Notes: generated by a model from the letters alone, not told the origin. Positions 1-64,000 are shown, counted from the first letter of the stretch. The stretch: DNA of 64,000 nt from Flavobacteriaceae bacterium (GCA_016764435.1 JAESRX010000009.1:1-64000); one strand, 5' to 3'. Translations and numbers: made by a program.

Positions 1-188
1 AATGCATCTAATTTCTCTTGATCAACTGCTTCAATACCTTCTTCGTATTTGTGCCAGTCAAATGTAGCTAAATCTGGATTTGCATTTTCAATTACTTTTT
101 CAGTAGTTTCTGTTGCTTCTGTTGTTACTTCGGTTGCTTGTACTTCTGGAGCTACTTGCTCCTCAGTTTTTTTTGTTTCTTCAGACAT
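1..188 (-). CDS. rpsA: 30S ribosomal protein S1, N-terminus (partial)
   Basis: Only the first 62 codons lie inside the window; the gene continues past position 1. The start is the ATG at 188-186. The protein opens with an acidic, low-complexity Glu/Thr/Val-rich leader and then reaches a conserved block (ATFDWHKYEEGIEAVDQEKL). This arrangement is characteristic of flavobacterial S1, in which the acidic tail precedes the first S1 RNA-binding domain. S1 helps the ribosome load mRNAs, which matters in a phylum with weak Shine-Dalgarno use. A consensus promoter lies about 125 bases upstream. The assignment rests on family memory of the N-terminus, since no S1 domain is within view. Confidence 0.85.
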   Translation of the reverse strand, partial: MSEETKKTEEQVAPEVQATEVTTEATETTEKVIENANPDLATFDWHKYEEGIEAVDQEKLDA

Positions 189-312
189 CTTGCTGAGTTA
201 CTATTTGTATCTTACTTTGTATTAAGTTATTAGACGGAAACAATGGTAAGAGTTGTTTATATAAAAATAATTGTATTCCCTTTTTTATAACTACTATCCG
301 TAAAAAGGTGTG

Positions 313-344
313 CAAATTTACGACATTATTTCTAATCTAACAAA
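313..344 (-). promoter_or_regulatory. Bacteroidota-type promoter of rpsA
   Basis: Read on the minus strand: TTTG (344-341), 20 bases, then TAAATTTG (320-313). This fits the TTTG-N19/20-TAnnTTTG consensus of Bacteroidota housekeeping promoters. It predicts a leader of roughly 120 bases before the rpsA ATG at 188. Confidence 0.65.
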
Positions 345-557
345 TTGATTTAAATGATATTAGAATTTAGTAGTAAGTAAAAAGCGATCTATTTTAAGGT
401 ACCTATTCCTAAGGTATCGATACGTGGTCAATCAGAGACCTAACATCATACACAAGATACCCGACGGGAATGGCAATCACTTTCATAAAAGAATAAGAAT
501 GGGGCTCCGTAAAAAGAGAAATCCTATGTACTGAATCAAATAGTCCTTTCATGAATA
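345..557. other. Gene-free spacer between rpsA promoter and lytTR gene
   Basis: I see no open frame with protein character, no tRNA-like fold and no clear terminator. The strand 3' to the LytTR gene contains only AT-rich unstructured sequence. Confidence 0.4.
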
Positions 558-1307
558 CTAACTATCCAACCATTTTTTAAAATCACGAACACGTTCTCTA
601 CTCACAATGATTGCTTCCTCAGTATAAGCATCTAATTTTAATTGCAAACGACTGTTTGTATAAGAGATAATATCATGGATATAATTGATGTTTACAAAAT
701 AGGTTCTATTTACTCGATAAAACAATGCCGGATTCAATAAACCTGTCAACTGCTCCAAGGGCATATCTACCAAATAACTCCGTTTATTATTGGTATATAT
801 ATAGGTGCTTTTATTTTCTGAATAAAAACACTCAATACTCTGTACCGGAATCAATTTAATATGCTGTCCTATTTTTACTGAAAAACGCGACTTATACGTG
901 GAGATCGTCGGTTGTAGCAATGCTTTCAATTCATTTATTTTCACCGATGATTGTTGCTTTTTCAAATCTGAATATTTCCGAATAGCGGTAGATAGCTCCT
1001 CATCATCTATTGGTTTTAATAAATAATCAATACTATTTAACTTAAACGCTTTCAATGCATACTCGTCATAAGCCGTAGTAAAGATAATGGCGCTCTGAAT
1101 CTCTATTTCTTCAAAAATTTCAAAAGACAATCCATCCGATAATTGAATGTCTAAAAAAATAATATCGGGATGGGCATTCGTATCAAACCAGTTAATGGCA
1201 CTTTCCACCGAATGTAACAACGCAATTACATTCATGTCTAATTTGATCAACATGCGTTCTAAGCGCCTTGCTGCTGGTTTTTCATCTTCTACTATTACTA
1301 CGTTCAT
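558..1307 (-). CDS. LytTR-family response regulator
   Basis: A two-domain transcriptional regulator of 249 residues. Residues 1-120 form a CheY-like receiver with the acidic pair E7/D8, the phosphoacceptor D53 (FLDIQLSDG) and K98 in the LLKP motif. Residues about 143-249 form a LytTR DNA-binding domain, including the VNRTYFVNINYI and VSRERVRDFKKWL blocks. It lies downstream of a LytS-type kinase and a 2TM protein on the same strand, so it is the probable partner of that kinase. The signal and target genes are unknown. Family assignment is secure; pairing is inferred from position. Confidence 0.93.
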   Translation of the reverse strand: MNVVIVEDEKPAARRLERMLIKLDMNVIALLHSVESAINWFDTNAHPDIIFLDIQLSDGLSFEIFEEIEIQSAIIFTTAYDEYALKAFKLNSIDYLLKPIDDEELSTAIRKYSDLKKQQSSVKINELKALLQPTISTYKSRFSVKIGQHIKLIPVQSIECFYSENKSTYIYTNNKRSYLVDMPLEQLTGLLNPALFYRVNRTYFVNINYIHDIISYTNSRLQLKLDAYTEEAIIVSRERVRDFKKWLDS

Positions 1308-1394
1308 TTTGGCTAATGGGTATATTTATTTTATTATTCCTTATTAAATCAGGGCACCAACTCAATACTCAGCGCTAAAACCTCCCTCCTATTT

Positions 1395-1712
1395 CTACTC
1401 CCAATACTCCGTCTTATCGCGATTCATGATCTCTTTAATTTTATTTTCTTCCCATTTTTTTCCTAATAAAAAATCCATTCCAAAGACACCGAAACCATGA
1501 AAAAAGAGTCCAATTCCCCAGAAAAACCAAAGTCCATAAGATTCCCGTTCCCAAAGAAAGCGAATGCTCCCTTCCTCCACTAATTTGGAAATAAATACAA
1601 ATCCATTAACGGCTAAATATACCGATAGGTGGATATAGAATCCTTTTATTTCCTTCACTTTCTTTTTTGCGCGTAGGTATTTTTCTTCTTCTGTAAATGT
1701 CGTTTTATTCAT
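1395..1712 (-). CDS. 2TM domain-containing small membrane protein
   Basis: A protein of 105 residues with the flavobacterial 2TM domain: a charged N-terminal helix (KYLRAKKKVKEIKGFY), two hydrophobic segments (about 27-45 and 60-80), and the C-terminal signature GKKWEENKIKEIM. Its whole length resembles the last ~95 residues of the adjacent histidine kinase, so the two are paralogous domains. It lies between kinase and response regulator, suggesting a role in sensing at the inner membrane or in association with the kinase. No biochemical role for the domain is known to me. Confidence 0.85.
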   Translation of the reverse strand: MNKTTFTEEEKYLRAKKKVKEIKGFYIHLSVYLAVNGFVFISKLVEEGSIRFLWERESYGLWFFWGIGLFFHGFGVFGMDFLLGKKWEENKIKEIMNRDKTEYWE

Positions 1713-1794
1713 TGCTTTAGCTTTTAAAATTAGACTTTTTATTTTACCCTTAAAAATGCATCTTCTTTGGCTTCATATTTCCTGTTCTCTATAA

Positions 1795-3129
1795 TTATTC
1801 CCACATTTGACTATCTTCCTGATCCATAAATTCTTTAATCTTTTTTTCTTCCCAATCTCCTCCTAATATGGGATGGTAACTAAACGCCTTAAACCCTTGA
1901 AATAACAAGCCAAAACCCCAGCCTATTGCCGCAAACCAAAACCATTGGATGGTATCCGGGGTATACCTATAATAGATAAAAACTAGGCAAGGAATCACCA
2001 ATACATACGACAGTAAACCACTGTAAAATGTCTTTATTTCTTTAACCCGTTCCACTGCTTTTAAATATTTTTGATTGTGAGATGTTCTAGTTTTCATTTT
2101 CTTAGATTTTTTAGTTAATAAGGGCAATGCTACTATAAATTGAGCATTGCTTTTTGTTATACTAACTTCTTTTTGAGTGATCAACTTATAGCGATCTATG
2201 ATATTTTTAAGTCCTATTTTCGTTCCTTTTTCTAAGCTTGATTTAGGATTGTAATTATTACTCACAACCAAAAACCCATCTTGTTCAACGATGTCAATAT
2301 TCAAAGGGGTGTGCTCTGAAACGCTATTGTGTTTTACCGCATTTTCTAATAATAACTGTAAAGAAAGTGGCATAATTCTCAAGGCAGGATTGCTCGCTTT
2401 TTCTGGGATAGAAAACACAACCGCATCTTCAAAACGCATTTTAAGTAAGTCCATATATACGCGCGCAAAATCCAACTCTTCTTCTAAACTAATTAAGTCC
2501 TTATTTTTTTGCTCCAACACATACCTATAAACCTTTGCTAACTTAGTAGTAAATTTTTCTGCCTGCTCAGGATTCTCACCGATTAAAGCCGTCAATACAT
2601 TTAAACTATTGAATAAAAAATGAGGATCGATCTGACTCTTTAAAGACTCATATTTAGCGGTTTCTGTTTTTGCTACAATCTGAATTTCTTTTACTTTAGT
2701 CTCATTCAGCTCTTTATAAAAAGCAATTAGATGAAACACTAAGATAATTAGAACCGTAACTATTATCCCGAAAACATACGGTCCTAAGGATTGCTTTTTC
2801 ATAAAAGAATCCATACTATTATCAAATATAATTACCGAGGTCACAAAATTCAACATCAATAAACACAAAAGTGTTAGCGCTATTGAATACCCGAAATTTA
2901 ACAATAACCTTTTTTTTGAGCCTTCATTTAAGGAACCGTTTTTTTTAAAATATATAAACAATTGCATATTAGCAAACCCAATGACGAAGGAATACATTTG
3001 ATAGATAAAAAAGGACTTTAATAAATAGTCAAAAGTCACATTTAAATCACCAAACATTAAAGATGACACAAGTTGAATCACTATTCCTATAAAAAAACAG
3101 CGTACCATATTTTTAACCAATGAATTCAT
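1795..3129 (-). CDS. LytS-type sensor histidine kinase fused to a 2TM domain
   Basis: The 444-residue protein has four predicted membrane helices in the first ~140 residues. A His_kinase domain follows, with H170 in the motif QIDPHFLFNSLN, then the ATP-binding N-box LLLENAVKHN (about 259-268) and the glycine motif GTKIGLKNI. From residue ~345 a complete 2TM domain is appended (HNQKYLKAVERVKEIKTFY ... GGDWEEKKIKEFM). An internal ATG at 2097 sits exactly where a stand-alone 2TM protein would start. The gene is upstream of the separate 2TM gene and the LytTR regulator, forming a likely three-gene signalling operon. The input signal cannot be read from the sequence. Confidence 0.9.
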   Translation of the reverse strand: MNSLVKNMVRCFFIGIVIQLVSSLMFGDLNVTFDYLLKSFFIYQMYSFVIGFANMQLFIYFKKNGSLNEGSKKRLLLNFGYSIALTLLCLLMLNFVTSVIIFDNSMDSFMKKQSLGPYVFGIIVTVLIILVFHLIAFYKELNETKVKEIQIVAKTETAKYESLKSQIDPHFLFNSLNVLTALIGENPEQAEKFTTKLAKVYRYVLEQKNKDLISLEEELDFARVYMDLLKMRFEDAVVFSIPEKASNPALRIMPLSLQLLLENAVKHNSVSEHTPLNIDIVEQDGFLVVSNNYNPKSSLEKGTKIGLKNIIDRYKLITQKEVSITKSNAQFIVALPLLTKKSKKMKTRTSHNQKYLKAVERVKEIKTFYSGLLSYVLVIPCLVFIYYRYTPDTIQWFWFAAIGWGFGLLFQGFKAFSYHPILGGDWEEKKIKEFMDQEDSQMWE

Positions 3130-3200
3130 AAAACAATAAATTATATTTTTTTTATAGATGCAAGTTAGATTAAATCATTAAGATATTGAAATCAACCTAT

Positions 3201-3624
3201 TTAAAACCTTATCTTGAGTTTTAAATTTTCCATCAAAAGATCAAAACTAGTACTTTCAAAATCTGGAGGCTCAAAATTCAAAGGGTTATTAGAAGTTCCA
3301 TAATCCTCTAAAGGCATCCCTTTTGGTGAAAAATCCAGCTGCTTATTATTGTTTTCGTCATGATAAGAAATAATAGCATAGCTTCCTGCAGCTACATTTC
3401 TAAATGATACTTTACTCGTATGCCCCCTTAATATCTACATAAACGCTCTTAATTGGTTGCTGTAAAAAACCTTCTTTATTAAACAAAGTGAAGGATACTC
3501 TTCCATTATTAGAACTCACGTTGTCTACAGAAACATGAATTGTATTTCCTTTTTGAATTGCAACAGGCTCATTTTGGTTGATTCCTGCGACATATAGTAA
3601 TAGCATGGTAATATATGTAATCAT
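3201..3624 (-). pseudogene. DUF2141 family secreted protein, frameshifted
   Basis: The first 70 codons (3624-3412) encode a signal peptide and the first half of a DUF2141 domain, ending in YVDIKGAYE and a stop. The other half is present in another frame: starting at HTSKVSFRNVAAGSYAI and running to a stop at 3203-3201, it carries the family's hallmark 'SYHDENNNKQLDFSPKGMP' and 'YGTSNNP' blocks. Removing one base from the C5 run at 3423-3427 (G5 on the coding strand) joins both halves. This is either a genuine frameshift or a homopolymer sequencing error. DUF2141 proteins are small secreted beta-sandwich proteins of unknown function. Confidence 0.8.
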
Positions 3625-3795
3625 AATTTTTAGTTTTTAGTCCCCTTCCTTTTTACGTGAGTAAGGCCGTGATTAGTTCTTAATTGGACAGCCCCTAAAC
3701 GGTAATTGACTTGAGATGTTGAGATGCCTTTTTTAAAACAGGTCTTGGTAGTTCTCGATTCTTATTTATAGACTCCAAATAGGGAGCTTACGATA

Positions 3796-3826
3796 CAAAT
3801 ATATACTTGAATCCTCTTTTACAAAA
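3796..3826 (-). promoter_or_regulatory. Candidate promoter upstream of DUF2141/kinase genes
   Basis: On the minus strand TTTTG (3826-3822) is followed after 18 bases by TATATTTG (3803-3796), a full match to TAnnTTTG. The first coding start is about 170 bases downstream, leaving a long leader in which I see no clear structure. Confidence 0.5.
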
Positions 3827-3880
3827 CATAAAACAACCGAACTGTCTAATACCGTAGATGAATTGTTTATCGTTTATAGA

Positions 3881-5053
3881 CTAGGACAATTCCTGTAAGT
3901 TCCTCTTAAATAAAGGCATGGAAATCAATAACATTACACCTCCTATCCCTAGCAGAACAAGCATGCGTGGTAAAATATCTATAAAGGATAAATTACGCCA
4001 GAAAATATCATAAAAGCCTTGAATCCCCCAGTAATTTAAACTCACCACTGCTATTTTTTGCATAAAAACAGGCATCACAAATAATGGAATCATACTACCT
4101 CCCAAAGCAGACATCGTCATAATAATCAACGTAGAAACACCGTTTAACTGTTGCCTTGTTTTTACAATAGACACTAAAAAAACACCAAAACCAGACACAG
4201 CAAAAGCCGTACAAAATACCATGGCCAATAGTGAAATAACATCTTTAAAAATATGTAAATCAAAAGCAATCCAAGCAAATAAAAACATCATCAACAGTTG
4301 TACAACAGACACACATATTGACATTACTAATTTTCCAAACAATAAATGCAGGGGTTTAATAGGCGCCGTTATTAAGCGCTTAAATGTCCCATTCTCTTTT
4401 TCATCTAAGAGTCCTCCCCCGACAGCTACAATACTAAAAAGCAACATCATAATAGCCGTTCCTGAAACTGCTTGTATCAAACCTAAACTATCTTTATCTA
4501 CCTCCTTTTCCGAAACAGAAACAACCTCTAATCCTGAGGACTGAAAAGTATCATTCATCTCTTTTTTAATTTTCTGTCTCAATTTTACTGACATCCCAGC
4601 AAATTTTTCGCTAAAAAAACGAGCCATTTTTCCTTTTACAACATACTGCCGTAAAACTCCTTCTAAAAACCCAACTTGAATCCTTTTTGATTCGTCTACA
4701 AACAATTGGTATTTTAATCTAGGTATCCCATTTTCAATTACAGTTTCCAGTACTAATTGAGCTACATAACTTCCTTTCTTAACTAATTCTAAGCCTTCCT
4801 CCAGTGGCTTTTCTATTAATTTTATTTGCTTGACACTTCTTAAATCAGCTATAACTTTGTTGATTTTTTCTGTAGGATACTCGGTAGAAACGATTAATTT
4901 TATACGCGTCATTTTAGTGCTTGACTTCCCTATTCCACCAAACGCAAACGCAAATAACGTAATTAGAAGAATGGGCAATAAAAAGGTAAGTAACACCCCT
5001 TTTTTATCTTTTAAGAATAATTTAATATCCTTTTTAGCTATAATTAGTATCAT
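3881..5053 (-). CDS. ABC-2 type transporter permease
   Basis: The membrane subunit of an ABC exporter, 390 residues. It has one N-terminal helix (FLLPILLITLFAFAFGGIG), a ~170-residue extracytoplasmic loop, then five helices near residues 195-385. The cytoplasmic motif 'LLDEKENGTFKRLITAPIKP' is typical of the YhhJ/DrrB-like ABC-2 family. It is 2 bases downstream of the ATPase gene, so the two are co-transcribed and co-translated. The substrate is unknown; relatives export drugs, lipids or polysaccharide. Confidence 0.92.
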   Translation of the reverse strand: MILIIAKKDIKLFLKDKKGVLLTFLLPILLITLFAFAFGGIGKSSTKMTRIKLIVSTEYPTEKINKVIADLRSVKQIKLIEKPLEEGLELVKKGSYVAQLVLETVIENGIPRLKYQLFVDESKRIQVGFLEGVLRQYVVKGKMARFFSEKFAGMSVKLRQKIKKEMNDTFQSSGLEVVSVSEKEVDKDSLGLIQAVSGTAIMMLLFSIVAVGGGLLDEKENGTFKRLITAPIKPLHLLFGKLVMSICVSVVQLLMMFLFAWIAFDLHIFKDVISLLAMVFCTAFAVSGFGVFLVSIVKTRQQLNGVSTLIIMTMSALGGSMIPLFVMPVFMQKIAVVSLNYWGIQGFYDIFWRNLSFIDILPRMLVLLGIGGVMLLISMPLFKRNLQELS

Positions 5054-5055
5054 AA

Positions 5056-5967
5056 TTAATCTCTTAAGTTAGTTCCTGTTAACTCCATAAATAATTGTTC
5101 TAAATTGGGTTTTAAAAAATCGATATTGACGATATTTAAGCCTTTTAAATTCAATATTTCTAGCACACTCGTCAACGCTTCATTCTTATTACATTTTAAG
5201 ACGAGCACCTCACCTTTCCAATAAAAATCGACGGGAAGCAGCAATTCAATAGCACGTACGTCCTCCTGAAACGAAATGGAAATTTGACTTTCCTTAGACG
5301 ATGACTGTAATAATTCCTCCAAACTTCCTTGTACTAAGACCTCTCCTTTATCGATAATTGCTATCTGAGTACACAAGCGAGCTACTTCCGTCATATAGTG
5401 CGTAGAGTACACTACCGTAGTCCCTTTTTCTTTCAATTTCTCTATGATTTCAAAAATTCTATTTCTACTTTGAGGATCTATTCCCACTGTCGGTTCGTCC
5501 ATTAAAACTAATGAAGGGTTGTGTAATAATGCGACCGCTATATTCACCCGACGTTTCATGCCTCCAGAATAGGTTTTCAACAAGTCATTTTTTCTAGATT
5601 CCAAGCCTATCAAGGCTAACAATTCCGAAATACGTTCTTTTAATAAGTTTCCTTTTAACCCATATAAACTCCCAAAAAAATGCAAATTTTCAAGCGCAGA
5701 AAATGCTTCATACAAAGCAATTTCCTGAGGCACAAACCCCAAATCCTTTTGCACCTGTAATTTATGTTGTTTTACATCCAATGCATTTATCATTACAGTT
5801 CCAGAGGACGCTTGCAATAAACCACTCAATAAATGCATTAGGGTTGACTTCCCAGCTCCATTCGGTCCCAACAAGCCAAAAACTGCTCCTTTAGGAATAC
5901 TCAGGTTTAAATCTGTAAATACTTGATGCGTATCATACGCCAAAGAAACTTTTTCAAATTGTATCAT
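5056..5967 (-). CDS. ABC transporter ATP-binding protein
   Basis: The nucleotide-binding subunit for the adjacent permease, 303 residues. Walker A is GPNGAGKST (34-42), the Q-loop is around Q81, the signature YSGGM is at 133-137, and Walker B LVLMDEP is at 153-159, followed by the H-loop in YSTHYM. The C-terminal ~80 residues form the accessory region common in DrrA/CcmA-like exporters. It is the first gene of a two-gene operon. Confidence 0.95.
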   Translation of the reverse strand: MIQFEKVSLAYDTHQVFTDLNLSIPKGAVFGLLGPNGAGKSTLMHLLSGLLQASSGTVMINALDVKQHKLQVQKDLGFVPQEIALYEAFSALENLHFFGSLYGLKGNLLKERISELLALIGLESRKNDLLKTYSGGMKRRVNIAVALLHNPSLVLMDEPTVGIDPQSRNRIFEIIEKLKEKGTTVVYSTHYMTEVARLCTQIAIIDKGEVLVQGSLEELLQSSSKESQISISFQEDVRAIELLLPVDFYWKGEVLVLKCNKNEALTSVLEILNLKGLNIVNIDFLKPNLEQLFMELTGTNLRD

Positions 5968-6675
5968 AACCTTGTTTTTTAGTCCTACAAATGTGTTGGA
6001 AAACTACCGTCTACACAATTAAACAATACTCAACTGTTATAAATGGAACTTGAATTGTCTGTGCGTTTAAATTAGATGCCTACTCAATATTTCAGCAACA
6101 TACTATCACAGAACAACACCATGCAATTTGATGCTAATTACCCCCTTCCTCCTGTCCCTATTAAACCACAGGTAACACACAACATATCGTTAACACTGTA
6201 ACAAACATAAAGACCGACGTATCCAAAGGAAAGTCGGATTGATCCATCTAAAAAAAGCAACTGTATTTTCAGTTATTGCTACTCATATTTAGTTACTATC
6301 TTTATAAGTAACTAGTCAGCTCCAATGATTGAATACAAATTTAGCGACACCTCCGAGTGCATCAATCACATGAAGTCAAATATGAATACTTCTGTCGATG
6401 ACAGCTCTAATCTGAGTAAAACCTCGGGCAGTTCATTAAAAAATAGCCAAAACCAACTCTGATAGATACCCGCAGTTTTAAAATCATTTACTCTCGCAGT
6501 CTTTCGTAGGGAATCGGTTGGTACTGATCTGTGTTACAACAGTATTTAAACAGCGTAAATCCAAGACTACCCGACTTAGGGAATTAGATTCAAAAAAAAG
6601 TACTTCTTAGAAAATTTTACAATGGAAACCTAGAAAACAGAAAACATAGAAAGCCTCTTTTTAGTGAAATAAATT
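5968..6675. other. Gene-free AT-rich stretch between ABC exporter and toxin relic
   Basis: About 700 bases without a convincing gene. The only start-to-stop frame of note (6121-6201, 27 codons) has no recognisable motif. The stretch may be part of the decayed island that begins at 6676, but nothing in it matches a toxin carrier domain that I recognise. Confidence 0.4.
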
Positions 6676-7382
6676 GTGGATTTCCGCACATTGAGGCATT
6701 TATTATCAATTATATTCATTTTTCTCTATATTTATAAAAAAAATCGTAAAAAATCAAAAGTTGTACTTGTGAAAGTTGAAACAAGACTTAAAGAGACTGG
6801 TAAATTTACAACATCAGGAAAACCTGAAAAAGATATGCTGGAACGTTTACTCAAACAAGCATCTATTAAATTGGAATTAGAAGAATTTTTAGACTTTAAT
6901 CCTGCTATAATAAAAGACCAAACCTCCAATAAACTAAAACACCCTAATTTCAATACCGATTATACGTTAAAAGACGTGACAAAAACTCCTTCAACAAAAA
7001 TAATCAACAAATACAAAAAAGGAACAACAACCAATATCAACTATTTTATGGAAACGGCTTTTAATGATGCACATCCAAAATACAAATATTATTATAAAAT
7101 TTCTTTTTTGGAGATGAAGGTGGTCGAAAAGACGATGCAAAACAAATTAAATCAAAGTCTGTATCTGTTTTTAAAAGTCGAAAAAACACCGATGTTACTC
7201 ACAAATTATTACATGCAATAGGTTTAATCCATAGTTTTAAAAATAATGATTACGACTTTAAAAAAGGAGCGACTAAAAACAGTATGGATTACTCATCAAA
7301 CAAAAATCACTTAAATGAATATACTTTTGTTACAAAAGAAAATACGATTATTGCTCAACGTGAGTGGCAATTTGGTTACATA
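6676..7382 (+). pseudogene. Decayed zincin-like polymorphic toxin C-terminus
   Basis: The first frame (6676-7221, GTG start uncertain) encodes a region resembling the segment just before the metallopeptidase tip of Bacteroidota polymorphic toxins (LEEFLDFNP, DYTLKDVTKTP, TTNINYFMETAFNDAHPKYK). The frame is lost at the T6 run 7104-7109. In the next frame the protein continues FFGDEGGRKDDAK, then THKLLHAIGLIHSF, then NSMDYS. This has the spacing of an HExxHxxGxxH zincin site with a downstream MDYS Met-turn, but the catalytic Glu is Lys (HKLLH, 7200-7214). One added T restores a single frame. Family resemblance is from memory and needs a search. Confidence 0.6.
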
Positions 7383-7768
7383 GAAGTTATAAAACCCAAA
7401 AACGCTTATTTCCATACATTTAATAAATATTACAAAAACGGGGAGTTAAAATTAAAAAGTGATTTTTTCCTAATGATTTTGAAAAAGGCATTTGGAAAGA
7501 ATACGACCAACAAGCTCATTTAACAAAAGAAATCGATTACGACAAACCTTATAAATTCACTTTTAAAGATATTTTAAAAATAATTAAAATAAGAAATATT
7601 GAGATGAATGGTTATGGTTTTGAAATCTTTAGAAATATTGTAGAGAACAAATCAATGTGGAGTATTACTTGGGAAAAAGAAGACAAAAGTAATTTACATA
7701 GAATAATTGATGAAATAACAGGTGAAATAACAAAAGAATTTGATGTAGATTATCCAGAACTTGATTAA
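7383..7768 (+). pseudogene. Immunity-like protein remnant, fused to toxin and frameshifted
   Basis: Continuing in frame from the toxin tip (REWQFGYI) the sequence reads EVIKPKNAYFHTFNKYYKNG, which looks like the beginning of MORN-like immunity proteins found beside such toxins. The frame breaks at the T6 run 7463-7468. The next frame gives NDFEKGIWKEYDQQAHLTKE, then YDKPYKFTFKDIL, then SMWSITWEKED, and stops at 7766-7768. One added T repairs it. A separate stop and start between toxin and immunity parts are absent, suggesting a deletion fused them. An ATG at 7284 (MDYSSNK) lies inside the toxin part, so it is probably not a true start. Confidence 0.55.
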
Positions 7769-8038
7769 AAAATGCAAGAATGTATTTGAAAAAATTAAAA
7801 CATACTGAATACAATTCTTTAAAATTAGATTGGCACAAAGACTTTGAAAAGAGGGGTGTAAACTCAACGCTGTCTGAATAAAAAAAGTATTAAACTTTTA
7901 TTTAAACCAGCAGTTGTGCTTATTCTTTGAGTGCAACGAGTACTGATTCGTTACGAATTCACATTGACCGCATCATTCCAAAAACAGTTAATCAAATCAC
8001 AAAAAAATCATAAATCTCTAGGTTCTAAAAATATACCC

Positions 8039-8046
8039 TATATTTG
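8039..8046 (+). promoter_or_regulatory. -7 box implying a leaderless transcript
   Basis: TATATTTG matches TAnnTTTG and ends 6 bases before the ATG at 8053. In Bacteroidota transcription begins a few bases after this box, so the mRNA should start at or next to the initiation codon. Confidence 0.55.
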
Positions 8047-8052
8047 TCGCGC

Positions 8053-8541
8053 ATGAAAATCAATAAACTAATCATATCTCTTTTATTACTCCTCACCTAT
8101 GCTTTTGGATTTGCACATAGTGCCATTCCACATGTAGATGGAGGACATGCTAATTTACAGCTTCAGACGGAAACAATCCTCACCCATAGTCATGCGCATC
8201 ATCAGCATGCTACAGGAGAAACTTCAGAGGATAATCACGAACATTTATCACACGACAATCACTACGACACGAACATAACAGACTATCTATTATGTGTCTT
8301 AAATGAGATGGAGCATAAGGATTCAAATTGCAATGTATTGCAATATATTCCACTCAAACGTTCTAATAAAAACCTTGAAAACTTGAGTAAAACGGCTGTT
8401 ATCGCCCTGGTTTACTCCTTTTTCATATACCTTGAACAGCCTGTAGAAAGTGTAAGTTATTACTCAAATAATGCACCGCTATTCAAATCACCCCCCTTAT
8501 TAAATTCGCCTAACAGAGGCCCTCCTTCTTTTACTTGTTAA
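8053..8541 (+). CDS. His-rich secreted small protein of metal-efflux locus
   Basis: A 162-residue protein with an N-terminal hydrophobic signal (MKINKLIISLLLLLTYAFG). A His/Asp/Glu-rich segment follows (about 45-75: THSHAHHQHATG, DNHEHLSHDNHYD), suitable for binding Zn, Cu, Ni or Co. There is one further hydrophobic segment near residues 112-128 and a Pro-rich tail. I chose the ATG at 8053; an in-frame TTG nine bases upstream overlaps the -7 box and is unlikely. It precedes an RND metal pump by about 100 bases on the same strand, so it may act as a periplasmic metal chaperone or sensor. I do not recognise a named family. Confidence 0.75.
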   Translation: MKINKLIISLLLLLTYAFGFAHSAIPHVDGGHANLQLQTETILTHSHAHHQHATGETSEDNHEHLSHDNHYDTNITDYLLCVLNEMEHKDSNCNVLQYIPLKRSNKNLENLSKTAVIALVYSFFIYLEQPVESVSYYSNNAPLFKSPPLLNSPNRGPPSFTC

Positions 8542-8644
8542 TTTATAGTAACATCATTTATTGATGTGACAATTATTGTTTGTAAAAATTGAAAAACATT
8601 TTCATTTTTCACAAGCTTTCCATTCATTTAGCATTTAAAAAAAT

Positions 8645-11600
8645 ATGATTAATAAAATAATCTCATTTTCAATACACAACAAGCTCATCATTGGAATGAT
8701 GATGATAGCTTGGATTGGAGTCGGTATCTTCTCCATGAATCAAGTACCCGTTGATGCCGTTCCAGACATCACCAATAATCAAGTACAAGTAATTACCACC
8801 TCTCCTAATTTAGGAACCGAAGACATTGAACAGTTTGTGACCTATCCCGTAGAATTAGCGATGGCTAATTTACCCGGAGTTACAGAAATTCGTTCTATTT
8901 CTCGCTTCGGACTATCCGTAGTCACCATCGTTTTTGAAGACGACATGGGCACTTACTTACCCCGACAGTTAGTTTCTGAAAAATTAGGCGATGTAAAAGG
9001 GCAAATCCCTGAAAAATTTGGCGCTCCTTTTATGGGCCCTATCAGTACAGGGCTAGGAGAAATATACCAATACACACTGGATGTAGCACCTGAATTTGCA
9101 GACAAATACACAGACACGGATCTACGAACCTACCAAGATTGGATTGTAAAACGCCAAATGGCCATGCTAAAAGGTGTGGTAGAAGTGAATAGTTTTGGGG
9201 GTCGGGTCAAACAATATGAAGTCGCCATAGATCCCAACCGTTTAAAAAGCATGAACGTTACAATGGCTGAAATTTTCAGAGCCCTTGAAATGAACAATGA
9301 AAATACGGGGGGCGCCTATATTGTAAAAAACCACAAGGCAAATTTTATCCGTGGAGAAGGTTTAGCGCGTTCTATGGATGACATCAATATGATAGTGGTG
9401 AAAACAGAAAACGAAGTTCCTATACTTATTAAGGATGTTTCGGAAGTACGCATAGGACATGCTGTCCGATTTGGTTCCTTTACTAAAAACGGAAAAGGAG
9501 ATGCCGTAGGTGGTATGATTTTAATGCTAAAAGGTGAAAACTCCAATGATGTTATTGCCCGCGTAAAAGAGCGTATTATTAGTATTGAAAAATCCTTACC
9601 TGAAGGCATCAGCATCAAACCTTTTATAGACCGTGCCGATTTAATTGAACGTACCACCAGTACCGTTCGCAATAATTTATTAGAAGGTGGATTGATTGTT
9701 ATATTTGTGTTGGTCCTATTTTTAGGGAACTTCAGAGGAGGTTTAATTGTAGCTTCTACCATCCCACTCTCCCTTCTATTTGCTTATATAATGATGAATA
9801 TTTTTGGGGTTTGGTCTAATTTAATGAGTCTTGGAGCGATCGATTTTGGAATTATTGTAGACGGTGCTGTCATCATTGTAGAAAGTGTGGTTTTTTATAC
9901 CGTAATGCATGTTCAGGCCTCTAAAAAGAAAGAATTATCCCAAGATGATTTAGACAGTATTTCCTATAAGTCTTCTAGTAAAATGATGAATGCGGCATTT
10001 TTCGGACAGTTAATCATCTTGATTGTATTCCTACCCATTCTAACCTTACAAGGTGTAGAAGGAAAAATGTTTAAGCCTATGGCCATGACCTTTAGTTTTG
10101 CAGTCATCGGTGCTATGATTTTATGTTTGACCTATGTACCTATGATGGCCGCTTTATTTATGAGTAAAAAGCCTTCAGAGAAAAAATTATGGGGAGATAA
10201 ATTTATTGGTTGGTTGAGTAAAAAATACGAACCAATATTAATCGCAGCCTTGAATAAAAAGAAACTAATTTTAGGCGTTTCTGTGGCAATGTTAGTGGTA
10301 GCCTCCATCACTTTTTCTAATATGGGTGGTGAATTCATCCCTAAATTGGACGAAGGAGATATTGCCATGCAGGCCTTATTAAAACCAGGAAGTTCCCTGG
10401 AAGAAACAGAAAAAGTTTCGACCTTGATAGAAAGCATCATTTCAGAAAACTTCCCTGAAGTAACAGAGGTTGGTTCTAGAATAGGAGTCGCAGAATTACC
10501 TACCGATCCTATGCCTATGGACATCGCGGATATGTTTATCATATTAAAACCTATGGACGCATGGGTTTCTGCGAGTACAAAGCCTGAATTGATAGAAAAA
10601 ATCAAAGAAAAACTAGCCGTAATTCCCGGAGTAAATTACGAATTTTCACAACCTTTAGAACTGCGTTTTAATGAGTTGATGACAGGAGTCCGACAAGATG
10701 TTGCCATCAAGTTATTTGGTGAAGATTTAGACGTATTAGCCAACTACGCTGAAAAAATGGCTGCTATCATAGGAAAAGTAGCAGGTGTTGCAGACATGAA
10801 AGTGGAAGCAACTAAGGGACTTCCTCAAATGACTGTCAAATATGACCGTCAAAAATTAGCGCAATACGGCTTAAATGTCCAAGATTTAAATACCATTTTG
10901 AGGACTGCTTTTAGTGGAGAAACAGCAGGACATATTTTTGAAGGAGAAAAACGATTTGAATTGGTAGTGCGCTTAAAACAAGAGCATAAACAGAGCATAA
11001 ACGATTTAAAAAATATTTATGTCGATTTACCAAACGGAAATCAAATTCCAATGAATGAAGTTGCGACTATAAGTTATGAATCCGGTCCTATGCAAATCTC
11101 TAGAGAAGGAACCAACCGTAGAACGTACGTTGGAATTAATGTAAGAGGAAGAGATGTAGAATCTGTAGTGAATGAGATTCAAGAAGAATTAGACGCCAAC
11201 TTAGACTTGCCTTCTGGATATTACATCAAATACGGAGGAACATTTGAAAATTTAGAACGCGCTAAATCTCGTTTGATGATTGTAGTTCCCATTGCTCTAA
11301 TTCTTATTTTTGTCCTCTTGTTCTTCGCGCTAAAATCATTCAGTCAATCTATTATGATTTATATGGCCATCCCTTTATCAGCTATTGGTGGAATTTTTGC
11401 CTTATGGTTACGCGACATGCCTTTTAGCATCTCAGCAGGGATTGGTTTTATAGTACTCTTTGGAGTCGCGGTGTTAAATGGATTGGTTTTAATTACCAGT
11501 ATGAACGATTTAAAAGAAGAAGGTCTAGGACTTAGAGAACGTATTATTAAAGGAACAAAAGAACGCATCCGACCCATATTTTTAACTGCATCCACAGATA

Positions 11601-13069
11601 TTTTAGGATTCTTGCCTATGGCAATTTCTGCCTCAGCGGGAGCAGAAGTACAACGACCTTTAGCCACAGTGGTTATTGGAGGAATGCTAACAGCATCCAT
11701 ATTAACATTGATTATTATTCCTATTTTATATAGTATCGTAGAAGGAAGAGCCGAAAAAAAGAACGGACTAAAAGAAGCAAACACCAAGCCTATTGGAGGG
11801 CTTAATTTTGCCACAATACTCAGCATCCCCATACTACTTGGACTTCTGTGTATGGGGACAGAAACCTTCGCCCAAACTCCAATCAAAACCTATTCATTAG
11901 ACGCAGCCATCGCCTATGGTCTAGAACACAATGGAAAGCTACAATCCGCCAATTTAGAAATTGAAAAAAGAACGGCTTTAAAAGGCGCTTCTATAGCTAT
12001 CGAGAAAACGGAAATAAGTGTAGACTATGGTACCTATAATAGTTTTGAAACCGATATGGCACTTCGAATTACCCAACGTTTTAAAATGCCTACGGTGTAT
12101 AAAAACAAAAAGAACCTCGCCCAAAGTCACATTACTGCCAGTGAACTCGCTAAAATAAATACGGAAAACGAATTGATAACCGCTGTAGAAAGCACCTGGT
12201 ATGCCTTGGTTAATTTAAAAGCACGTCAGGAATTATTAAGCTATCAAAAGGAAGTTTTTACACAGTTTTCTAGAGCGACCAATATACGGTACCAAACAGA
12301 AGCAGGTACGCTCTTAGAAAAAGTGACTGGAGATGCAAAATTATCTTCCGTAGAGGTTCAATTGACGCAAAACAATGCAGATATTTCAATTTACAGAAAG
12401 CAACTCCAGCTATTGATAAATAGCCCTACGGAAGTGGATGTTCCCGAAAATGCAATTTCAAAAAAAGAACTAAAACTAGACACAAACCCGGCCTTTCTAA
12501 AAAATAATCCAAGCCTAAAAGCGGTATTACATCAAGTTTCCATTAGCGAGCAAGAATATCTCTTAGAAAAATCAAATTTATTACCGGAGTTTTCTATTGG
12601 ATATTTAAATCAATCATTGGTTGGAAACCATAGCAAAAACGGGGTAGATCAATTTTATGATAACAGCCAACGATTTTCTGCCGTATCTGCAAGCATCTCC
12701 ATTCCTCTATGGGCAACAGCTAATTTGGCACGCATCAAAGCAGCTCGCATTCACAAGCAAAAAATAAGCAACGATGCACGTTATTTTGAAAACGTATTAA
12801 AAGCAAAATACGAGCAAGCAGTTCAAAACTATTTAAAGTATAAAAAAGCATTGGAATATTATGATACTAAAGCACTTCCACAGGCCGATTTAATACTCTC
12901 AAATGCCAAAAAAAGTTTTGAAAACGAAGCTATTAATTATGTAGAATACGTACAGAGTTTAAGTATTGGCCTGCGTATTAAAAATGAGTATTTAAATCAT
13001 TTATCAAATTATAACCAAGCAGTAATTGCCTTAGAGCAATTGTTAGGAAATCCAAATTACACCAAATAA
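8645..13069 (+). CDS. Heavy-metal RND efflux pump (CzcA/CusA) fused to a TolC-like outer membrane factor
   Basis: A 1474-residue inner-membrane proton/metal antiporter. Residues 1 to ~1045 are a complete HME-RND pump with 12 membrane helices; the helix-4 proton relay is DFGIIVDGAVIIVE (D400, D406, E413). A 13th hydrophobic segment (ILSIPILLGLLCMG) ending in FAQ looks like a retained signal peptide. From ~1078 a TolC/OEP domain begins (TYSLDAAIAYGLEHNG) and runs to the end. Such CzcA-TolC fusions are known in flavobacteria. The adaptor gene follows 14 bases later. The metal (Zn/Co/Cd versus Cu/Ag) cannot be decided; the His-rich neighbours favour divalent metals. Confidence 0.93.
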   Translation: MINKIISFSIHNKLIIGMMMIAWIGVGIFSMNQVPVDAVPDITNNQVQVITTSPNLGTEDIEQFVTYPVELAMANLPGVTEIRSISRFGLSVVTIVFEDDMGTYLPRQLVSEKLGDVKGQIPEKFGAPFMGPISTGLGEIYQYTLDVAPEFADKYTDTDLRTYQDWIVKRQMAMLKGVVEVNSFGGRVKQYEVAIDPNRLKSMNVTMAEIFRALEMNNENTGGAYIVKNHKANFIRGEGLARSMDDINMIVVKTENEVPILIKDVSEVRIGHAVRFGSFTKNGKGDAVGGMILMLKGENSNDVIARVKERIISIEKSLPEGISIKPFIDRADLIERTTSTVRNNLLEGGLIVIFVLVLFLGNFRGGLIVASTIPLSLLFAYIMMNIFGVWSNLMSLGAIDFGIIVDGAVIIVESVVFYTVMHVQASKKKELSQDDLDSISYKSSSKMMNAAFFGQLIILIVFLPILTLQGVEGKMFKPMAMTFSFAVIGAMILCLTYVPMMAALFMSKKPSEKKLWGDKFIGWLSKKYEPILIAALNKKKLILGVSVAMLVVASITFSNMGGEFIPKLDEGDIAMQALLKPGSSLEETEKVSTLIESIISENFPEVTEVGSRIGVAELPTDPMPMDIADMFIILKPMDAWVSASTKPELIEKIKEKLAVIPGVNYEFSQPLELRFNELMTGVRQDVAIKLFGEDLDVLANYAEKMAAIIGKVAGVADMKVEATKGLPQMTVKYDRQKLAQYGLNVQDLNTILRTAFSGETAGHIFEGEKRFELVVRLKQEHKQSINDLKNIYVDLPNGNQIPMNEVATISYESGPMQISREGTNRRTYVGINVRGRDVESVVNEIQEELDANLDLPSGYYIKYGGTFENLERAKSRLMIVVPIALILIFVLLFFALKSFSQSIMIYMAIPLSAIGGIFALWLRDMPFSISAGIGFIVLFGVAVLNGLVLITSMNDLKEEGLGLRERIIKGTKERIRPIFLTASTDILGFLPMAISASAGAEVQRPLATVVIGGMLTASILTLIIIPILYSIVEGRAEKKNGLKEANTKPIGGLNFATILSIPILLGLLCMGTETFAQTPIKTYSLDAAIAYGLEHNGKLQSANLEIEKRTALKGASIAIEKTEISVDYGTYNSFETDMALRITQRFKMPTVYKNKKNLAQSHITASELAKINTENELITAVESTWYALVNLKARQELLSYQKEVFTQFSRATNIRYQTEAGTLLEKVTGDAKLSSVEVQLTQNNADISIYRKQLQLLINSPTEVDVPENAISKKELKLDTNPAFLKNNPSLKAVLHQVSISEQEYLLEKSNLLPEFSIGYLNQSLVGNHSKNGVDQFYDNSQRFSAVSASISIPLWATANLARIKAARIHKQKISNDARYFENVLKAKYEQAVQNYLKYKKALEYYDTKALPQADLILSNAKKSFENEAINYVEYVQSLSIGLRIKNEYLNHLSNYNQAVIALEQLLGNPNYTK

Positions 13070-13083
13070 AAACGTCAGAAATA

Positions 13084-14343
13084 ATGAGTACAACATATTT
13101 AAAATACCTATTCACCCTACTAATAGTAGCCCTACTATCAATTTCTTGCAATGAGACAGCTCCCAAAGAAAAAGAAACCGAAGAAAATCACGAAGGACAT
13201 GACGAACACGAGGGAGCCGAAGAAAACATAACCAGTGTCACCATTACCAAACAGCAAATGAAAGCCATCGACTTGCTTATAGGAAGCGTTGAAAAACGCA
13301 ATATGAGCATTGGAATACCAGTCACAGGAAATTTAGAATTAGCACCGCAAGACCGGGCAGACATCAGTCCGTTTATGGGGGGAATTGTTAAATCTATCCG
13401 GGTGATAGAAGGAGATCATGTAAAAAAAGGACAGGTATTGGCAACGTTACAGCATCCCGATTTTATTCAATTACAACAAGATTATATCACAGGCCTGAAT
13501 TCTTTAGGGCTCCTCAAAAAGAATTACGAACGTCAAAAAATCTTATACGAAGAAAAGGTAGGTTCAGGAAAGGCATTTCAAGAAACCACCAACACTTACA
13601 ACAATAAAAAAACAGCCATTCAGGCCTTAAAAATGAAGTTAAACATGTTGGGAATTAGCGCAAATAGCGTTGCTAAGGGGAAAATTTATTCCGTATTGAC
13701 AGTCACTTCACCATTTGCCGGAACTGTAAGTTTGGTAGAGACAAATATTGGAGCCTACGTAGCTCCTTTAAGTAAACTATTTGAAGTCGTTAATAACGAT
13801 GAATTACACGCTGATTTTAGAGTCTATGAAAAGGACATTAATAAGGTAAAAGTAGGACAGCAACTCTTTTTTACCACGACCAGTGTAGACGGGACCGAAT
13901 TCGAGGGGGAAATACATGCCATTAGCCCTGTTTTTGAAGAGAACCCAAGAGCACTACACATTCATGCTGACATAAAAAACAGTAAGAAAAACTTGATTCC
14001 AGGCATGTATATTCAAGGACGTATCATCGCAGAAAACGTACTAACTACCACGGTTCCAAATGGAGCAATTGTAAGTGAAAATGAAAAAACATATATTTTT
14101 ATTTTAACCGAAAAAACAACACATAAAGAGGAGACTTCTGAGAAGGACGAACATGACCATGATCACAATTCAGTCATTGAATTCACCTTTGAAATGACCG
14201 AAGTAACTACAGGACAAATCAGTACTAGTCACACAGAAATAAGCATGAAAGACACCGTATTAAAAGAGGCAAAAATAGCCCTGTCTGGAGCCTATTATTT
14301 ATTGGCAGAAATAGGCAAAGGAGAAACTGCTCATAGTCATTAA
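13084..14343 (+). CDS. RND efflux periplasmic adaptor (CzcB/CusB type), lipoprotein
   Basis: The membrane-fusion subunit linking the pump to its outer-membrane channel, 419 residues. A lipobox (LLSISC, C22) predicts lipid anchoring. Two His/Glu-rich segments are visible: ENHEGHDEHEGAEEN near the N-terminus and EETSEKDEHDHDHNS around residue 355, plus a terminal HSH. These are likely metal-binding. The biotinyl-lipoyl half-motifs (GIVKSIRVIEGDHVKKGQVL; SPFAGTVSLVETNIGAYV) flank an alpha-hairpin, followed by beta-barrel and membrane-proximal domains. It follows the pump gene by 14 bases and is the last gene before a terminator. Confidence 0.92.
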   Translation: MSTTYLKYLFTLLIVALLSISCNETAPKEKETEENHEGHDEHEGAEENITSVTITKQQMKAIDLLIGSVEKRNMSIGIPVTGNLELAPQDRADISPFMGGIVKSIRVIEGDHVKKGQVLATLQHPDFIQLQQDYITGLNSLGLLKKNYERQKILYEEKVGSGKAFQETTNTYNNKKTAIQALKMKLNMLGISANSVAKGKIYSVLTVTSPFAGTVSLVETNIGAYVAPLSKLFEVVNNDELHADFRVYEKDINKVKVGQQLFFTTTSVDGTEFEGEIHAISPVFEENPRALHIHADIKNSKKNLIPGMYIQGRIIAENVLTTTVPNGAIVSENEKTYIFILTEKTTHKEETSEKDEHDHDHNSVIEFTFEMTEVTTGQISTSHTEISMKDTVLKEAKIALSGAYYLLAEIGKGETAHSH

Positions 14344-14399
14344 AAACAATTATTTAAGATATTAAACGCAACGGTCATTTACTATCTAAATAATAATAG

Positions 14400-14437
14400 A
14401 ACACCTCAATAATAATAGTGATTTTTGAGGTGTTTTT
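14400..14437 (+). terminator. Terminator of the metal-efflux operon
   Basis: A 9-bp stem AACACCTCA / TGAGGTGTT (14400-14408 and 14426-14434) with an AT-rich loop, ending in a T-rich tract. Confidence 0.7.
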
Positions 14438-14543
14438 GTTTCACTAGTGATATTCACTGTAAGTTCCTGCTAAAAATCATACTTATACACCCAATTATTG
14501 CGTATTTTCGCTTTTTATAATTACCTATTTAACATTCATCAAT

Positions 14544-15272
14544 ATGAGATTTTTAAGTCTAATTTTAAGTGTTGTTTTACTAGTGTCATGTAACACACAA
14601 AACAAACAAGAATACAAAGCCGTAGACAGCCCAAAAACCACACATGCAACAATGCATAAAGTGATGGTCAAAGAAGTACTACAAACTAGTAGTTACAGCT
14701 ATTTATTAGTCAACGAAAACAATACCGATTTCTGGATTGCCACTTCAAGTACAAGTACAAAAATAGGAAGCGAGATTTATTACAACAACGCAACCAAAAT
14801 GGTAAATTTTAATTCTAAAGAGCTCAATAGAGTTTTTGAAACATTATATTTAGTGGATGCAATTAGTGATAAACCTATCACTAACAGCCCAGTAAAACAA
14901 GCTGAGAACCCTCATGAAATCAAGAAAACGACTAAAAAAGGTGGCACTAAATTAAAACAAGATGTTCAAATAGAAGCAATTGACGGTGGAATTACCATTG
15001 CTACCTTGTATAAAAACAAAGCTACTTTAGCCGGTAAAAAAATACTCATCAAAGGAAAAGTAATCAAAGTAAATAACAATATCATAGACCGTAACTGGAT
15101 TCATATTCAAGATGGTACTCAGTTTGAAACTACCTATAGCCTTACACTTACTTCTAAAGAAGTAGTAACCGTAGGTGATATCGTAACTTTTGAAGGAATT
15201 GTTACCTTAGATAAAAATTTCGGTGGAGGTTATTCTTATGACCTCATCATTGAAGAAACAGTGGTTAAATAA
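14544..15272 (+). CDS. Lipoprotein with OB-fold-like C-terminus
   Basis: A 242-residue protein with a lipobox (LLVSC, Cys 16) and a Lys-rich linker around residues 110-140. The C-terminal ~100 residues (AGKKILIKGKVIKVNNNI ... RNWIHIQDG ... VGDIVTFEGIVTLDKNFGGG) have the look of an OB-fold nucleic-acid-binding-like or NrfJ-related domain. The N-terminal half (HKVMVKEVLQTSSYSYLLV ... DFWIATSS) resembles the same kind of beta-barrel, so the protein may hold two copies. It is monocistronic, closed by a strong terminator. Function is unknown. Confidence 0.75.
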   Translation: MRFLSLILSVVLLVSCNTQNKQEYKAVDSPKTTHATMHKVMVKEVLQTSSYSYLLVNENNTDFWIATSSTSTKIGSEIYYNNATKMVNFNSKELNRVFETLYLVDAISDKPITNSPVKQAENPHEIKKTTKKGGTKLKQDVQIEAIDGGITIATLYKNKATLAGKKILIKGKVIKVNNNIIDRNWIHIQDGTQFETTYSLTLTSKEVVTVGDIVTFEGIVTLDKNFGGGYSYDLIIEETVVK

Positions 15273-15298
15273 GCACGTTTCTTTTAAAAAAATATAGC

Positions 15299-15331
15299 GC
15301 CTCTAACGTTTTACGTTGGAGGCTTTTTTTT
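15299..15331 (+). terminator. Terminator after the OB-fold lipoprotein
   Basis: A 10-bp stem GCCTCTAACG / CGTTGGAGGC (one G-T pair, loop TTTTA) followed by eight T. Confidence 0.85.
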
Positions 15332-15744
15332 GATTACTCGTAAATACATGCTCAATAACCCTTTGAAATTGACGTCATTTTTTGAGGTTTCACGTTGAAA
15401 AACCTACAAATAGTAATTACCTCCACTTATATCTCAAGCAATGAGAGAACAATAACAAACTATTTACATCGATCTGTTTCCATTGTTTTTGACTGCGCCA
15501 ATGACTGCTCACAGAAACATACTATTCAATGTCCGTTCAAAAAGTTGTGTTTTTTACTCAAAAAAATAAGCAACAGAAAACCTCCTCCAGAATAGTAACT
15601 ATAATAAAACAGGGGGGTTGCAACGTATTTCCATAAAGAAAACCTCCATGCAAAGCGCTAATAGCATGCCCTATTCTCCCTCTTATTATAGTGTAAAATC
15701 AAGAACAACAACTCTAATTCGTTAAAAATTACACAATTCTAAAA
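15332..15744. other. Gene-free spacer upstream of the doxX operon
   Basis: About 400 bases. A 66-codon frame starting from TTG at 15395 has no upstream promoter-like or ribosome-binding features and an unlikely composition (Ser/Cys/Lys-rich, no domain), so I treat this stretch as non-coding. Confidence 0.4.
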
Positions 15745-15745
15745 A

Positions 15746-15757
15746 GAACATTCATTC
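15746..15757 (-). promoter_or_regulatory. Candidate TetR operator half upstream of doxX
   Basis: GAATGAATGTTC on the minus strand, located 18 bases upstream of the doxX -7 box. A near-identical GAATGAACGTTT occurs at 16780-16791 between tetR and the next gene. Two sites flanking a TetR gene suggest an operator for that regulator. Inference only. Confidence 0.35.
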
Positions 15758-15774
15758 ATTTTAGAAAGTTTATG

Positions 15775-15782
15775 TACCTTTG
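15775..15782 (+). promoter_or_regulatory. -7 box of the doxX-tetR operon
   Basis: TACCTTTG, a full match to TAnnTTTG, 17 bases before the doxX ATG at 15800. Confidence 0.6.
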
Positions 15783-15799
15783 CACAAAACATCTAAAAT

Positions 15800-16201
15800 A
15801 TGATTCAAAAAATTTTAACGCTTATATCCCGAATATTTATAGGAGCGTTTCTCGTCTTCGGAGGCGTACAGCATTTTATAAATATGGAATTTTACCTACC
15901 GTTTGTACCTGCATTCTTAGGAGCTAAACCCTTTATAATTTACGCAAGTGGAATCGTAGAGATCATTATAGGACTCGGCTTATTCATTCCAAAAACTACG
16001 CTAAAAGCTTCGTGGGCATATCTCGTTTTAATGTGCCTCTTTTTACCGGTACATGTCGCCGATTTATTTAGCGATGCACCAGCTATAGGATCACATAATG
16101 CTGCAATAATAAGATTGATTGTTCAATTTTCATTGATTGCTTTAGGAGCCTATTTTATTCGTTATTATCAAAAAACAAAGGCTATAAATCATGAGAACTA
16201 A
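15800..16201 (+). CDS. DoxX-family membrane protein
   Basis: A 133-residue inner-membrane protein with four predicted helices. The family's first-helix pattern is visible (ISRIFIGAFLVFGGVQHFIN), as is the EIIIGLGLFIPKT turn. DoxX-like proteins are often linked to redox or thiol stress, usually without a defined reaction. The gene overlaps the start of tetR by 11 bases, so the two are translationally coupled, and it is probably controlled by that regulator. Confidence 0.88.
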   Translation: MIQKILTLISRIFIGAFLVFGGVQHFINMEFYLPFVPAFLGAKPFIIYASGIVEIIIGLGLFIPKTTLKASWAYLVLMCLFLPVHVADLFSDAPAIGSHNAAIIRLIVQFSLIALGAYFIRYYQKTKAINHEN

Positions 16202-16763
16202 GAGTATAGAAAAACGTGAAGCATTACTCAACGCCACCCTTAACTTAGTAAACAACAATGGATTCCATGCGACTCCAATGTCGAAAATAGCAAAACTAGC
16301 GGGTGTCTCACCCGCTACTATTTACCTCTATTTTAAAAGTAAACAAGATTTAATAAATCAATTATACATCAACTCTAAAATAGCATTTACTAAAGAGGCT
16401 TTTATAAATTACGACCCCTCAATGCCTGTAAAAAAAGGCTTTGAATTGATCTGGTATAACATTGCGAATTACAAATTAAAACAAACAGATACCTCTTCCT
16501 TTTTAGCACAATGTGAAACCACTCCTATGATTGATTCTAAAGTAAGAGAGGAAGCATTGGAGTATTTTAAACCACTATTACTGTTGTGGAAGCGTGGACA
16601 ACAAGAAGAAATCATCAAACCGATCGCTTCTCATCTTTTGTATGCAAATGCCATCTATCCTCTCACCTTTTTATTATCAGCCCATAAACGCGGTGATTTT
16701 ATCTTGGATGAAAAACAACTTAAAATTGCATTTGACGCGGCTTGGGACAGTATTAAACAGTAA
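16191..16763 (+). CDS. TetR/AcrR family transcriptional regulator
   Basis: A 190-residue one-component regulator. The N-terminal helix-turn-helix spans about residues 25-58 (MSKIAKLAGVSPATIYLYF, then KSKQDLINQLY), a textbook TetR N-domain. The C-terminal ligand domain (about 60-190) has TetR_C character without an identifiable ligand. It sits second in an operon with oxidoreductases, which suggests it senses an electrophile or aldehyde and represses the operon. Candidate operators are at 15746-15757 and 16780-16794. Confidence 0.9.
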   Translation: MRTKSIEKREALLNATLNLVNNNGFHATPMSKIAKLAGVSPATIYLYFKSKQDLINQLYINSKIAFTKEAFINYDPSMPVKKGFELIWYNIANYKLKQTDTSSFLAQCETTPMIDSKVREEALEYFKPLLLLWKRGQQEEIIKPIASHLLYANAIYPLTFLLSAHKRGDFILDEKQLKIAFDAAWDSIKQ

Positions 16764-16779
16764 TTATCAATTCATAAAA

Positions 16780-16794
16780 GAATGAACGTTTATT
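16780..16794 (+). promoter_or_regulatory. Candidate TetR operator between tetR and the oxidoreductase gene
   Basis: AATGAACGTTTATT (16781-16794) is one mismatch from the perfect palindrome AATGAACGTTCATT, and shares 10 of 12 bases with the site before doxX. Confidence 0.4.
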
Positions 16795-16807
16795 AATAAA
16801 TCAATTT

Positions 16808-17470
16808 ATGAAAAAAACAGCGCTTATCTTAGGAGCTACTGGACTTACCGGTTCCCTCCTCTTAGAAAAATTAATTGAGGATACTAGGTATGAAAAAATC
16901 ATAGTAATATCGAGGAGTAAAATTGACAATTTACCTTCAAAAGTAGTGCAGCATATTGGTGATTTATTAGACTTATCTCAATTTTCAGCATTCTTTAAAG
17001 CGGATGAATTATTCTGTTGCATAGGAACCACAAAAAACAAAACAACCGACCCTGCTATTTACAAAAAAATAGATGCGGGGATTCCAGAAGCAGCTGCCAA
17101 ATTATGTAAACAACATAACATCCCTACATTTATAGTCATCTCAGCTTTAGGAGCGGCGAAAAATAGCCGTATTTTTTACAACAGAATTAAAGGAGAAATG
17201 GAAACTGCCGTTTTAGCACAACAGATAGAACACACCTACATTCTAAGACCTTCCCTGATTGTTGGACACCGAAAAGAAACACGGATCGGAGAGACTATTT
17301 GGAAAAACATACTCCTGTTCTGTCAGGCTTTATTACAAGGAAGACTCAAAAAATACCGAATGATTTATGCAGATACTATTGCCAAAGCAATGATAGTTCT
17401 AGCAAATTCAACCGCTCAAAACACCCCGATTATAGCCTCGAATACCATTAAAATATTAGCCAAAAAATAA
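16808..17470 (+). CDS. NAD(P)-binding atypical short-chain reductase (NmrA/HTATIP2-like)
   Basis: A 220-residue Rossmann-fold protein. The dinucleotide motif GATGLTGS is at residues 9-16, and the block ELFCCIGTTKNKT is typical of the 'oxidoreductase/NAD(P)H-binding' group related to HTATIP2 and YwnB. A Tyr-x3-Lys-like motif is seen at FYNRIKGEME. It lies 44 bases after tetR and 19 bases before the nitroreductase gene. It is probably an aldehyde/quinone reductase or redox sensor, but the substrate is unknown. Confidence 0.82.
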   Translation: MKKTALILGATGLTGSLLLEKLIEDTRYEKIIVISRSKIDNLPSKVVQHIGDLLDLSQFSAFFKADELFCCIGTTKNKTTDPAIYKKIDAGIPEAAAKLCKQHNIPTFIVISALGAAKNSRIFYNRIKGEMETAVLAQQIEHTYILRPSLIVGHRKETRIGETIWKNILLFCQALLQGRLKKYRMIYADTIAKAMIVLANSTAQNTPIIASNTIKILAKK

Positions 17471-17489
17471 CCACTTAGAAAAAAATATT

Positions 17490-18122
17490 ATGAATTTAAT
17501 AGATACCTTAAAATGGCGTTATGCCGCCAAAGCGATGAATGGAGAAATCGTTTCAGAAGAAAAAGTAGCCCTTATATTAGAAGCGGCACGCTTAGCTCCT
17601 ACTTCAAGTGGCTTACAACCTTTTGAAATTTTTGTTATTAAAAACCAAGCAATTAAAGAACAGATTAGACCTATCTCTTGGAATCAATCGATGATTACAG
17701 ATTGTTCTCATTTATTAGTCTTTGCTGCCTGGGACACCTATACCGAAGATCGTATTAACTATATGTTTGACCTTACCAACGAAATTCGTGGATTTAAAAA
17801 CGAAGGATGGGAAAATTATCGCCAAATGCTCTTAGGGATGTACCCACAACAAGATGCAGAAACCAATTTTAACCATGCTGCCAAGCAGGCATATATAGCG
17901 TTTAGTGCAGCCATGTTTGCAGCAGCAGAACAAAAAGTAGACTGTACTCCCGTGGAAGGATTTGACGCAGAAAAACTAGATGAAATACTCGGTTTAAGAG
18001 CGAAAGGACTCCGCAGTGCAGTAATGCTTCCTTTGGGATATAGAGATGCCCCAAACGACTGGTTAGTAAACCTTCCTAAAGTTCGTAAAAGCATCAAAGA
18101 ATTAATTACAGTAATAGAATAA
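17490..18122 (+). CDS. Nitroreductase-family NAD(P)H-dependent oxidoreductase
   Basis: A 210-residue FMN-dependent flavoprotein. The N-terminal FMN-binding pattern (WRYAAKAMNG, then RLAPTSSGLQPFEIFVI) and the C-terminal block (GLRAKGLRSAVMLPLGYRD) are those of the NfsB-like nitroreductase family. The TPVEGFD motif is also typical. Members reduce nitroaromatics and quinones or enones. Position 8 bases before a yqhD-like gene and after tetR suggests a detoxification unit. Confidence 0.92.
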   Translation: MNLIDTLKWRYAAKAMNGEIVSEEKVALILEAARLAPTSSGLQPFEIFVIKNQAIKEQIRPISWNQSMITDCSHLLVFAAWDTYTEDRINYMFDLTNEIRGFKNEGWENYRQMLLGMYPQQDAETNFNHAAKQAYIAFSAAMFAAAEQKVDCTPVEGFDAEKLDEILGLRAKGLRSAVMLPLGYRDAPNDWLVNLPKVRKSIKELITVIE

Positions 18123-18129
18123 GTACCTC

Positions 18130-19290
18130 ATGAATAATTTTAATTTACACAACCCAACAAAAGTTCTTTTTGGAAAAGGACAAATTGAAAACATAAGCAA
18201 AGAAATCCCTGCAGATGCAAAAATCCTTTTATTATATGGAGGCGGAAGCATCAAGAAAAACGGGATTTATGAACAAGTAACCGAAGCCTTAGAATCGCAC
18301 AAAGTAATCGAGTTTGGAGGAATCCCTGCAAACCCAGAATACTCCGTACTAATGGAAGCTTTAGGAATTATCAAATCAGAAAATATCACCTTTTTATTAG
18401 CCGTTGGTGGTGGATCTGTAATCGATGGAACTAAGTTTTTAGCGGCAGCCGCCTTATTTGAAGGAGACAGTCCATGGGATATATTGACTCAAAACATTCG
18501 TACAGAAGTAGGAATGCCTTTTGGAGCTGTTCTTACCTTACCAGCTACGGGTTCTGAAATGAATTCAGGTGCAGTCATCACGAGAGCGTCTACCAAAGAA
18601 AAATACGCCATGGGAGGACCTGGTTTATTTCCATTGTTTTCTGTTTTAGATCCAACAGTTATTAAATCCATCCCACAAAGACAGTTAGCAAACGGACTTG
18701 CAGATGCTTTTGTACATGTATTGGAACAGTACATCACCTATTCAGTTGGGGCAGATTTACAAGATAGATTTGCAGAAAGCGTGCTACAAACCATTATAGA
18801 GGTCGCTCCAAAAATATTAAAAGACCCTAGTGATTATAAAGCCGCTAGTAACTTTATGTGGTCTTGTACCATGGCCTTGAACGGATTAATTTCTCAGGGA
18901 GTTCCTTCTGACTGGTCTATTCACATGATAGGACATGAATTAACCGCTTTATTTGGAATAGACCATGCACGTACATTGGCCATAATTACAGAAAACCATT
19001 ACCTGCATAATTTAGACGACAAAAAGGAAAAATTAGCACAATATGCAACACGTGTTTGGAACGTTACCGAAGGGAGCATCGAGGAAAGAGCGAAAGCTGG
19101 AATCCAAAAAACTACCGAATATTTCCATTCTCTAGGTATTGACACAAAATTGTCAGACTACACTGATGACTATGAAGGAACGGCTGAAATTATAGCCACG
19201 CGTTTTACAGAAAGAGGTTGGCTTAAAATGGGAGAAAGAGGAACATTGACTCCTGAAGATGCTGCTAGTATCATGAAAATGTCTTATTAA
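18130..19290 (+). CDS. yqhD: Iron-containing alcohol dehydrogenase, YqhD-like aldehyde reductase
   Basis: A 386-residue group III metal-dependent alcohol dehydrogenase. The NADPH motif GGGSVIDGTKF is at 93-103, PATGSEMN at 138-145, and the metal ligands are D192, H196, H265 and H279 (LADAFVHVLEQY; DWSIHMIGHEL; GIDHARTLA). The opening NFNLHNPTKVLFGKGQ is characteristic of YqhD/BDH. YqhD reduces short-chain and lipid-derived aldehydes with NADPH. It is the last gene of the doxX-tetR operon and is followed by a terminator. Confidence 0.93.
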   Translation: MNNFNLHNPTKVLFGKGQIENISKEIPADAKILLLYGGGSIKKNGIYEQVTEALESHKVIEFGGIPANPEYSVLMEALGIIKSENITFLLAVGGGSVIDGTKFLAAAALFEGDSPWDILTQNIRTEVGMPFGAVLTLPATGSEMNSGAVITRASTKEKYAMGGPGLFPLFSVLDPTVIKSIPQRQLANGLADAFVHVLEQYITYSVGADLQDRFAESVLQTIIEVAPKILKDPSDYKAASNFMWSCTMALNGLISQGVPSDWSIHMIGHELTALFGIDHARTLAIITENHYLHNLDDKKEKLAQYATRVWNVTEGSIEERAKAGIQKTTEYFHSLGIDTKLSDYTDDYEGTAEIIATRFTERGWLKMGERGTLTPEDAASIMKMSY

Positions 19291-19376
19291 TTACAGGTAC
19301 TTTAGTTCGATAATTAATGCCTTGCTAATTTTAAAAAAAACTTTTATAAAAGCGTTTAAAAATAGCCTAAAAATTA

Positions 19377-19416
19377 AAACTCACTGACTTCTTTCAAAAA
19401 GTCAGTGAGTTTTTTT
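19377..19416 (+). terminator. Terminator of the yqhD operon
   Basis: A stem of at least 14 bp (19377-19390 with 19397-19410; core ACTCACTGACTT / AAGTCAGTGAGT) followed by T7. A-rich sequence on the left lets it also serve the converging ligA transcript. Confidence 0.85.
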
Positions 19417-19514
19417 CATAATAAAATGAGCTAATAACGCGTCTCTAGAATCTCCACATGCATTAAAGAAAAGAACTCCTTTTATGACACCTAAAGCTTC
19501 CTCGCTAAAATCCC

Positions 19515-21542
<2,028 letters not shown>

Positions 21543-21564
21543 TTAATATGAGGCGAAAATATAC

Positions 21565-21594
21565 AAAAAAACCGAAGCTGAAACAGACTTCGGT
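21565..21594 (-). terminator. Terminator of gapdh
   Basis: On the minus strand a 7-bp stem ACCGAAG / CTTCGGT with a 10-base loop is followed by a run of T. It lies 26 bases past the gapdh stop. Confidence 0.75.
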
Positions 21595-21619
21595 TCTTTA
21601 TATTAATAAATGTACAGGC

Positions 21620-23059
21620 CTAATAAAAGGTAAACCTTCTTACTTTTGACACATAGCGCGCCAAACGCATTACTTGATGACTATAGCCATACTCATTATC
21701 ATACCAAACATAAATTACAATATTCTTCCCATCAGCTGTTGCTATGGTGGCATTACTATCATATATAGAAGGAGCTACGGTTCCTACAATGTCAGAAGAC
21801 ACCAACTCGTTACTCATCGAATATTTAATTTGCTCTACCAAATCTCCTTCCAATGCGTACTGTTTGATCGCTTGATTTACCGATTCTTTACTCGCTGCAT
21901 TTTCAATTCTCAAATTCAAAATGGCCAAAGAGCCATTTGGAACAGGTACACGAATCGCATTAGACGTTAACTTCCCTTCTAAAATAGGATAGGCCTTAGC
22001 CACTGCTTTTCCAGCTCCTGTTTCTGTAATTACCATATTCAGTGCGGCCGCACGTCCTCTTCGGTATTTACTGTGCATATTGTCTACTAAATTTTGATCA
22101 TTTGTATAGGCGTGAATGGTTTCCAAATGCCCATTTACAATTCCAAAACTTTCTTCTACAGCTTTTAACACTGGAGTAATCGCATTGGTTGTACAGGAAG
22201 CAGCAGAAAAAATATCCACCTGATCAGGAGAATGCTCTTGATGGTTTACGCCATAAACGATGTTGGGAATTCCTTTAGCAGGAGCTGTCACCAATACCTT
22301 ACTTGCCCCTGTGGATTTTAAATGTCTACTCAAGGCTTCTTTATCTCTAAAAGCACCTGTATTGTCAATAATTAAAGCATCATGAATACCATATAATGTA
22401 TAATCAATCTCTTCAGGGCTATTTGCAGCGATAACATTTACAGTACTCCCATTGATAATAAGTGCCTTGTTCTCAAAATCAACTCTTACAGAGCCTCTGA
22501 ATTCGCCATGTACAGAATCATCTCTCAATAAGGAAGCTCTTTTTTCAAGGACTGTTTCCGTAATTTCTCCACGGGTCACAATCGCTCTTAAACGCATTAA
22601 ATTTCCTTTCCCGGTTCTCGCCATTAACTCTCTTGCAAGCAATCTTCCAATACGACCAAAACCGTATAGAACTACATCTCTTGGCTCAAAACTCGACACT
22701 TCTTTAGCGCCACTTAATTTATCCTTAATAAAGGCATCTATGGAGGTGTCACACGAATGAAATTCGTAGACCAATTTCCCTACATCTAATTTAGACGGCG
22801 GTAAGTCTATTTTTTTTATGGCCTCTGCCATTTCAAGGGCATCGAAAATAGAAATAGGTTTTTCTACAAAATCACCTGCATATTCTAATAAGGAAAGAAT
22901 TTCACTAACATTTCTGTCCAGTAATTGATTCCTAAATAAGATAAGTTCAATCGTATCATCATACCAGAAATCACTGATAATTTTAATAAAATTGACGGTT
23001 GCCCTCCTACGTTTTGATTGGAACGCCAGTTCTTTTTCGTAAACTTCCGTGTGTTGCAT
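21620..23059 (-). CDS. Glyceraldehyde-3-phosphate dehydrogenase, long form
   Basis: A 479-residue protein, about 145 longer than the usual GAPDH because of an N-terminal helical extension (residues 1-125). The NAD-binding motif GFGRIGR is at 133-139 and the catalytic cysteine is C289 in SAASCTTNAITP, with the following His in ETIHAYTND. Long GAPDHs of this type are typical of Bacteroidota, usually alongside a standard-length GAPDH elsewhere in the genome. They may favour the gluconeogenic direction or NADP. It is monocistronic, with its own -7 box and terminator. Confidence 0.94.
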   Translation of the reverse strand: MQHTEVYEKELAFQSKRRRATVNFIKIISDFWYDDTIELILFRNQLLDRNVSEILSLLEYAGDFVEKPISIFDALEMAEAIKKIDLPPSKLDVGKLVYEFHSCDTSIDAFIKDKLSGAKEVSSFEPRDVVLYGFGRIGRLLARELMARTGKGNLMRLRAIVTRGEITETVLEKRASLLRDDSVHGEFRGSVRVDFENKALIINGSTVNVIAANSPEEIDYTLYGIHDALIIDNTGAFRDKEALSRHLKSTGASKVLVTAPAKGIPNIVYGVNHQEHSPDQVDIFSAASCTTNAITPVLKAVEESFGIVNGHLETIHAYTNDQNLVDNMHSKYRRGRAAALNMVITETGAGKAVAKAYPILEGKLTSNAIRVPVPNGSLAILNLRIENAASKESVNQAIKQYALEGDLVEQIKYSMSNELVSSDIVGTVAPSIYDSNATIATADGKNIVIYVWYDNEYGYSHQVMRLARYVSKVRRFTFY

Positions 23060-23095
23060 TGTTGTGTGTTTTTATTTTAGTTATTGTTGTTGGCG

Positions 23096-23103
23096 CAAAA
23101 GTA
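23096..23103 (-). promoter_or_regulatory. -7 box of gapdh
   Basis: TACTTTTG on the minus strand, 36 bases before the ATG at 23059. No clear TTG is found at the usual -33 distance. Confidence 0.5.
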
Positions 23104-23136
23104 GCCATTTCAAACGTTTTCGTAGCATGTTTTAAT

Positions 23137-23167
23137 GAAAAAAACCCTTTCCATAATTGGAAAGGGC
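23137..23167 (-). terminator. Terminator of the htrA gene
   Basis: An 8-bp stem CCCTTTCC / GGAAAGGG with a 6-base loop, followed on the minus strand by T7. It lies 29 bases after the htrA stop. Confidence 0.85.
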
Positions 23168-23195
23168 TTTCATCAAATCAATACTCAAAATCTAA

Positions 23196-24584
23196 TTATC
23201 TAAAAACATATCTTTCTATTTGTCCTCTATTATTCATCATTTCAATATACATCACTTCCTTGCCATATTTACTCGAAATTAGTTGAATAGCATCATCAGC
23301 GTTTCTCACTTCTTTTTTATTAATTTTTACGATAATAAAACCTTTTTCTACGCCTAGGTTAAGCAAGTCTCTGTTAGATACCGAGGCTATTTTTGCCCCA
23401 CCATTCAATTGATACTTGCTTGCTTCTTGTGGTTCTAAATCTTTTAAAATAAGGCCTAGTACTTTTAGTTCTTTAAAATTATTTTTTGTCAAGGTCACCG
23501 TTCTCGTCATTTCTTTCCCATTTCTACTAAAAGTCACCTCTAAATTATCTCCAGGTCTTTTAGCACTTAACTGCCCGCTTAAATCAGAAAATTCGCTGAT
23601 TTTAACCTCGTTAATCTTGGTGATAACATCTCCTTTATGAAGCCCCGCCATGTCTGCTCCACCGTCCGGAGTGATCTCTCCAATTTTTACACCTTCGAAA
23701 TCATGCGCTCCTTTAATACTATAAGAAATACCGATCATCGCACGTTGCACAGTTCCATACTCCATAATATCTTCGATTACTTTTTTTGCAATATTAGAAG
23801 GTACAGCAAAAGAATAGCCAATAAAAGAGCCTGTTTGAGAAGAAATGGCGGTATTAATACCGATCAACTCCCCTCTAATATTCACCAATGCACCACCACT
23901 GTTTCCAGGATTGACCGCGGCATCCGTTTGTAAAAATGAATCTATGGAAGAACTTCCCGCTAAATCACGGCCTTTTGCGCTAATAATTCCAGCAGTCACA
24001 GTGGACGTAAGATTGTACGGATTCCCAACCGCTAACACCCACTCTCCAACTTTTACATTATCGGAATTTCCAAAAGTAATGTAAGGAAAATCATGCCCCT
24101 CTATTTTTACCAAAGCAATATCATTTTTAACATCCGTCCCAATAAGCGTAGCGATATAGGTTTTTTTATTATCCATGGTAATTTCTATTTCAGTGGCATT
24201 ATCTATCACGTGATTATTAGTGATAATATAGCCATCGGAAGAAATGATTACACCACTACCCATTCCTACTTGAGCTCTTTTCTGAAGTCCTTGAGATTGC
24301 CCGTAAAAATAGGCTCTAAATGGATCTACGGATGTGGTAATGGCCGTGTTTTTAACATGGACCACGGCATTTAAAGTTTCCGAAGCCGCATGGGTAAAAT
24401 CAGTATTTTCGAACGATGCCGTTCGCGTAGTATTATAATTCGCTTGAACCATTGCATTTTTTTCAGTTGTATGAATCCCGCTGCTCGGGGTTGCTGCATT
24501 TTCCGTAAAAAAAGTGACATACGCACCTAAGGTAAGCGCACCACCAAGCATTGAAATCAACAATATTTCTCCTATTCTCTTCAT
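23196..24584 (-). CDS. Periplasmic serine protease HtrA/DegQ-like
   Basis: A 462-residue envelope quality-control protease. An N-terminal hydrophobic anchor or signal (ILLISMLGGALTLGAYVTF) is followed by a trypsin-like domain with the triad H125 (TNNHVID), D155 (KNDIALVKI) and S229 (NPGNSGGA). A first PDZ domain is clear at about 275-370 (VKIGEITPDGGADMAGLHKGD), and a second, weaker PDZ follows. The protein degrades or refolds damaged periplasmic proteins. It is divergent from dapF. Confidence 0.95.
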   Translation of the reverse strand: MKRIGEILLISMLGGALTLGAYVTFFTENAATPSSGIHTTEKNAMVQANYNTTRTASFENTDFTHAASETLNAVVHVKNTAITTSVDPFRAYFYGQSQGLQKRAQVGMGSGVIISSDGYIITNNHVIDNATEIEITMDNKKTYIATLIGTDVKNDIALVKIEGHDFPYITFGNSDNVKVGEWVLAVGNPYNLTSTVTAGIISAKGRDLAGSSSIDSFLQTDAAVNPGNSGGALVNIRGELIGINTAISSQTGSFIGYSFAVPSNIAKKVIEDIMEYGTVQRAMIGISYSIKGAHDFEGVKIGEITPDGGADMAGLHKGDVITKINEVKISEFSDLSGQLSAKRPGDNLEVTFSRNGKEMTRTVTLTKNNFKELKVLGLILKDLEPQEASKYQLNGGAKIASVSNRDLLNLGVEKGFIIVKINKKEVRNADDAIQLISSKYGKEVMYIEMMNNRGQIERYVFR

Positions 24585-24747
24585 CTTATTTTCGTTTTAG
24601 GGATTTCTAACATATAGTCTCTAACTCGAAAGTAGCCTAAAAATTATTTAAAAACAGCTCTTTAACTACCGTTAACTAATTCTTAACTCATTTTAACAGG
24701 AAAAAAAAACCAGGTAAATAGCGTGTAAAAATGCCCCCTAATTTTAG

Positions 24748-24755
24748 TACATTTG
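24748..24755 (+). promoter_or_regulatory. -7 box of dapF, implying a leaderless mRNA
   Basis: TACATTTG, a full TAnnTTTG match, ends 5 bases before the ATG at 24761, placing the transcription start at about the initiation codon. Confidence 0.6.
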
Positions 24756-24760
24756 CAGGA

Positions 24761-25540
24761 ATGGAACTAGAATTTTACAAATATCAAGGAACTGGAAACG
24801 ACTTTGTAATGATCGATAATAGATCATTGAATTTCCCTAAAGAGAATACAGATTTAATACACCAACTATGTGATCGTAGGTTTGGTATTGGTGCCGATGG
24901 ATTAATCCTGTTGGAAAACTCAGAAACCACCGATTTTAAAATGGTGTATTTTAATGCTGATGGCGCCTTAGGAAGTATGTGTGGAAATGGAGGCAGGTGT
25001 ACCGTTGCTTTTGCTAAAATGCTAGGTCTAATTGATAACAAAACAACCTTTGACGCTGCTGACGGCTTACACAATGCCTCTATTAAAGAAGGAATTGTAA
25101 GTTTACAAATGGGAGACATCAGTCTTTTTACCCATTTTGAAGGGTATAGCTTTTTAGACACAGGATCTCCACATCACGTTCAATTTTGTGAAGATGTAGC
25201 CTCGGTAAATGTAAAAAAAGAAGGTGCTACGATCCGTTATGGAGAATTGTACCTCAACGAAGGAGCTAATATTAATTTTGTCAGTCAAACAGGCAATGCA
25301 CATTTTAGAGTTCGCACCTACGAACGGGGTGTTGAAGACGAAACATTGGCTTGTGGCACAGGAGTTACAGCCGTCGCTCTGATTGCTCATAGTCTTGAAA
25401 AAACCAAGGCAAATACGATAGACCTTCAGGTAGAAGGAGGTCTCTTAAACGTTTCATTTACCGTAGAAGACGATTGCTATTCACAGGTGTTTTTAACAGG
25501 CCCTGCTGTCAACACCTTTAAAGGAATAATTAGTTACTAA
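24761..25540 (+). CDS. dapF: Diaminopimelate epimerase
   Basis: A 259-residue enzyme converting LL- to meso-diaminopimelate for lysine and peptidoglycan synthesis. The two catalytic cysteines are C74 (GSMCGNGGRC) and C198 (ETLACGTGVTAV); the opening FYKYQGTGNDFVMID is family-typical. I set the start at ATG 24761, because an in-frame ATG 30 bases upstream lies ahead of the -7 box and would add ten non-conserved residues. The stop shares one base with the next gene's ATG (TAATG). Confidence 0.96.
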   Translation: MELEFYKYQGTGNDFVMIDNRSLNFPKENTDLIHQLCDRRFGIGADGLILLENSETTDFKMVYFNADGALGSMCGNGGRCTVAFAKMLGLIDNKTTFDAADGLHNASIKEGIVSLQMGDISLFTHFEGYSFLDTGSPHHVQFCEDVASVNVKKEGATIRYGELYLNEGANINFVSQTGNAHFRVRTYERGVEDETLACGTGVTAVALIAHSLEKTKANTIDLQVEGGLLNVSFTVEDDCYSQVFLTGPAVNTFKGIISY

Positions 25541-26064
25541 TGGAATTTTTAAAAGGAAAAAACATCGTATTACGCGCCTTAGAACCGGAAGACCTCACGT
25601 TTTTATTTGACACTGAAAATAAGGAAGTTTTCTGGGAAGTGAGTGGAACTACGGCTCCTTTCTCTAAATATATCCTCAAACAATACATCGCCAATGCTGG
25701 GCAATCGATCTACGAAGCCTTGCAACAACGCTTTGTCATAGAAGTAAACAAACAACCTGTAGGAATGGTGGACTTATTTGACTTTAATCCAGTCCATCAC
25801 AGAGCCGGAATAGGCATCCTTATCCTACCAGAATTTGAAGGTTTAGGTTTTGCAAAAGAAGCCTTAGAACAAGTCATTCACTACAGCTTTCACCACTTAC
25901 AGTTACATCAATTATACGCAAATATCACTTCGGACAACCACCGGAGTATTCACCTATTTTCAGCACTTTCCTTCCTGGAAATTGGCTGTAAAAAAGAGTG
26001 GATTTACAGTAACAATACGTACAAAAACGAATTAATATTTCAGTTGATCAATACCCATGAATAA
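25540..26064 (+). CDS. GNAT-family N-acetyltransferase (RimJ/RimL-like)
   Basis: A 174-residue acetyl-CoA-dependent acyltransferase of the Acetyltransf_3 type. It opens with KNIVLRALEPEDL, has the acetyl-CoA-binding GIGILILPEFEGLGFAKEAL block (about 88-107), and ends with the conserved NHRSIHLFSALSFLEIG segment. The substrate may be a ribosomal or other protein N-terminus, or a small amine. It overlaps dapF by one base and mltG by eight, so the three genes are translationally coupled. Confidence 0.9.
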   Translation: MEFLKGKNIVLRALEPEDLTFLFDTENKEVFWEVSGTTAPFSKYILKQYIANAGQSIYEALQQRFVIEVNKQPVGMVDLFDFNPVHHRAGIGILILPEFEGLGFAKEALEQVIHYSFHHLQLHQLYANITSDNHRSIHLFSALSFLEIGCKKEWIYSNNTYKNELIFQLINTHE

Positions 26065-27091
26065 AAAGAATCTCCTCCTCTTATTGACCGCCCTAGTCGT
26101 AATTATGGCAAGTGTTTTAACCTACAGTTATTACAGTAAAATTTACAAACCAAACACCGTAAAAGAAGGCTATTTATACATTCCTTCCGATGCATCGTAC
26201 CAAGATGTGGCAAATTTATTACGTCCATTTGTAAAGCGCGTAAAACCCTTAAATTGGGTGGCCAATAAAAAAAATTATCCCGCAAAAATTAAGGCCGGTC
26301 GCTATTTTATTAAAAAAGGAATGAACAATAATGCCTTAATCAACTTGCTTAGAAGTGGAAACCAACAGGTATTAAAACTCTCCTTTAACAATCAGGATAC
26401 CTTAGAGAAATTAGCCGGAAGAATCGCAGCACAGATAGAAGCCGATTCAATAAGCCTTCTTAAAGCCTTTAAAGCCCCAGATTTTTTAACTAAAAACAAT
26501 TTCAATGTACACACTGCTATTTCCATGTACATTCCAAATTCGTATGAGTTTTACTGGAATACTTCCGCAGACAAATTCAAACAACGCATGCTCAAAGAGT
26601 ACCATCGTTTTTGGAATACCCAAAGAAAAGCAAAGGCAGTAAAACAAGGATTAAGCCCGTTAGAAGTGACGACCCTAGCCTCTATTGTCCAAAAAGAAAC
26701 GGCGTCTATTAGCGAACGTCCTGATGTTGCTCAACTCTATTTAAACAGACTCAATAACAACTGGCCATTACAGGCAGACCCAACAGTGATCTACGCCATC
26801 AAAGAGCTCAAAGGACAAGAAACAGTTATAAAACGTGTTTTACTAAAGGATTTAAAGATAAAATCAGCCTATAATACTTACCAAATAAGTGGCTTGCCTC
26901 CAGGACCTATCGGAATGCCAGATATCTCCGCAATTGATGCGGTGTTAAGTCCTGCAAAACATCGTTATTTTTACATGTGTGCGGATATAAATACTCCAGG
27001 AAAACATGTTTTTGCGAAAACGTTGTCGCAACACAATAGAAATGCAAGAAAATATCAGCAATGGTTGAATAGACAAGGGGTCCGGCGATAA
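26057..27091 (+). CDS. mltG: Endolytic peptidoglycan transglycosylase
   Basis: A 344-residue YceG-like protein. An N-terminal membrane anchor (LLLLLTALVVIMASVLTYSYY) is followed by a LysM-like region and the YceG domain with the catalytic glutamate E214 (SIVQKETA), plus the conserved NNWPLQADPTVIYA and GLPPGPIGMP motifs. It cleaves nascent glycan strands at the inner membrane. It is the third gene of the dapF operon, a sensible pairing with diaminopimelate synthesis. Confidence 0.95.
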   Translation: MNKKNLLLLLTALVVIMASVLTYSYYSKIYKPNTVKEGYLYIPSDASYQDVANLLRPFVKRVKPLNWVANKKNYPAKIKAGRYFIKKGMNNNALINLLRSGNQQVLKLSFNNQDTLEKLAGRIAAQIEADSISLLKAFKAPDFLTKNNFNVHTAISMYIPNSYEFYWNTSADKFKQRMLKEYHRFWNTQRKAKAVKQGLSPLEVTTLASIVQKETASISERPDVAQLYLNRLNNNWPLQADPTVIYAIKELKGQETVIKRVLLKDLKIKSAYNTYQISGLPPGPIGMPDISAIDAVLSPAKHRYFYMCADINTPGKHVFAKTLSQHNRNARKYQQWLNRQGVRR

Positions 27092-27152
27092 GCAACTACA
27101 AACTACTTTATTAGCAAATAAAACAAGATAAAAATTTTATTTCACTTAACGC

Positions 27153-27182
27153 TTGTTAATTGAAATAAAATGAATATCTTTG
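27153..27182 (+). promoter_or_regulatory. Consensus promoter of the lysozyme-like gene
   Basis: TTG (27153-27155), 19 bases, then TATCTTTG (27175-27182): one of the best matches to TTG-N19-TAnnTTTG in the window. The leader is about 40 bases. Confidence 0.7.
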
Positions 27183-27226
27183 CACCGCCAAATTTTAAAG
27201 GGAAATACTAACCTAAAACCCTGAAA

Positions 27227-27865
27227 ATGATGAAAAAACACATACTGTACACAATTATTGTGACACTGATTTTTTCGTTCCTAGCAATGACGAAAAAAGA
27301 AAACAAGTCCATTTACAATGTTACTTACAACAAAGATACCGTAAGTACTGTTTTAGCAATGGAACACAGTGAACAAGAGGAAATATCCCAAATACCATTT
27401 GCAGGAAACTCCTTTGTAGGATTTAAAGAAGCAGTTGCTTTTAAAGAGTCTCAAGGAAAGTACTCCGTGGTAAATAAATTTGGATACTTAGGAAAGTATC
27501 AATTTGGGAAATCAACCTTAAAAAGATTTAAAATATACGACACCAATAAGTTCTTGAATACTCCAGAACTACAGGAAGACGCTTTTATAGCTTTGTGCTC
27601 GTTAAATAAATGGATTTTAAGAAGAGATATCAAACGAAGCGTTGGCAAACGCATGAATGGTGTTAAAATAACAGAATCTGGTATTTTAGCTGCTGCTCAT
27701 TTAGCAGGCGCCGGAAACGTAAAGAAATTCCTGAGAACAGGAGGAAACTATGCATTTGAAGATGCTTATGGAACAACCATTAAGCACTACATGAAGAAGT
27801 TCTCAGGTTACAATACTTCTAATATTAGGGCTCTTAAAAGGCCTGTAATAGGAGAAATGATCTAA
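27227..27865 (+). CDS. Secreted lysozyme-like (transglycosylase-fold) protein
   Basis: A 212-residue exported protein with an N-terminal hydrophobic segment (ILYTIIVTLIFSFLAMT). The C-terminal domain has a lytic-transglycosylase-like pattern: AVAFKESQGKYSVVNKFGYL followed by GKYQFGKSTL, with the Glu of FKES in the catalytic position, then GILAAAHLAGAGNVKKFL. Similar flavobacterial proteins are often annotated as peptidoglycan-binding. It follows mltG but has its own promoter and terminator. Activity on peptidoglycan is inferred. Confidence 0.8.
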   Translation: MMKKHILYTIIVTLIFSFLAMTKKENKSIYNVTYNKDTVSTVLAMEHSEQEEISQIPFAGNSFVGFKEAVAFKESQGKYSVVNKFGYLGKYQFGKSTLKRFKIYDTNKFLNTPELQEDAFIALCSLNKWILRRDIKRSVGKRMNGVKITESGILAAAHLAGAGNVKKFLRTGGNYAFEDAYGTTIKHYMKKFSGYNTSNIRALKRPVIGEMI

Positions 27866-27880
27866 ATTTGGTTAGATGTT

Positions 27881-27911
27881 AAAAATGCTCACTTCACAGT
27901 GGGCATTTTTT
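27881..27911 (+). terminator. Terminator of the lysozyme-like gene
   Basis: Stem AAATGCTCACT / AGTGGGCATTT (one T-G pair) followed by T6, 16 bases after the stop codon. Confidence 0.8.
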
Positions 27912-28220
27912 GTTTTCATACTTTTTGACAGTTCACTACCGTTGCCTAGAAACTCCATGAGCATCCGCTAGCCCAACTATACATCTACAGCCATTTCCTA
28001 GCGTTTTAAGCACCTAGAAAATAGACTAGCCTAACTTCTTCATTCACAAGGTTACGTTGCATGACATGGAGACTAATTAGAACTGTTCATCATTTCAAAC
28101 ACACACTATCGTGTTCCTTCCCTCAAAAGTACTTCTCGCTATAAAATCTAAGAAGAACAATCACTAGCATTCCCTTAAAAAAAAACAAGTAAAAACAACA
28201 ACGCATTCTTAGCGTCAGTT
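27912..28220. other. Non-coding spacer, first part
   Basis: No open frame of protein character and no recognisable RNA gene. It leads into the tandem repeats that begin at 28221. Confidence 0.4.
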
Positions 28221-28352
28221 CGAGTGAATTTTTGAATTTTTCATTCAAAAATTAGTATCGAGAACCGAGTGAATTTGAATTTATTATTCAAAAATCAGCA
28301 ACGAGAACCGAGTGAATTCATGGCGTTTTACTCAAAAATTCAGATAAAGAAC
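28221..28352. repeat. Three tandem ~44-bp repeats with internal hairpins
   Basis: Units at 28221-28265, 28266-28308 and 28309-28352. Each opens with CGAGTGAATT and closes with GAGAAC or AAGAAC. The first two contain facing TTGAAT and ATTCAAAAA arms able to form a short hairpin. The sequence just before unit 1 (GCGTCAGTT) resembles the edge of intergenic repeats seen in other flavobacterial genomes. The repeat lies between converging genes. Confidence 0.75.
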
Positions 28353-28551
28353 CAATTAGTTTTAAAACAAAACTACAGCTAAAAAAGCATCTCGATACTA
28401 TCACTCCTACCGTCGCAATCACTCGATGTGACGCTACGTGAGTGAACGAAATCCAAAATCACACAGTGTGACATTGTGTGAACGTACAACAATCACCCTA
28501 AAAAATAGCAAGCCCGTTCTCCATTAATAATAAATGGATAACAAGCCTATA

Positions 28552-28604
28552 AAAAGAGCCGATAAATGAATGCTGTGACACAGCATTCATTTATCGGCTC
28601 TTTT
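28552..28604. terminator. 53-bp perfect palindrome, probable bidirectional terminator
   Basis: Two 26-base arms (28552-28577 and 28579-28604) around a single central A at 28578, with no mismatch. The arms end in A4/T4. It is 31 bases past the stop of the minus-strand methyltransferase gene. The stem is far longer than the other terminators in this window. Confidence 0.75.
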
Positions 28605-28635
28605 GAGAATCACCGCACTGACAGTGAATTCTAAA

Positions 28636-29349
28636 TTATGATTTATGGATGATAAATATCGTAGGTCTTTTATGTAAACTAGGTTTGTGACCCTTCCATT
28701 CTTGAATAGAAAGCGTTCTAATATACTCCGTTCCTAAAGTAATATCACAGGCAATACACAGGTCAGTTCCTGGAGTTAAAATCGCTTTTAAATCTGTAAA
28801 CATTTTATCATTTCGATAAGGCGTTTCGATAAAGATTTGTGATTGGTCTTTTTCTTTAGACAAGCGTTCTAATTGCTTGATGGTTTTTTTTCTTTCAGAA
28901 ACATCGATAGGTAAATAACCGTTAAAGGCAAAATTTTGACCATTTAAACCAGAAGCCATCATGGCCAATAAGATAGATGAAGGTCCAACTAATGGCACTA
29001 CTTGAATCCCTTTTTCATGGGCCATCTTAGCAATAAACGCCCCTGGATCTGCGATGGCAGGAACTCCTGCTTCTGACAACATCCCGATTGATATTCCTTG
29101 AGCACAAACGTCTAAATAGCGTCTTACTTCCATTTCATCTGCATATTTATCCAAGGTAAATAGCTTTAAATCCGGCTGTGATTTTCTAGGCGTAATACGC
29201 TTGATAAACTTACGTGCGCTTCTTTCATTTTCTACAATAAAATAGTCCAATTCTTCAATCACTTTCTTCACCGACAAGGGCAACACTTCTAATGGTTCAG
29301 AATCTCCTAACATAGTAGGAATCAAATATAATTTTCCTAAATCACTCAT
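28636..29349 (-). CDS. SAM-dependent tetrapyrrole-methylase-fold methyltransferase (RsmI-like)
   Basis: A 237-residue member of the tetrapyrrole methylase superfamily, close to RsmI (16S rRNA C1402 2'-O-methyltransferase). Visible motifs are KLYLIPTMLGD, YFIVENERSARKFIKRI, ISIGMLSEAGVPAIADPG, VVPLVGPSSILLAMMASGL and IFIETPYRNDKM. The last three follow the RsmI order of SEAGxPxIxDPG, GPSA and PHR-like blocks. Whether it is the orthologue of RsmI or a second flavobacterial paralogue cannot be decided here. Its start overlaps the stop of the phosphatase gene by 4 bases. Confidence 0.85.
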   Translation of the reverse strand: MSDLGKLYLIPTMLGDSEPLEVLPLSVKKVIEELDYFIVENERSARKFIKRITPRKSQPDLKLFTLDKYADEMEVRRYLDVCAQGISIGMLSEAGVPAIADPGAFIAKMAHEKGIQVVPLVGPSSILLAMMASGLNGQNFAFNGYLPIDVSERKKTIKQLERLSKEKDQSQIFIETPYRNDKMFTDLKAILTPGTDLCIACDITLGTEYIRTLSIQEWKGHKPSLHKRPTIFIIHKS

Positions 29350-29801
29350 ATACTTAATTTTTTATTGATGCTATCACAGGCTATATCTAGCATGTCGTAG
29401 ACATTTTTAAATCCGTCCTCTCCACCGTAATATGGATCTGGAACTTCACTATTTAGTTCAGGTGTTATTTCATTTAAAATGAAACTCACTTTTTTCTTTT
29501 CTTTTTCTGTAGAGGCCAAAGATACAACATTATCAAAATTAGCTTGATCCATTACGAAAATATAATCAAAGGTCTTAAAATCTGACACTTTAAACTGACG
29601 GGCTCTCTGCAAGCTTATATCAATCCCGTGTTCCTTTGCTACTTTTACAGATCTTTCGTCCGGACCTTTTCCGAGGTGGTATGCCGCTGTCCCCGCAGAA
29701 TCTACGTATACTTTTACAGGATCTACCTTTGCTTTTAAAATACCTTCCGCCAATGGCGATCTACAGATATTCCCCAAACAAACCATTACTATTTTTACCA
29801 T
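29346..29801 (-). CDS. Low-molecular-weight protein tyrosine phosphatase
   Basis: A cytosolic LMW-PTP of about 151 residues. The P-loop CLGNICRS (Cys8, Arg14) directly follows the start, and the general-acid loop PDPYYGG is near the C-terminus. I prefer the ATG at 29801 (MVKIVMVCLGN), which puts the P-loop at the usual position; an ATG nine bases upstream is also in frame. Bacterial LMW-PTPs often act on tyrosine kinases of polysaccharide export, but no such kinase is adjacent. It is coupled to the methyltransferase gene. Confidence 0.93.
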   Translation of the reverse strand: MVKIVMVCLGNICRSPLAEGILKAKVDPVKVYVDSAGTAAYHLGKGPDERSVKVAKEHGIDISLQRARQFKVSDFKTFDYIFVMDQANFDNVVSLASTEKEKKKVSFILNEITPELNSEVPDPYYGGEDGFKNVYDMLDIACDSINKKLSI

Positions 29802-29818
29802 GGTATACAATTAAATTT

Positions 29819-29854
29819 AAAAACGAATGCAACTTTAAAGTTGCATTCGTTTTT
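29819..29854 (-). terminator. Terminator of dnaA
   Basis: A perfect inverted repeat with 18-base arms (29819-29836, 29837-29854) and no spacer, beginning and ending in A5/T5. It is 39 bases past the dnaA stop. Confidence 0.85.
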
Positions 29855-29892
29855 AGTGTTATTTATAAAAAATTGGTATTGAATTTCTAAGA

Positions 29893-31320
29893 TTAAAAAG
29901 ATAATTTTTTTCTTAAGTCATCAACATATTTTCTGAAATTTTTATCTGTTTCCGTCAAATTATCGACCGTTTTACATGCGTGTAATACCGTAGCATGATC
30001 ACGTTTTCCTATTTGAGCACCAATGTTTGCTAAAGAAGCTTTGGTCAAACGTTTTGCAAAGAACATCGCTATCTGACGCGCTTGTACAATATGACGTTTT
30101 CTTGTTTTAGACTGTAGCGTAGCCACATCTAAATCAAAATAACTAGATACTACTTTTTGTATATAATCAATAGATACTTCTCGTTTCGTATTCTTCACAA
30201 ATTTATCTACAATCTGCTTGGTCAACGACAATGTAAACTCTTTTCTATTAAAGGAAGCTTGCGCGATCATAGAAATAAGTACACCTTCTAATTCTCGAAC
30301 ATTCGATTTAATATGTTTGGCTATATACTCCACTATTTCCACTGGCATTTCCACACCGTCACGGAATAATTTATTTTGTAATATGGCCACTCTAGTTTCG
30401 TAATGTGGTGGCTGTAACTCTGCCGACAATCCCCATTTAAAACGAGATAATAAGCGTTGCTCTATATCTTGCATATCCACAGGTGCTTTGTCCGAAGTCA
30501 AAATTACCTGTTTTCCATTTTGATGTAAATGATTGAAAATATGGAAAAATACATCTTGAGTTCCAGTTTTACCAGAAAGGAATTGTACATCATCAATGAT
30601 CAATACATCTATCATTTGATAAAAATGAATAAAATCATTCCTTGTATTTCCCTTTACAGAATCAATATATTGTTGTGTAAATTTTTCTGAAGATATATAG
30701 AGAACGGTTTTATCCGGGTATTTATCTTTTATTTCCACTCCTATCGCATGGGCGATATGAGTTTTCCCTAATCCAACACCACCATAAATTAATAATGGAT
30801 TGAAAGAGGTTCCTCCAGGTTTATTCGCAACGGCCATACTCGCAGACCTTGCCAACCTATTGGCATCACCTTCTATAAAACTATCAAAGTTATAATTGGC
30901 ATTTAATTGAGATTCGATTTTCACTTTTTGAATTCCAGGGATCACAAATGGATTGCGCAATTCCCTTTTGTTTAATTCAGCCATCACAGACATTCCTTGG
31001 GGATTGATTGGATTTCTATTCGAACTCGGTATTTTAACGGTGCGAGGCTTGTTATTACTATACGTATTTTCCATACGTACATCGTAAATTAACTTAGCAT
31101 CCTCTCCTAGTTGCTTTACCAGCGCAACTCGTAACAATTTAATGTAATGCTCCTCTAACCACTCATAAAAAAACTTGCTAGGCACTTGAACAGTAAGTGC
31201 TTCACCAGTTAACTTAACGGGTATGATCGGTTCAAACCAAGTTTTGTATGCTTGAGGCTTGATATTGTCCGAAATAAAATAAAGGCATTCCTGCCAAACT
31301 GATGCTGCAGTTTTACTCAT
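29893..31320 (-). CDS. dnaA: Chromosomal replication initiator DnaA
   Basis: A 475-residue protein with domain I (1-80), a linker, the AAA+ domain with Walker A GGVGLGKT (180-187) and Walker B VLIIDDVQFL, and the C-terminal DNA-binding domain ending with the signature KRDHATVLHACKTV. It binds DnaA boxes at oriC and opens the duplex. A candidate DnaA box overlaps its own promoter. No cluster of boxes is visible nearby, so oriC is probably not here. Confidence 0.97.
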   Translation of the reverse strand: MSKTAASVWQECLYFISDNIKPQAYKTWFEPIIPVKLTGEALTVQVPSKFFYEWLEEHYIKLLRVALVKQLGEDAKLIYDVRMENTYSNNKPRTVKIPSSNRNPINPQGMSVMAELNKRELRNPFVIPGIQKVKIESQLNANYNFDSFIEGDANRLARSASMAVANKPGGTSFNPLLIYGGVGLGKTHIAHAIGVEIKDKYPDKTVLYISSEKFTQQYIDSVKGNTRNDFIHFYQMIDVLIIDDVQFLSGKTGTQDVFFHIFNHLHQNGKQVILTSDKAPVDMQDIEQRLLSRFKWGLSAELQPPHYETRVAILQNKLFRDGVEMPVEIVEYIAKHIKSNVRELEGVLISMIAQASFNRKEFTLSLTKQIVDKFVKNTKREVSIDYIQKVVSSYFDLDVATLQSKTRKRHIVQARQIAMFFAKRLTKASLANIGAQIGKRDHATVLHACKTVDNLTETDKNFRKYVDDLRKKLSF

Positions 31321-31390
31321 CCTAATGTTAACGTTTAATTTATTTAATTAGCTGAAAATGATAGAGTTTCCTCTACGTGTCATAGTCATA

Positions 31391-31405
31391 CAAAAGTGTG
31401 AATAA
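31391..31405 (-). promoter_or_regulatory. dnaA promoter -7-like box with overlapping DnaA box
   Basis: On the minus strand TTATTCACA (31405-31397) is a one-mismatch DnaA box. It overlaps by two bases CACTTTTG (31398-31391), one mismatch from TAnnTTTG. This geometry would allow DnaA to repress its own transcription. Confidence 0.45.
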
Positions 31406-31495
31406 TTTTCAGGATAAAAAAATGTTTTTACTATTGATTATTAACTATTTTTTGCGTAAGATATACAGCTATTCGATAAAACTAATTTTTTACAA

Positions 31496-31894
31496 ATGAC
31501 CCATACAATTCAATTCAGAATTCGATACAGTGAAACTGACCAAATGTCCTATGCTTACCACGGAAATTACGCTCAATATTTTGAAATGGGGCGTATCGAA
31601 TGGTTGCGAAACTTAAACATCTCCTATAAAAAAATGGAAGACGAGGGCATTATGTTACCCGTAATTAATCTAAATATAAATTACTTAAAACCAGCAAAAT
31701 ACGATGATCTTCTCACATTAAAAACAACATTAACTGCCAAGCCCTCTGCTAAAATAGTATTTAAGTACGAGATTTTTGACCAATACAACACACTTCTTAC
31801 CATAGGTGAAACCACGCTTGTATTTATTGACATGAAAAAAAATAAACCCTGTAGAATACCGTCCTACTTCATGAAAAAAATTACTGGATTTTAA
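31496..31894 (+). CDS. Acyl-CoA thioesterase (YbgC/4HBT hotdog family)
   Basis: A 132-residue single hotdog-fold thioesterase. The 4HBT motif IRYSETDQMSYAYHGNYAQY contains the active-site Asp in the family position (usually YxxTDxxGhVhhxxYl). The following FEMGRIEWLRNL helix is also typical. Substrates are short-chain or aromatic acyl-CoAs. Divergent from dnaA; its stop overlaps the converging yigZ by 4 bases. Confidence 0.92.
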   Translation: MTHTIQFRIRYSETDQMSYAYHGNYAQYFEMGRIEWLRNLNISYKKMEDEGIMLPVINLNINYLKPAKYDDLLTLKTTLTAKPSAKIVFKYEIFDQYNTLLTIGETTLVFIDMKKNKPCRIPSYFMKKITGF

Positions 31895-32508
31895 TCCTCA
31901 ATTTCTGTGATTGTAAGGCATCTTAATCCAAGGTATAACTGCTGAATTTTAAGGGCTTCACTCTTGCGAACTGAGAGTGTATATTCGCAATTTAATTCCA
32001 TTTTTTGAGTGATAATTTCCAGTTTATTCTCTTTAATTATCCGCATTACTTTGTTCATGTGCGGATAGTCAAATACAAGTTTAAATTGCACACAAATAAT
32101 CCGTTCTACAATCGTTGCAGCTGCCAATGAAAACTGTGCTCCAATTTTATATGCGGAGACAAGCCCACCTACGCCTAGCTTTACACCGCCAAAATAACGC
32201 ACAACCACAATTAATACATTGCTCACATCATGTGCTAATAGTTGCCCATAAATAGGTTGCCCTGCCGAATTACTCGGCTCTCCATCATCATTGGCCCTAA
32301 ATCGGAACGTTTCTGTACCCAATCGCCAAGCATAACACCAATGGCGCGCATCATAAAACTCCTTCTTAATCGCTACTAAACAAGCTTTTATCTCCTCTTC
32401 ACTTTCTACAGGAATGGCAATCCCAATAAACTTACTTCCTTTGACCTTGTGAATTTCTCCCTGACTTCGTTTTACAACGGTTCTGTATGTATCTTTAATT
32501 TCGATGAT
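31891..32508 (-). CDS. YigZ/IMPACT family protein with apparent non-ATG start
   Basis: The conserved YigZ core is intact (FRANDDGEPSNSAGQPIYGQ, then VRYFGGVKLGVGGL), followed by the C-terminal DUF1949-like domain. The reading frame extends upstream of the first TTG (32322) with conserved sequence: DTYRTVVKRSQGEIHKVKGS, KFIGIAIPVESEEE, EFYDARHWCYAW. At the expected N-terminus the frame reads I-I-E-I-K-D-T-Y, where homologues would begin M-E-I-K; the codons are ATC (32508-32506 and 32505-32503). No ATG, GTG or TTG is available there. The length of ~205 residues fits the family. A -7 box is 14 bases upstream. Confidence 0.85.
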   Translation of the reverse strand: MIEIKDTYRTVVKRSQGEIHKVKGSKFIGIAIPVESEEEIKACLVAIKKEFYDARHWCYAWRLGTETFRFRANDDGEPSNSAGQPIYGQLLAHDVSNVLIVVVRYFGGVKLGVGGLVSAYKIGAQFSLAAATIVERIICVQFKLVFDYPHMNKVMRIIKENKLEIITQKMELNCEYTLSVRKSEALKIQQLYLGLRCLTITEIED

Positions 32509-32522
32509 GGTGTGTTTTCTGA

Positions 32523-32530
32523 CAAATATA
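32523..32530 (-). promoter_or_regulatory. -7 box of yigZ
   Basis: TATATTTG on the minus strand; it predicts an mRNA whose 5' end is only about 8-11 bases before the proposed ATC start at 32508/32505, which argues that translation starts there and not 190 bases further on. Confidence 0.55.
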
Positions 32531-32564
32531 TAAAGGGAAGCTCAATAAATTAACAATTATTAAA

Positions 32565-32572
32565 TATATTTG
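32565..32572 (+). promoter_or_regulatory. -7 box of the isoaspartyl peptidase gene
   Basis: TATATTTG, 17 bases before the ATG at 32590, divergent from the yigZ promoter. Confidence 0.55.
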
Positions 32573-32589
32573 AACTTAAAATCATCCTT

Positions 32590-33663
32590 ATGAATAAGCT
32601 ATTCCTCCTATTTTTAACAATGACACTTATCTCCAGTTGTCAGAATTCAGAAAACACCAACGAAAACAAGAACGCAACCATCGCTAAATTTTCGATTGTA
32701 ATCCACGGGGGTGCCGGTGGTATAGAGCGCTCTAATTTTACAGAAGCACAAGAAACAGCCTATAAACAACAGCTGGAAATCTCCCTGAATGCAGGATACA
32801 AAATACTCGAAGATGGAGGAAGTGCCATAAACGCCGTTCAAGCCGCTATAGTAATACTAGAAGACTCTCCTCTATTTAACGCTGGAAAAGGAGCTGTTTT
32901 TAACAGCGAAGGACTCCAGGAAATGGATGCTTCCATTATGAATGGCTACACATTAAACACAGGCGCCGTCGCAGGGATCAACCACGTAAAAAACCCTATT
33001 TTAGCAGCCAATAAAGTCTTAGACAGCTCTAAACACGTACTCCTATCCGGAAAGGGCGCAGAGATCCTGGTAAAAAAATACGGCATTCAAATGGTGCCTT
33101 CCTCCTATTTCTATACGGATAAAAGATTTCAACAACTTCAAAAAATTCTAGGAAAAAATAAAATATCCAAAGACCACAGCGCACTCTTACAAGTGCAACC
33201 ACTTATAGACGATCATAAATACGGAACCGTAGGAGCCGTAGCCTATGACAAAAGTGGCTCTATCGCCGCTGGAACCTCCACAGGAGGAATGACCAATAAG
33301 AAATACGGTCGCATCGGAGACTCTCCAATAATAGGGGCTGGAACCTACGCAAACAATACCACCTGTGGTATTTCAAGTACAGGAACAGGGGAGTATTTTA
33401 TAAGAACGGTCGCCGCACATGAAGTCTCTTCCATTCTTAAATACACGAAGTCATCACCTAAAAAGGCATTGCAAGAAGTGATTTTTAATCAAATAGCTCC
33501 TCTCGGAGGAAAAGGCGGGATGATTTTAATTGATAAAAACGCCTCCGTTTTCTGGGATTTTAACACCAAAGGAATGTTTAGAGGCTATAAAAAATCAACC
33601 GGCGAAACAGTCATAGAACTTTTTGAAAAAACAGCTTATCCTAAAAATAAAATAATAAAATAG
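32590..33663 (+). CDS. Isoaspartyl peptidase / plant-type L-asparaginase, lipoprotein
   Basis: A 357-residue N-terminal-nucleophile hydrolase. A signal peptide with lipobox (TLISSC, C17) predicts export and lipid anchoring. The proenzyme would autocleave before T213 (HKYGTVGAVA), giving alpha and beta chains; the substrate-binding RIGDSPIIGAGTYAN and GTGEYFIR motifs follow. It hydrolyses beta-aspartyl peptides and asparagine. Its 3' end overlaps the converging transporter gene by 23 bases. Confidence 0.94.
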   Translation: MNKLFLLFLTMTLISSCQNSENTNENKNATIAKFSIVIHGGAGGIERSNFTEAQETAYKQQLEISLNAGYKILEDGGSAINAVQAAIVILEDSPLFNAGKGAVFNSEGLQEMDASIMNGYTLNTGAVAGINHVKNPILAANKVLDSSKHVLLSGKGAEILVKKYGIQMVPSSYFYTDKRFQQLQKILGKNKISKDHSALLQVQPLIDDHKYGTVGAVAYDKSGSIAAGTSTGGMTNKKYGRIGDSPIIGAGTYANNTTCGISSTGTGEYFIRTVAAHEVSSILKYTKSSPKKALQEVIFNQIAPLGGKGGMILIDKNASVFWDFNTKGMFRGYKKSTGETVIELFEKTAYPKNKIIK

Positions 33664-34510
33664 CCGCGATTGACAACAGCGCTCCTAGCCAATTTAAACG
33701 ACTCAGGCGTTCTTTAAAAAAGAGGACTCCTATTATCGTGGCCAACAATACAACGGCCACATTATTAATCGTAAATATAGTAGCGCTGCTCAATCCTTCG
33801 GTATTCAAGGCTCTTAATATATAATAAACAGAAAAATAATTAGGGATCCCCAAGCAAACTCCTCCTAGGAGATTTTTAAATTCAAACTTGAAAGTCTTTT
33901 TAAAAACAAGCGTTTGAAAACCTATAACAACAAGTCCAAAAACACCTGCTACCATAAAAATAGTCGCGGTGTACAATTCAAATTCTGAACGTGGAACATA
34001 GGTAGTTTCAATATAGTTTAGCAAAGTATCCAACACACCGGCACCTATAAAAAGTAACAAAGGCAAATACAATTGTTTTTTATCAAAACTCTGAGAGGAA
34101 TTTTTATTTTTAGTAATAAAATACACGGCTAACAAAGCCAATATTAAACCTATAATTTTTGCGATATTCAGTACGTCATCATACATAAATACGGCAAAAA
34201 GAACGGGAATCACTAAACTCATTTTAGAGGCTACAGAAACCACTGAAAACCCAAACTTCTGTGTAGTCAAGGCCAATATATTAAACACTGCAATAAACAA
34301 AGACCCCAATATTAAGGTCCCTATAAACCAAGGTTGGTACGGGATTTTCGCAAAACTAACCTCACTATCTGACAGTAAAAATCCAATACTAAAAGCCACC
34401 ACATAATTTACAATAATCGCTTGTAAATTATCTACTTTAAACTGATTAAACCCTTTAAAAACAAGAAACAATACACCCGTTAACAATACGGATAACAATA
34501 AATCTAACAT
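33641..34510 (-). CDS. EamA/DMT-family transporter
   Basis: A 289-residue protein with about ten hydrophobic helices in two EamA repeats (1-130 and 150-289). The second repeat ends with the usual FFKERLSRLNWLGALLSIAAI pattern. Family members export metabolites or amino acids; the substrate here is unknown. It overlaps the stop of ribD by 7 bases, so it is in an operon with riboflavin synthesis, and riboflavin or an intermediate is a possible but unproven substrate. Confidence 0.85.
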   Translation of the reverse strand: MLDLLLSVLLTGVLFLVFKGFNQFKVDNLQAIIVNYVVAFSIGFLLSDSEVSFAKIPYQPWFIGTLILGSLFIAVFNILALTTQKFGFSVVSVASKMSLVIPVLFAVFMYDDVLNIAKIIGLILALLAVYFITKNKNSSQSFDKKQLYLPLLLFIGAGVLDTLLNYIETTYVPRSEFELYTATIFMVAGVFGLVVIGFQTLVFKKTFKFEFKNLLGGVCLGIPNYFSVYYILRALNTEGLSSATIFTINNVAVVLLATIIGVLFFKERLSRLNWLGALLSIAAILLFYF

Positions 34511-35553
34511 GGGTTTTTATATTTTTTAAGCACATCGTCTCCAAAATTAATTTCCTCCACCAATGCTCCGTGGATGCGTGGAGCTTGCAATCCTTTTTTA
34601 AAATTACACGCGCCAACAAATACAAGCGCTTCGTCCCAAACATTGGCATCTATAAAACTTTGCAAGGTCTGTTTCCCTCCTTCTATAAGTACAGACTGAA
34701 TATTTTCTCGGTACAGCTCCTCGCAAATAGCACGTACAATATTTCTCGAAAAATCAATCTTTATATACTTGGTGTTTTCAGTGTCCATTCGCTTTACTTC
34801 CGTAAATACAAGTGTCTTTACAGCATCATTCAATACCGTATAATTCACTGGAATTCGCAATGTCTTATCTAAAATAATACGCACGGGATCTTGCCCTGAC
34901 CAGTTCCGAACATTCAATGCTGGATTGTCATTAATCACCGTATTTGTTCCGATTAAAATCCCCTGTTCTTCCGCCCTTAACTTATGTACATATTGGCGAG
35001 CATACCTATTCGTAATCCAATTAGGCTTGGCATCTTCTATCTCCGTCTCTTCTCTAAGAACATCTATAAAACCATCCTGGCTAACGGCCCATTTCAAGAC
35101 AATAAAAGGTCTTTTTTTTCCGTGAAAGGTTAAAAATCGTTTGTGATGTTCCCGGCAAGCTTCTTCTAACACTCCTACCGTAACCTCACATCCAGCCTCT
35201 TTTAATAATTGTATGCCCTTTCCTGCAACTTTACTAAAAGGATCTATTGTTCCAATCACGACCCTCGGTATTTTATGCGCTATAATTAAATTGGCACACG
35301 GAGGTGTCTTTCCATAATGTGCACAGGGCTCCAAGGTGACATAAAGCGTTGATTTCTCTAAAAGCGCCTTGTTTTTTACAGATGTAATGGCATTTACCTC
35401 TGCGTGACTCCCCCCATAAGGACTGGTAAAACCTTCTGCGATAATGCTCCCTTCATAGACAATCACACAGCCGACCATAGGATTTGGTCGTGTCTGCCCT
35501 AACCCGTTTTTTGCGATCTGAATGCACCGTTGCATGTATAAAGAAGCGTTCAT
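34504..35553 (-). CDS. ribD: Bifunctional riboflavin deaminase/reductase
   Basis: A 349-residue enzyme for two consecutive riboflavin steps. The N-terminal deaminase has zinc ligands H50 (SHAEVNAI, with catalytic E52), C77 (LEPCAHYG) and C86 (TPPCANLI). The C-terminal reductase (from ~150) contains FIVLKWAVSQDG, EEQGILIGTNTV and VLIEGGKQTLQSF. It uses NADPH. It overlaps the upstream LEA-like gene by one base and the downstream transporter by seven, forming a compact three-gene unit. Confidence 0.96.
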   Translation of the reverse strand: MNASLYMQRCIQIAKNGLGQTRPNPMVGCVIVYEGSIIAEGFTSPYGGSHAEVNAITSVKNKALLEKSTLYVTLEPCAHYGKTPPCANLIIAHKIPRVVIGTIDPFSKVAGKGIQLLKEAGCEVTVGVLEEACREHHKRFLTFHGKKRPFIVLKWAVSQDGFIDVLREETEIEDAKPNWITNRYARQYVHKLRAEEQGILIGTNTVINDNPALNVRNWSGQDPVRIILDKTLRIPVNYTVLNDAVKTLVFTEVKRMDTENTKYIKIDFSRNIVRAICEELYRENIQSVLIEGGKQTLQSFIDANVWDEALVFVGACNFKKGLQAPRIHGALVEEINFGDDVLKKYKNPC

Positions 35554-36020
35554 TAATACCTGCGTTTTAAGGAAATTGTATCTGAAAATTCCAACGGATA
35601 ATCGAAGTTCAATTTTCCGAAGGTATAACTTATATGCCCACTATACTTCACCCTTATCTGTTGTTCAAGCACCACACTCAATAGATTTTTTAATAGGTTT
35701 TCAGGAGATGATTTAAACAATTCATGGTAGGGAATTTTCGCCACTAAAGGCACCGTAAACTCTGATTTTGAAGGGACATCAAACACCTCAGAGCTGAGTA
35801 CTCCCACATTCAAATCATTGACCAAAACCTTAATATTTTTACATTTTAAAGAACCTCCAAGACTGTTCGGATTTAAGAACTTTAAAGAGGCGACCAACTC
35901 AATTTCCTCTCCATCAAATTTTTGCAGTACTACATTCTCTATCCCTACAAATTCTGGAACCTCGCTAACCGTACAAGAAACAAGCCCCAAAAACAAAAAC
36001 ACTATGTATCCCTTTTTCAT
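35553..36020 (-). CDS. LEA type 2 / WHy-like lipoprotein
   Basis: A 155-residue lipoprotein: the signal is KKGYIVFLFLGLVSC with Cys16 as the lipidation site. A single beta-sandwich follows, with the LEA_2 pattern of alternating strands (VASLKFLNPNSLGGSLKCKN ... FTVPLVAKIPYHELF). The ATG at 36020 is preferred; a start 27 bases upstream adds a charged stretch before the signal peptide. Function of such envelope LEA_2 proteins is unknown. Confidence 0.78.
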   Translation of the reverse strand: MKKGYIVFLFLGLVSCTVSEVPEFVGIENVVLQKFDGEEIELVASLKFLNPNSLGGSLKCKNIKVLVNDLNVGVLSSEVFDVPSKSEFTVPLVAKIPYHELFKSSPENLLKNLLSVVLEQQIRVKYSGHISYTFGKLNFDYPLEFSDTISLKRRY

Positions 36021-36064
36021 TTTTTTAATTTCGTAATTTAACCGCAAACATAAGCTTTCTAACG

Positions 36065-36553
36065 ATGAACTCCAATATTCACATACGCCCTATTAAAAAA
36101 AAGGACAACAAAAAAATAGCCACAATGATTCGGACTGTTTTAGAAGAATTCAAGGTACCGAAACAAGGAACTGCCTATGCAGACCCTCATTTAGACACGC
36201 TATTTGAAACCTATACGCAAGACAGGTCTGCCTATTTCATCCTAGAAAAAGAAGGAGAAATAATTGGAGGAGCAGGCATCATGCCCCTCGAGGAAAGTGA
36301 TCACAATAGCTGTGAACTTCAAAAAATGTACCTCACAAGCAGTGTAAGAGGAATTGGATTGGGCGCTATAATGATGAAAAAATGTCTTAATTTTGCAAAA
36401 AATAACGAATTTGATCAATGTTATTTAGAAACCCTACCTTATATGAAGGCTGCTCAAGTCTTGTATAAAAAAGCAGGATTTCGCCCCCTAGAAAAACGCA
36501 TTGGAAACACAGGGCATTTCTCCTGTAACGTTTGGATGCTTAAAGATGTATAA
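36065..36553 (+). CDS. GNAT-family N-acetyltransferase
   Basis: A 162-residue acetyl-CoA-binding protein. Motifs include HIRPIKKKDNKKIATMIR at the N-terminus, EGEIIGGAGIMPL, and the A-motif LQKMYLTSSVRGIGLGAIMM (about 87-106), ending with AAQVLYKKAGFRPL. The substrate is unknown. The prmC start is 1 base after the stop, so the two are coupled. Confidence 0.9.
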   Translation: MNSNIHIRPIKKKDNKKIATMIRTVLEEFKVPKQGTAYADPHLDTLFETYTQDRSAYFILEKEGEIIGGAGIMPLEESDHNSCELQKMYLTSSVRGIGLGAIMMKKCLNFAKNNEFDQCYLETLPYMKAAQVLYKKAGFRPLEKRIGNTGHFSCNVWMLKDV

Positions 36554-36554
36554 A

Positions 36555-37406
36555 ATGACCGTAAAAAATTACAAGAAACACTTTTTATCGAACTTAGAAG
36601 ACCTGTATCCGAATACGGAAGCACTTTCTTTCTTCTACCTGTTGGCCGAAGAGATTATAGGATTCTCACGAGTAGACTTAGTCCTAGACGCCGACTCCAT
36701 CATTGAGGAAATACCCCTAAAAAAATGGAACCAAGCGCTCTCGCAATTAAAAGCACACAAGCCCTTGCAATATATAATAGGAAGCACCGAATTTTACGGA
36801 CTGCCTTTTAAACTCAACGAACACACCTTAATTCCAAGGCCTGAGACTGAAGAATTAGTCGCTTGGATTCTTGAATCCATAGAAGATCCACTAAAAAACA
36901 TTTCTATTTTAGATATCGGAACAGGCTCTGGCTGTATTGCCATTTCCTTGGCTAAAAACTTACCAAACGCACACATAACCGCCTACGATATTTCTAAAGA
37001 AGCATTGCAAACAGCCACGTCCAATGCCTCACTCAATAAAGTATCCGTCTCTTTTGAACAGGTAGACATTCTAGAAGCAACGGCCTTATCTCAAAAATTT
37101 GACATCATCGTAAGCAATCCTCCTTATGTACGTGACCTAGAGAAAAAAGAAATTCAAAAAAACGTACTGGACTACGAACCACATACCGCTTTATTTGTCT
37201 CAGACAATAATCCCTTGCTTTTTTATGACAAAATCACGGCCTTGGCAAAAGAGCATTTGAAAGCCGAAGGATTGCTGTTTTTTGAAATCAATCAGTATTT
37301 AGGAAAAGAAACCGTCGCACTTGTAGAAAATCATGGCTTCCAACATATCCTTCTCAAACAGGATATGTTTAAGGCAGACCGAATGCTCAAAACCAACCTA
37401 GGTTAA
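36555..37406 (+). CDS. prmC: Release factor glutamine methyltransferase
   Basis: A 283-residue SAM-dependent enzyme that methylates the GGQ glutamine of peptide release factors. It has the AdoMet motif ILDIGTGSGCIAISLA and the catalytic NPPYV (SNPPYVRDLE). The N-terminal RF-binding helices precede TLIPRPETEELV. I chose ATG 36555; in-frame ATGs at 36501 and 36546 lie inside the preceding GNAT gene and would add residues that homologues lack. Confidence 0.94.
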   Translation: MTVKNYKKHFLSNLEDLYPNTEALSFFYLLAEEIIGFSRVDLVLDADSIIEEIPLKKWNQALSQLKAHKPLQYIIGSTEFYGLPFKLNEHTLIPRPETEELVAWILESIEDPLKNISILDIGTGSGCIAISLAKNLPNAHITAYDISKEALQTATSNASLNKVSVSFEQVDILEATALSQKFDIIVSNPPYVRDLEKKEIQKNVLDYEPHTALFVSDNNPLLFYDKITALAKEHLKAEGLLFFEINQYLGKETVALVENHGFQHILLKQDMFKADRMLKTNLG

Positions 37407-37468
37407 AAGAGAAAAATAGCAAAGAGAAAAAAGAAGAGAGAGAATAGAGGAAAGAAAATAGAGAATAG
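37405..37468 (+). other. Polypurine tract upstream of trmD
   Basis: About 60 bases made almost only of A and G (a few T within repeated AATAG words) fill the gap between prmC and the trmD -7 box. The words GAGAAAA, GAGAGAGAA and GAAAATAGAGAATAG recur. Confidence 0.7.
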
Positions 37469-37476
37469 TATCTTTG
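37469..37476 (+). promoter_or_regulatory. -7 box of trmD, implying a leaderless mRNA
   Basis: TATCTTTG ends 4 bases before the ATG at 37481 (CCCC between). Confidence 0.6.
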
Positions 37477-37480
37477 CCCC

Positions 37481-38152
37481 ATGCGCATAGATATTATTAC
37501 AGTTTCACCAGATTTGATTAAAAGTCCCTTTGAATTTTCAATTATGAAAAGGGCGATTGACAAGCAAATGGCCGAAGTACATTTTCATGACCTTCGAAAA
37601 TTCGCTTTGAATAAATACGGAAAAATAGACGACTACCAATTTGGAGGTGGTGCTGGCATGGTTTTAATGATAGAACCCATAGACGCATGCATCAGCCAAC
37701 TAAAAAAGGAGCGCGACTATGACGAGATCATTTATATGACTCCGGATGCTCCTACCTTAAATCAGCGGACTGCGAATACCTTATCCATGGCCGAAAACAT
37801 CTTGATTTTATGTGGTCATTATAAAGGAGTGGATCACAGAATTCGTGAAATGCACATCACCAAGGAAATATCTATTGGCGATTATGTATTGAGCGGTGGA
37901 GAATTAGGAGCCGTGGTTTTATGTGATGCAATAATCCGATTAATCCCAGGTGTTTTAGGCGATGAAACCTCTGCCTTGACAGATTCATTTCAGGACGATT
38001 TACTCTCACCTCCAGTGTATACCAGACCCGCAGAATACAAAGGAATGAAAGTTCCGGAAGTATTACTTTCAGGAAATTTCCCTAAAATAGACGACTGGCG
38101 TACGGAACAAGCACTTTCAAGAACAGAATCTATCAGGCCCGATTTACTTTAA
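37481..38152 (+). CDS. trmD: tRNA (guanine-37-N1)-methyltransferase
   Basis: A 223-residue SPOUT enzyme. The knot region is recognisable: [13 protein letters not shown] and [15 protein letters not shown], with the N-terminal [19 protein letters not shown]. It forms m1G37 in tRNAs reading CNN codons and prevents +1 frameshifting. It lies upstream of rplS, the classic trmD-rplS order, although rplS has its own consensus promoter here. Confidence 0.97.
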
Positions 38153-38161
38153 CCAGAACAC

Positions 38162-38191
38162 TTGTTAAATAAAAAAAAAGAAGTACTTTTG
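38162..38191 (+). promoter_or_regulatory. Consensus promoter of rplS
   Basis: TTG (38162-38164), 19 bases, TACTTTTG (38184-38191). It starts 10 bases after the trmD stop and predicts a ~60-base leader before the rplS ATG at 38259. Confidence 0.7.
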
Positions 38192-38258
38192 CGTTTCCAA
38201 AACCAACCTCTGACGAGAATCGTGAATGTTGCTTTTGAAAACTATTATACAAGAAAAC

Positions 38259-38609
38259 ATGGAAGCATTAATTAAATTCGTACAAGACGAGTTTGTTGCT
38301 AAAAACAAATTTGAAGATTTCAAAGCAGGAGATACAATCACTGTATATTACGAAATTAAAGAGGGAGACAAAACAAGAACTCAGTTTTTTAGAGGTGTAG
38401 TAATTCAACGTAGAGGAGCAGGAGCTTCAGAAACGTTTACTATCCGTAAAATGTCAGGTGCATTTGGTGTAGAGCGTATCTTCCCAATTAACTTACCTGC
38501 AATTCAAAAAATTGAAGTAAACAAACACGGTAAAGTACGTAGAGCTCGTATTTTCTATTTTAGAGGACTTACTGGTAAGAAAGCTAGAATTACTGAAAAA
38601 AGACGTTAA
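38259..38609 (+). CDS. rplS: 50S ribosomal protein L19
   Basis: 116 residues, the family's normal length when started at ATG 38259 (MEALIKFVQDEF); an upstream in-frame ATG at 38226 would add 11 residues not seen in L19. The L19 signature FRGVVIQRRGAGASETFTIR and the basic tail are present. It sits at the 30S-50S interface. A strong terminator follows. Confidence 0.97.
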   Translation: MEALIKFVQDEFVAKNKFEDFKAGDTITVYYEIKEGDKTRTQFFRGVVIQRRGAGASETFTIRKMSGAFGVERIFPINLPAIQKIEVNKHGKVRRARIFYFRGLTGKKARITEKRR

Positions 38610-38636
38610 TTTTTGCTTTAGCAAAAAAACGATTCT

Positions 38637-38672
38637 AAAAAAGGCTGTTTGTCAAAAACAGCCTTTTTTTTT
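38637..38672 (+). terminator. Terminator of rplS
   Basis: Stem AAAAAGGCTGTTT / AAACAGCCTTTTT (loop GTCAA) ending in T9. Confidence 0.88.
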
Positions 38673-38688
38673 GTTATATACACAATAA

Positions 38689-41016
<2,328 letters not shown>

Positions 41017-41036
41017 GATTCTTTATAGCATTAAAA

Positions 41037-41081
41037 AAAAAGACATGTACAAAGCGAACGCTTAGACATGTCTTTTTTTTA
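41037..41081 (+). terminator. Terminator of icd
   Basis: Outer stem AGACATGT / ACATGTCT with an inner AAGCG / CGCTT stem, followed by T8. Confidence 0.85.
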
Positions 41082-41090
41082 TGAAGCACA

Positions 41091-41121
41091 AAAAAAGGGA
41101 AGCCTCCGCTCCCTTTTTTTT
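41091..41121. terminator. Second hairpin, probable terminator of mscS
   Basis: AAAAAAGGG with AGC / GCTCCCTTTTTT, loop CTCC and a one-base bulge. A- and T-runs on both sides allow use on either strand; it is 23 bases past the mscS stop. Confidence 0.75.
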
Positions 41122-41143
41122 ACCTCAACATCAAGCTATTGTA

Positions 41144-41968
41144 CTACTTACTCATGGTAACGACTCTTTGAGGAAGAGGCGCCTCATACTGTGCACTTAC
41201 GAGTGCTTCTACTATTTTCTGTCTTGTATCCCAGTACACATCCCAATACCCTTCTACCGAAGCATACGGCAATGCAACTAATTCTATCGCGTTTTCTCCT
41301 AAATTATTCACCGCAACACGTGGTGCCGGATCTTTTAATACATTCACATCATTCTTTAAAACCTCCTCTACAATGGTCATTGCTTTCTGCAAGTCTGATC
41401 CATAGCGAACTGCGAAGGCCATGTCCACCCGTAGGTTTCCAATACTTGTATAATTAATGATTTTATTGGCCATAATAGTCCCGTTTGGAATGATGGCTGT
41501 TTTATTTTGAAAAGTCTCTATAATGGTCACAAACACGGAGATCTCTTTTACAAAACCCAATTCTCCATTAATTTCTATCAAATCCCCTACCTTAAAAGGT
41601 CGGAAAAACAACAACATAATTCCGGCTGCTAAATGCCCTAATGAACCTTGGAATCCCAAGGCGATAGCCGCTCCAACAATCCCTAATAAAGCAATAAAGG
41701 AAGCCACATTTATACCTACGATACCCGCAACCGATATAAACAACACCGCTTTTAAAGAAACACTTATAATCATGGTTAAAAAAGGCTTTAAGGTCGCATC
41801 TAAATGCTTGGATTCAAACAACTTGCTCACACCTTTCATCAACAATCCTACAAGCCAAAGCCCTATAATGAAGGCAACAATAGCCCCCAACACCCGTGGT
41901 GCCCAACTCCCAACCCCTTCCAGGATAGAATTCATAAATGTCGATAACGATTCTGTAATTTCTGTCAT
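41144..41968 (-). CDS. mscS: Small-conductance mechanosensitive channel
   Basis: A 274-residue inner-membrane channel. Three N-terminal helices (to ~105) precede the pore-lining TM3 region with Gly/Ala packing (GIVGAAIALGFQGSLGHLAAG), then the conserved RPFKVGDLIEINGELGFV beta domain and a cytoplasmic alpha-beta domain. It vents solutes under hypo-osmotic shock. Single gene, convergent with icd. Confidence 0.95.
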   Translation of the reverse strand: MTEITESLSTFMNSILEGVGSWAPRVLGAIVAFIIGLWLVGLLMKGVSKLFESKHLDATLKPFLTMIISVSLKAVLFISVAGIVGINVASFIALLGIVGAAIALGFQGSLGHLAAGIMLLFFRPFKVGDLIEINGELGFVKEISVFVTIIETFQNKTAIIPNGTIMANKIINYTSIGNLRVDMAFAVRYGSDLQKAMTIVEEVLKNDVNVLKDPAPRVAVNNLGENAIELVALPYASVEGYWDVYWDTRQKIVEALVSAQYEAPLPQRVVTMSK

Positions 41969-42076
41969 AGCGAATAAATTTTTTAATTGTTCTTTTTAAA
42001 TGTACACTATTTAGACACATTCCTCCTTAAAAGGTCACTAATTCACTACAATTCGCTGTTATCGCTGATTTTTTAG

Positions 42077-42084
42077 TATTTTTG
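42077..42084 (+). promoter_or_regulatory. -7 box of the small membrane protein/ATP-grasp pair
   Basis: TATTTTTG, 17 bases before the ATG at 42102. Confidence 0.45.
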
Positions 42085-42101
42085 ATGACAAACATTCATT
42101 T

Positions 42102-42323
42102 ATGAGTACCAACAAATCATTACTGTACAAAGGAATTAAATACGAAGCCATCGCCTTAGGATTCATCATCACAGCTCCTGTCCTTATCACCATCGGATTC
42201 AAAGCTTTAAAAGACGATAATTACAGCTGGCTTGTCATCGGATGCACCTTTGCTATTCTTGGTATCGGTCTCGGATTCAAAGGACTACAACTCATCGTTA
42301 ATGCGTTCTTTGACGACAAATAA
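42102..42323 (+). CDS. Small two-helix membrane protein (DUF6095-like)
   Basis: A 73-residue protein with two hydrophobic helices (about 17-35 and 43-66) separated by the charged turn KALKDDNYSW. Small flavobacterial proteins of this form are common and uncharacterised. The ATP-grasp gene follows after 6 bases, so the two are co-transcribed. Confidence 0.75.
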   Translation: MSTNKSLLYKGIKYEAIALGFIITAPVLITIGFKALKDDNYSWLVIGCTFAILGIGLGFKGLQLIVNAFFDDK

Positions 42324-42329
42324 AAGACT

Positions 42330-43382
42330 ATGAAAGGAATAAAAAACTATGAATACTGGCCTTCTTACCTGTTTTACATTCCCTTAATCCCCTATGCCAT
42401 TTACTTGGCAATTAAAGCCAGAAGTGGCGGTTTTTTCTACGCGGTGAACCCCGGTATTGAAAACAGTGGCGACGGGACAGAATCCAAATACAAAACACTG
42501 CAATTAATCCCCGAAGCCTTAAAGCCTGTCAGCATATACATTCCTAGAAATAGTGACACCAAAACGGTCTTAAAAGCCCTGAACGACCAAGAGCTAAAAT
42601 ACCCTTTAATCATGAAGCCTGACCTTGGTTTCAGAGGGCTCTTTGTCAGTAAAATCAACAATATTCAAGCCCTTATTGCCTACCTAAAAAAACACAATAG
42701 CCTCCATCTAATCCTACAAGAATACATAGATTACCCCAACGAATGTGGGCTCCTTTTTTATAAAATACCTGGGCAAAAAAAAGGCGTCATTAGCTCCTTA
42801 ACCTTTAAAGAATTTAGTGCTGTCACCGGGAACGGAACCCATAGTATTCAAGAACTTATCCTTCGCAATAAACGGACAAAACGCTATGCCACACTCCTCT
42901 TTAAATTAAATGCCCAGCAACTCACTAGCATCCCTGAAAAAGGTGCAGTAATTCGTTTAAATAACATTGGAAATCACGCAAAAGGAACACGTTTTATAAA
43001 TGCCAACCACCTTATTTCAAAGAAACTCACCAAAAGCTTCCAGCAGATAGCCTCCCAAATAAAAGGCTGGGACTATGGACGTTTAGATATCAAGTATCAA
43101 AACTTTAGCGATTTAGAGCAGGGAAAAAACATTAAAATCCTTGAAATAAACGGCCTGATTTCTGAACCCACACACATGTATGATAGCCGTACAGGAAACT
43201 ACATAAATTGCTTGCGAACGCTGAAAAAACATTGGAAAATCATTTTTACCATTGCAAAGGCACACAAAAGGCATCAAACATCTCATTTTAAAAGTTTCCG
43301 TTCCTTTATAAAAACCCTAATAAAATTGAAGCATTATTCAACATCTATCAGGAAAATCACTAAAAAACACGATATTGAGTAA
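42330..43382 (+). CDS. ATP-grasp family protein of unknown substrate
   Basis: A 350-residue protein with an N-terminal membrane-associated segment (WPSYLFYIPLIPYAIYLAI). The ATP-grasp fold is indicated by the lysine strand YPLIMKPDLGFRGLFV, the hinge LILQEYIDYPNECGLL, the DYGRLDIKYQ strand and the metal-binding ILEINGLISEPTHMYD. ATP-grasp enzymes ligate an acid to an amine or hydroxyl. The substrate, here probably membrane-associated, is unknown. The C-terminal 60 residues are Lys/His-rich. Confidence 0.78.
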   Translation: MKGIKNYEYWPSYLFYIPLIPYAIYLAIKARSGGFFYAVNPGIENSGDGTESKYKTLQLIPEALKPVSIYIPRNSDTKTVLKALNDQELKYPLIMKPDLGFRGLFVSKINNIQALIAYLKKHNSLHLILQEYIDYPNECGLLFYKIPGQKKGVISSLTFKEFSAVTGNGTHSIQELILRNKRTKRYATLLFKLNAQQLTSIPEKGAVIRLNNIGNHAKGTRFINANHLISKKLTKSFQQIASQIKGWDYGRLDIKYQNFSDLEQGKNIKILEINGLISEPTHMYDSRTGNYINCLRTLKKHWKIIFTIAKAHKRHQTSHFKSFRSFIKTLIKLKHYSTSIRKITKKHDIE

Positions 43383-43419
43383 TTGTGGTTCCCCACATCA
43401 AAATATAATTAAAAAAGCG

Positions 43420-43427
43420 TAATTTTG
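43420..43427 (+). promoter_or_regulatory. Distal -7 box upstream of the fibre array
   Basis: TAATTTTG, a TAnnTTTG match about 150 bases before the first array gene. Confidence 0.45.
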
Positions 43428-43540
43428 CCGAAAACAACTGAATACAGGCAGTTTAATTCTAAAACACCACCATTCATATCCAAGATTAAGCATTCTGTTA
43501 AAATCCGTTGAATTTAGAGTCAAACATGCTCACAAATGCA

Positions 43541-43548
43541 TAGATTTG
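43541..43548 (+). promoter_or_regulatory. Proximal -7 box of the fibre array
   Basis: TAGATTTG, 29 bases before the ATG at 43578. Confidence 0.5.
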
Positions 43549-43577
43549 CCTCTCTATAATTGTTACCCAAATAGTTA

Positions 43578-44450
43578 ATGAAAAAAATTTTAATTATTCT
43601 CACTTTATTTTGCACCTTGAATATGCTAGGTCAAATTAAAATAGGAGACAACCCTCAGACAATACACCCCAATTCTATCCTAGAGCTGGAGAGTACTGAC
43701 CGTGCTTTTGTTTTGACAAGAGTTACGACCGCACAAATGAACGACATCCTTCCTTCTAGAGGGGCCATGGTTTATAATATTGACCAGAAATGTGTTTTTC
43801 AATTTGACGGAGTCCTTTGGAGGTCCTTATGTACCGAAAATACCGATGACCAAGAAATAGACTTCACTTTTGATGCCACCACGAACGAGCTTACGATAAC
43901 CTTAGAAGATGGAGGTACCAAAACAGTGAGTATTGACAAGCTAGAAATTAAAGCTGGAAATGATGGAGACATCCTAACCACCGTAGGAACCAATGTAGAA
44001 TGGACCAAACATATAGGTGCCGTTGCGGAGAGCTATTTAACCAGCAATCCTCAAGTCATAGGAAACACCTTTACCAATGTTGTTTTCGGGAACACAGGCG
44101 TCGTAGATGGGAGCAACTTTACCACCACTAATAATTCCATTATTATTAAAACACCCGGTGTGTATAAAATTACCTACCGCGTGAGTTTGGAATTTAAAAG
44201 CGGAAACAACCGCTCTGAATCAGAATTTCAACTGGTACAAAATAACACCGTCATCCCAGGCTCTACCGCTTTCGGAAAGCATAGAAACTCTAGGAATAAT
44301 AAAGACACGGCCACGGCCACACGAATTATAGAAGTATTTGGAACTGCTCCACTAAGTGTAGCCATTGCCGTACAAGCAAAACACGTCTCCGGAGCTGCGA
44401 CCTTACAAACCGTCGTAAACGCCACGACATTTTTAATAGAAAAACAATAA
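43578..44450 (+). CDS. Secreted tail-fibre-like protein 1, TNF/C1q-like head
   Basis: A 290-residue exported protein (signal KKILIILTLFCTLNMLGQ). Residues 20-88 follow the Bacteroidota fibre pattern 'IKIGDNPQTIHPNSILELES ... RVTTAQM ... GAMVYNIDQKCVFQFDGVLW'. A tail-fibre strand-repeat (TFDATTNELTITLEDGGT) and GDILTTVGTNVEW come next. The C-terminal ~130 residues form a jelly-roll-like head (GVYKITYRVSLEF ... FLIEKQ) similar to that of the next gene. It lacks the EGD/YIGL module of the other array members. No type IX sorting domain is seen. First gene of the array; probable surface adhesin, function unproven. Confidence 0.72.
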   Translation: MKKILIILTLFCTLNMLGQIKIGDNPQTIHPNSILELESTDRAFVLTRVTTAQMNDILPSRGAMVYNIDQKCVFQFDGVLWRSLCTENTDDQEIDFTFDATTNELTITLEDGGTKTVSIDKLEIKAGNDGDILTTVGTNVEWTKHIGAVAESYLTSNPQVIGNTFTNVVFGNTGVVDGSNFTTTNNSIIIKTPGVYKITYRVSLEFKSGNNRSESEFQLVQNNTVIPGSTAFGKHRNSRNNKDTATATRIIEVFGTAPLSVAIAVQAKHVSGAATLQTVVNATTFLIEKQ

Positions 44451-44498
44451 ACCTTTATATAAAATAAATAATTTACAATCCCAAAACAATTTTAAATC

Positions 44499-46544
44499 AT
44501 GAAAAAAATATTACTTTTATTAGTCCTAGTCCTTGCAGTGCAAGTGTCTTATGGGCAGGAAGAAACTTCACATCAGAAGTATACACAATCGGATATTACA
44601 GATTTCCAAACTAAATTTACTGCTGCAGAAGGAGATTTATACCAATTAGATACTGACAATAAAGTTTGGTATATTGGATTAAGTAACGGTTCTGTACGTT
44701 TATTAAGTAATGATATTACTGGTCCAGTAAAAGGAGTATATACATATACAAACTCTGATGGTAGCACTGGAACTATTGACACAAATGGTTTAACAATTAC
44801 CAATGTAATCGCTGGAAATAAAATTGCTACTATCACACAACCTGATGGTACAACTACGGTAGACATAGATGAAACAATAACAACTATTACAGATCTAGTC
44901 CTTCCGGCTGATGGAAATTTAATAGCTACCTATACTAATGAAAAAGGAGATGATTTTGTTATTACTGAGACACTAACATCTTTTACAGAAACACTAGTAG
45001 GTACTTATATATTTACTGATGAAAAAGGAGGTACCACAACAGTGAACAAAGCAGACATAACCGAAGGAATTTTTACTTTCACAAACAATGACGGTTCAGA
45101 TGTTATAATTAACACAAATGGGCTTACTTTAACTGCTCCAATCACAGGACACTTAATTACAAAAGTAACACAACCAAACGGGGTTGTTACGAATATTAAT
45201 GAAACAATTACTTCAATCTCTGACGAAGATGACGGAAAAATAACGTTTAATGATGAAAAAGGTACAACATCAACTGTAGTAAAAGCGAAAATAGTAGCTG
45301 GAGTAGCTGCTAGTGGAAAATACTTATACACAAATGGACTTGCAACGGACAACTTAACCATAGAAACTGCAGCAAGTACGAATCCATTTAAAGATGCTGC
45401 TGCTACAGATGCAATGACTTCCTTAAATGTACAAGATGCAATTATAGAGTTAAAGGATGCTCTAGCTGACAACACTGTAAACGTTGATGAACTTTCAATA
45501 GTAGGAGATGGAAATACAACACCTCTTTCTGTTCAACTTTCTGGTAGTACTCTTGCACTAGTTGCTGACGGTATTAAAGTAGCAGACTTAGGAATTACAA
45601 ATGCTCAATTAGCTTTAAAAGCAGTAACTTTATCTAAAATTGCTGATGGTTCAATTGATGAACAAATTATGCAATGGAACAATACATCAGGAAAATGGGA
45701 ATTAGTTACATCAGAAGCAATACCAAGTGGTACTGCCGATGCACAATACCTATATTGGAATAATACAACTAAAGAATGGTTTGCAAAAGATCCTACAGGA
45801 AATGCTTTAAAAGCTCAAACAGACGGTACTTTAGATGTTTTAGTTGATGATTCTACTATTGAGATTAACGCAACAACAAATAAATTAGTTGTAAAAGATA
45901 ATGGAATTACAACTGCTAAAATATTAGAAGGAGCAACAAACACCGTATTAAGAACAAGTAGTACTGATGTAACTGAATGGGCATTAATTGAAACCCAAAA
46001 TATTAAAGACAGAACAGTTGCACCTATCGATTTAAAAGACGGTACAGCTGCTGACCAAATATTAAAGTGGGATGGTACTAACTGGATATTAGCAACTGCT
46101 AACACAGGGGCATTTGGAGAATTTATGGACATCACAGGAACGCAAACTATTGGAATAATAGACGCGAAAACTCCTATTGAATTTGGAACTACCAATACAA
46201 TAACAAATGCAACTTATTATAGCGCTACAACAAACACAACTTTTAAAGTGCTAGTTGCTGGTACTTACAAAGTTTCTTACCGTGTAAGTTTAGAAATGAG
46301 TGGAAATACGAGAACAGGAGTTAATTTCAATTTATATAATTCAACAACATCAACTGACATTCCTGGAACATTTAGTTCTTTAGTTTTAAGAAACAAGCAC
46401 TTTATGTACAACACAGCTACAGTTGTTAAAATTGTAGAATTTGAAAAAGATAATGAATTTCAAGTTATCTCGACAAGATACAAAGGTAAAGCAGCAGCTA
46501 CCACTGCTAAAAACGGTTCTTCTATTACAATAGAAAAACTATAA
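44499..46544 (+). CDS. Secreted tail-fibre-like protein 2, with internal duplication
   Basis: A 681-residue exported protein (signal KKILLLLVLVLAVQVSYGQ). Residues ~43-70 hold the EGD module (AAEGDLY ... WYIGLSNGS). A ~54-residue unit occurs twice (about 78-132 'TNSDGSTGTIDTNGLTIT' and 189-243 'TNNDGSDVIINTNGLTLT'), each ending in a 'TQPxG ... ETIT' strand. Fibre motifs follow (LYWNNTTKEWF; ADQILKWDGTNWILATAN). The head (GTYKVSYRVSLEM) is homologous to that of the previous gene. Its codon use is richer in GAA/ACA than that of its neighbours. Adhesin-like; function unproven. Confidence 0.72.
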   Translation: MKKILLLLVLVLAVQVSYGQEETSHQKYTQSDITDFQTKFTAAEGDLYQLDTDNKVWYIGLSNGSVRLLSNDITGPVKGVYTYTNSDGSTGTIDTNGLTITNVIAGNKIATITQPDGTTTVDIDETITTITDLVLPADGNLIATYTNEKGDDFVITETLTSFTETLVGTYIFTDEKGGTTTVNKADITEGIFTFTNNDGSDVIINTNGLTLTAPITGHLITKVTQPNGVVTNINETITSISDEDDGKITFNDEKGTTSTVVKAKIVAGVAASGKYLYTNGLATDNLTIETAASTNPFKDAAATDAMTSLNVQDAIIELKDALADNTVNVDELSIVGDGNTTPLSVQLSGSTLALVADGIKVADLGITNAQLALKAVTLSKIADGSIDEQIMQWNNTSGKWELVTSEAIPSGTADAQYLYWNNTTKEWFAKDPTGNALKAQTDGTLDVLVDDSTIEINATTNKLVVKDNGITTAKILEGATNTVLRTSSTDVTEWALIETQNIKDRTVAPIDLKDGTAADQILKWDGTNWILATANTGAFGEFMDITGTQTIGIIDAKTPIEFGTTNTITNATYYSATTNTTFKVLVAGTYKVSYRVSLEMSGNTRTGVNFNLYNSTTSTDIPGTFSSLVLRNKHFMYNTATVVKIVEFEKDNEFQVISTRYKGKAAATTAKNGSSITIEKL

Positions 46545-46559
46545 CACCCTATTAAACTT

Positions 46560-46590
46560 AAAAGTTGCTCCTACCCTGGAGCAGCTTTTA
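46560..46590 (+). terminator. Hairpin ending the first array segment
   Basis: A 12-bp stem AAAAGTTGCTCC / GGAGCAGCTTTT (loop TACCCT, one T-G pair) 16 bases past the stop, with a short T tract. Confidence 0.65.
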
Positions 46591-46714
46591 ATAAAAGACT
46601 ACGCCTACCAAATCATTAGAAACCCCCATTTTTAATGTATGTTTTTAAAACTGCCCTCCCTAATTCGCAGTATTTAAAACTTCAAGTGACCGTTTATTTT
46701 TAATAAGTATAGCC

Positions 46715-47809
46715 ATGAAAACAACGTTATCCCTATTCGTTTTTTTTCTTGCATTTAATGTTCTATTAAATGCACAAACCACCATACTAGATGCGGACAC
46801 CCACCCTACTACGGGCACAAAGGACGCTTCGGAAGGAGATCATTATATTGGAGATCCTAGTGGCACTATATTTATCGGCCTTTCTACAGGCCTCTACCAA
46901 CCTATTTACAAAACACTCGGCGAGTTTTTAGCCATTGGCAACAGCGCCGGAAATCAAACAATTTCAAATTTAGCGGATCCTGTGAATCCACAGGATGCTG
47001 CTACTAAAAATTATGTAGATTCTAAGTCTACAGGTATTTACAAAGGAGATGGAGCTTTAACAAATGATAGAATACTAAAAGGAGGAGGAGTAAATTTAAC
47101 CTATAATAATCTTAGTATACAAAGCGTATCTGCAAATCAACTTAATATTACTTCAACTGAAAACAATATTTTAAGCGCTTCTAATTCTATAAATCTAAAT
47201 AGCAATACGAATATTATTGGCAATTTACATGTCAGCGGTATTTATTATGATACTAGCTTCGACCCCGGTATCAACGAACAACTTTTAAGCGCCACTGGAA
47301 CAGGAACCAATTGGATTCCCGGAACTATTCCTGCTGCTACTCCGATAATGCATTACACCAATAAAAGTTCTTTTAGTAACACGTGGGCGGATACAGGAGT
47401 AGAAGATATAACCAGTATAGAAATAACAACTACTGAAACTAGTATTTTTGACATCAACTATAACTTTAATTTTTTCCGATTGATTGGGAAAGAAGTGGAC
47501 AATAGAGCCGTTTATGTAAATATCACAGGAAGTGCAATAATAAATGCTCAAATGATATCAACTACGAATATATATATGCTACAGAATGCTTCATCTAGTA
47601 CAGTACTCTCTCCTACATTAAACTGTGATAAAATGTTCGAACTACCTGCCGGCACTTATACATTTACTCTTAAAACAGAAAGCGACATTGTTTATCCCTC
47701 CAGTCAAGACACTAGCGGAATAGACATTACAAGTATTAATGAATCTGGTACAAATGATGACTATACAGGCTGGTCTTTTGAAATTTGTGTTACTCCTGTC
47801 TCCATTTAA
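46715..47809 (+). CDS. Secreted tail-fibre-like protein 3, 'TGWSF' head
   Basis: A 364-residue exported protein with a signal ending LLNAQ. The EGD module is at ~38-65 (ASEGDHYIGDPSG, then IFIGLSTGLYQP). The classical phage-fibre repeat DPVNPQDAATKNYVDSK is at ~88-104, followed by IYKGDGALTNDRILKGGG and a linker QLLSATGTGTNWIPG. The C-terminal beta domain ends in TGWSFEICVTPVSI. It is the first of three genes separated by 9 and 2 bases, so they form one operon. Confidence 0.72.
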   Translation: MKTTLSLFVFFLAFNVLLNAQTTILDADTHPTTGTKDASEGDHYIGDPSGTIFIGLSTGLYQPIYKTLGEFLAIGNSAGNQTISNLADPVNPQDAATKNYVDSKSTGIYKGDGALTNDRILKGGGVNLTYNNLSIQSVSANQLNITSTENNILSASNSINLNSNTNIIGNLHVSGIYYDTSFDPGINEQLLSATGTGTNWIPGTIPAATPIMHYTNKSSFSNTWADTGVEDITSIEITTTETSIFDINYNFNFFRLIGKEVDNRAVYVNITGSAIINAQMISTTNIYMLQNASSSTVLSPTLNCDKMFELPAGTYTFTLKTESDIVYPSSQDTSGIDITSINESGTNDDYTGWSFEICVTPVSI

Positions 47810-47818
47810 AACACTGTT

Positions 47819-48958
47819 ATGAAACCCATATTCACTTTCGCTATTTTTATGATACTTACTACTAGTATCAGTTGGGGGCAGACTCCCATTACAATCGTAG
47901 ATAATTCTACTATAGTCACAAATACTACTGCAGCTGAAGGAGATTATTATATAGGAGAAGCTCCCGTTTATCAGATTTATATAGGGTTAGCCAATGGAGA
48001 ATACCAGCCTGTATACGATAAAAATCTCGCTCAGATTTTAACGATCAATAATAGTGCAAACAATTTAACTATAATAAATATTTCAGATCCTGGAACTGAA
48101 CTAATTGACGACCAAGATGCTGCTACTAAAAATTACGTAGACAATAATTTAGCGGGAACTATTTACTCAAACGATGGCACCTTAGCAGCTGTTCGTAATG
48201 TAGAAGGAGCTGCTTATGATTTAGCAGAAAAAAATATCGCAACCTATTCTATTAAAGCAACGAATACTTCCTTAAACAGTAGTGAAAAAATTAACATATC
48301 CGCTGCCACAGCTATAAATTTTAATACCACTGACATTCATAATGCCATCTCGGTAAGGGGTAATTTTATTGATAGCAGTGGGGCCATAGGTATCGCAGGA
48401 CAAGTCTTACGTTCCGACGGGACTAATACGGAGTGGGTCACTTCCAGTGCTACTCCGAAAACCATTATTTTATACAGTAAAAAAAGCACGATTGCTGTTA
48501 TTGAAACAAATCAAGACTATGAAGAATGGGCTGGAACATCACAAAATGGTCGTACCATAGTGAGTACCATAGATTTTACCATTACAGAAGAAAGTATTGT
48601 TAACATTAATTATAATTTTAGATATTTCAAGATTTCACATCAAGCGGCAGGAATGCGAAGAGCTTATTTAACAATTAGCGACCTAACAGATCCATTATTT
48701 CCGGTCATTATAGAAGACTATATATTACCCACAGTAACTTCTCCCATATATTTACCTTCTGGAAAAACGAATTTTTGGATAAAAGGAACTAATAAAGCAA
48801 ATAAAAATTATATCTATAACAACACTGGGAATTACAGGGTAGAACTTAGAATTTCTGGCGATTTCAAAATAGGCACAGGACTGAACATTCCTGGCCCCAA
48901 TAAATATAATTTCACAGGCTATACCTTTGATGTTTGTGTAACTCCAAAAAGTTTTTAA
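47819..48958 (+). CDS. Secreted tail-fibre-like protein 4, 'TGWSF' head
   Basis: A 379-residue paralogue of the preceding gene. Signal peptide ending SISWGQ; EGD module AAEGDYYIG ... IYIGLANGEYQP; fibre motif QDAATKNYVDNN; IYSNDGTLAAVRNVEG; linker GQVLRSDGTNTEWV; C-terminal NFTGYTFDVCVTPKSF. Nine bases downstream of the previous stop. Identity to the neighbour is confined to these motifs; the strands between have diverged. No sorting domain is evident. Confidence 0.72.
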   Translation: MKPIFTFAIFMILTTSISWGQTPITIVDNSTIVTNTTAAEGDYYIGEAPVYQIYIGLANGEYQPVYDKNLAQILTINNSANNLTIINISDPGTELIDDQDAATKNYVDNNLAGTIYSNDGTLAAVRNVEGAAYDLAEKNIATYSIKATNTSLNSSEKINISAATAINFNTTDIHNAISVRGNFIDSSGAIGIAGQVLRSDGTNTEWVTSSATPKTIILYSKKSTIAVIETNQDYEEWAGTSQNGRTIVSTIDFTITEESIVNINYNFRYFKISHQAAGMRRAYLTISDLTDPLFPVIIEDYILPTVTSPIYLPSGKTNFWIKGTNKANKNYIYNNTGNYRVELRISGDFKIGTGLNIPGPNKYNFTGYTFDVCVTPKSF

Positions 48959-48960
48959 GC

Positions 48961-50115
48961 ATGACAAACATTCTCCATTACATCATATCATCAAAGAAAT
49001 TCTTATTGAATTTAATGATTTTTACAGCTAGTTTACTTTCTTGTTATGGACAAGGTATTGTTACGCCAATAAACACCGCTACTTTGGCATTAAATAATGC
49101 ATCAGAAGGCGACTATTTTATAGGAACAGAAAATCCTGTCGGATTAATTTATCTCGGATTACAAAACGGTACATACCAACCTCTTTTTACAAATGGTCTT
49201 TCTGAAATAATAAATTTTAATAACAATGCAGACGCTAATAGAATAATTGAGCTCCCCCCCCCTATAAGTCCACAAGATATTGCTACAAAACTATATGTAG
49301 ATAGTAAATCCGCAGAAAGTATATATGCGGCTAATGGCAGCCTAACATCTCATAGAATCCTTAATGGTATGAATTTTAATTTAACCTATGAAAATATAGC
49401 CCTCTATACAAATAAAACAATCACTTATAATCTTACAGCTACTAACGATATTAATTTTAGCGCTGGGGTAAAAAACATATTAAAAAGTAGTACAAACGTT
49501 ACTGGTAACATTGCTATTAGCGGTATCTATCTAGACAGCGATGGAAACCCAGGTACTCAAGGCCAGTTATTAAGTTCCACAAACATAGGCACCAAATGGA
49601 TTACCTCCAGCGTTTCACCAAAGACCATCCAATATTACACCTCAGAAAGTGCTAAAACATATCCTGCTCCTGAGTACTTCTTTGAGACATGGCCGATTTC
49701 AAGTACAACCGTAGGTCAAACACATTCCATTATTATAACAGAAAAAAGTATTTTAAGTTTCAATTATACGTTTACTTTTTTTATTGACCCAAATTATCAA
49801 GAAGGAAATAGAATTACTTATGTTAATGTAAAAAACCCGGATGGGACAATTGCGTTTGATCATTTGTCACTTCATAGAAATACTCCTTTAAAAAGTGTAA
49901 AAAACGACAATAATGCGACTGCTTATCTAGGAACAAATTACGGTTCAAAAAAAGTGGTACTTACAACTCCTGGAATCTACACGATTGAATTAATAACTTT
50001 AGGAGACATGCCAGTTTATACAGGGAGTAATGATTTCGATGCAAATATTGTAAATGCATTATATAATAATACAGGCTGGAATTTTGATATTACCATAATC
50101 CCTCAACAAATTTAA
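48961..50115 (+). CDS. Secreted tail-fibre-like protein 5, 'TGWSF' head
   Basis: A 384-residue paralogue; start taken at ATG 48961, two bases after the previous stop (an in-frame upstream start would overlap that gene). Signal peptide ending LLSCYGQ. EGD module ASEGDYFIG ... IYLGLQNGTYQP; a variant fibre motif SPQDIATKLYVDSK; IYAANGSLTSHRILNG; linker GQLLSSTNIGTKWI; C-terminus NNTGWNFDITIIPQQI. Followed immediately by a decayed paralogue end. Confidence 0.72.
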   Translation: MTNILHYIISSKKFLLNLMIFTASLLSCYGQGIVTPINTATLALNNASEGDYFIGTENPVGLIYLGLQNGTYQPLFTNGLSEIINFNNNADANRIIELPPPISPQDIATKLYVDSKSAESIYAANGSLTSHRILNGMNFNLTYENIALYTNKTITYNLTATNDINFSAGVKNILKSSTNVTGNIAISGIYLDSDGNPGTQGQLLSSTNIGTKWITSSVSPKTIQYYTSESAKTYPAPEYFFETWPISSTTVGQTHSIIITEKSILSFNYTFTFFIDPNYQEGNRITYVNVKNPDGTIAFDHLSLHRNTPLKSVKNDNNATAYLGTNYGSKKVVLTTPGIYTIELITLGDMPVYTGSNDFDANIVNALYNNTGWNFDITIIPQQI

Positions 50116-50123
50116 TTACCTAA

Positions 50124-50261
50124 CAACCATCAACAACAGACACAGAAGGAAACTTCCCTATACAGTCTGGAAGTAATAGTTTCAACTCCAGTGTTACGCA
50201 AGCCCCCTACAACTTCACCGGGTGGAATTTCAATGTTTCCATCACCCCAAAAAGCATCTAA
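50124..50261 (+). pseudogene. C-terminal remnant of a ninth fibre paralogue
   Basis: A frame opened just after a stop at 50121 and closed by TAA at 50259-50261 encodes 45 residues ending YNFTGWNFNVSITPKSI. This is the exact C-terminal signature of the 'TGWSF' head group (compare TGYTFDVCVTPKSF). No start, signal peptide or EGD module remains, so it is the tail of a lost gene, probably trimmed by recombination between paralogues. A 72-codon frame overlapping it in another phase is not a gene. Confidence 0.75.
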
Positions 50262-50727
50262 ACCCCTCTTTTTCACCAAACTCAACACCTGTTTTTTCAA
50301 TCAAAAAAACATGACGAAACACAGTTTTACGCGTAATTTTTACCTAAAAAAGAAGGATAAAAACACCTTTATATTTTTGCTTATACGGAAATATATCGTA
50401 ATCAACTGAAAACAATATAGTTACACCTATTACCCTAGTAACATAATAGGCATAAAAAATGAACAAAAGTTACATAGCAGTATTCCTATAATTCCTATAT
50501 TTGCTATGACCCAAATGTATTTTCATAGACCTGTTTAGAAATAACCCTGCATTTTATTTCATCTGGATATTATACGGAATGATGGCCACCGCTATCACTT
50601 TGTATTTTAACGATGAATAAACGCAAGGATAAGGCCTTCGAGACGAGCTACATGCAGGTTAAAAAAAAATTGATAGTATAACACCCCAAATAAAATCACT
50701 ACATTTTTTAGGGAAAATCTAGTACGT
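50262..50727. other. Spacer with two -7 boxes and a short protein-like fragment
   Basis: Two TAnnTTTG boxes occur (50372-50379 TATTTTTG; 50496-50503 TATATTTG). After the second, an ATG at 50506 opens a 10-codon frame, while an overlapping frame encodes the membrane-helix-like segment LFRNNPAFYFIWILYGMMAT and on to FNDE, stopping at 50617-50619. This could be a frameshifted small gene. Otherwise nothing. Confidence 0.4.
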
Positions 50728-52032
50728 ATGAAAAAGTTATTAATAATGTCGATACTTCTGTTAGGGACAGAGTTCGCATTAGCACAAAATTTTATTACAG
50801 ATAGCGAAGTTGGTGACCTCACAGCATCAGAAGGAGACTTATATGAAGCCACTCCAAGTGGTACCGTATATATTGGCTTGGCCAATGGAGCCTATCACGC
50901 CATCGCAAAAGGAAATATCTATACTGATGATGGAGTATTGACAGGAAATAGAATTATTAATGGAACTGGTAACTTCAATGTGAAATTTGAAGCACTCGAT
51001 CATTTCGATGTTTACACAAAAGGTGAGATTAGATTAACGGCAGATACTTACACCATCCTCTCTGGGAAAGCTGGAATTATCATGAACCAAAAAGTTCAGT
51101 TTATTGGTGCTCTTACAGATAAAGATTGGGAATCTGGTACACTGGGCCAAATCTTAAGCTCCACTGGCACAAATATCAAATGGATAGATAATCCAAGCGG
51201 AAAATCCATTTACACTCACGGTGGCACTTTAACTAGTGACCGTGAGCTTTTAGGGGCTTCCTATAATTTATCCTTTGAAAATGTTCGTAATTTCAACACC
51301 AATGTAATCAATAGATTGAGTAAAAGCTTGTCTTCTCAGTTCTTAGCCACCAATAAAATTGAATTAAAATCAAGTGCTGGGAATGTAGAAATAGCGGCTC
51401 CTTTAGGTATTGAACTTCAGAACAACACATCCGTAACTGGAAACCTCTCTGTAACAGGAAGCTATAGCGACAGCAGTACCGACACCGGTAATACAGGAGA
51501 CATACTATCCTCTACGGGGACAGCTACTGGAACGGACTGGCATCCACTTATTAGTACAGACCCGAAGAATGCCGTGACCATGGGAACTGACAAAGGCGTT
51601 TTTGTTAAAAAAAATACCATTAAGTTTCTCTCTAAAGAAAGTACAAAACACGAAAATTGGGGTATTAAACCTTCGAATAATGAAGACCGTGTAGCATCCC
51701 ATACTGTAACCCTTGAAGTAGCAAGTATTGTCAATATAAATTACATATTTACCTTTGAAAGAACCAATGGTACTACCGGAGCATTCCGTACGGTCCATAT
51801 AGACATCTCTGGAGACATCATAAAAACAAGCCAGATGAGTACCTTGACAAACACCTTTGGCACATCAGAAAGATGGGGTACCTGTGCGGCTAGCCGTAGT
51901 TTTAAACTAGCCCCTGGAGAGTATACCTTTTCTATGAACACCTATGGAAGTCATCCATGTACTACAGAAGCACAAAATGACCTCATGTACGGCTGGAGTT
52001 TCGATATTACAGCTACTCCCCTCAACGAATAG
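50728..52032 (+). CDS. Secreted tail-fibre-like protein 6, two fibre units, 'TGWSF' head
   Basis: A 434-residue exported protein (signal KKLLIMSILLLGTEFALAQ). EGD module ASEGDLYEATPSG then VYIGLANGAYHA. It carries the 'DG-x-L-x-x-x-R' unit twice (IYTDDGVLTGNRIINGTG and IYTHGGTLTSDRELLGA), each followed by a linker (GQILSSTGTNIKWI; GDILSSTGTATGTDW). The head ends YGWSFDITATPLNE. It lacks the DAATK motif. The internal duplication suggests shaft-length variation among paralogues. Confidence 0.72.
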   Translation: MKKLLIMSILLLGTEFALAQNFITDSEVGDLTASEGDLYEATPSGTVYIGLANGAYHAIAKGNIYTDDGVLTGNRIINGTGNFNVKFEALDHFDVYTKGEIRLTADTYTILSGKAGIIMNQKVQFIGALTDKDWESGTLGQILSSTGTNIKWIDNPSGKSIYTHGGTLTSDRELLGASYNLSFENVRNFNTNVINRLSKSLSSQFLATNKIELKSSAGNVEIAAPLGIELQNNTSVTGNLSVTGSYSDSSTDTGNTGDILSSTGTATGTDWHPLISTDPKNAVTMGTDKGVFVKKNTIKFLSKESTKHENWGIKPSNNEDRVASHTVTLEVASIVNINYIFTFERTNGTTGAFRTVHIDISGDIIKTSQMSTLTNTFGTSERWGTCAASRSFKLAPGEYTFSMNTYGSHPCTTEAQNDLMYGWSFDITATPLNE

Positions 52033-52417
52033 GAACAGCGAAAGAGTCCACTGCCTACAATCTTAGAGTCTTGTTTTTAATCATTCTAGAAGACAGCACT
52101 CGCTCATATCGCATTTTCAAATTCATAAACGTCATTTCAGTAAAACCCGTTCTTATGTTGCCTATTTATACCTGAATTCCATAAACCGCCGCATGCCTTT
52201 ATTGCGGTACGCCTAAAAAGCAATCCATTTTACCCTAGCTAATAATGCTATTTTCTCCTGTTTTATATTCCTATAAAACCAGCAGAAACACCGCTCAATA
52301 CAAAAAACACAGTCCCATTCATTGGATCGGTTTTATCAAAAAGTTAAAGCTGCCTAAAGTAACAACAGTCCCCACAAAAAAATGACACAATACACTATTT
52401 CACTACGCTTAAACAAC
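52033..52417. other. Gene-free spacer within the fibre array
   Basis: About 385 bases. No frame with paralogue motifs, no clear terminator and no TAnnTTTG box immediately upstream of the next gene. Confidence 0.4.
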
Positions 52418-53998
52418 ATGTCTAAATACCTTTGCATCCTTGTTTTCTTGTTCCTTCTAACGTTTCATATGCATGGACAAACAATGATATTTGACAACGA
52501 CATTAAAAACAATACAGCATCCGAAGGAGATTTATACAGGCACCATAAAAGCAATGTGATTTACATAGGGCTCAGTGATGGAAGCTACCATCCTATTCTT
52601 ACAAATCTACAGGAAATATTAGCGCAAGCCAATGATGCTGCCAGTAAAAAAATAACAAATCTAGGAACACCTTTAAAACCAAAAGATGCAGCGACTAAGG
52701 AATATGTAGATAAATTAACTAGTGGCACCAACTGGCTAATAGTCGGGAATGCCCCTACAAATACTTTTAGTTTTCTAGGAACCACTAACGATGTTAAAAT
52801 GCAAATACGTTCTAACAATCTTCCAATGTTAGAATTTGGAAGAAGAAAAACACTGGGACTTGTGCAACCTTTTCCAGACTATGAAACTGGAGACCAACCT
52901 TTAGTCCTTTTAAATGGAGATGGAAATACCGCAGCCTTACAATTCACTGCCTCAGAAGCCTCTTTTTACAAGCCTATGTTTTTTACCACCCCTAATGGAA
53001 ACTTTCGTTTAAAAGGAAGCTCAGGAAAATCAGACTTCTTTGAAATAGGATCTGCGGGTCCTGACAATGAAGGGCGCTTAGAATTTATTATAGGTGATGA
53101 TGGCGCCGAACCTATAATATTTAAACGCTATGATTTTAGAAACGGAAAATTCTATCAAGAATTTTTCAGAGTCCAAGGAAGTGACAATACTGCCAATGCT
53201 AAAACCAGGTTCGGAATTAATATAAACACCACTCATAAACCTATAGTTCCCGGCTACAAAGATAACGCCAATTTAGGGTATAATATCGCAAACTCCACCC
53301 TACAAGTAAATGGATCCATCTCACTAAGTATTATAAAAACCACAAGAAATTTAACCCTAACAGAGGAGCATCACACCATCATCATAAATGAAAATCATAG
53401 GATAAGGCTTCCAAATGCCAGCACTTCCAAAGGGAGAAATTACATCCTAAAAAACACTACTAATAACACCATAACTATTAGTAATTACAAAGACGCATCA
53501 GGGGAAAATAGTACAAAAATTTCTCCTAAGACAATCTTATTTATACAAAGTGATGGTAGCAATTGGCAACAAATCAATAATTCCAATACTTCCAGCAGTA
53601 CTGTTTCTACACTTAACGTTACAAAAGAAACTATAGGCTATGTATTTGCCGCTTCTTATGTTCATCTTAACGGAAGTAATGACAAACACAATATAAATGT
53701 AACGCACGCTAGTATTAAAAGAGAGGAAAAAGGTGTTTACAATATCCAATTTTCAACTCACCATCCAAACGGTATGTATTATGACATTAGCCATAGTAAC
53801 TATTCAATCATAAAAGGAATTGTAACACAAATTTCAAATAGATCCAGGAATGGATTCAACATTTCATTCTTTAAGCCAACCTATCAAAATGCTAAGAAAA
53901 AAAAGCCTGGAAAATTAGTATACGTCCCTATTGATTTGGATTGGACCTTTAACGTTTCCGCTACAAAAGAAGTCGTAACCAATATCAGTTTTAAGTAA
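52418..53998 (+). CDS. Secreted tail-fibre-like protein 7, long shaft, distal-tail head
   Basis: A 526-residue exported protein; start taken at ATG 52418 so that the signal peptide (SKYLCILVFLFLLTFHMHGQ) begins the protein. EGD module ASEGDLYRHHKSN then IYIGLSDGSYHP; fibre motif LKPKDAATKEYVDKL. The middle (about 120-320) is a distinct, non-paralogous region. It then shows a phage-tail-like stretch (TRNLTLTEEHHTIIINENHR ... LPNASTSKGRNYILKN) and a head with GVYNIQFSTHHPNG that resembles the next gene's head. Adhesin-like; function unproven. Confidence 0.7.
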   Translation: MSKYLCILVFLFLLTFHMHGQTMIFDNDIKNNTASEGDLYRHHKSNVIYIGLSDGSYHPILTNLQEILAQANDAASKKITNLGTPLKPKDAATKEYVDKLTSGTNWLIVGNAPTNTFSFLGTTNDVKMQIRSNNLPMLEFGRRKTLGLVQPFPDYETGDQPLVLLNGDGNTAALQFTASEASFYKPMFFTTPNGNFRLKGSSGKSDFFEIGSAGPDNEGRLEFIIGDDGAEPIIFKRYDFRNGKFYQEFFRVQGSDNTANAKTRFGININTTHKPIVPGYKDNANLGYNIANSTLQVNGSISLSIIKTTRNLTLTEEHHTIIINENHRIRLPNASTSKGRNYILKNTTNNTITISNYKDASGENSTKISPKTILFIQSDGSNWQQINNSNTSSSTVSTLNVTKETIGYVFAASYVHLNGSNDKHNINVTHASIKREEKGVYNIQFSTHHPNGMYYDISHSNYSIIKGIVTQISNRSRNGFNISFFKPTYQNAKKKKPGKLVYVPIDLDWTFNVSATKEVVTNISFK

Positions 53999-54333
53999 CA
54001 GGCGCTGTTTCGTGTCTAAAATTAAATTCACTCCACACTTTACACACAGACTTCTCTCTTAAGAGCATCAAATGATAAGGTTCAACACAGAACAAATAAA
54101 TAGTATTTCTACTTCAGAAGAAAGACGAGGAAGAAGGCCCTTCATACACTCGGATATATAGGTACAACCAGCGTTTATAAATTCACAATGATTACTGTAG
54201 GCTAGACAATAAAATCAAAAACTCAAACAGGTGAATTCTACGGATGCACGATGACATGTCACCGCTCCCTTGAGTTTTATAATTATACGCAAGAGGTGAT
54301 TCTCTCAAATTCTTAAAAATCAATATTATTTCA
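53999..54333. other. Gene-free spacer within the fibre array
   Basis: About 335 bases with no gene or paralogue remnant that I can read. It ends at the promoter of the next gene. Confidence 0.4.
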
Positions 54334-54341
54334 TACCTTTG
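54334..54341 (+). promoter_or_regulatory. -7 box of fibre gene 8
   Basis: TACCTTTG, a full TAnnTTTG match, 52 bases before the ATG at 54394. Confidence 0.55.
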
Positions 54342-54393
54342 CCCCTTATAACTACGGTTTTAATTGCTACCAATCCGTTATACATCATTTGCT

Positions 54394-55281
54394 ATGAAAA
54401 AAACAGTACTACTTGTGCTCCTTCTTTGGGGGTGCCTGAGCATTGCTCAAAACACCATACCCGACAGTCAAACCTCTACGAATACCGCCGCTGAGGGTGA
54501 TATTTACATTGGAGTTCCCAGTGGAAACATCTATCTAGGATTGAGTAATGGCGTGTACCATTCCCTCAATTTTAATATAGCCACTACTAATTTGTACACC
54601 ACAGATGGAACTATTCCAAACAACCGAGTCGTTACAGGAAATCCCTCTAGCTATTTATGGTTTAATAATTTTAAGGAATTTTACATAAATGCCTCTTCTG
54701 TAATCAGACTGGCCTCTGATTCTAATATTCAACTCGAAGCCAGTAATTACATCCGTCTGGTCGCCGACATCGGTATTCGGTTACAAGGAAACACCACGGC
54801 TTTAAAGGATTTCATCCTAAAAGAACGCCTCGTTGACGGCACCTTTAGTAGTGGAAGTCCTGGAGATATCCTTAGCTCCACAGGAGCAGCGACCAAATGG
54901 ATACCAAAAAATGCGCTCATAAGTACAGATGACACGAATAGTATTACCACAGGAACCGATCAAGGTCTTTATTATGAAAACCCGATAAAAGCCTATGGAA
55001 AAATAACAGCCTCCGGTCCGGCCGCTAAAATAATAGGAGCGCTGAGCAGTAGGATTTCTAGAGGACAATATCAAATTATATTTACCACGCCTTTTTCACA
55101 CAATAACTACACCATACAATTGGCTCAAAAAAGCAGGAATGGTCAGGGAAATGACGATCCAGGTATTGCTTATTACGACCAAACCAATACCGGGTTTAAA
55201 GTGAGAATTGGTGACAATGATAATGGTGGATCGGACCGAAATAAATTTGATTCCGAATTTATGTTCACCGTCATGGACTAA
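54394..55281 (+). CDS. Secreted tail-fibre-like protein 8, distal-tail head
   Basis: A 295-residue exported protein; the ATG at 54394 begins the signal peptide (KKTVLLVLLLWGCLSIAQ). EGD module AAEGDIYIGVPSG then IYLGLSNGVYHS; LYTTDGTIPNNRVVTG; beta-strand ladder (IRLASDSNIQLEASNYIRL); linker GDILSSTGAATKWIP. The head (AYGKITASG ... GQYQIIFTTPFSHNNYTIQL ... FMFTVMD) resembles the distal domain of phage tail fibres. It is the simplest complete member of the group and useful as a reference for domain limits. Confidence 0.72.
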   Translation: MKKTVLLVLLLWGCLSIAQNTIPDSQTSTNTAAEGDIYIGVPSGNIYLGLSNGVYHSLNFNIATTNLYTTDGTIPNNRVVTGNPSSYLWFNNFKEFYINASSVIRLASDSNIQLEASNYIRLVADIGIRLQGNTTALKDFILKERLVDGTFSSGSPGDILSSTGAATKWIPKNALISTDDTNSITTGTDQGLYYENPIKAYGKITASGPAAKIIGALSSRISRGQYQIIFTTPFSHNNYTIQLAQKSRNGQGNDDPGIAYYDQTNTGFKVRIGDNDNGGSDRNKFDSEFMFTVMD

Positions 55282-55485
55282 AAATAAACGGGGTTTCCTC
55301 CTAGCCATATAACTCCACATTTAAAGGGCTAAAAACGGAGACTTTACAATACATAAGAAAACAACCTACAGTAGCGGGCAAAAAACTCTCTGACATTCTT
55401 TTAAAAAAACCCGATCATTACGGAGAAGCTCCAGCCTTCCATTGTTTAAAACAAACAGAGTGTAACTATTTAGATAAAAAAAGCG
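55282..55485. other. Spacer before the CHU_C gene
   Basis: No gene or paralogue remnant recognised; ends at a promoter. Confidence 0.4.
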
Positions 55486-55493
55486 TACTTTTG
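55486..55493 (+). promoter_or_regulatory. -7 box of the CHU_C gene
   Basis: TACTTTTG, 91 bases before the ATG at 55585; the long leader has no obvious structure. Confidence 0.5.
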
Positions 55494-55584
55494 TAGCTGT
55501 AATGTGTTACTAATAATTGTTTTATAGAGAAATAATTCGATACATACATTTTAAAAGTAACCTATTTTTACCCCCGTATTAAGG

Positions 55585-56760
55585 ATGAAAAAATTATCGA
55601 CTTACCTTCTTTTAACAGGCTTACTTTTTAGTGGAGCTGGAAACATATACGCACAGGCTAATTATGCCTTAGCCACCCATGGAAATATCCAAATGCACGC
55701 TGGTGCTTCCATTGGCTTCCATACGAACTTAATTAACAATCAGTCTTTTGATACTAATTTAGGCTTGGTGGGGTTCTATAGCACTGACGAAACCTTGAGT
55801 ATTGAAGGAACTCATATTCCACGATTTCACAATTTTGAAGTGGATACAAAATACAATTTAGAACTGTATACTTCGGTAGATGTTCTAAACGACATGTCCT
55901 TTATAAATGGACTTATCATCACGCCTAGAGACGAAGTAAACATCGCCTTAAACTACTTGTCTAATTCTATGTTTGCCGGAGAATCCGACCTTACCTATAT
56001 AGATGGATATGCCAGTGTTATTGGAATTGAAAATTTTACATTTCCGATAGGAGATGACGACCGCTTAAGGCCCTTAATAATCCCTGAAAATACAAGCTTT
56101 TTTAAAGCTGCTTATTTTTTCGAGGATCCAAACAGTCCGGATTATTTCAATGATAATTTTGACACCGACCAACTTGTCAATACCCTTACCAATGTAAGTA
56201 CACTAGAATTTTGGGACCTTAATGGCGCCGAAGAAACATCCGTTACCTTAACATGGGACGATGTAAGTGACCTGCATGGATTGACGCCTATTCTTAAAAA
56301 ATTACGTGTCGTAGGTTGGAATAAAAACACTTTAAAATGGGACAACTTAGGAAATACAGGCTTCACAGGTGGATTTAGTAATGGAAGCATTAGCTCCATT
56401 CCTTTTACCCCAAACGACTACGAAGTCATTACCTTAGGATCTGATTTAAGAGGTGTCTTAAGTCCCGATGTTATTACGGATAATATCAACTATGTGATCA
56501 GTCCGAATGAGGATGGTGTGAATGATTATTTAGTCTTCGACAATATTGAAGTATTTTACAACAATCAATTGACCATCTACAACCGATGGGGATCATTGGT
56601 TTATAAAGCCATTGACTATAAAAATTCTTGGGATGGAACTTCTGATCATAGTTTAACCATCTCACAAACCAAGAAACTTCCTACCGGAACTTATTTTTAT
56701 GTATTGTACTTGAATGACAAGTCCAAGACTAGAAAAGGATGGGTGTATATTACTCGTTAA
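55585..56760 (+). CDS. Type IX-secreted surface protein with CHU_C (gliding-associated) C-terminal domain
   Basis: A 391-residue exported protein (signal KKLSTYLLLTGLLFSGAGNIYAQ). Residues 30-290 form an all-beta region (HAGASIGFHTNLINNQSFD ... FPIGDDDRLRPLIIPE). The last ~85 residues are a CHU_C/type B sorting domain: ISPNEDGVNDYLVFDNIE, LTIYNRWGSLVYK, GTYFYVLYLND, KGWVYITR. Such domains direct export through the type IX system, and some partners need a PorP/SprF-like protein, which is not adjacent here. It ends the fibre array and may anchor or organise the preceding proteins. This is inference. Confidence 0.88.
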   Translation: MKKLSTYLLLTGLLFSGAGNIYAQANYALATHGNIQMHAGASIGFHTNLINNQSFDTNLGLVGFYSTDETLSIEGTHIPRFHNFEVDTKYNLELYTSVDVLNDMSFINGLIITPRDEVNIALNYLSNSMFAGESDLTYIDGYASVIGIENFTFPIGDDDRLRPLIIPENTSFFKAAYFFEDPNSPDYFNDNFDTDQLVNTLTNVSTLEFWDLNGAEETSVTLTWDDVSDLHGLTPILKKLRVVGWNKNTLKWDNLGNTGFTGGFSNGSISSIPFTPNDYEVITLGSDLRGVLSPDVITDNINYVISPNEDGVNDYLVFDNIEVFYNNQLTIYNRWGSLVYKAIDYKNSWDGTSDHSLTISQTKKLPTGTYFYVLYLNDKSKTRKGWVYITR

Positions 56761-57253
56761 GGCTCTTTACCGATTTTCGTGGCGTGGTTGGATTGAATCC
56801 AAAATCACTGTCTGGAATTTCTATTCCCAATTGAGTTATGATGTAACCGATACTTGCAAAATGATGAATGGCATGACTATGTGCCTGAATTAAAGTACTT
56901 GCAAAAGTGTACTTCACTTGAACCACTCCCAAGCCCAAATCGTCAGAAACTAAAATTAGGTCCTCGTATTGAGAAGGAGTGACAGCCCGTAATGATTCAA
57001 TTATTTTTTGAAAATAGGCAATGCCTTCTGTCGTTTTTTGAGAAGCCAATTCCATGCGTTTTCTTGCCGAAAAATCCACATTATTCACAGGAACCCCTTC
57101 AAAGATACACTCAAAAATATCACCTACATGGCGTATATGAACTCCGATACTGGCATAATATGGAGCTACAGATGTATCCGTATAAGACGTGTCCGTAATT
57201 GTTTCTAATAATTTTATTCCGCGCTGTAGATTCTTAATGATGGCTGCTGTCAT
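56750..57253 (-). CDS. DinB-superfamily protein
   Basis: A 167-residue four-helix-bundle protein. The three metal-ligand histidine positions of the DinB/DfsB fold are suggested by GVHIRHVGD (near residue 35) and by the helix AHSHAIHHFASIGYI near residue 130. Members include bacillithiol/mycothiol transferases and many damage-inducible proteins of unknown activity. It converges on the CHU_C gene with an 11-base overlap. Confidence 0.83.
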   Translation of the reverse strand: MTAAIIKNLQRGIKLLETITDTSYTDTSVAPYYASIGVHIRHVGDIFECIFEGVPVNNVDFSARKRMELASQKTTEGIAYFQKIIESLRAVTPSQYEDLILVSDDLGLGVVQVKYTFASTLIQAHSHAIHHFASIGYIITQLGIEIPDSDFGFNPTTPRKSVKSLNE

Positions 57254-57679
57254 ATAATTCTGAAGGTATTTTAAGTAAATATAGTTTAATTAAATCAGTT
57301 TTCTTACAAGAATACGCATCGCTACCTTCCTAAAACAGCAACAGCCCTTGGCAACAATTAACGTAGTTTCAACCGATACACCGTGTTTTTAAAAAAAACA
57401 ATCTCATGAACGCATTACTCCTAGACTAAAAAATATGCGTCACAACAATTGTGAATATTCAAGACACCTCTATGCAAAGAAACAGTTTCTAAACTACGGT
57501 TATAAGGAACAATACTGGAGTTTCAAGCTGAAAAAATACGATACAAACCTCAACTACAAGACATTAGATTACCTTCATAAACCCACCTCACATTGCTTCT
57601 GTAACAAATATCACATTACAAGACTCAAAAAAAGCGTACATTTAAGTATTAATTGATTTAATTATATAAATATTCGTAC
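57254..57679. other. Gene-free spacer before the polysaccharide locus
   Basis: About 425 bases. A 73-codon frame (57435-57656) is Lys/Tyr/His-rich with no signal, helix or family pattern, and I do not consider it a gene. Confidence 0.4.
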
Positions 57680-57717
57680 TAAAAGCCTCCTAATACCCAC
57701 TATTATGAGGCTTTTTT
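57680..57717 (-). terminator. Terminator of the polysaccharide operon
   Basis: Stem AAAAGCCTC / GAGGCTTTT with a 17-base loop, just past the flippase stop. T-runs on both strands. Confidence 0.75.
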
Positions 57718-57725
57718 CTAGCACT

Positions 57726-59210
57726 TTAGAACCATTCTCTTCTCTTTTTAAACAAGGCCGTTACGAGCTCATTTGCATCCTTAGATATTCTTAAATAATA
57801 GACCACTAAAAAATACAACACCGTAACAATCCCACTTTTACACAGGATGTTTACCCATGGATTAAAGTTAAAATCCCAAGTTACAAATCCGGCATAAAAC
57901 ACGATGAGCACCACCGCTAAGAGCATCGACTTATGACTAAACGGAGAGAACTTAAAGGTAGATTTCACAAACCACAACTTGAGCGTATTAAACACCAACA
58001 CCACTATAAATGTAGAAAATGCCGCTCCATTCATTCCCATTGTCGGAATTAAATAACTATTTAAAAAATAGACACTCAAAGCCATTAAAACCCCATAAGG
58101 AAGTAGGACACGAAAATGGGAAGAATTAGAAATAATAGCCCCGTTATTCCCTAAGATCATATGGTATAATTTGGTCAATGAAATCATCAAGACAATAGGA
58201 ATTCCAAGTGTATAATTTTCCGTGTGCAAGGTCGATTCCATAAAAGCATACAGCTGTCGGATATTTACATTGATTAAAATAAACAACCATCCGGAGACTA
58301 ACATCAAATTAATAGAGATTTGCTTATAAAGAGAGGCTATTTTCTTCCAATCGTTTTGATTGATGGCCAATGCCGTGATTGGATTTACTATTTGAGACAT
58401 CGCCCTTCCAGGCATTTCTACGACAGATCCTATATAAATAGCCACCGAGTAATACGCAGTAATGGCAATCGCTTCATGCTGTGGCAACATGAATTTATCG
58501 ATATCTAATAAAATGGTACCCGCAGAACCCGCCAGAATAACATAAGAAGTATATTTTAAAATAGCGCCTAAATTAGCGGGAACTTGCCATCTTAGGACTG
58601 GTTTTCTCAAGTAAAAAGCATAGCACATCATCAATAATACACGTACAAAATAACCTGCCGTGAGAAAATAGATAAAGGCTGTTTTTGAAAATAAACCGGC
58701 ACTAAATCCGATCAATAAAAAAAAGACAACGGCCCTAGGAAAAATCTCCTTTAATAAGTTTCCAAATACCGATTTGAGTTGCACTTTAGACCAGGCATAA
58801 AATATTTCAAAATAGGCCGTAGCCACGGCGATGAGATAAATAACAAATGTATATTGCTTTACGATCGGGTTTTCTACCGAGAGCCATTCGGAAATAGCCT
58901 CATAAAAAAGGTTTCCAATGAAGGCAAAAGGAAGCGCGATAAACAGTGGCATAACAAGCATCGTAAATAAAAACCTATCCTGTTCTTTCGGATCGGTATA
59001 GCCTGCATAAAATTTAATAATGGTGTATTGCACCCCAAATGCCGTTAGTGGCATTAATAAATTAGAACTAGACAATAAAAAGGTCACCAAGCCATAGTAT
59101 TCCTCTTGTAAAAATCGAGGATAAAACCAAATAGTATTGACTGCACCAATGGCAAACCCTACAATTATAAGGAGCGTATTTTTAAACGATTGCTTGAGTA
59201 CTATTCCCAT
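57726..59210 (-). CDS. Polysaccharide flippase (Wzx-like, MOP superfamily)
   Basis: A 494-residue inner-membrane protein with 12-14 hydrophobic helices spread over its length. The N-terminal GIVLKQSFKNTLLIIVGFAIGAVNTIWFYPRFLQEEYYG pattern, where helix 1 is followed by a Phe/Tyr-rich turn, is typical of flavobacterial lipopolysaccharide/O-unit flippases. It is the last gene of a polysaccharide operon, 12 bases after the epimerase. The exported unit is unknown. Confidence 0.88.
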   Translation of the reverse strand: MGIVLKQSFKNTLLIIVGFAIGAVNTIWFYPRFLQEEYYGLVTFLLSSSNLLMPLTAFGVQYTIIKFYAGYTDPKEQDRFLFTMLVMPLFIALPFAFIGNLFYEAISEWLSVENPIVKQYTFVIYLIAVATAYFEIFYAWSKVQLKSVFGNLLKEIFPRAVVFFLLIGFSAGLFSKTAFIYFLTAGYFVRVLLMMCYAFYLRKPVLRWQVPANLGAILKYTSYVILAGSAGTILLDIDKFMLPQHEAIAITAYYSVAIYIGSVVEMPGRAMSQIVNPITALAINQNDWKKIASLYKQISINLMLVSGWLFILINVNIRQLYAFMESTLHTENYTLGIPIVLMISLTKLYHMILGNNGAIISNSSHFRVLLPYGVLMALSVYFLNSYLIPTMGMNGAAFSTFIVVLVFNTLKLWFVKSTFKFSPFSHKSMLLAVVLIVFYAGFVTWDFNFNPWVNILCKSGIVTVLYFLVVYYLRISKDANELVTALFKKRREWF

Positions 59211-59222
59211 CGTAGTATTTTT

Positions 59223-60308
59223 TTATGCGTCTATTAATTGTTGGATTTCCTTGACAATAGTGCTCCCAATGTCCTCACCAAATAAATCCATAGAGAAATC
59301 GCTTTCTTTCGTTTTAAATGCAGTGTAAGCATCTACCATTTTTTTCGGATCACTTCCTACAATACACGCAAAATGATGCTGTACCAATTCCACCCACTCG
59401 GTTTCTGTACGTGCAATTACACAATGCTTTTTATGAAAAAAGGCTTCTTTCTGCAAACCGCCACTGTCCGTCACCACTAAAGAGCAATGCTTTAACAGCT
59501 CCATCATGTCAAAATAACCCACAGGAGGAATGCATGTAATATTATAATGCAGCTGGTGTTTCTCTAACAGTGCCTTAGTTCTAGGATGTAAAGGAACAAT
59601 TACCTGTTCCTTTTTTGCTATTTCTTCCAATCCCTGAAAAATGGCCTTTAATTTAGAAAGGTCATCTGTGTTTTCTTGCCGGTGGATGGTCGCCAAAACA
59701 AAAGGGGTGTTTGTGAGCCCTAAGCGAGCAATTAGCTTAGATTTTTCTGCAGAAAAACGACTGTAATACTGGACGGCATCTTTCATAATATCACCACTAT
59801 TCACTACCCTATTCTCTATATTTCCATAACCTTCTAATTCCAAATTATCCATCGCTTGCTGGGTAGGACAGATTAACAAATCAGAAATTCTATCCGTTAG
59901 AATTCTGTTAATTTCTTCTGGCATTTGCATATTAAAAGAACGTAAACCTGCTTCAATATGCACCAATTTAATGCCTAATTTTTTCGCTGCCAATGCGCCA
60001 GCTAATGTAGAATTTGTATCCCCAAAAACCACCACAGCTTCCGGCTTTTCAAGAAGTAACACTTGTTCTATTTCCGTCAACATTTGACCTGTCATCGCAC
60101 CATGCGACAATCCATTAATGTTTAAATGATACTTAGGCGTAGGAATGCCCATTTCTTCAAAAAACACCGCACTCATATTGGCATCATAATGCTGTCCTGT
60201 ATGGATAATTACTTCCGTTATGGTAGCACATTTAGCGAGTTCTCTACTTAACACGGCTCCTTTTATAAACTGGGGGCGTGCGCCTAATATGGTGACTATT
60301 TTTTTCAA
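59223..60308 (-). CDS. wecB: UDP-N-acetylglucosamine 2-epimerase (non-hydrolysing)
   Basis: A 361-residue enzyme interconverting UDP-GlcNAc and UDP-ManNAc for surface glycans. Motifs in order: ILGARPQFIKGAVLSREL, GDTNSTLAGALAAKKLGIK, HIEAGLRSFN, PEEINRILTDRISD, and the nucleotide-binding TDSGGLQKEAFF. The gene is 8 bases downstream of a glycosyltransferase, consistent with ManNAc or a derivative in the glycan. Confidence 0.95.
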   Translation of the reverse strand: MKKIVTILGARPQFIKGAVLSRELAKCATITEVIIHTGQHYDANMSAVFFEEMGIPTPKYHLNINGLSHGAMTGQMLTEIEQVLLLEKPEAVVVFGDTNSTLAGALAAKKLGIKLVHIEAGLRSFNMQMPEEINRILTDRISDLLICPTQQAMDNLELEGYGNIENRVVNSGDIMKDAVQYYSRFSAEKSKLIARLGLTNTPFVLATIHRQENTDDLSKLKAIFQGLEEIAKKEQVIVPLHPRTKALLEKHQLHYNITCIPPVGYFDMMELLKHCSLVVTDSGGLQKEAFFHKKHCVIARTETEWVELVQHHFACIVGSDPKKMVDAYTAFKTKESDFSMDLFGEDIGSTIVKEIQQLIDA

Positions 60309-60316
60309 TTACTTAC

Positions 60317-61612
60317 TTATTTAGTGGTTGCTTGTACCAAAGTACATATTATTTTTGAGAGTGATTTTGTCAAGTTTTTTCTATGAAATTGTTCTATATC
60401 CTGCGCAGTACTCACTAAGACCTTCTTTTTATAATCCTTGTAAAAATCTAGCAATGTCTTTTTTAAGCGCTCCTTTTCAGTAAAACCGACACAAACCCCT
60501 GCCTTACAATCCCTTAAAATAGCCGCTAAATCACCTTCCCTAGGCGCCAAAGCAATTATAGGGCGATGTGCATTTAAATACTCAAATATTTTCCCTGTTA
60601 AAATCCCCTTTGCACTGGGCACGTTATTTACAGAAAGTAATAATACCTGTGATTTTTTTTGAAATTCCAATACCTGCTCATGCGGTACATAATTAGTAAT
60701 CGTCACCTGCGCTTCCAATCCATGCGCTTTTATAGAGGTCCGTACTTCAGGCGCAATTTTACCGATTAAATTCAAGGTAAAATCATTTTCAAACTCTTTA
60801 CTCTCTTGGCATAATTCAGAAATAGCCTCCCATAAAATAGCATGGTTTCTATCATTATTCATCAAGCCTATATGGGTCAAGCTAAATTTCAGGTCCAATA
60901 CCGCCTCGGCTGTAAACTCCGGTGTAGTATCAAAACCATTGTAAATAACATGGGTGTTTTTATTGAGTTTTTGATATGTTTCTTGCATGGTTTTCCCTAC
61001 CACTAATACCGCATCTGCGGTCTGAACCACCGCTTTCTCCAGTTGGAAATGTCGTTTTTTAGAGGCCACAGTCAAGGGCAATTGATGAAAATAATCAATG
61101 TCCGTCCATGGGTCTCTAAAATCTGCGATCCAAGGAAGCTTAGACGCCTCTTTTAACGCTTTTGCTATCAAATGGACACTATGTGGCGGCCCTGTAGATA
61201 TAAGCAGGTCCACATGGTGTTCCTGCACATAGGTTTTCAATCTTTTTACAGAAGGCTGAATCCAAAATTTACGCGCATCAGGAATAAAATAGTTGGCCCT
61301 TATATATTGCATTATTTTACCAGCGACAGAAGGATTTGGGTTTAAAAAACCGGCACTTACACCTTTGTTTTTACTTCCTAAAAACGAAAACAAATCATTG
61401 GGTTCCCAAATAGGTTGCCTGAGCACCTCCACGCCTTTAGGTATTTCATTCTTCAAGCTTTCATCACAGATGGCATAAGAAGGATTGTCTACGGTAAACA
61501 CAATCGGTTCTATGCCAAAATCTCGTAAATATTTTACAAATTTTAACCAGCGTTGTACGCCAGACCCACCTGCTGGTGGCCAATAATAAGTTATGATGAG
61601 TGCTTTTATCAC
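60317..61612 (-). CDS. Glycosyltransferase family 4 (GT-B)
   Basis: About 431 residues. The opening VIKALIITYYWPPAGGSGVQ is typical of GT4 enzymes of surface polysaccharide clusters; the C-terminal half has the nucleotide-binding and late EYLNAHRPIIALAPREGDLA segments. I propose the GTG at 61612, placed one base after the preceding gene's TAA (TAAGGTG); an ATG at 61639 is possible but overlaps that gene by 26 bases. Donor and acceptor sugars are unknown. Confidence 0.85.
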   Translation of the reverse strand: MIKALIITYYWPPAGGSGVQRWLKFVKYLRDFGIEPIVFTVDNPSYAICDESLKNEIPKGVEVLRQPIWEPNDLFSFLGSKNKGVSAGFLNPNPSVAGKIMQYIRANYFIPDARKFWIQPSVKRLKTYVQEHHVDLLISTGPPHSVHLIAKALKEASKLPWIADFRDPWTDIDYFHQLPLTVASKKRHFQLEKAVVQTADAVLVVGKTMQETYQKLNKNTHVIYNGFDTTPEFTAEAVLDLKFSLTHIGLMNNDRNHAILWEAISELCQESKEFENDFTLNLIGKIAPEVRTSIKAHGLEAQVTITNYVPHEQVLEFQKKSQVLLLSVNNVPSAKGILTGKIFEYLNAHRPIIALAPREGDLAAILRDCKAGVCVGFTEKERLKKTLLDFYKDYKKKVLVSTAQDIEQFHRKNLTKSLSKIICTLVQATTK

Positions 61613-61613
61613 C

Positions 61614-62801
61614 TTAGACGATATTTTTATATAATTCAATCAAATTTTTAGAGGCTTTCTCCCAGCAAAACTCCTCTACAATAAATGCTTTCCCGTTTGC
61701 GCCCATAGTAGCTCTCAGCGCATCATCCTGTAACAAAACAGTTACTTTCTCAGAAAAATCCGTCGCGTTGCGTTCTCTATGTACCAATCCTGTTTGAGTC
61801 CGTTCTATCAATGTTTTCTGAGCCGTAGCATCACTGACCAATAAGGGTTTTTCAAAACTCATGTATTGAAATAATTTATTGGCATAGGCTACATCGTGCT
61901 GTATATTTCGGTGCAAGGGCGATAAACAAATAGTGCTTGCCATAATATACGATGGAAATAAGGCTACATTTTGCCAACCTTCAAAATCTACATAAGACGT
62001 ACAATTTAACGCTTTCACTTGTTTTTTCAACACCGCATCTGAGGAATTTTTTCCTACAATCACTAATTTGATCCTTGGAAATTTAGCCCTCAATAAAGGC
62101 ATCGCTTCTATCACTGTTTGCAACCCTCTACGGAGTCCCGTATCACCAAGGTATAATAATACCTGATTGTTTTTATAGCGATCTATTATTTGTGAATCAA
62201 TCTGTGCATCTTCATAAAAAGACGCCAATACGGTATTGGGAACCAATTTAATTTTAGAGGCACTGATTTGTGTACGTCCGACCACTTCCGCTATGAATTC
62301 ATTGGAAACTGTAATAACATTTGTGGCCTTATGAATGAATTCTTCTTCCTTTTTTTTCCATCGTTTGGAGGAAATTAAATACTTTCCCGGAAACTTTTGA
62401 GTATGCGGATAGTATTTTAATATCTCTGGCATATTGTCGTGTAAATCCAACACTGTTGGCAATTTTAACGTTTTATTTGCCCAGAAAGCCGCCTCTGCTA
62501 CACGGATGTCGTGTATGTGTATCACGTCAATCGCATTGTCCTTTAAAAAAGAGTGAATTGCTCCTTTTAAAAGCATAGAATACACGGGGATTGTATAGGC
62601 CAAGGCCGATAATTTATAGGTAATTTTATTAGACAGATGCCTTTTCACCTGAATCCCACGAATCTCCTCCTCCAGCTGTTCACCACCATAAGTAAGGCAA
62701 AACAAAAATACATTATGTCCTTCTTTTAGTAAAGAAACAGCTTCGTTTTCCACCCTTGGATCGGGAGGAAATGTCTTGTCCAATAGCATTCCTATATTCA
62801 T
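61614..62801 (-). CDS. Glycosyltransferase family 4 (GT-B)
   Basis: A 395-residue GT-B enzyme. The N-domain reads MNIGMLLDKTFPPDPRVENE; the C-domain has LLYLGDTGLRRGLQTVIEAM, VIVGKNSSD and the donor-binding NKLFQYMSFEKPLLVSDA. Together with the next gene it would extend a surface glycan. It is one base away from the YfhO-like gene upstream and coupled to the following glycosyltransferase. Confidence 0.92.
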   Translation of the reverse strand: MNIGMLLDKTFPPDPRVENEAVSLLKEGHNVFLFCLTYGGEQLEEEIRGIQVKRHLSNKITYKLSALAYTIPVYSMLLKGAIHSFLKDNAIDVIHIHDIRVAEAAFWANKTLKLPTVLDLHDNMPEILKYYPHTQKFPGKYLISSKRWKKKEEEFIHKATNVITVSNEFIAEVVGRTQISASKIKLVPNTVLASFYEDAQIDSQIIDRYKNNQVLLYLGDTGLRRGLQTVIEAMPLLRAKFPRIKLVIVGKNSSDAVLKKQVKALNCTSYVDFEGWQNVALFPSYIMASTICLSPLHRNIQHDVAYANKLFQYMSFEKPLLVSDATAQKTLIERTQTGLVHRERNATDFSEKVTVLLQDDALRATMGANGKAFIVEEFCWEKASKNLIELYKNIV

Positions 62802-62802
62802 C

Positions 62803-64000
62803 CTAAACTCTTTTTTTTCTATAGTCCCTAAAAAACCAAAGACCGGCTATTCCTACTAACAGTATAAAACTCACCAAGCTGATCAATCCTCCGGTGGCAA
62901 TTACAGTCGGTTCAAATTTAAAGACTAGCGTATGCCTTCCTGCTGGAATTTCCATGGCGCGCAAGACATAATTAGCTCTAAAATGTGTTGTTTTTTCTCC
63001 ATCCAAATAGGCATTCCATCCCGGCTGGTAATACATTTCTGAAAACACTGCCAATTGTGGTGTGGTCGCAAATGTTTTATACTGTAATTCATTCGCTTTA
63101 TAATGCGTCAATTTAATAATTGCCGTGCTATCCTTTGGAATGTTTAATTCGGTAGGAGTGAATTGTTTTTCATTGACAATCAACTCGTTTTTCGAATCAA
63201 AAATTTCACTTTTCAAGCCCTGAATTTCCGCATTCGCAGTCCCAACCATTTTAATTTTGGAAACAAACCATGCATTCCCATTGGCCTCCGTATTTTGTTC
63301 TGCATTTAAGCGTCCTTCTTCCCCTGTAAATATAAAATACTTGACATTTAACATGTTTAAAACCTCCATGTTATTACTGGCAATATGGTGGTAATACAAT
63401 TCCTGATAACGACCTGGTTTGGCCGCATGATACCCTCCTATAGATTTATGAAAATAAGAAGTTGCCCCATCATTCATTGGATTTCCAGATAAATTTGCCA
63501 CGCGGTAATAACTGGTATCTTTTAATATTTCCTTATCAATCGCAGTAGCAACAAACGGTTTATCTACTTTACGTGCCGCTATAAAATTAGTTTCATTGAC
63601 GTAATTATAAGCGACCGTAGTCATGTCAAATAATAACAATCCTCCCATCAAAAGAATACTTAGATCTCTTTTTAATTTCTCTTGTAAAAACAGCCATAAC
63701 ACTCCAGCTGCCGCTACTACTAATAATAATGTTCTTAAACTATCTGAAAAAAACATCGCTTTTCGATCCGTCTGAATCGCATCTGCTAACCCTGGAAGCA
63801 TTTGATCATACTGCCCATCCCCGACTCCAATAAAATCGAAAACCGTAGTCCCTAAAACCATAAATAAGGTGGCCAAACCACCGGTAATAAGCACTGAATA
63901 TTTTAAATATTTTAGTTTAATTTCTTTCGGTATACCTTCCGACAATAACTCTTTTAAGCCGAGTATTCCCAGTAAAGGAATGGCTATTTCAACCATAACT
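62803..64000 (-). CDS. YfhO-family membrane protein (C-terminal part)
   Basis: Only the last ~400 residues are in the window; the gene continues beyond 64000. Visible are hydrophobic helices near 30-48, 85-105 and 110-130, a long extracytoplasmic domain (VLNMLNVKYFIFTGEEGRL ... FSEMYYQPGWNAYLDGEKTT ... ILRAMEIPAG-like end), and a last helix LISLVSFILLVGIAGLWFF. The 'PGWxAxxDG' motif is characteristic of YfhO/GT-C-like proteins, which may transfer sugars to lipid-linked or teichoic polymers. Confidence 0.85.
   Translation of the reverse strand, partial: VMVEIAIPLLGILGLKELLSEGIPKEIKLKYLKYSVLITGGLATLFMVLGTTVFDFIGVGDGQYDQMLPGLADAIQTDRKAMFFSDSLRTLLLVVAAAGVLWLFLQEKLKRDLSILLMGGLLLFDMTTVAYNYVNETNFIAARKVDKPFVATAIDKEILKDTSYYRVANLSGNPMNDGATSYFHKSIGGYHAAKPGRYQELYYHHIASNNMEVLNMLNVKYFIFTGEEGRLNAEQNTEANGNAWFVSKIKMVGTANAEIQGLKSEIFDSKNELIVNEKQFTPTELNIPKDSTAIIKLTHYKANELQYKTFATTPQLAVFSEMYYQPGWNAYLDGEKTTHFRANYVLRAMEIPAGRHTLVFKFEPTVIATGGLISLVSFILLVGIAGLWFFRDYRKKRV

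Follow-up and report, generated by a model that had tools for sequence, protein, structure and literature searches.

Using sequence profile searches and gene-neighborhood comparisons we identify a short N-terminal beta module shared by an array of secreted, tail-fibre-like proteins in a marine member of the Flavobacteriaceae, whose presence across genomes correlates with that of the C-terminal TNF/BclA_C-like head of the fibre encoded directly upstream. We propose, with a confidence that stops just short of even, that this module may act as a plug by which short fibres dock onto the head of the upstream hub fibre. The locus lies in a stretch of 64,000 nucleotides (hereafter the window) and contains the following features, with proteins designated by their start coordinates:

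42330-43382, ATP-grasp-like protein weakly similar to RimK/cyanophycin synthetase, immediately before the array, its place kept in related genomes
43578..44450, + strand, upstream fibre with a classic N-terminal hairpin (TTAQMNDILPSRGAMVYNIDQKCVFQFDGVLWRSLC) and a TNF/BclA_C-like hub head at 44079-44447
44499..46544, + strand, EGD fibre 1, with the module at 44601-44714, a repeat shaft and a hub-type head at 46176-46541
46715..47809, + strand, EGD fibre 2, with the module at 46805-46915, the tail-fibre block DPVNPQDAATKNYVD and a jelly-roll head
47819..48958, + strand, EGD fibre 3, with the module at 47909-48022
48961..50115, + strand, EGD fibre 4, with the module at 49078-49194
50142..50258, + strand, remnant of a lost array member (the final 39 codons of a paralogue resembling 48961) in a long intergenic gap
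50728..52032, + strand, EGD fibre 5, with the module at 50803-50910
52418..53998, + strand, EGD fibre 6, with the module at 52496-52606 and the tail-fibre block PKDAATKEYVD
54394..55281, + strand, EGD fibre 7, with the module at 54466-54576 and a Gp53-like tail-fibre C-terminus (below cut-off)
55585..56760, + strand, CHU_C / T9SS type B sorting-domain protein, which closes the locus

The original prediction described seven ORFs with a common motif after the signal peptide, and all of these were recovered at the starts given for them (44499, 46715, 47819, 48961, 50728, 52418 and 54394), with those at 48961, 52418 and 54394 being internal ATGs of slightly longer ORFs. The module (A-[SA]-E-G-D-x-[YF]...GL-x-x-G) directly follows a Q-rule signal peptide in each of the seven, and its A, E-G-D, G-L and last G are invariant. 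It occurs once per protein, at residue 34-49, which is 14-24 residues past the signal-peptide Gln. A six-frame scan of the window, including one with a loose pattern, recovered no match to the motif beyond the seven, and among composition-preserving shuffles the pattern was matched in 1 of 20,000. All seven obey the Q-rule for Bacteroidetes signal peptides (PMC10653852) and are therefore Sec-exported proteins rather than lipoproteins; a lipobox Cys is found in none of them. Likewise, neither type of T9SS CTD (CHU_C or Por_Secre_tail) is present in any module protein, 55585 alone having one.

Searches of Pfam, NCBIfam and PHROG returned no domain covering the module, bearing out the earlier impression that it has no name. 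Profile matches in the PDB were to designed 'Cake' proteins and a baseplate protein (E>=0.47) and were set aside, and a beta-propeller blade (YIGLxDGxL; E 0.19) was dismissed given the single copy of the motif. The short N-terminal domain Mtd_N (PF18454) of the phage major tropism determinant, a receptor-binding protein, bears some likeness to it: sub-threshold matches fall on the module and classic-hairpin sites in Sediminicola luteus and in a second genome (G038), with the best on a module site scoring 15.5 bits and the cut-off of 26.3 bits being reached in 0 of 12 genomes.

As had been claimed, the module is the sole segment common to the seven proteins. The accompanying statement that shaft and head vary is right in part: heads differ among the paralogues, but five of the seven also share shaft or head sequence. 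With the module removed, 46715, 47819, 48961 and 50728 still align almost end to end at 26-35% identity; the shaft of 54394 is common with that of 50728; and 52418 and 46715 have a 36-residue block in common. When its module is cut off, 44499 has nothing in common with the other six; its C-terminal head is that of 43578, a protein outside the coordinates considered earlier. The block following the module in 46715, 47819, 48961 and 52418 conforms to N-L-x-x-P-x-x-x-x-D-A-x-T-K-x-Y-V-D, a common tail-fibre element that is also found in phages, giant Bacteroidota fibres and a Bdellovibrionota fibre. The version in 46715 (DPxxPQDAATKNYVD) was considered as a possible part of the new module and rejected, being this same phage and Bacteroidota element. 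In a low-confidence monomer model of 46715 (pLDDT ~50) the module forms three short strands and the head a jelly roll, and Foldseek searches with this model recovered TNF/C1q proteins, phage lambda gpJ and the Bdellovibrio MAT protein Bd1399. The module fibres are probably trimeric, and are predicted to be surface-exposed and adhesive.

The matches of the shaft blocks to phage tail-fibre families might indicate prophage or phage-tail remnants, with the motif perhaps arising by chance. This reading is exceedingly improbable and already contradicted, because every protein has a signal peptide, 52418 finds no match in 50,697 phage records, and the flanking genes are the same in related genomes. 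Among four genomes of the genus the array varies in the number and order of module genes and its flanks are unchanged. Fragments of CHU_C genes with stop codons lie inside two of the module arrays (G002:C36:2492-2686 and G003:C83:34149-34358), a pattern suggestive of array growth through duplication of units comprising a fibre and a CHU_C gene. There is no DNA-level self-similarity within the array of the window, and its duplications are accordingly old.

Comparison with fibres from other genera indicates that the EGD...GL segment is an N-terminal beta module of ~35-40 residues, a lineage-restricted variant of a short hairpin found at the same place elsewhere. There, related fibres display a hairpin of the type 'TTxQMNAI..GAMVYN..YYNG..W'; in short fibres from the same kind of locus it takes the form NATTTEIxxIxSPxxGSLIYN...QYNGxxWE (L256 and L264) or GTTAQITSIxxPVEGxxAYSTDEKIxYYYNGTxWV, the latter on almost every short fibre of L260 and L263. 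In-between forms also occur, such as AEEGMLVYDN (L258), EGDVWYDSS...YDDVSGW (L262) and EGDIWFDTS (L299), and module proteins in L296 and L293 retain the classic TTLEITAI / TTVEIQAI motif, so that TT-x-E-I-x-A-I stands before both module types. An hhalign comparison of a profile that includes this upstream motif with the classic profile gave 74% and a score of 24.2 (best of 300 column shuffles, 17.3), the eight rows of the former having been chosen by eye because they retain the motif. Without the upstream motif, the module showed no significant hhalign match to a broader set of classic hairpins, and its profiles matched only GD-type hairpins (92%) that had themselves been selected by a pattern biased towards sequences of this kind.

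Homologous N-termini replace one another in front of related distal sequences. A small protein of ~130 residues (...NELFFED..YISxxIN...TQPxxLATVxGLTYN) exists with either N-terminus, as does the head ...KTAGxDAGVGI.xTA...HLTGDL along with its downstream secreted partner. The presence of the same heads behind a different hairpin in other genera is what one would expect if the attachment end and the tip are exchanged separately.

Some of these fibres belong to recurrent gene pairs. Short fibres with the TAGxDAGVGI head precede a cognate secreted protein of ~300 residues (L230:8145-9597, L040:3061-4952, L258:1943-3370 and L264:12041-13646), constituting a conserved two-gene cassette across genera with different N-terminal modules; in L230 and L040 this partner is ArabFuran-catal-like in Pfam (22.6-26.3 bits vs a cut-off of 25). 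In another cognate pair, a ~130-residue protein with a conserved C-terminal part invariably precedes a secreted protein of ~640-705 residues (L045:6609-9122, L044:1800-4213, L234:13741-16061, L260:4336-6667 and L263:3021-5353), two examples of which were scanned and returned no Pfam match. A third pair joins a module fibre with a ...PEGLTCTIxF head to a secreted ...ARYRADxx protein (L043:8601-10268 and L228:5228-7042), and a similar C-terminal sequence (ILAKWGVNL) is found on the module protein itself in L041:3349-4935.

Profile searches for the module in genomes, with profiles A1, A2 and A4, recovered it always as the N-terminus of Sec-exported tail-fibre-like proteins. These searches, and those for the head described below, covered a part of the Flavobacteriales genomes, and the module was found in eight genera belonging to four families, usually with 3-8 copies per genome. 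The genus of the window, represented by NORP MAGs of Flavobacteriaceae, was positive in 4 of 4 searched genomes with 6-8 copies each, and S. luteus has eight module genes. Each module protein that we looked at is secreted and fibre-like, with an N-terminal module and neither a T9SS signal nor a lipobox. In a draw of genomes from the order, 4 of 396 were positive (the window's own together with G038, G048 and G193, which stand for single genera of other families); in a draw from the phylum, 1 of 395, the window's own; and a later draw from the family added three more (G819, G889 and G994). These figures bear on the idea that the module targets CTD-less proteins for export across the outer membrane. 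Such proteins, being Sec-exported with no CTD or lipobox, do need another route; nevertheless, a general signal would be expected to occur more widely, and the EGD form is absent from fibres occupying this position in other genera. We regard this explanation as quite improbable.

In every array where it is visible, the gene directly upstream of the first module gene codes for a fibre with a C-terminal head ending in ...GSSLIIEKL. A partner with correlated presence had been suggested as something to look for, and it is this TNF/BclA_C-like head that behaves as one. Using a head alignment drawn from module loci, strong matches were obtained in 10 of the 11 module-bearing genomes vs 0 of 392 others. 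Within the order draw, head matches at E<1e-40 came from all four module genomes and from no other of the remaining 392 (Fisher 1e-9), the next-best matches being two weak ones at 1e-11 and 1e-13; the other module genomes known at that point all possess it. A head model built from the window's genus alone detected the head in the remaining lineages with values of 1e-24 to 1e-30, followed by a gap to 1e-8. The three genomes from the later draw served as a fresh test: the head is present in G889 and G994 (5e-42 and 3e-35) and absent from G819, an assembly that is 81% complete and in 610 contigs. There are one or two hub heads per genome vs 1-8 module genes.

BclA_C (PF18573) matches 9 of 9 hub heads at E<=0.1 (best 4.8e-9), with the two window proteins at 24.9-27.2 bits, under the curated cut-off of 38 bits; against the PDB, the weak top matches of the hub-head profile are BxpB/ExsF-type chains (E 0.05-0.09). 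The hub fibre of G193 (L220:15260-16500) is present as two overlapping ORFs of 145 and 278 residues and may be frameshifted or mis-assembled; that of S. luteus has 3259 residues.

The head gene of G994 and its single module gene are on separate contigs, and six of the S. luteus module genes lie away from the hub locus; linkage alone therefore fails to explain the association. Still, the co-occurrence could stem from joint transfer of an operon, with only these two cases countering simple linkage. This matters for the alternative that the module is a folding or registration cap that starts the trimeric shaft and has no partner, the head and the module having co-spread as one cassette. The module directly precedes the shaft and is predicted to form three short strands, fibres whose heads are of other kinds have hairpins comparable to it, and the above-mentioned resemblance to Mtd_N of a phage receptor-binding protein points in the same direction. 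A pure cap, however, need not track one particular head, including in G994, and gives no reason for the sameness of the module across genes with unrelated shafts; we accordingly consider it an unlikely explanation, albeit one deserving serious attention. The original suggestion of an anchoring or assembly module agrees with the constant N-terminus, the exchangeable shafts and heads, and the cell-proximal position; the module may be an anchor as opposed to a folding cap.

The protein specifically put forward as the binding partner was 55585, and here the distribution argues otherwise. Full-length homologues (E<1e-60) are found in 18 genomes devoid of the module, whereas three module-bearing and nearly complete genomes (G038, G048 and G193) yield CTD-level matches only; hence it is not the correlated partner. 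Each of the 27 homologues examined is nonetheless encoded immediately behind a fibre gene or, in L262 and L264, behind a fibre and its partner, and in the window's genus and in S. luteus it closes the locus. Thus, the conserved association of 55585 is with fibre loci of flavobacteria at large and not with the module. A first scan of genome contigs with 55585 found no match, and its predicted structure (pLDDT 81) had no convincing match in the PDB. Anchoring of the fibres by the module to this type B T9SS protein, or to another outer-membrane component, would draw on this invariable adjacency and on the ability of PorP-like proteins to retain proteins with a type B CTD on the cell surface (PMC9143113). 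Against it stand the above distribution and inspection of these loci by eye, in which no PorP/SprF-like protein was recognised, and we deem it improbable.

Returning to the plug-and-hub proposal, short tail-fibre-like, probably trimeric surface proteins would carry exchangeable heads, and their N-terminal modules would dock on the C-terminal TNF/BclA_C-like head of the hub fibre 43578. Since 44499 bears both a plug and a hub head on one protein, it could extend the chain. Such a design fits the small number of hub heads relative to modules, the lineage-specific N-terminus on unrelated tips, and the independent swapping of the two ends; in it, the module would bind the hub head directly. A second hub and plug type possibly exists at a few loci in other genera, combining another head with a NATT/SATL-type N-terminus. 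The long fibres of L256, L264, L124, L098 and L122 have in common a head ending GNDDPGISYxNQTxxxFEVIIGDNDNGGTDRxRFDSEFMFTILDL, and in L256, L264 and L124 the fibre with this GDNDNGG head is followed by short fibres with a NATT/SATL-type hairpin. The module protein 54394 ends with a similar head.

By architecture the closest family is the MAT superfamily of Bdellovibrio bacteriovorus, whose invariant N-domain is proposed by the authors to bind a surface element (PMC10769870). MAT proteins likewise combine a signal peptide, an invariant N-terminal domain, a trimeric tail-fibre-like shaft and exchangeable tips, some TNF-like, in many paralogues per genome (PMC10769870). They are beta-prism fibres on the cell surface; for the fibres here, trimers and surface display are predictions. 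Here, a Sec signal peptide precedes a fibre-like protein in 7 of 7 (all Q-rule, with tail-fibre blocks), and the tips vary, with the Foldseek matches of 46715 to TNF/C1q and Bd1399 providing a TNF-like example. In contrast, the MAT N-domain is beta-rich and spans ~130 residues, and the conserved part here is ~38 residues; the phage-type shaft block begins ~50 residues after the signal peptide in 46715 and 52418, leaving too little room for a domain of 130 residues. In L135, by contrast, the fibre of a member of the Bdellovibrionota does carry a long N-terminal domain. The correlated hub fibre, the operon-like array, the cognate secreted partners of some members and the T9SS protein at the end of the locus further set the present system apart.

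A different parallel is offered by the anchor-branched receptor-binding proteins (RBPs) of phage G7C and Klebsiella phages, in which a first fibre has a docking domain and second fibres combine a short conserved N-terminal peptide with variable distal parts; attachment is proposed to occur via this peptide, which differs between groups (PMC6872550). The locus described here likewise has a short conserved N-terminal peptide on variable fibres and, in its first fibre, a conserved domain whose presence goes along with that of the peptide (co-occurrence being the extent of the parallel). However, the phage RBPs are virion proteins of the tail, whereas our proteins have signal peptides, and the phage dock is T4gp10-like and lies behind the N-terminal anchor of the first RBP, whereas the proposed dock is a C-terminal BclA_C/TNF-like head, with no T4gp10-like docking domain. 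In the Bacillus exosporium, a 38-residue N-terminal domain of BclA attaches the filament to the jelly-roll trimer BxpB (PMC10470788), again a short N-terminal domain of a trimeric filament on a jelly roll. The sequence likeness is that of the hub head, for which BclA_C is the best Pfam match, with the available scores under the curated cut-offs, and BxpB/ExsF-type chains are weak top matches in the PDB; moreover, BclA belongs to a Gram-positive spore coat and has a collagen stalk. T9SS type B cargo represents a further point of contact, in that the locus ends with such a CHU_C protein, the module proteins themselves having no CTD.

Our literature search found no account of how CTD-less, non-lipid-anchored fibre-like adhesins stay on Bacteroidota cells, and the co-occurrence of module and hub head yields a specific, testable pair in this regard. 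If the plug-and-hub proposal is true, one attachment point could serve many interchangeable binding tips. More tentatively, and as a picture that may well need revision, these loci might represent a cellular surface counterpart of the branched phage receptor-binding complexes, in which a TNF-like hub fibre would display a changing set of plug-in adhesins, some with a secreted partner, with the cassettes spreading among Flavobacteriales and each lineage having its own plug type.
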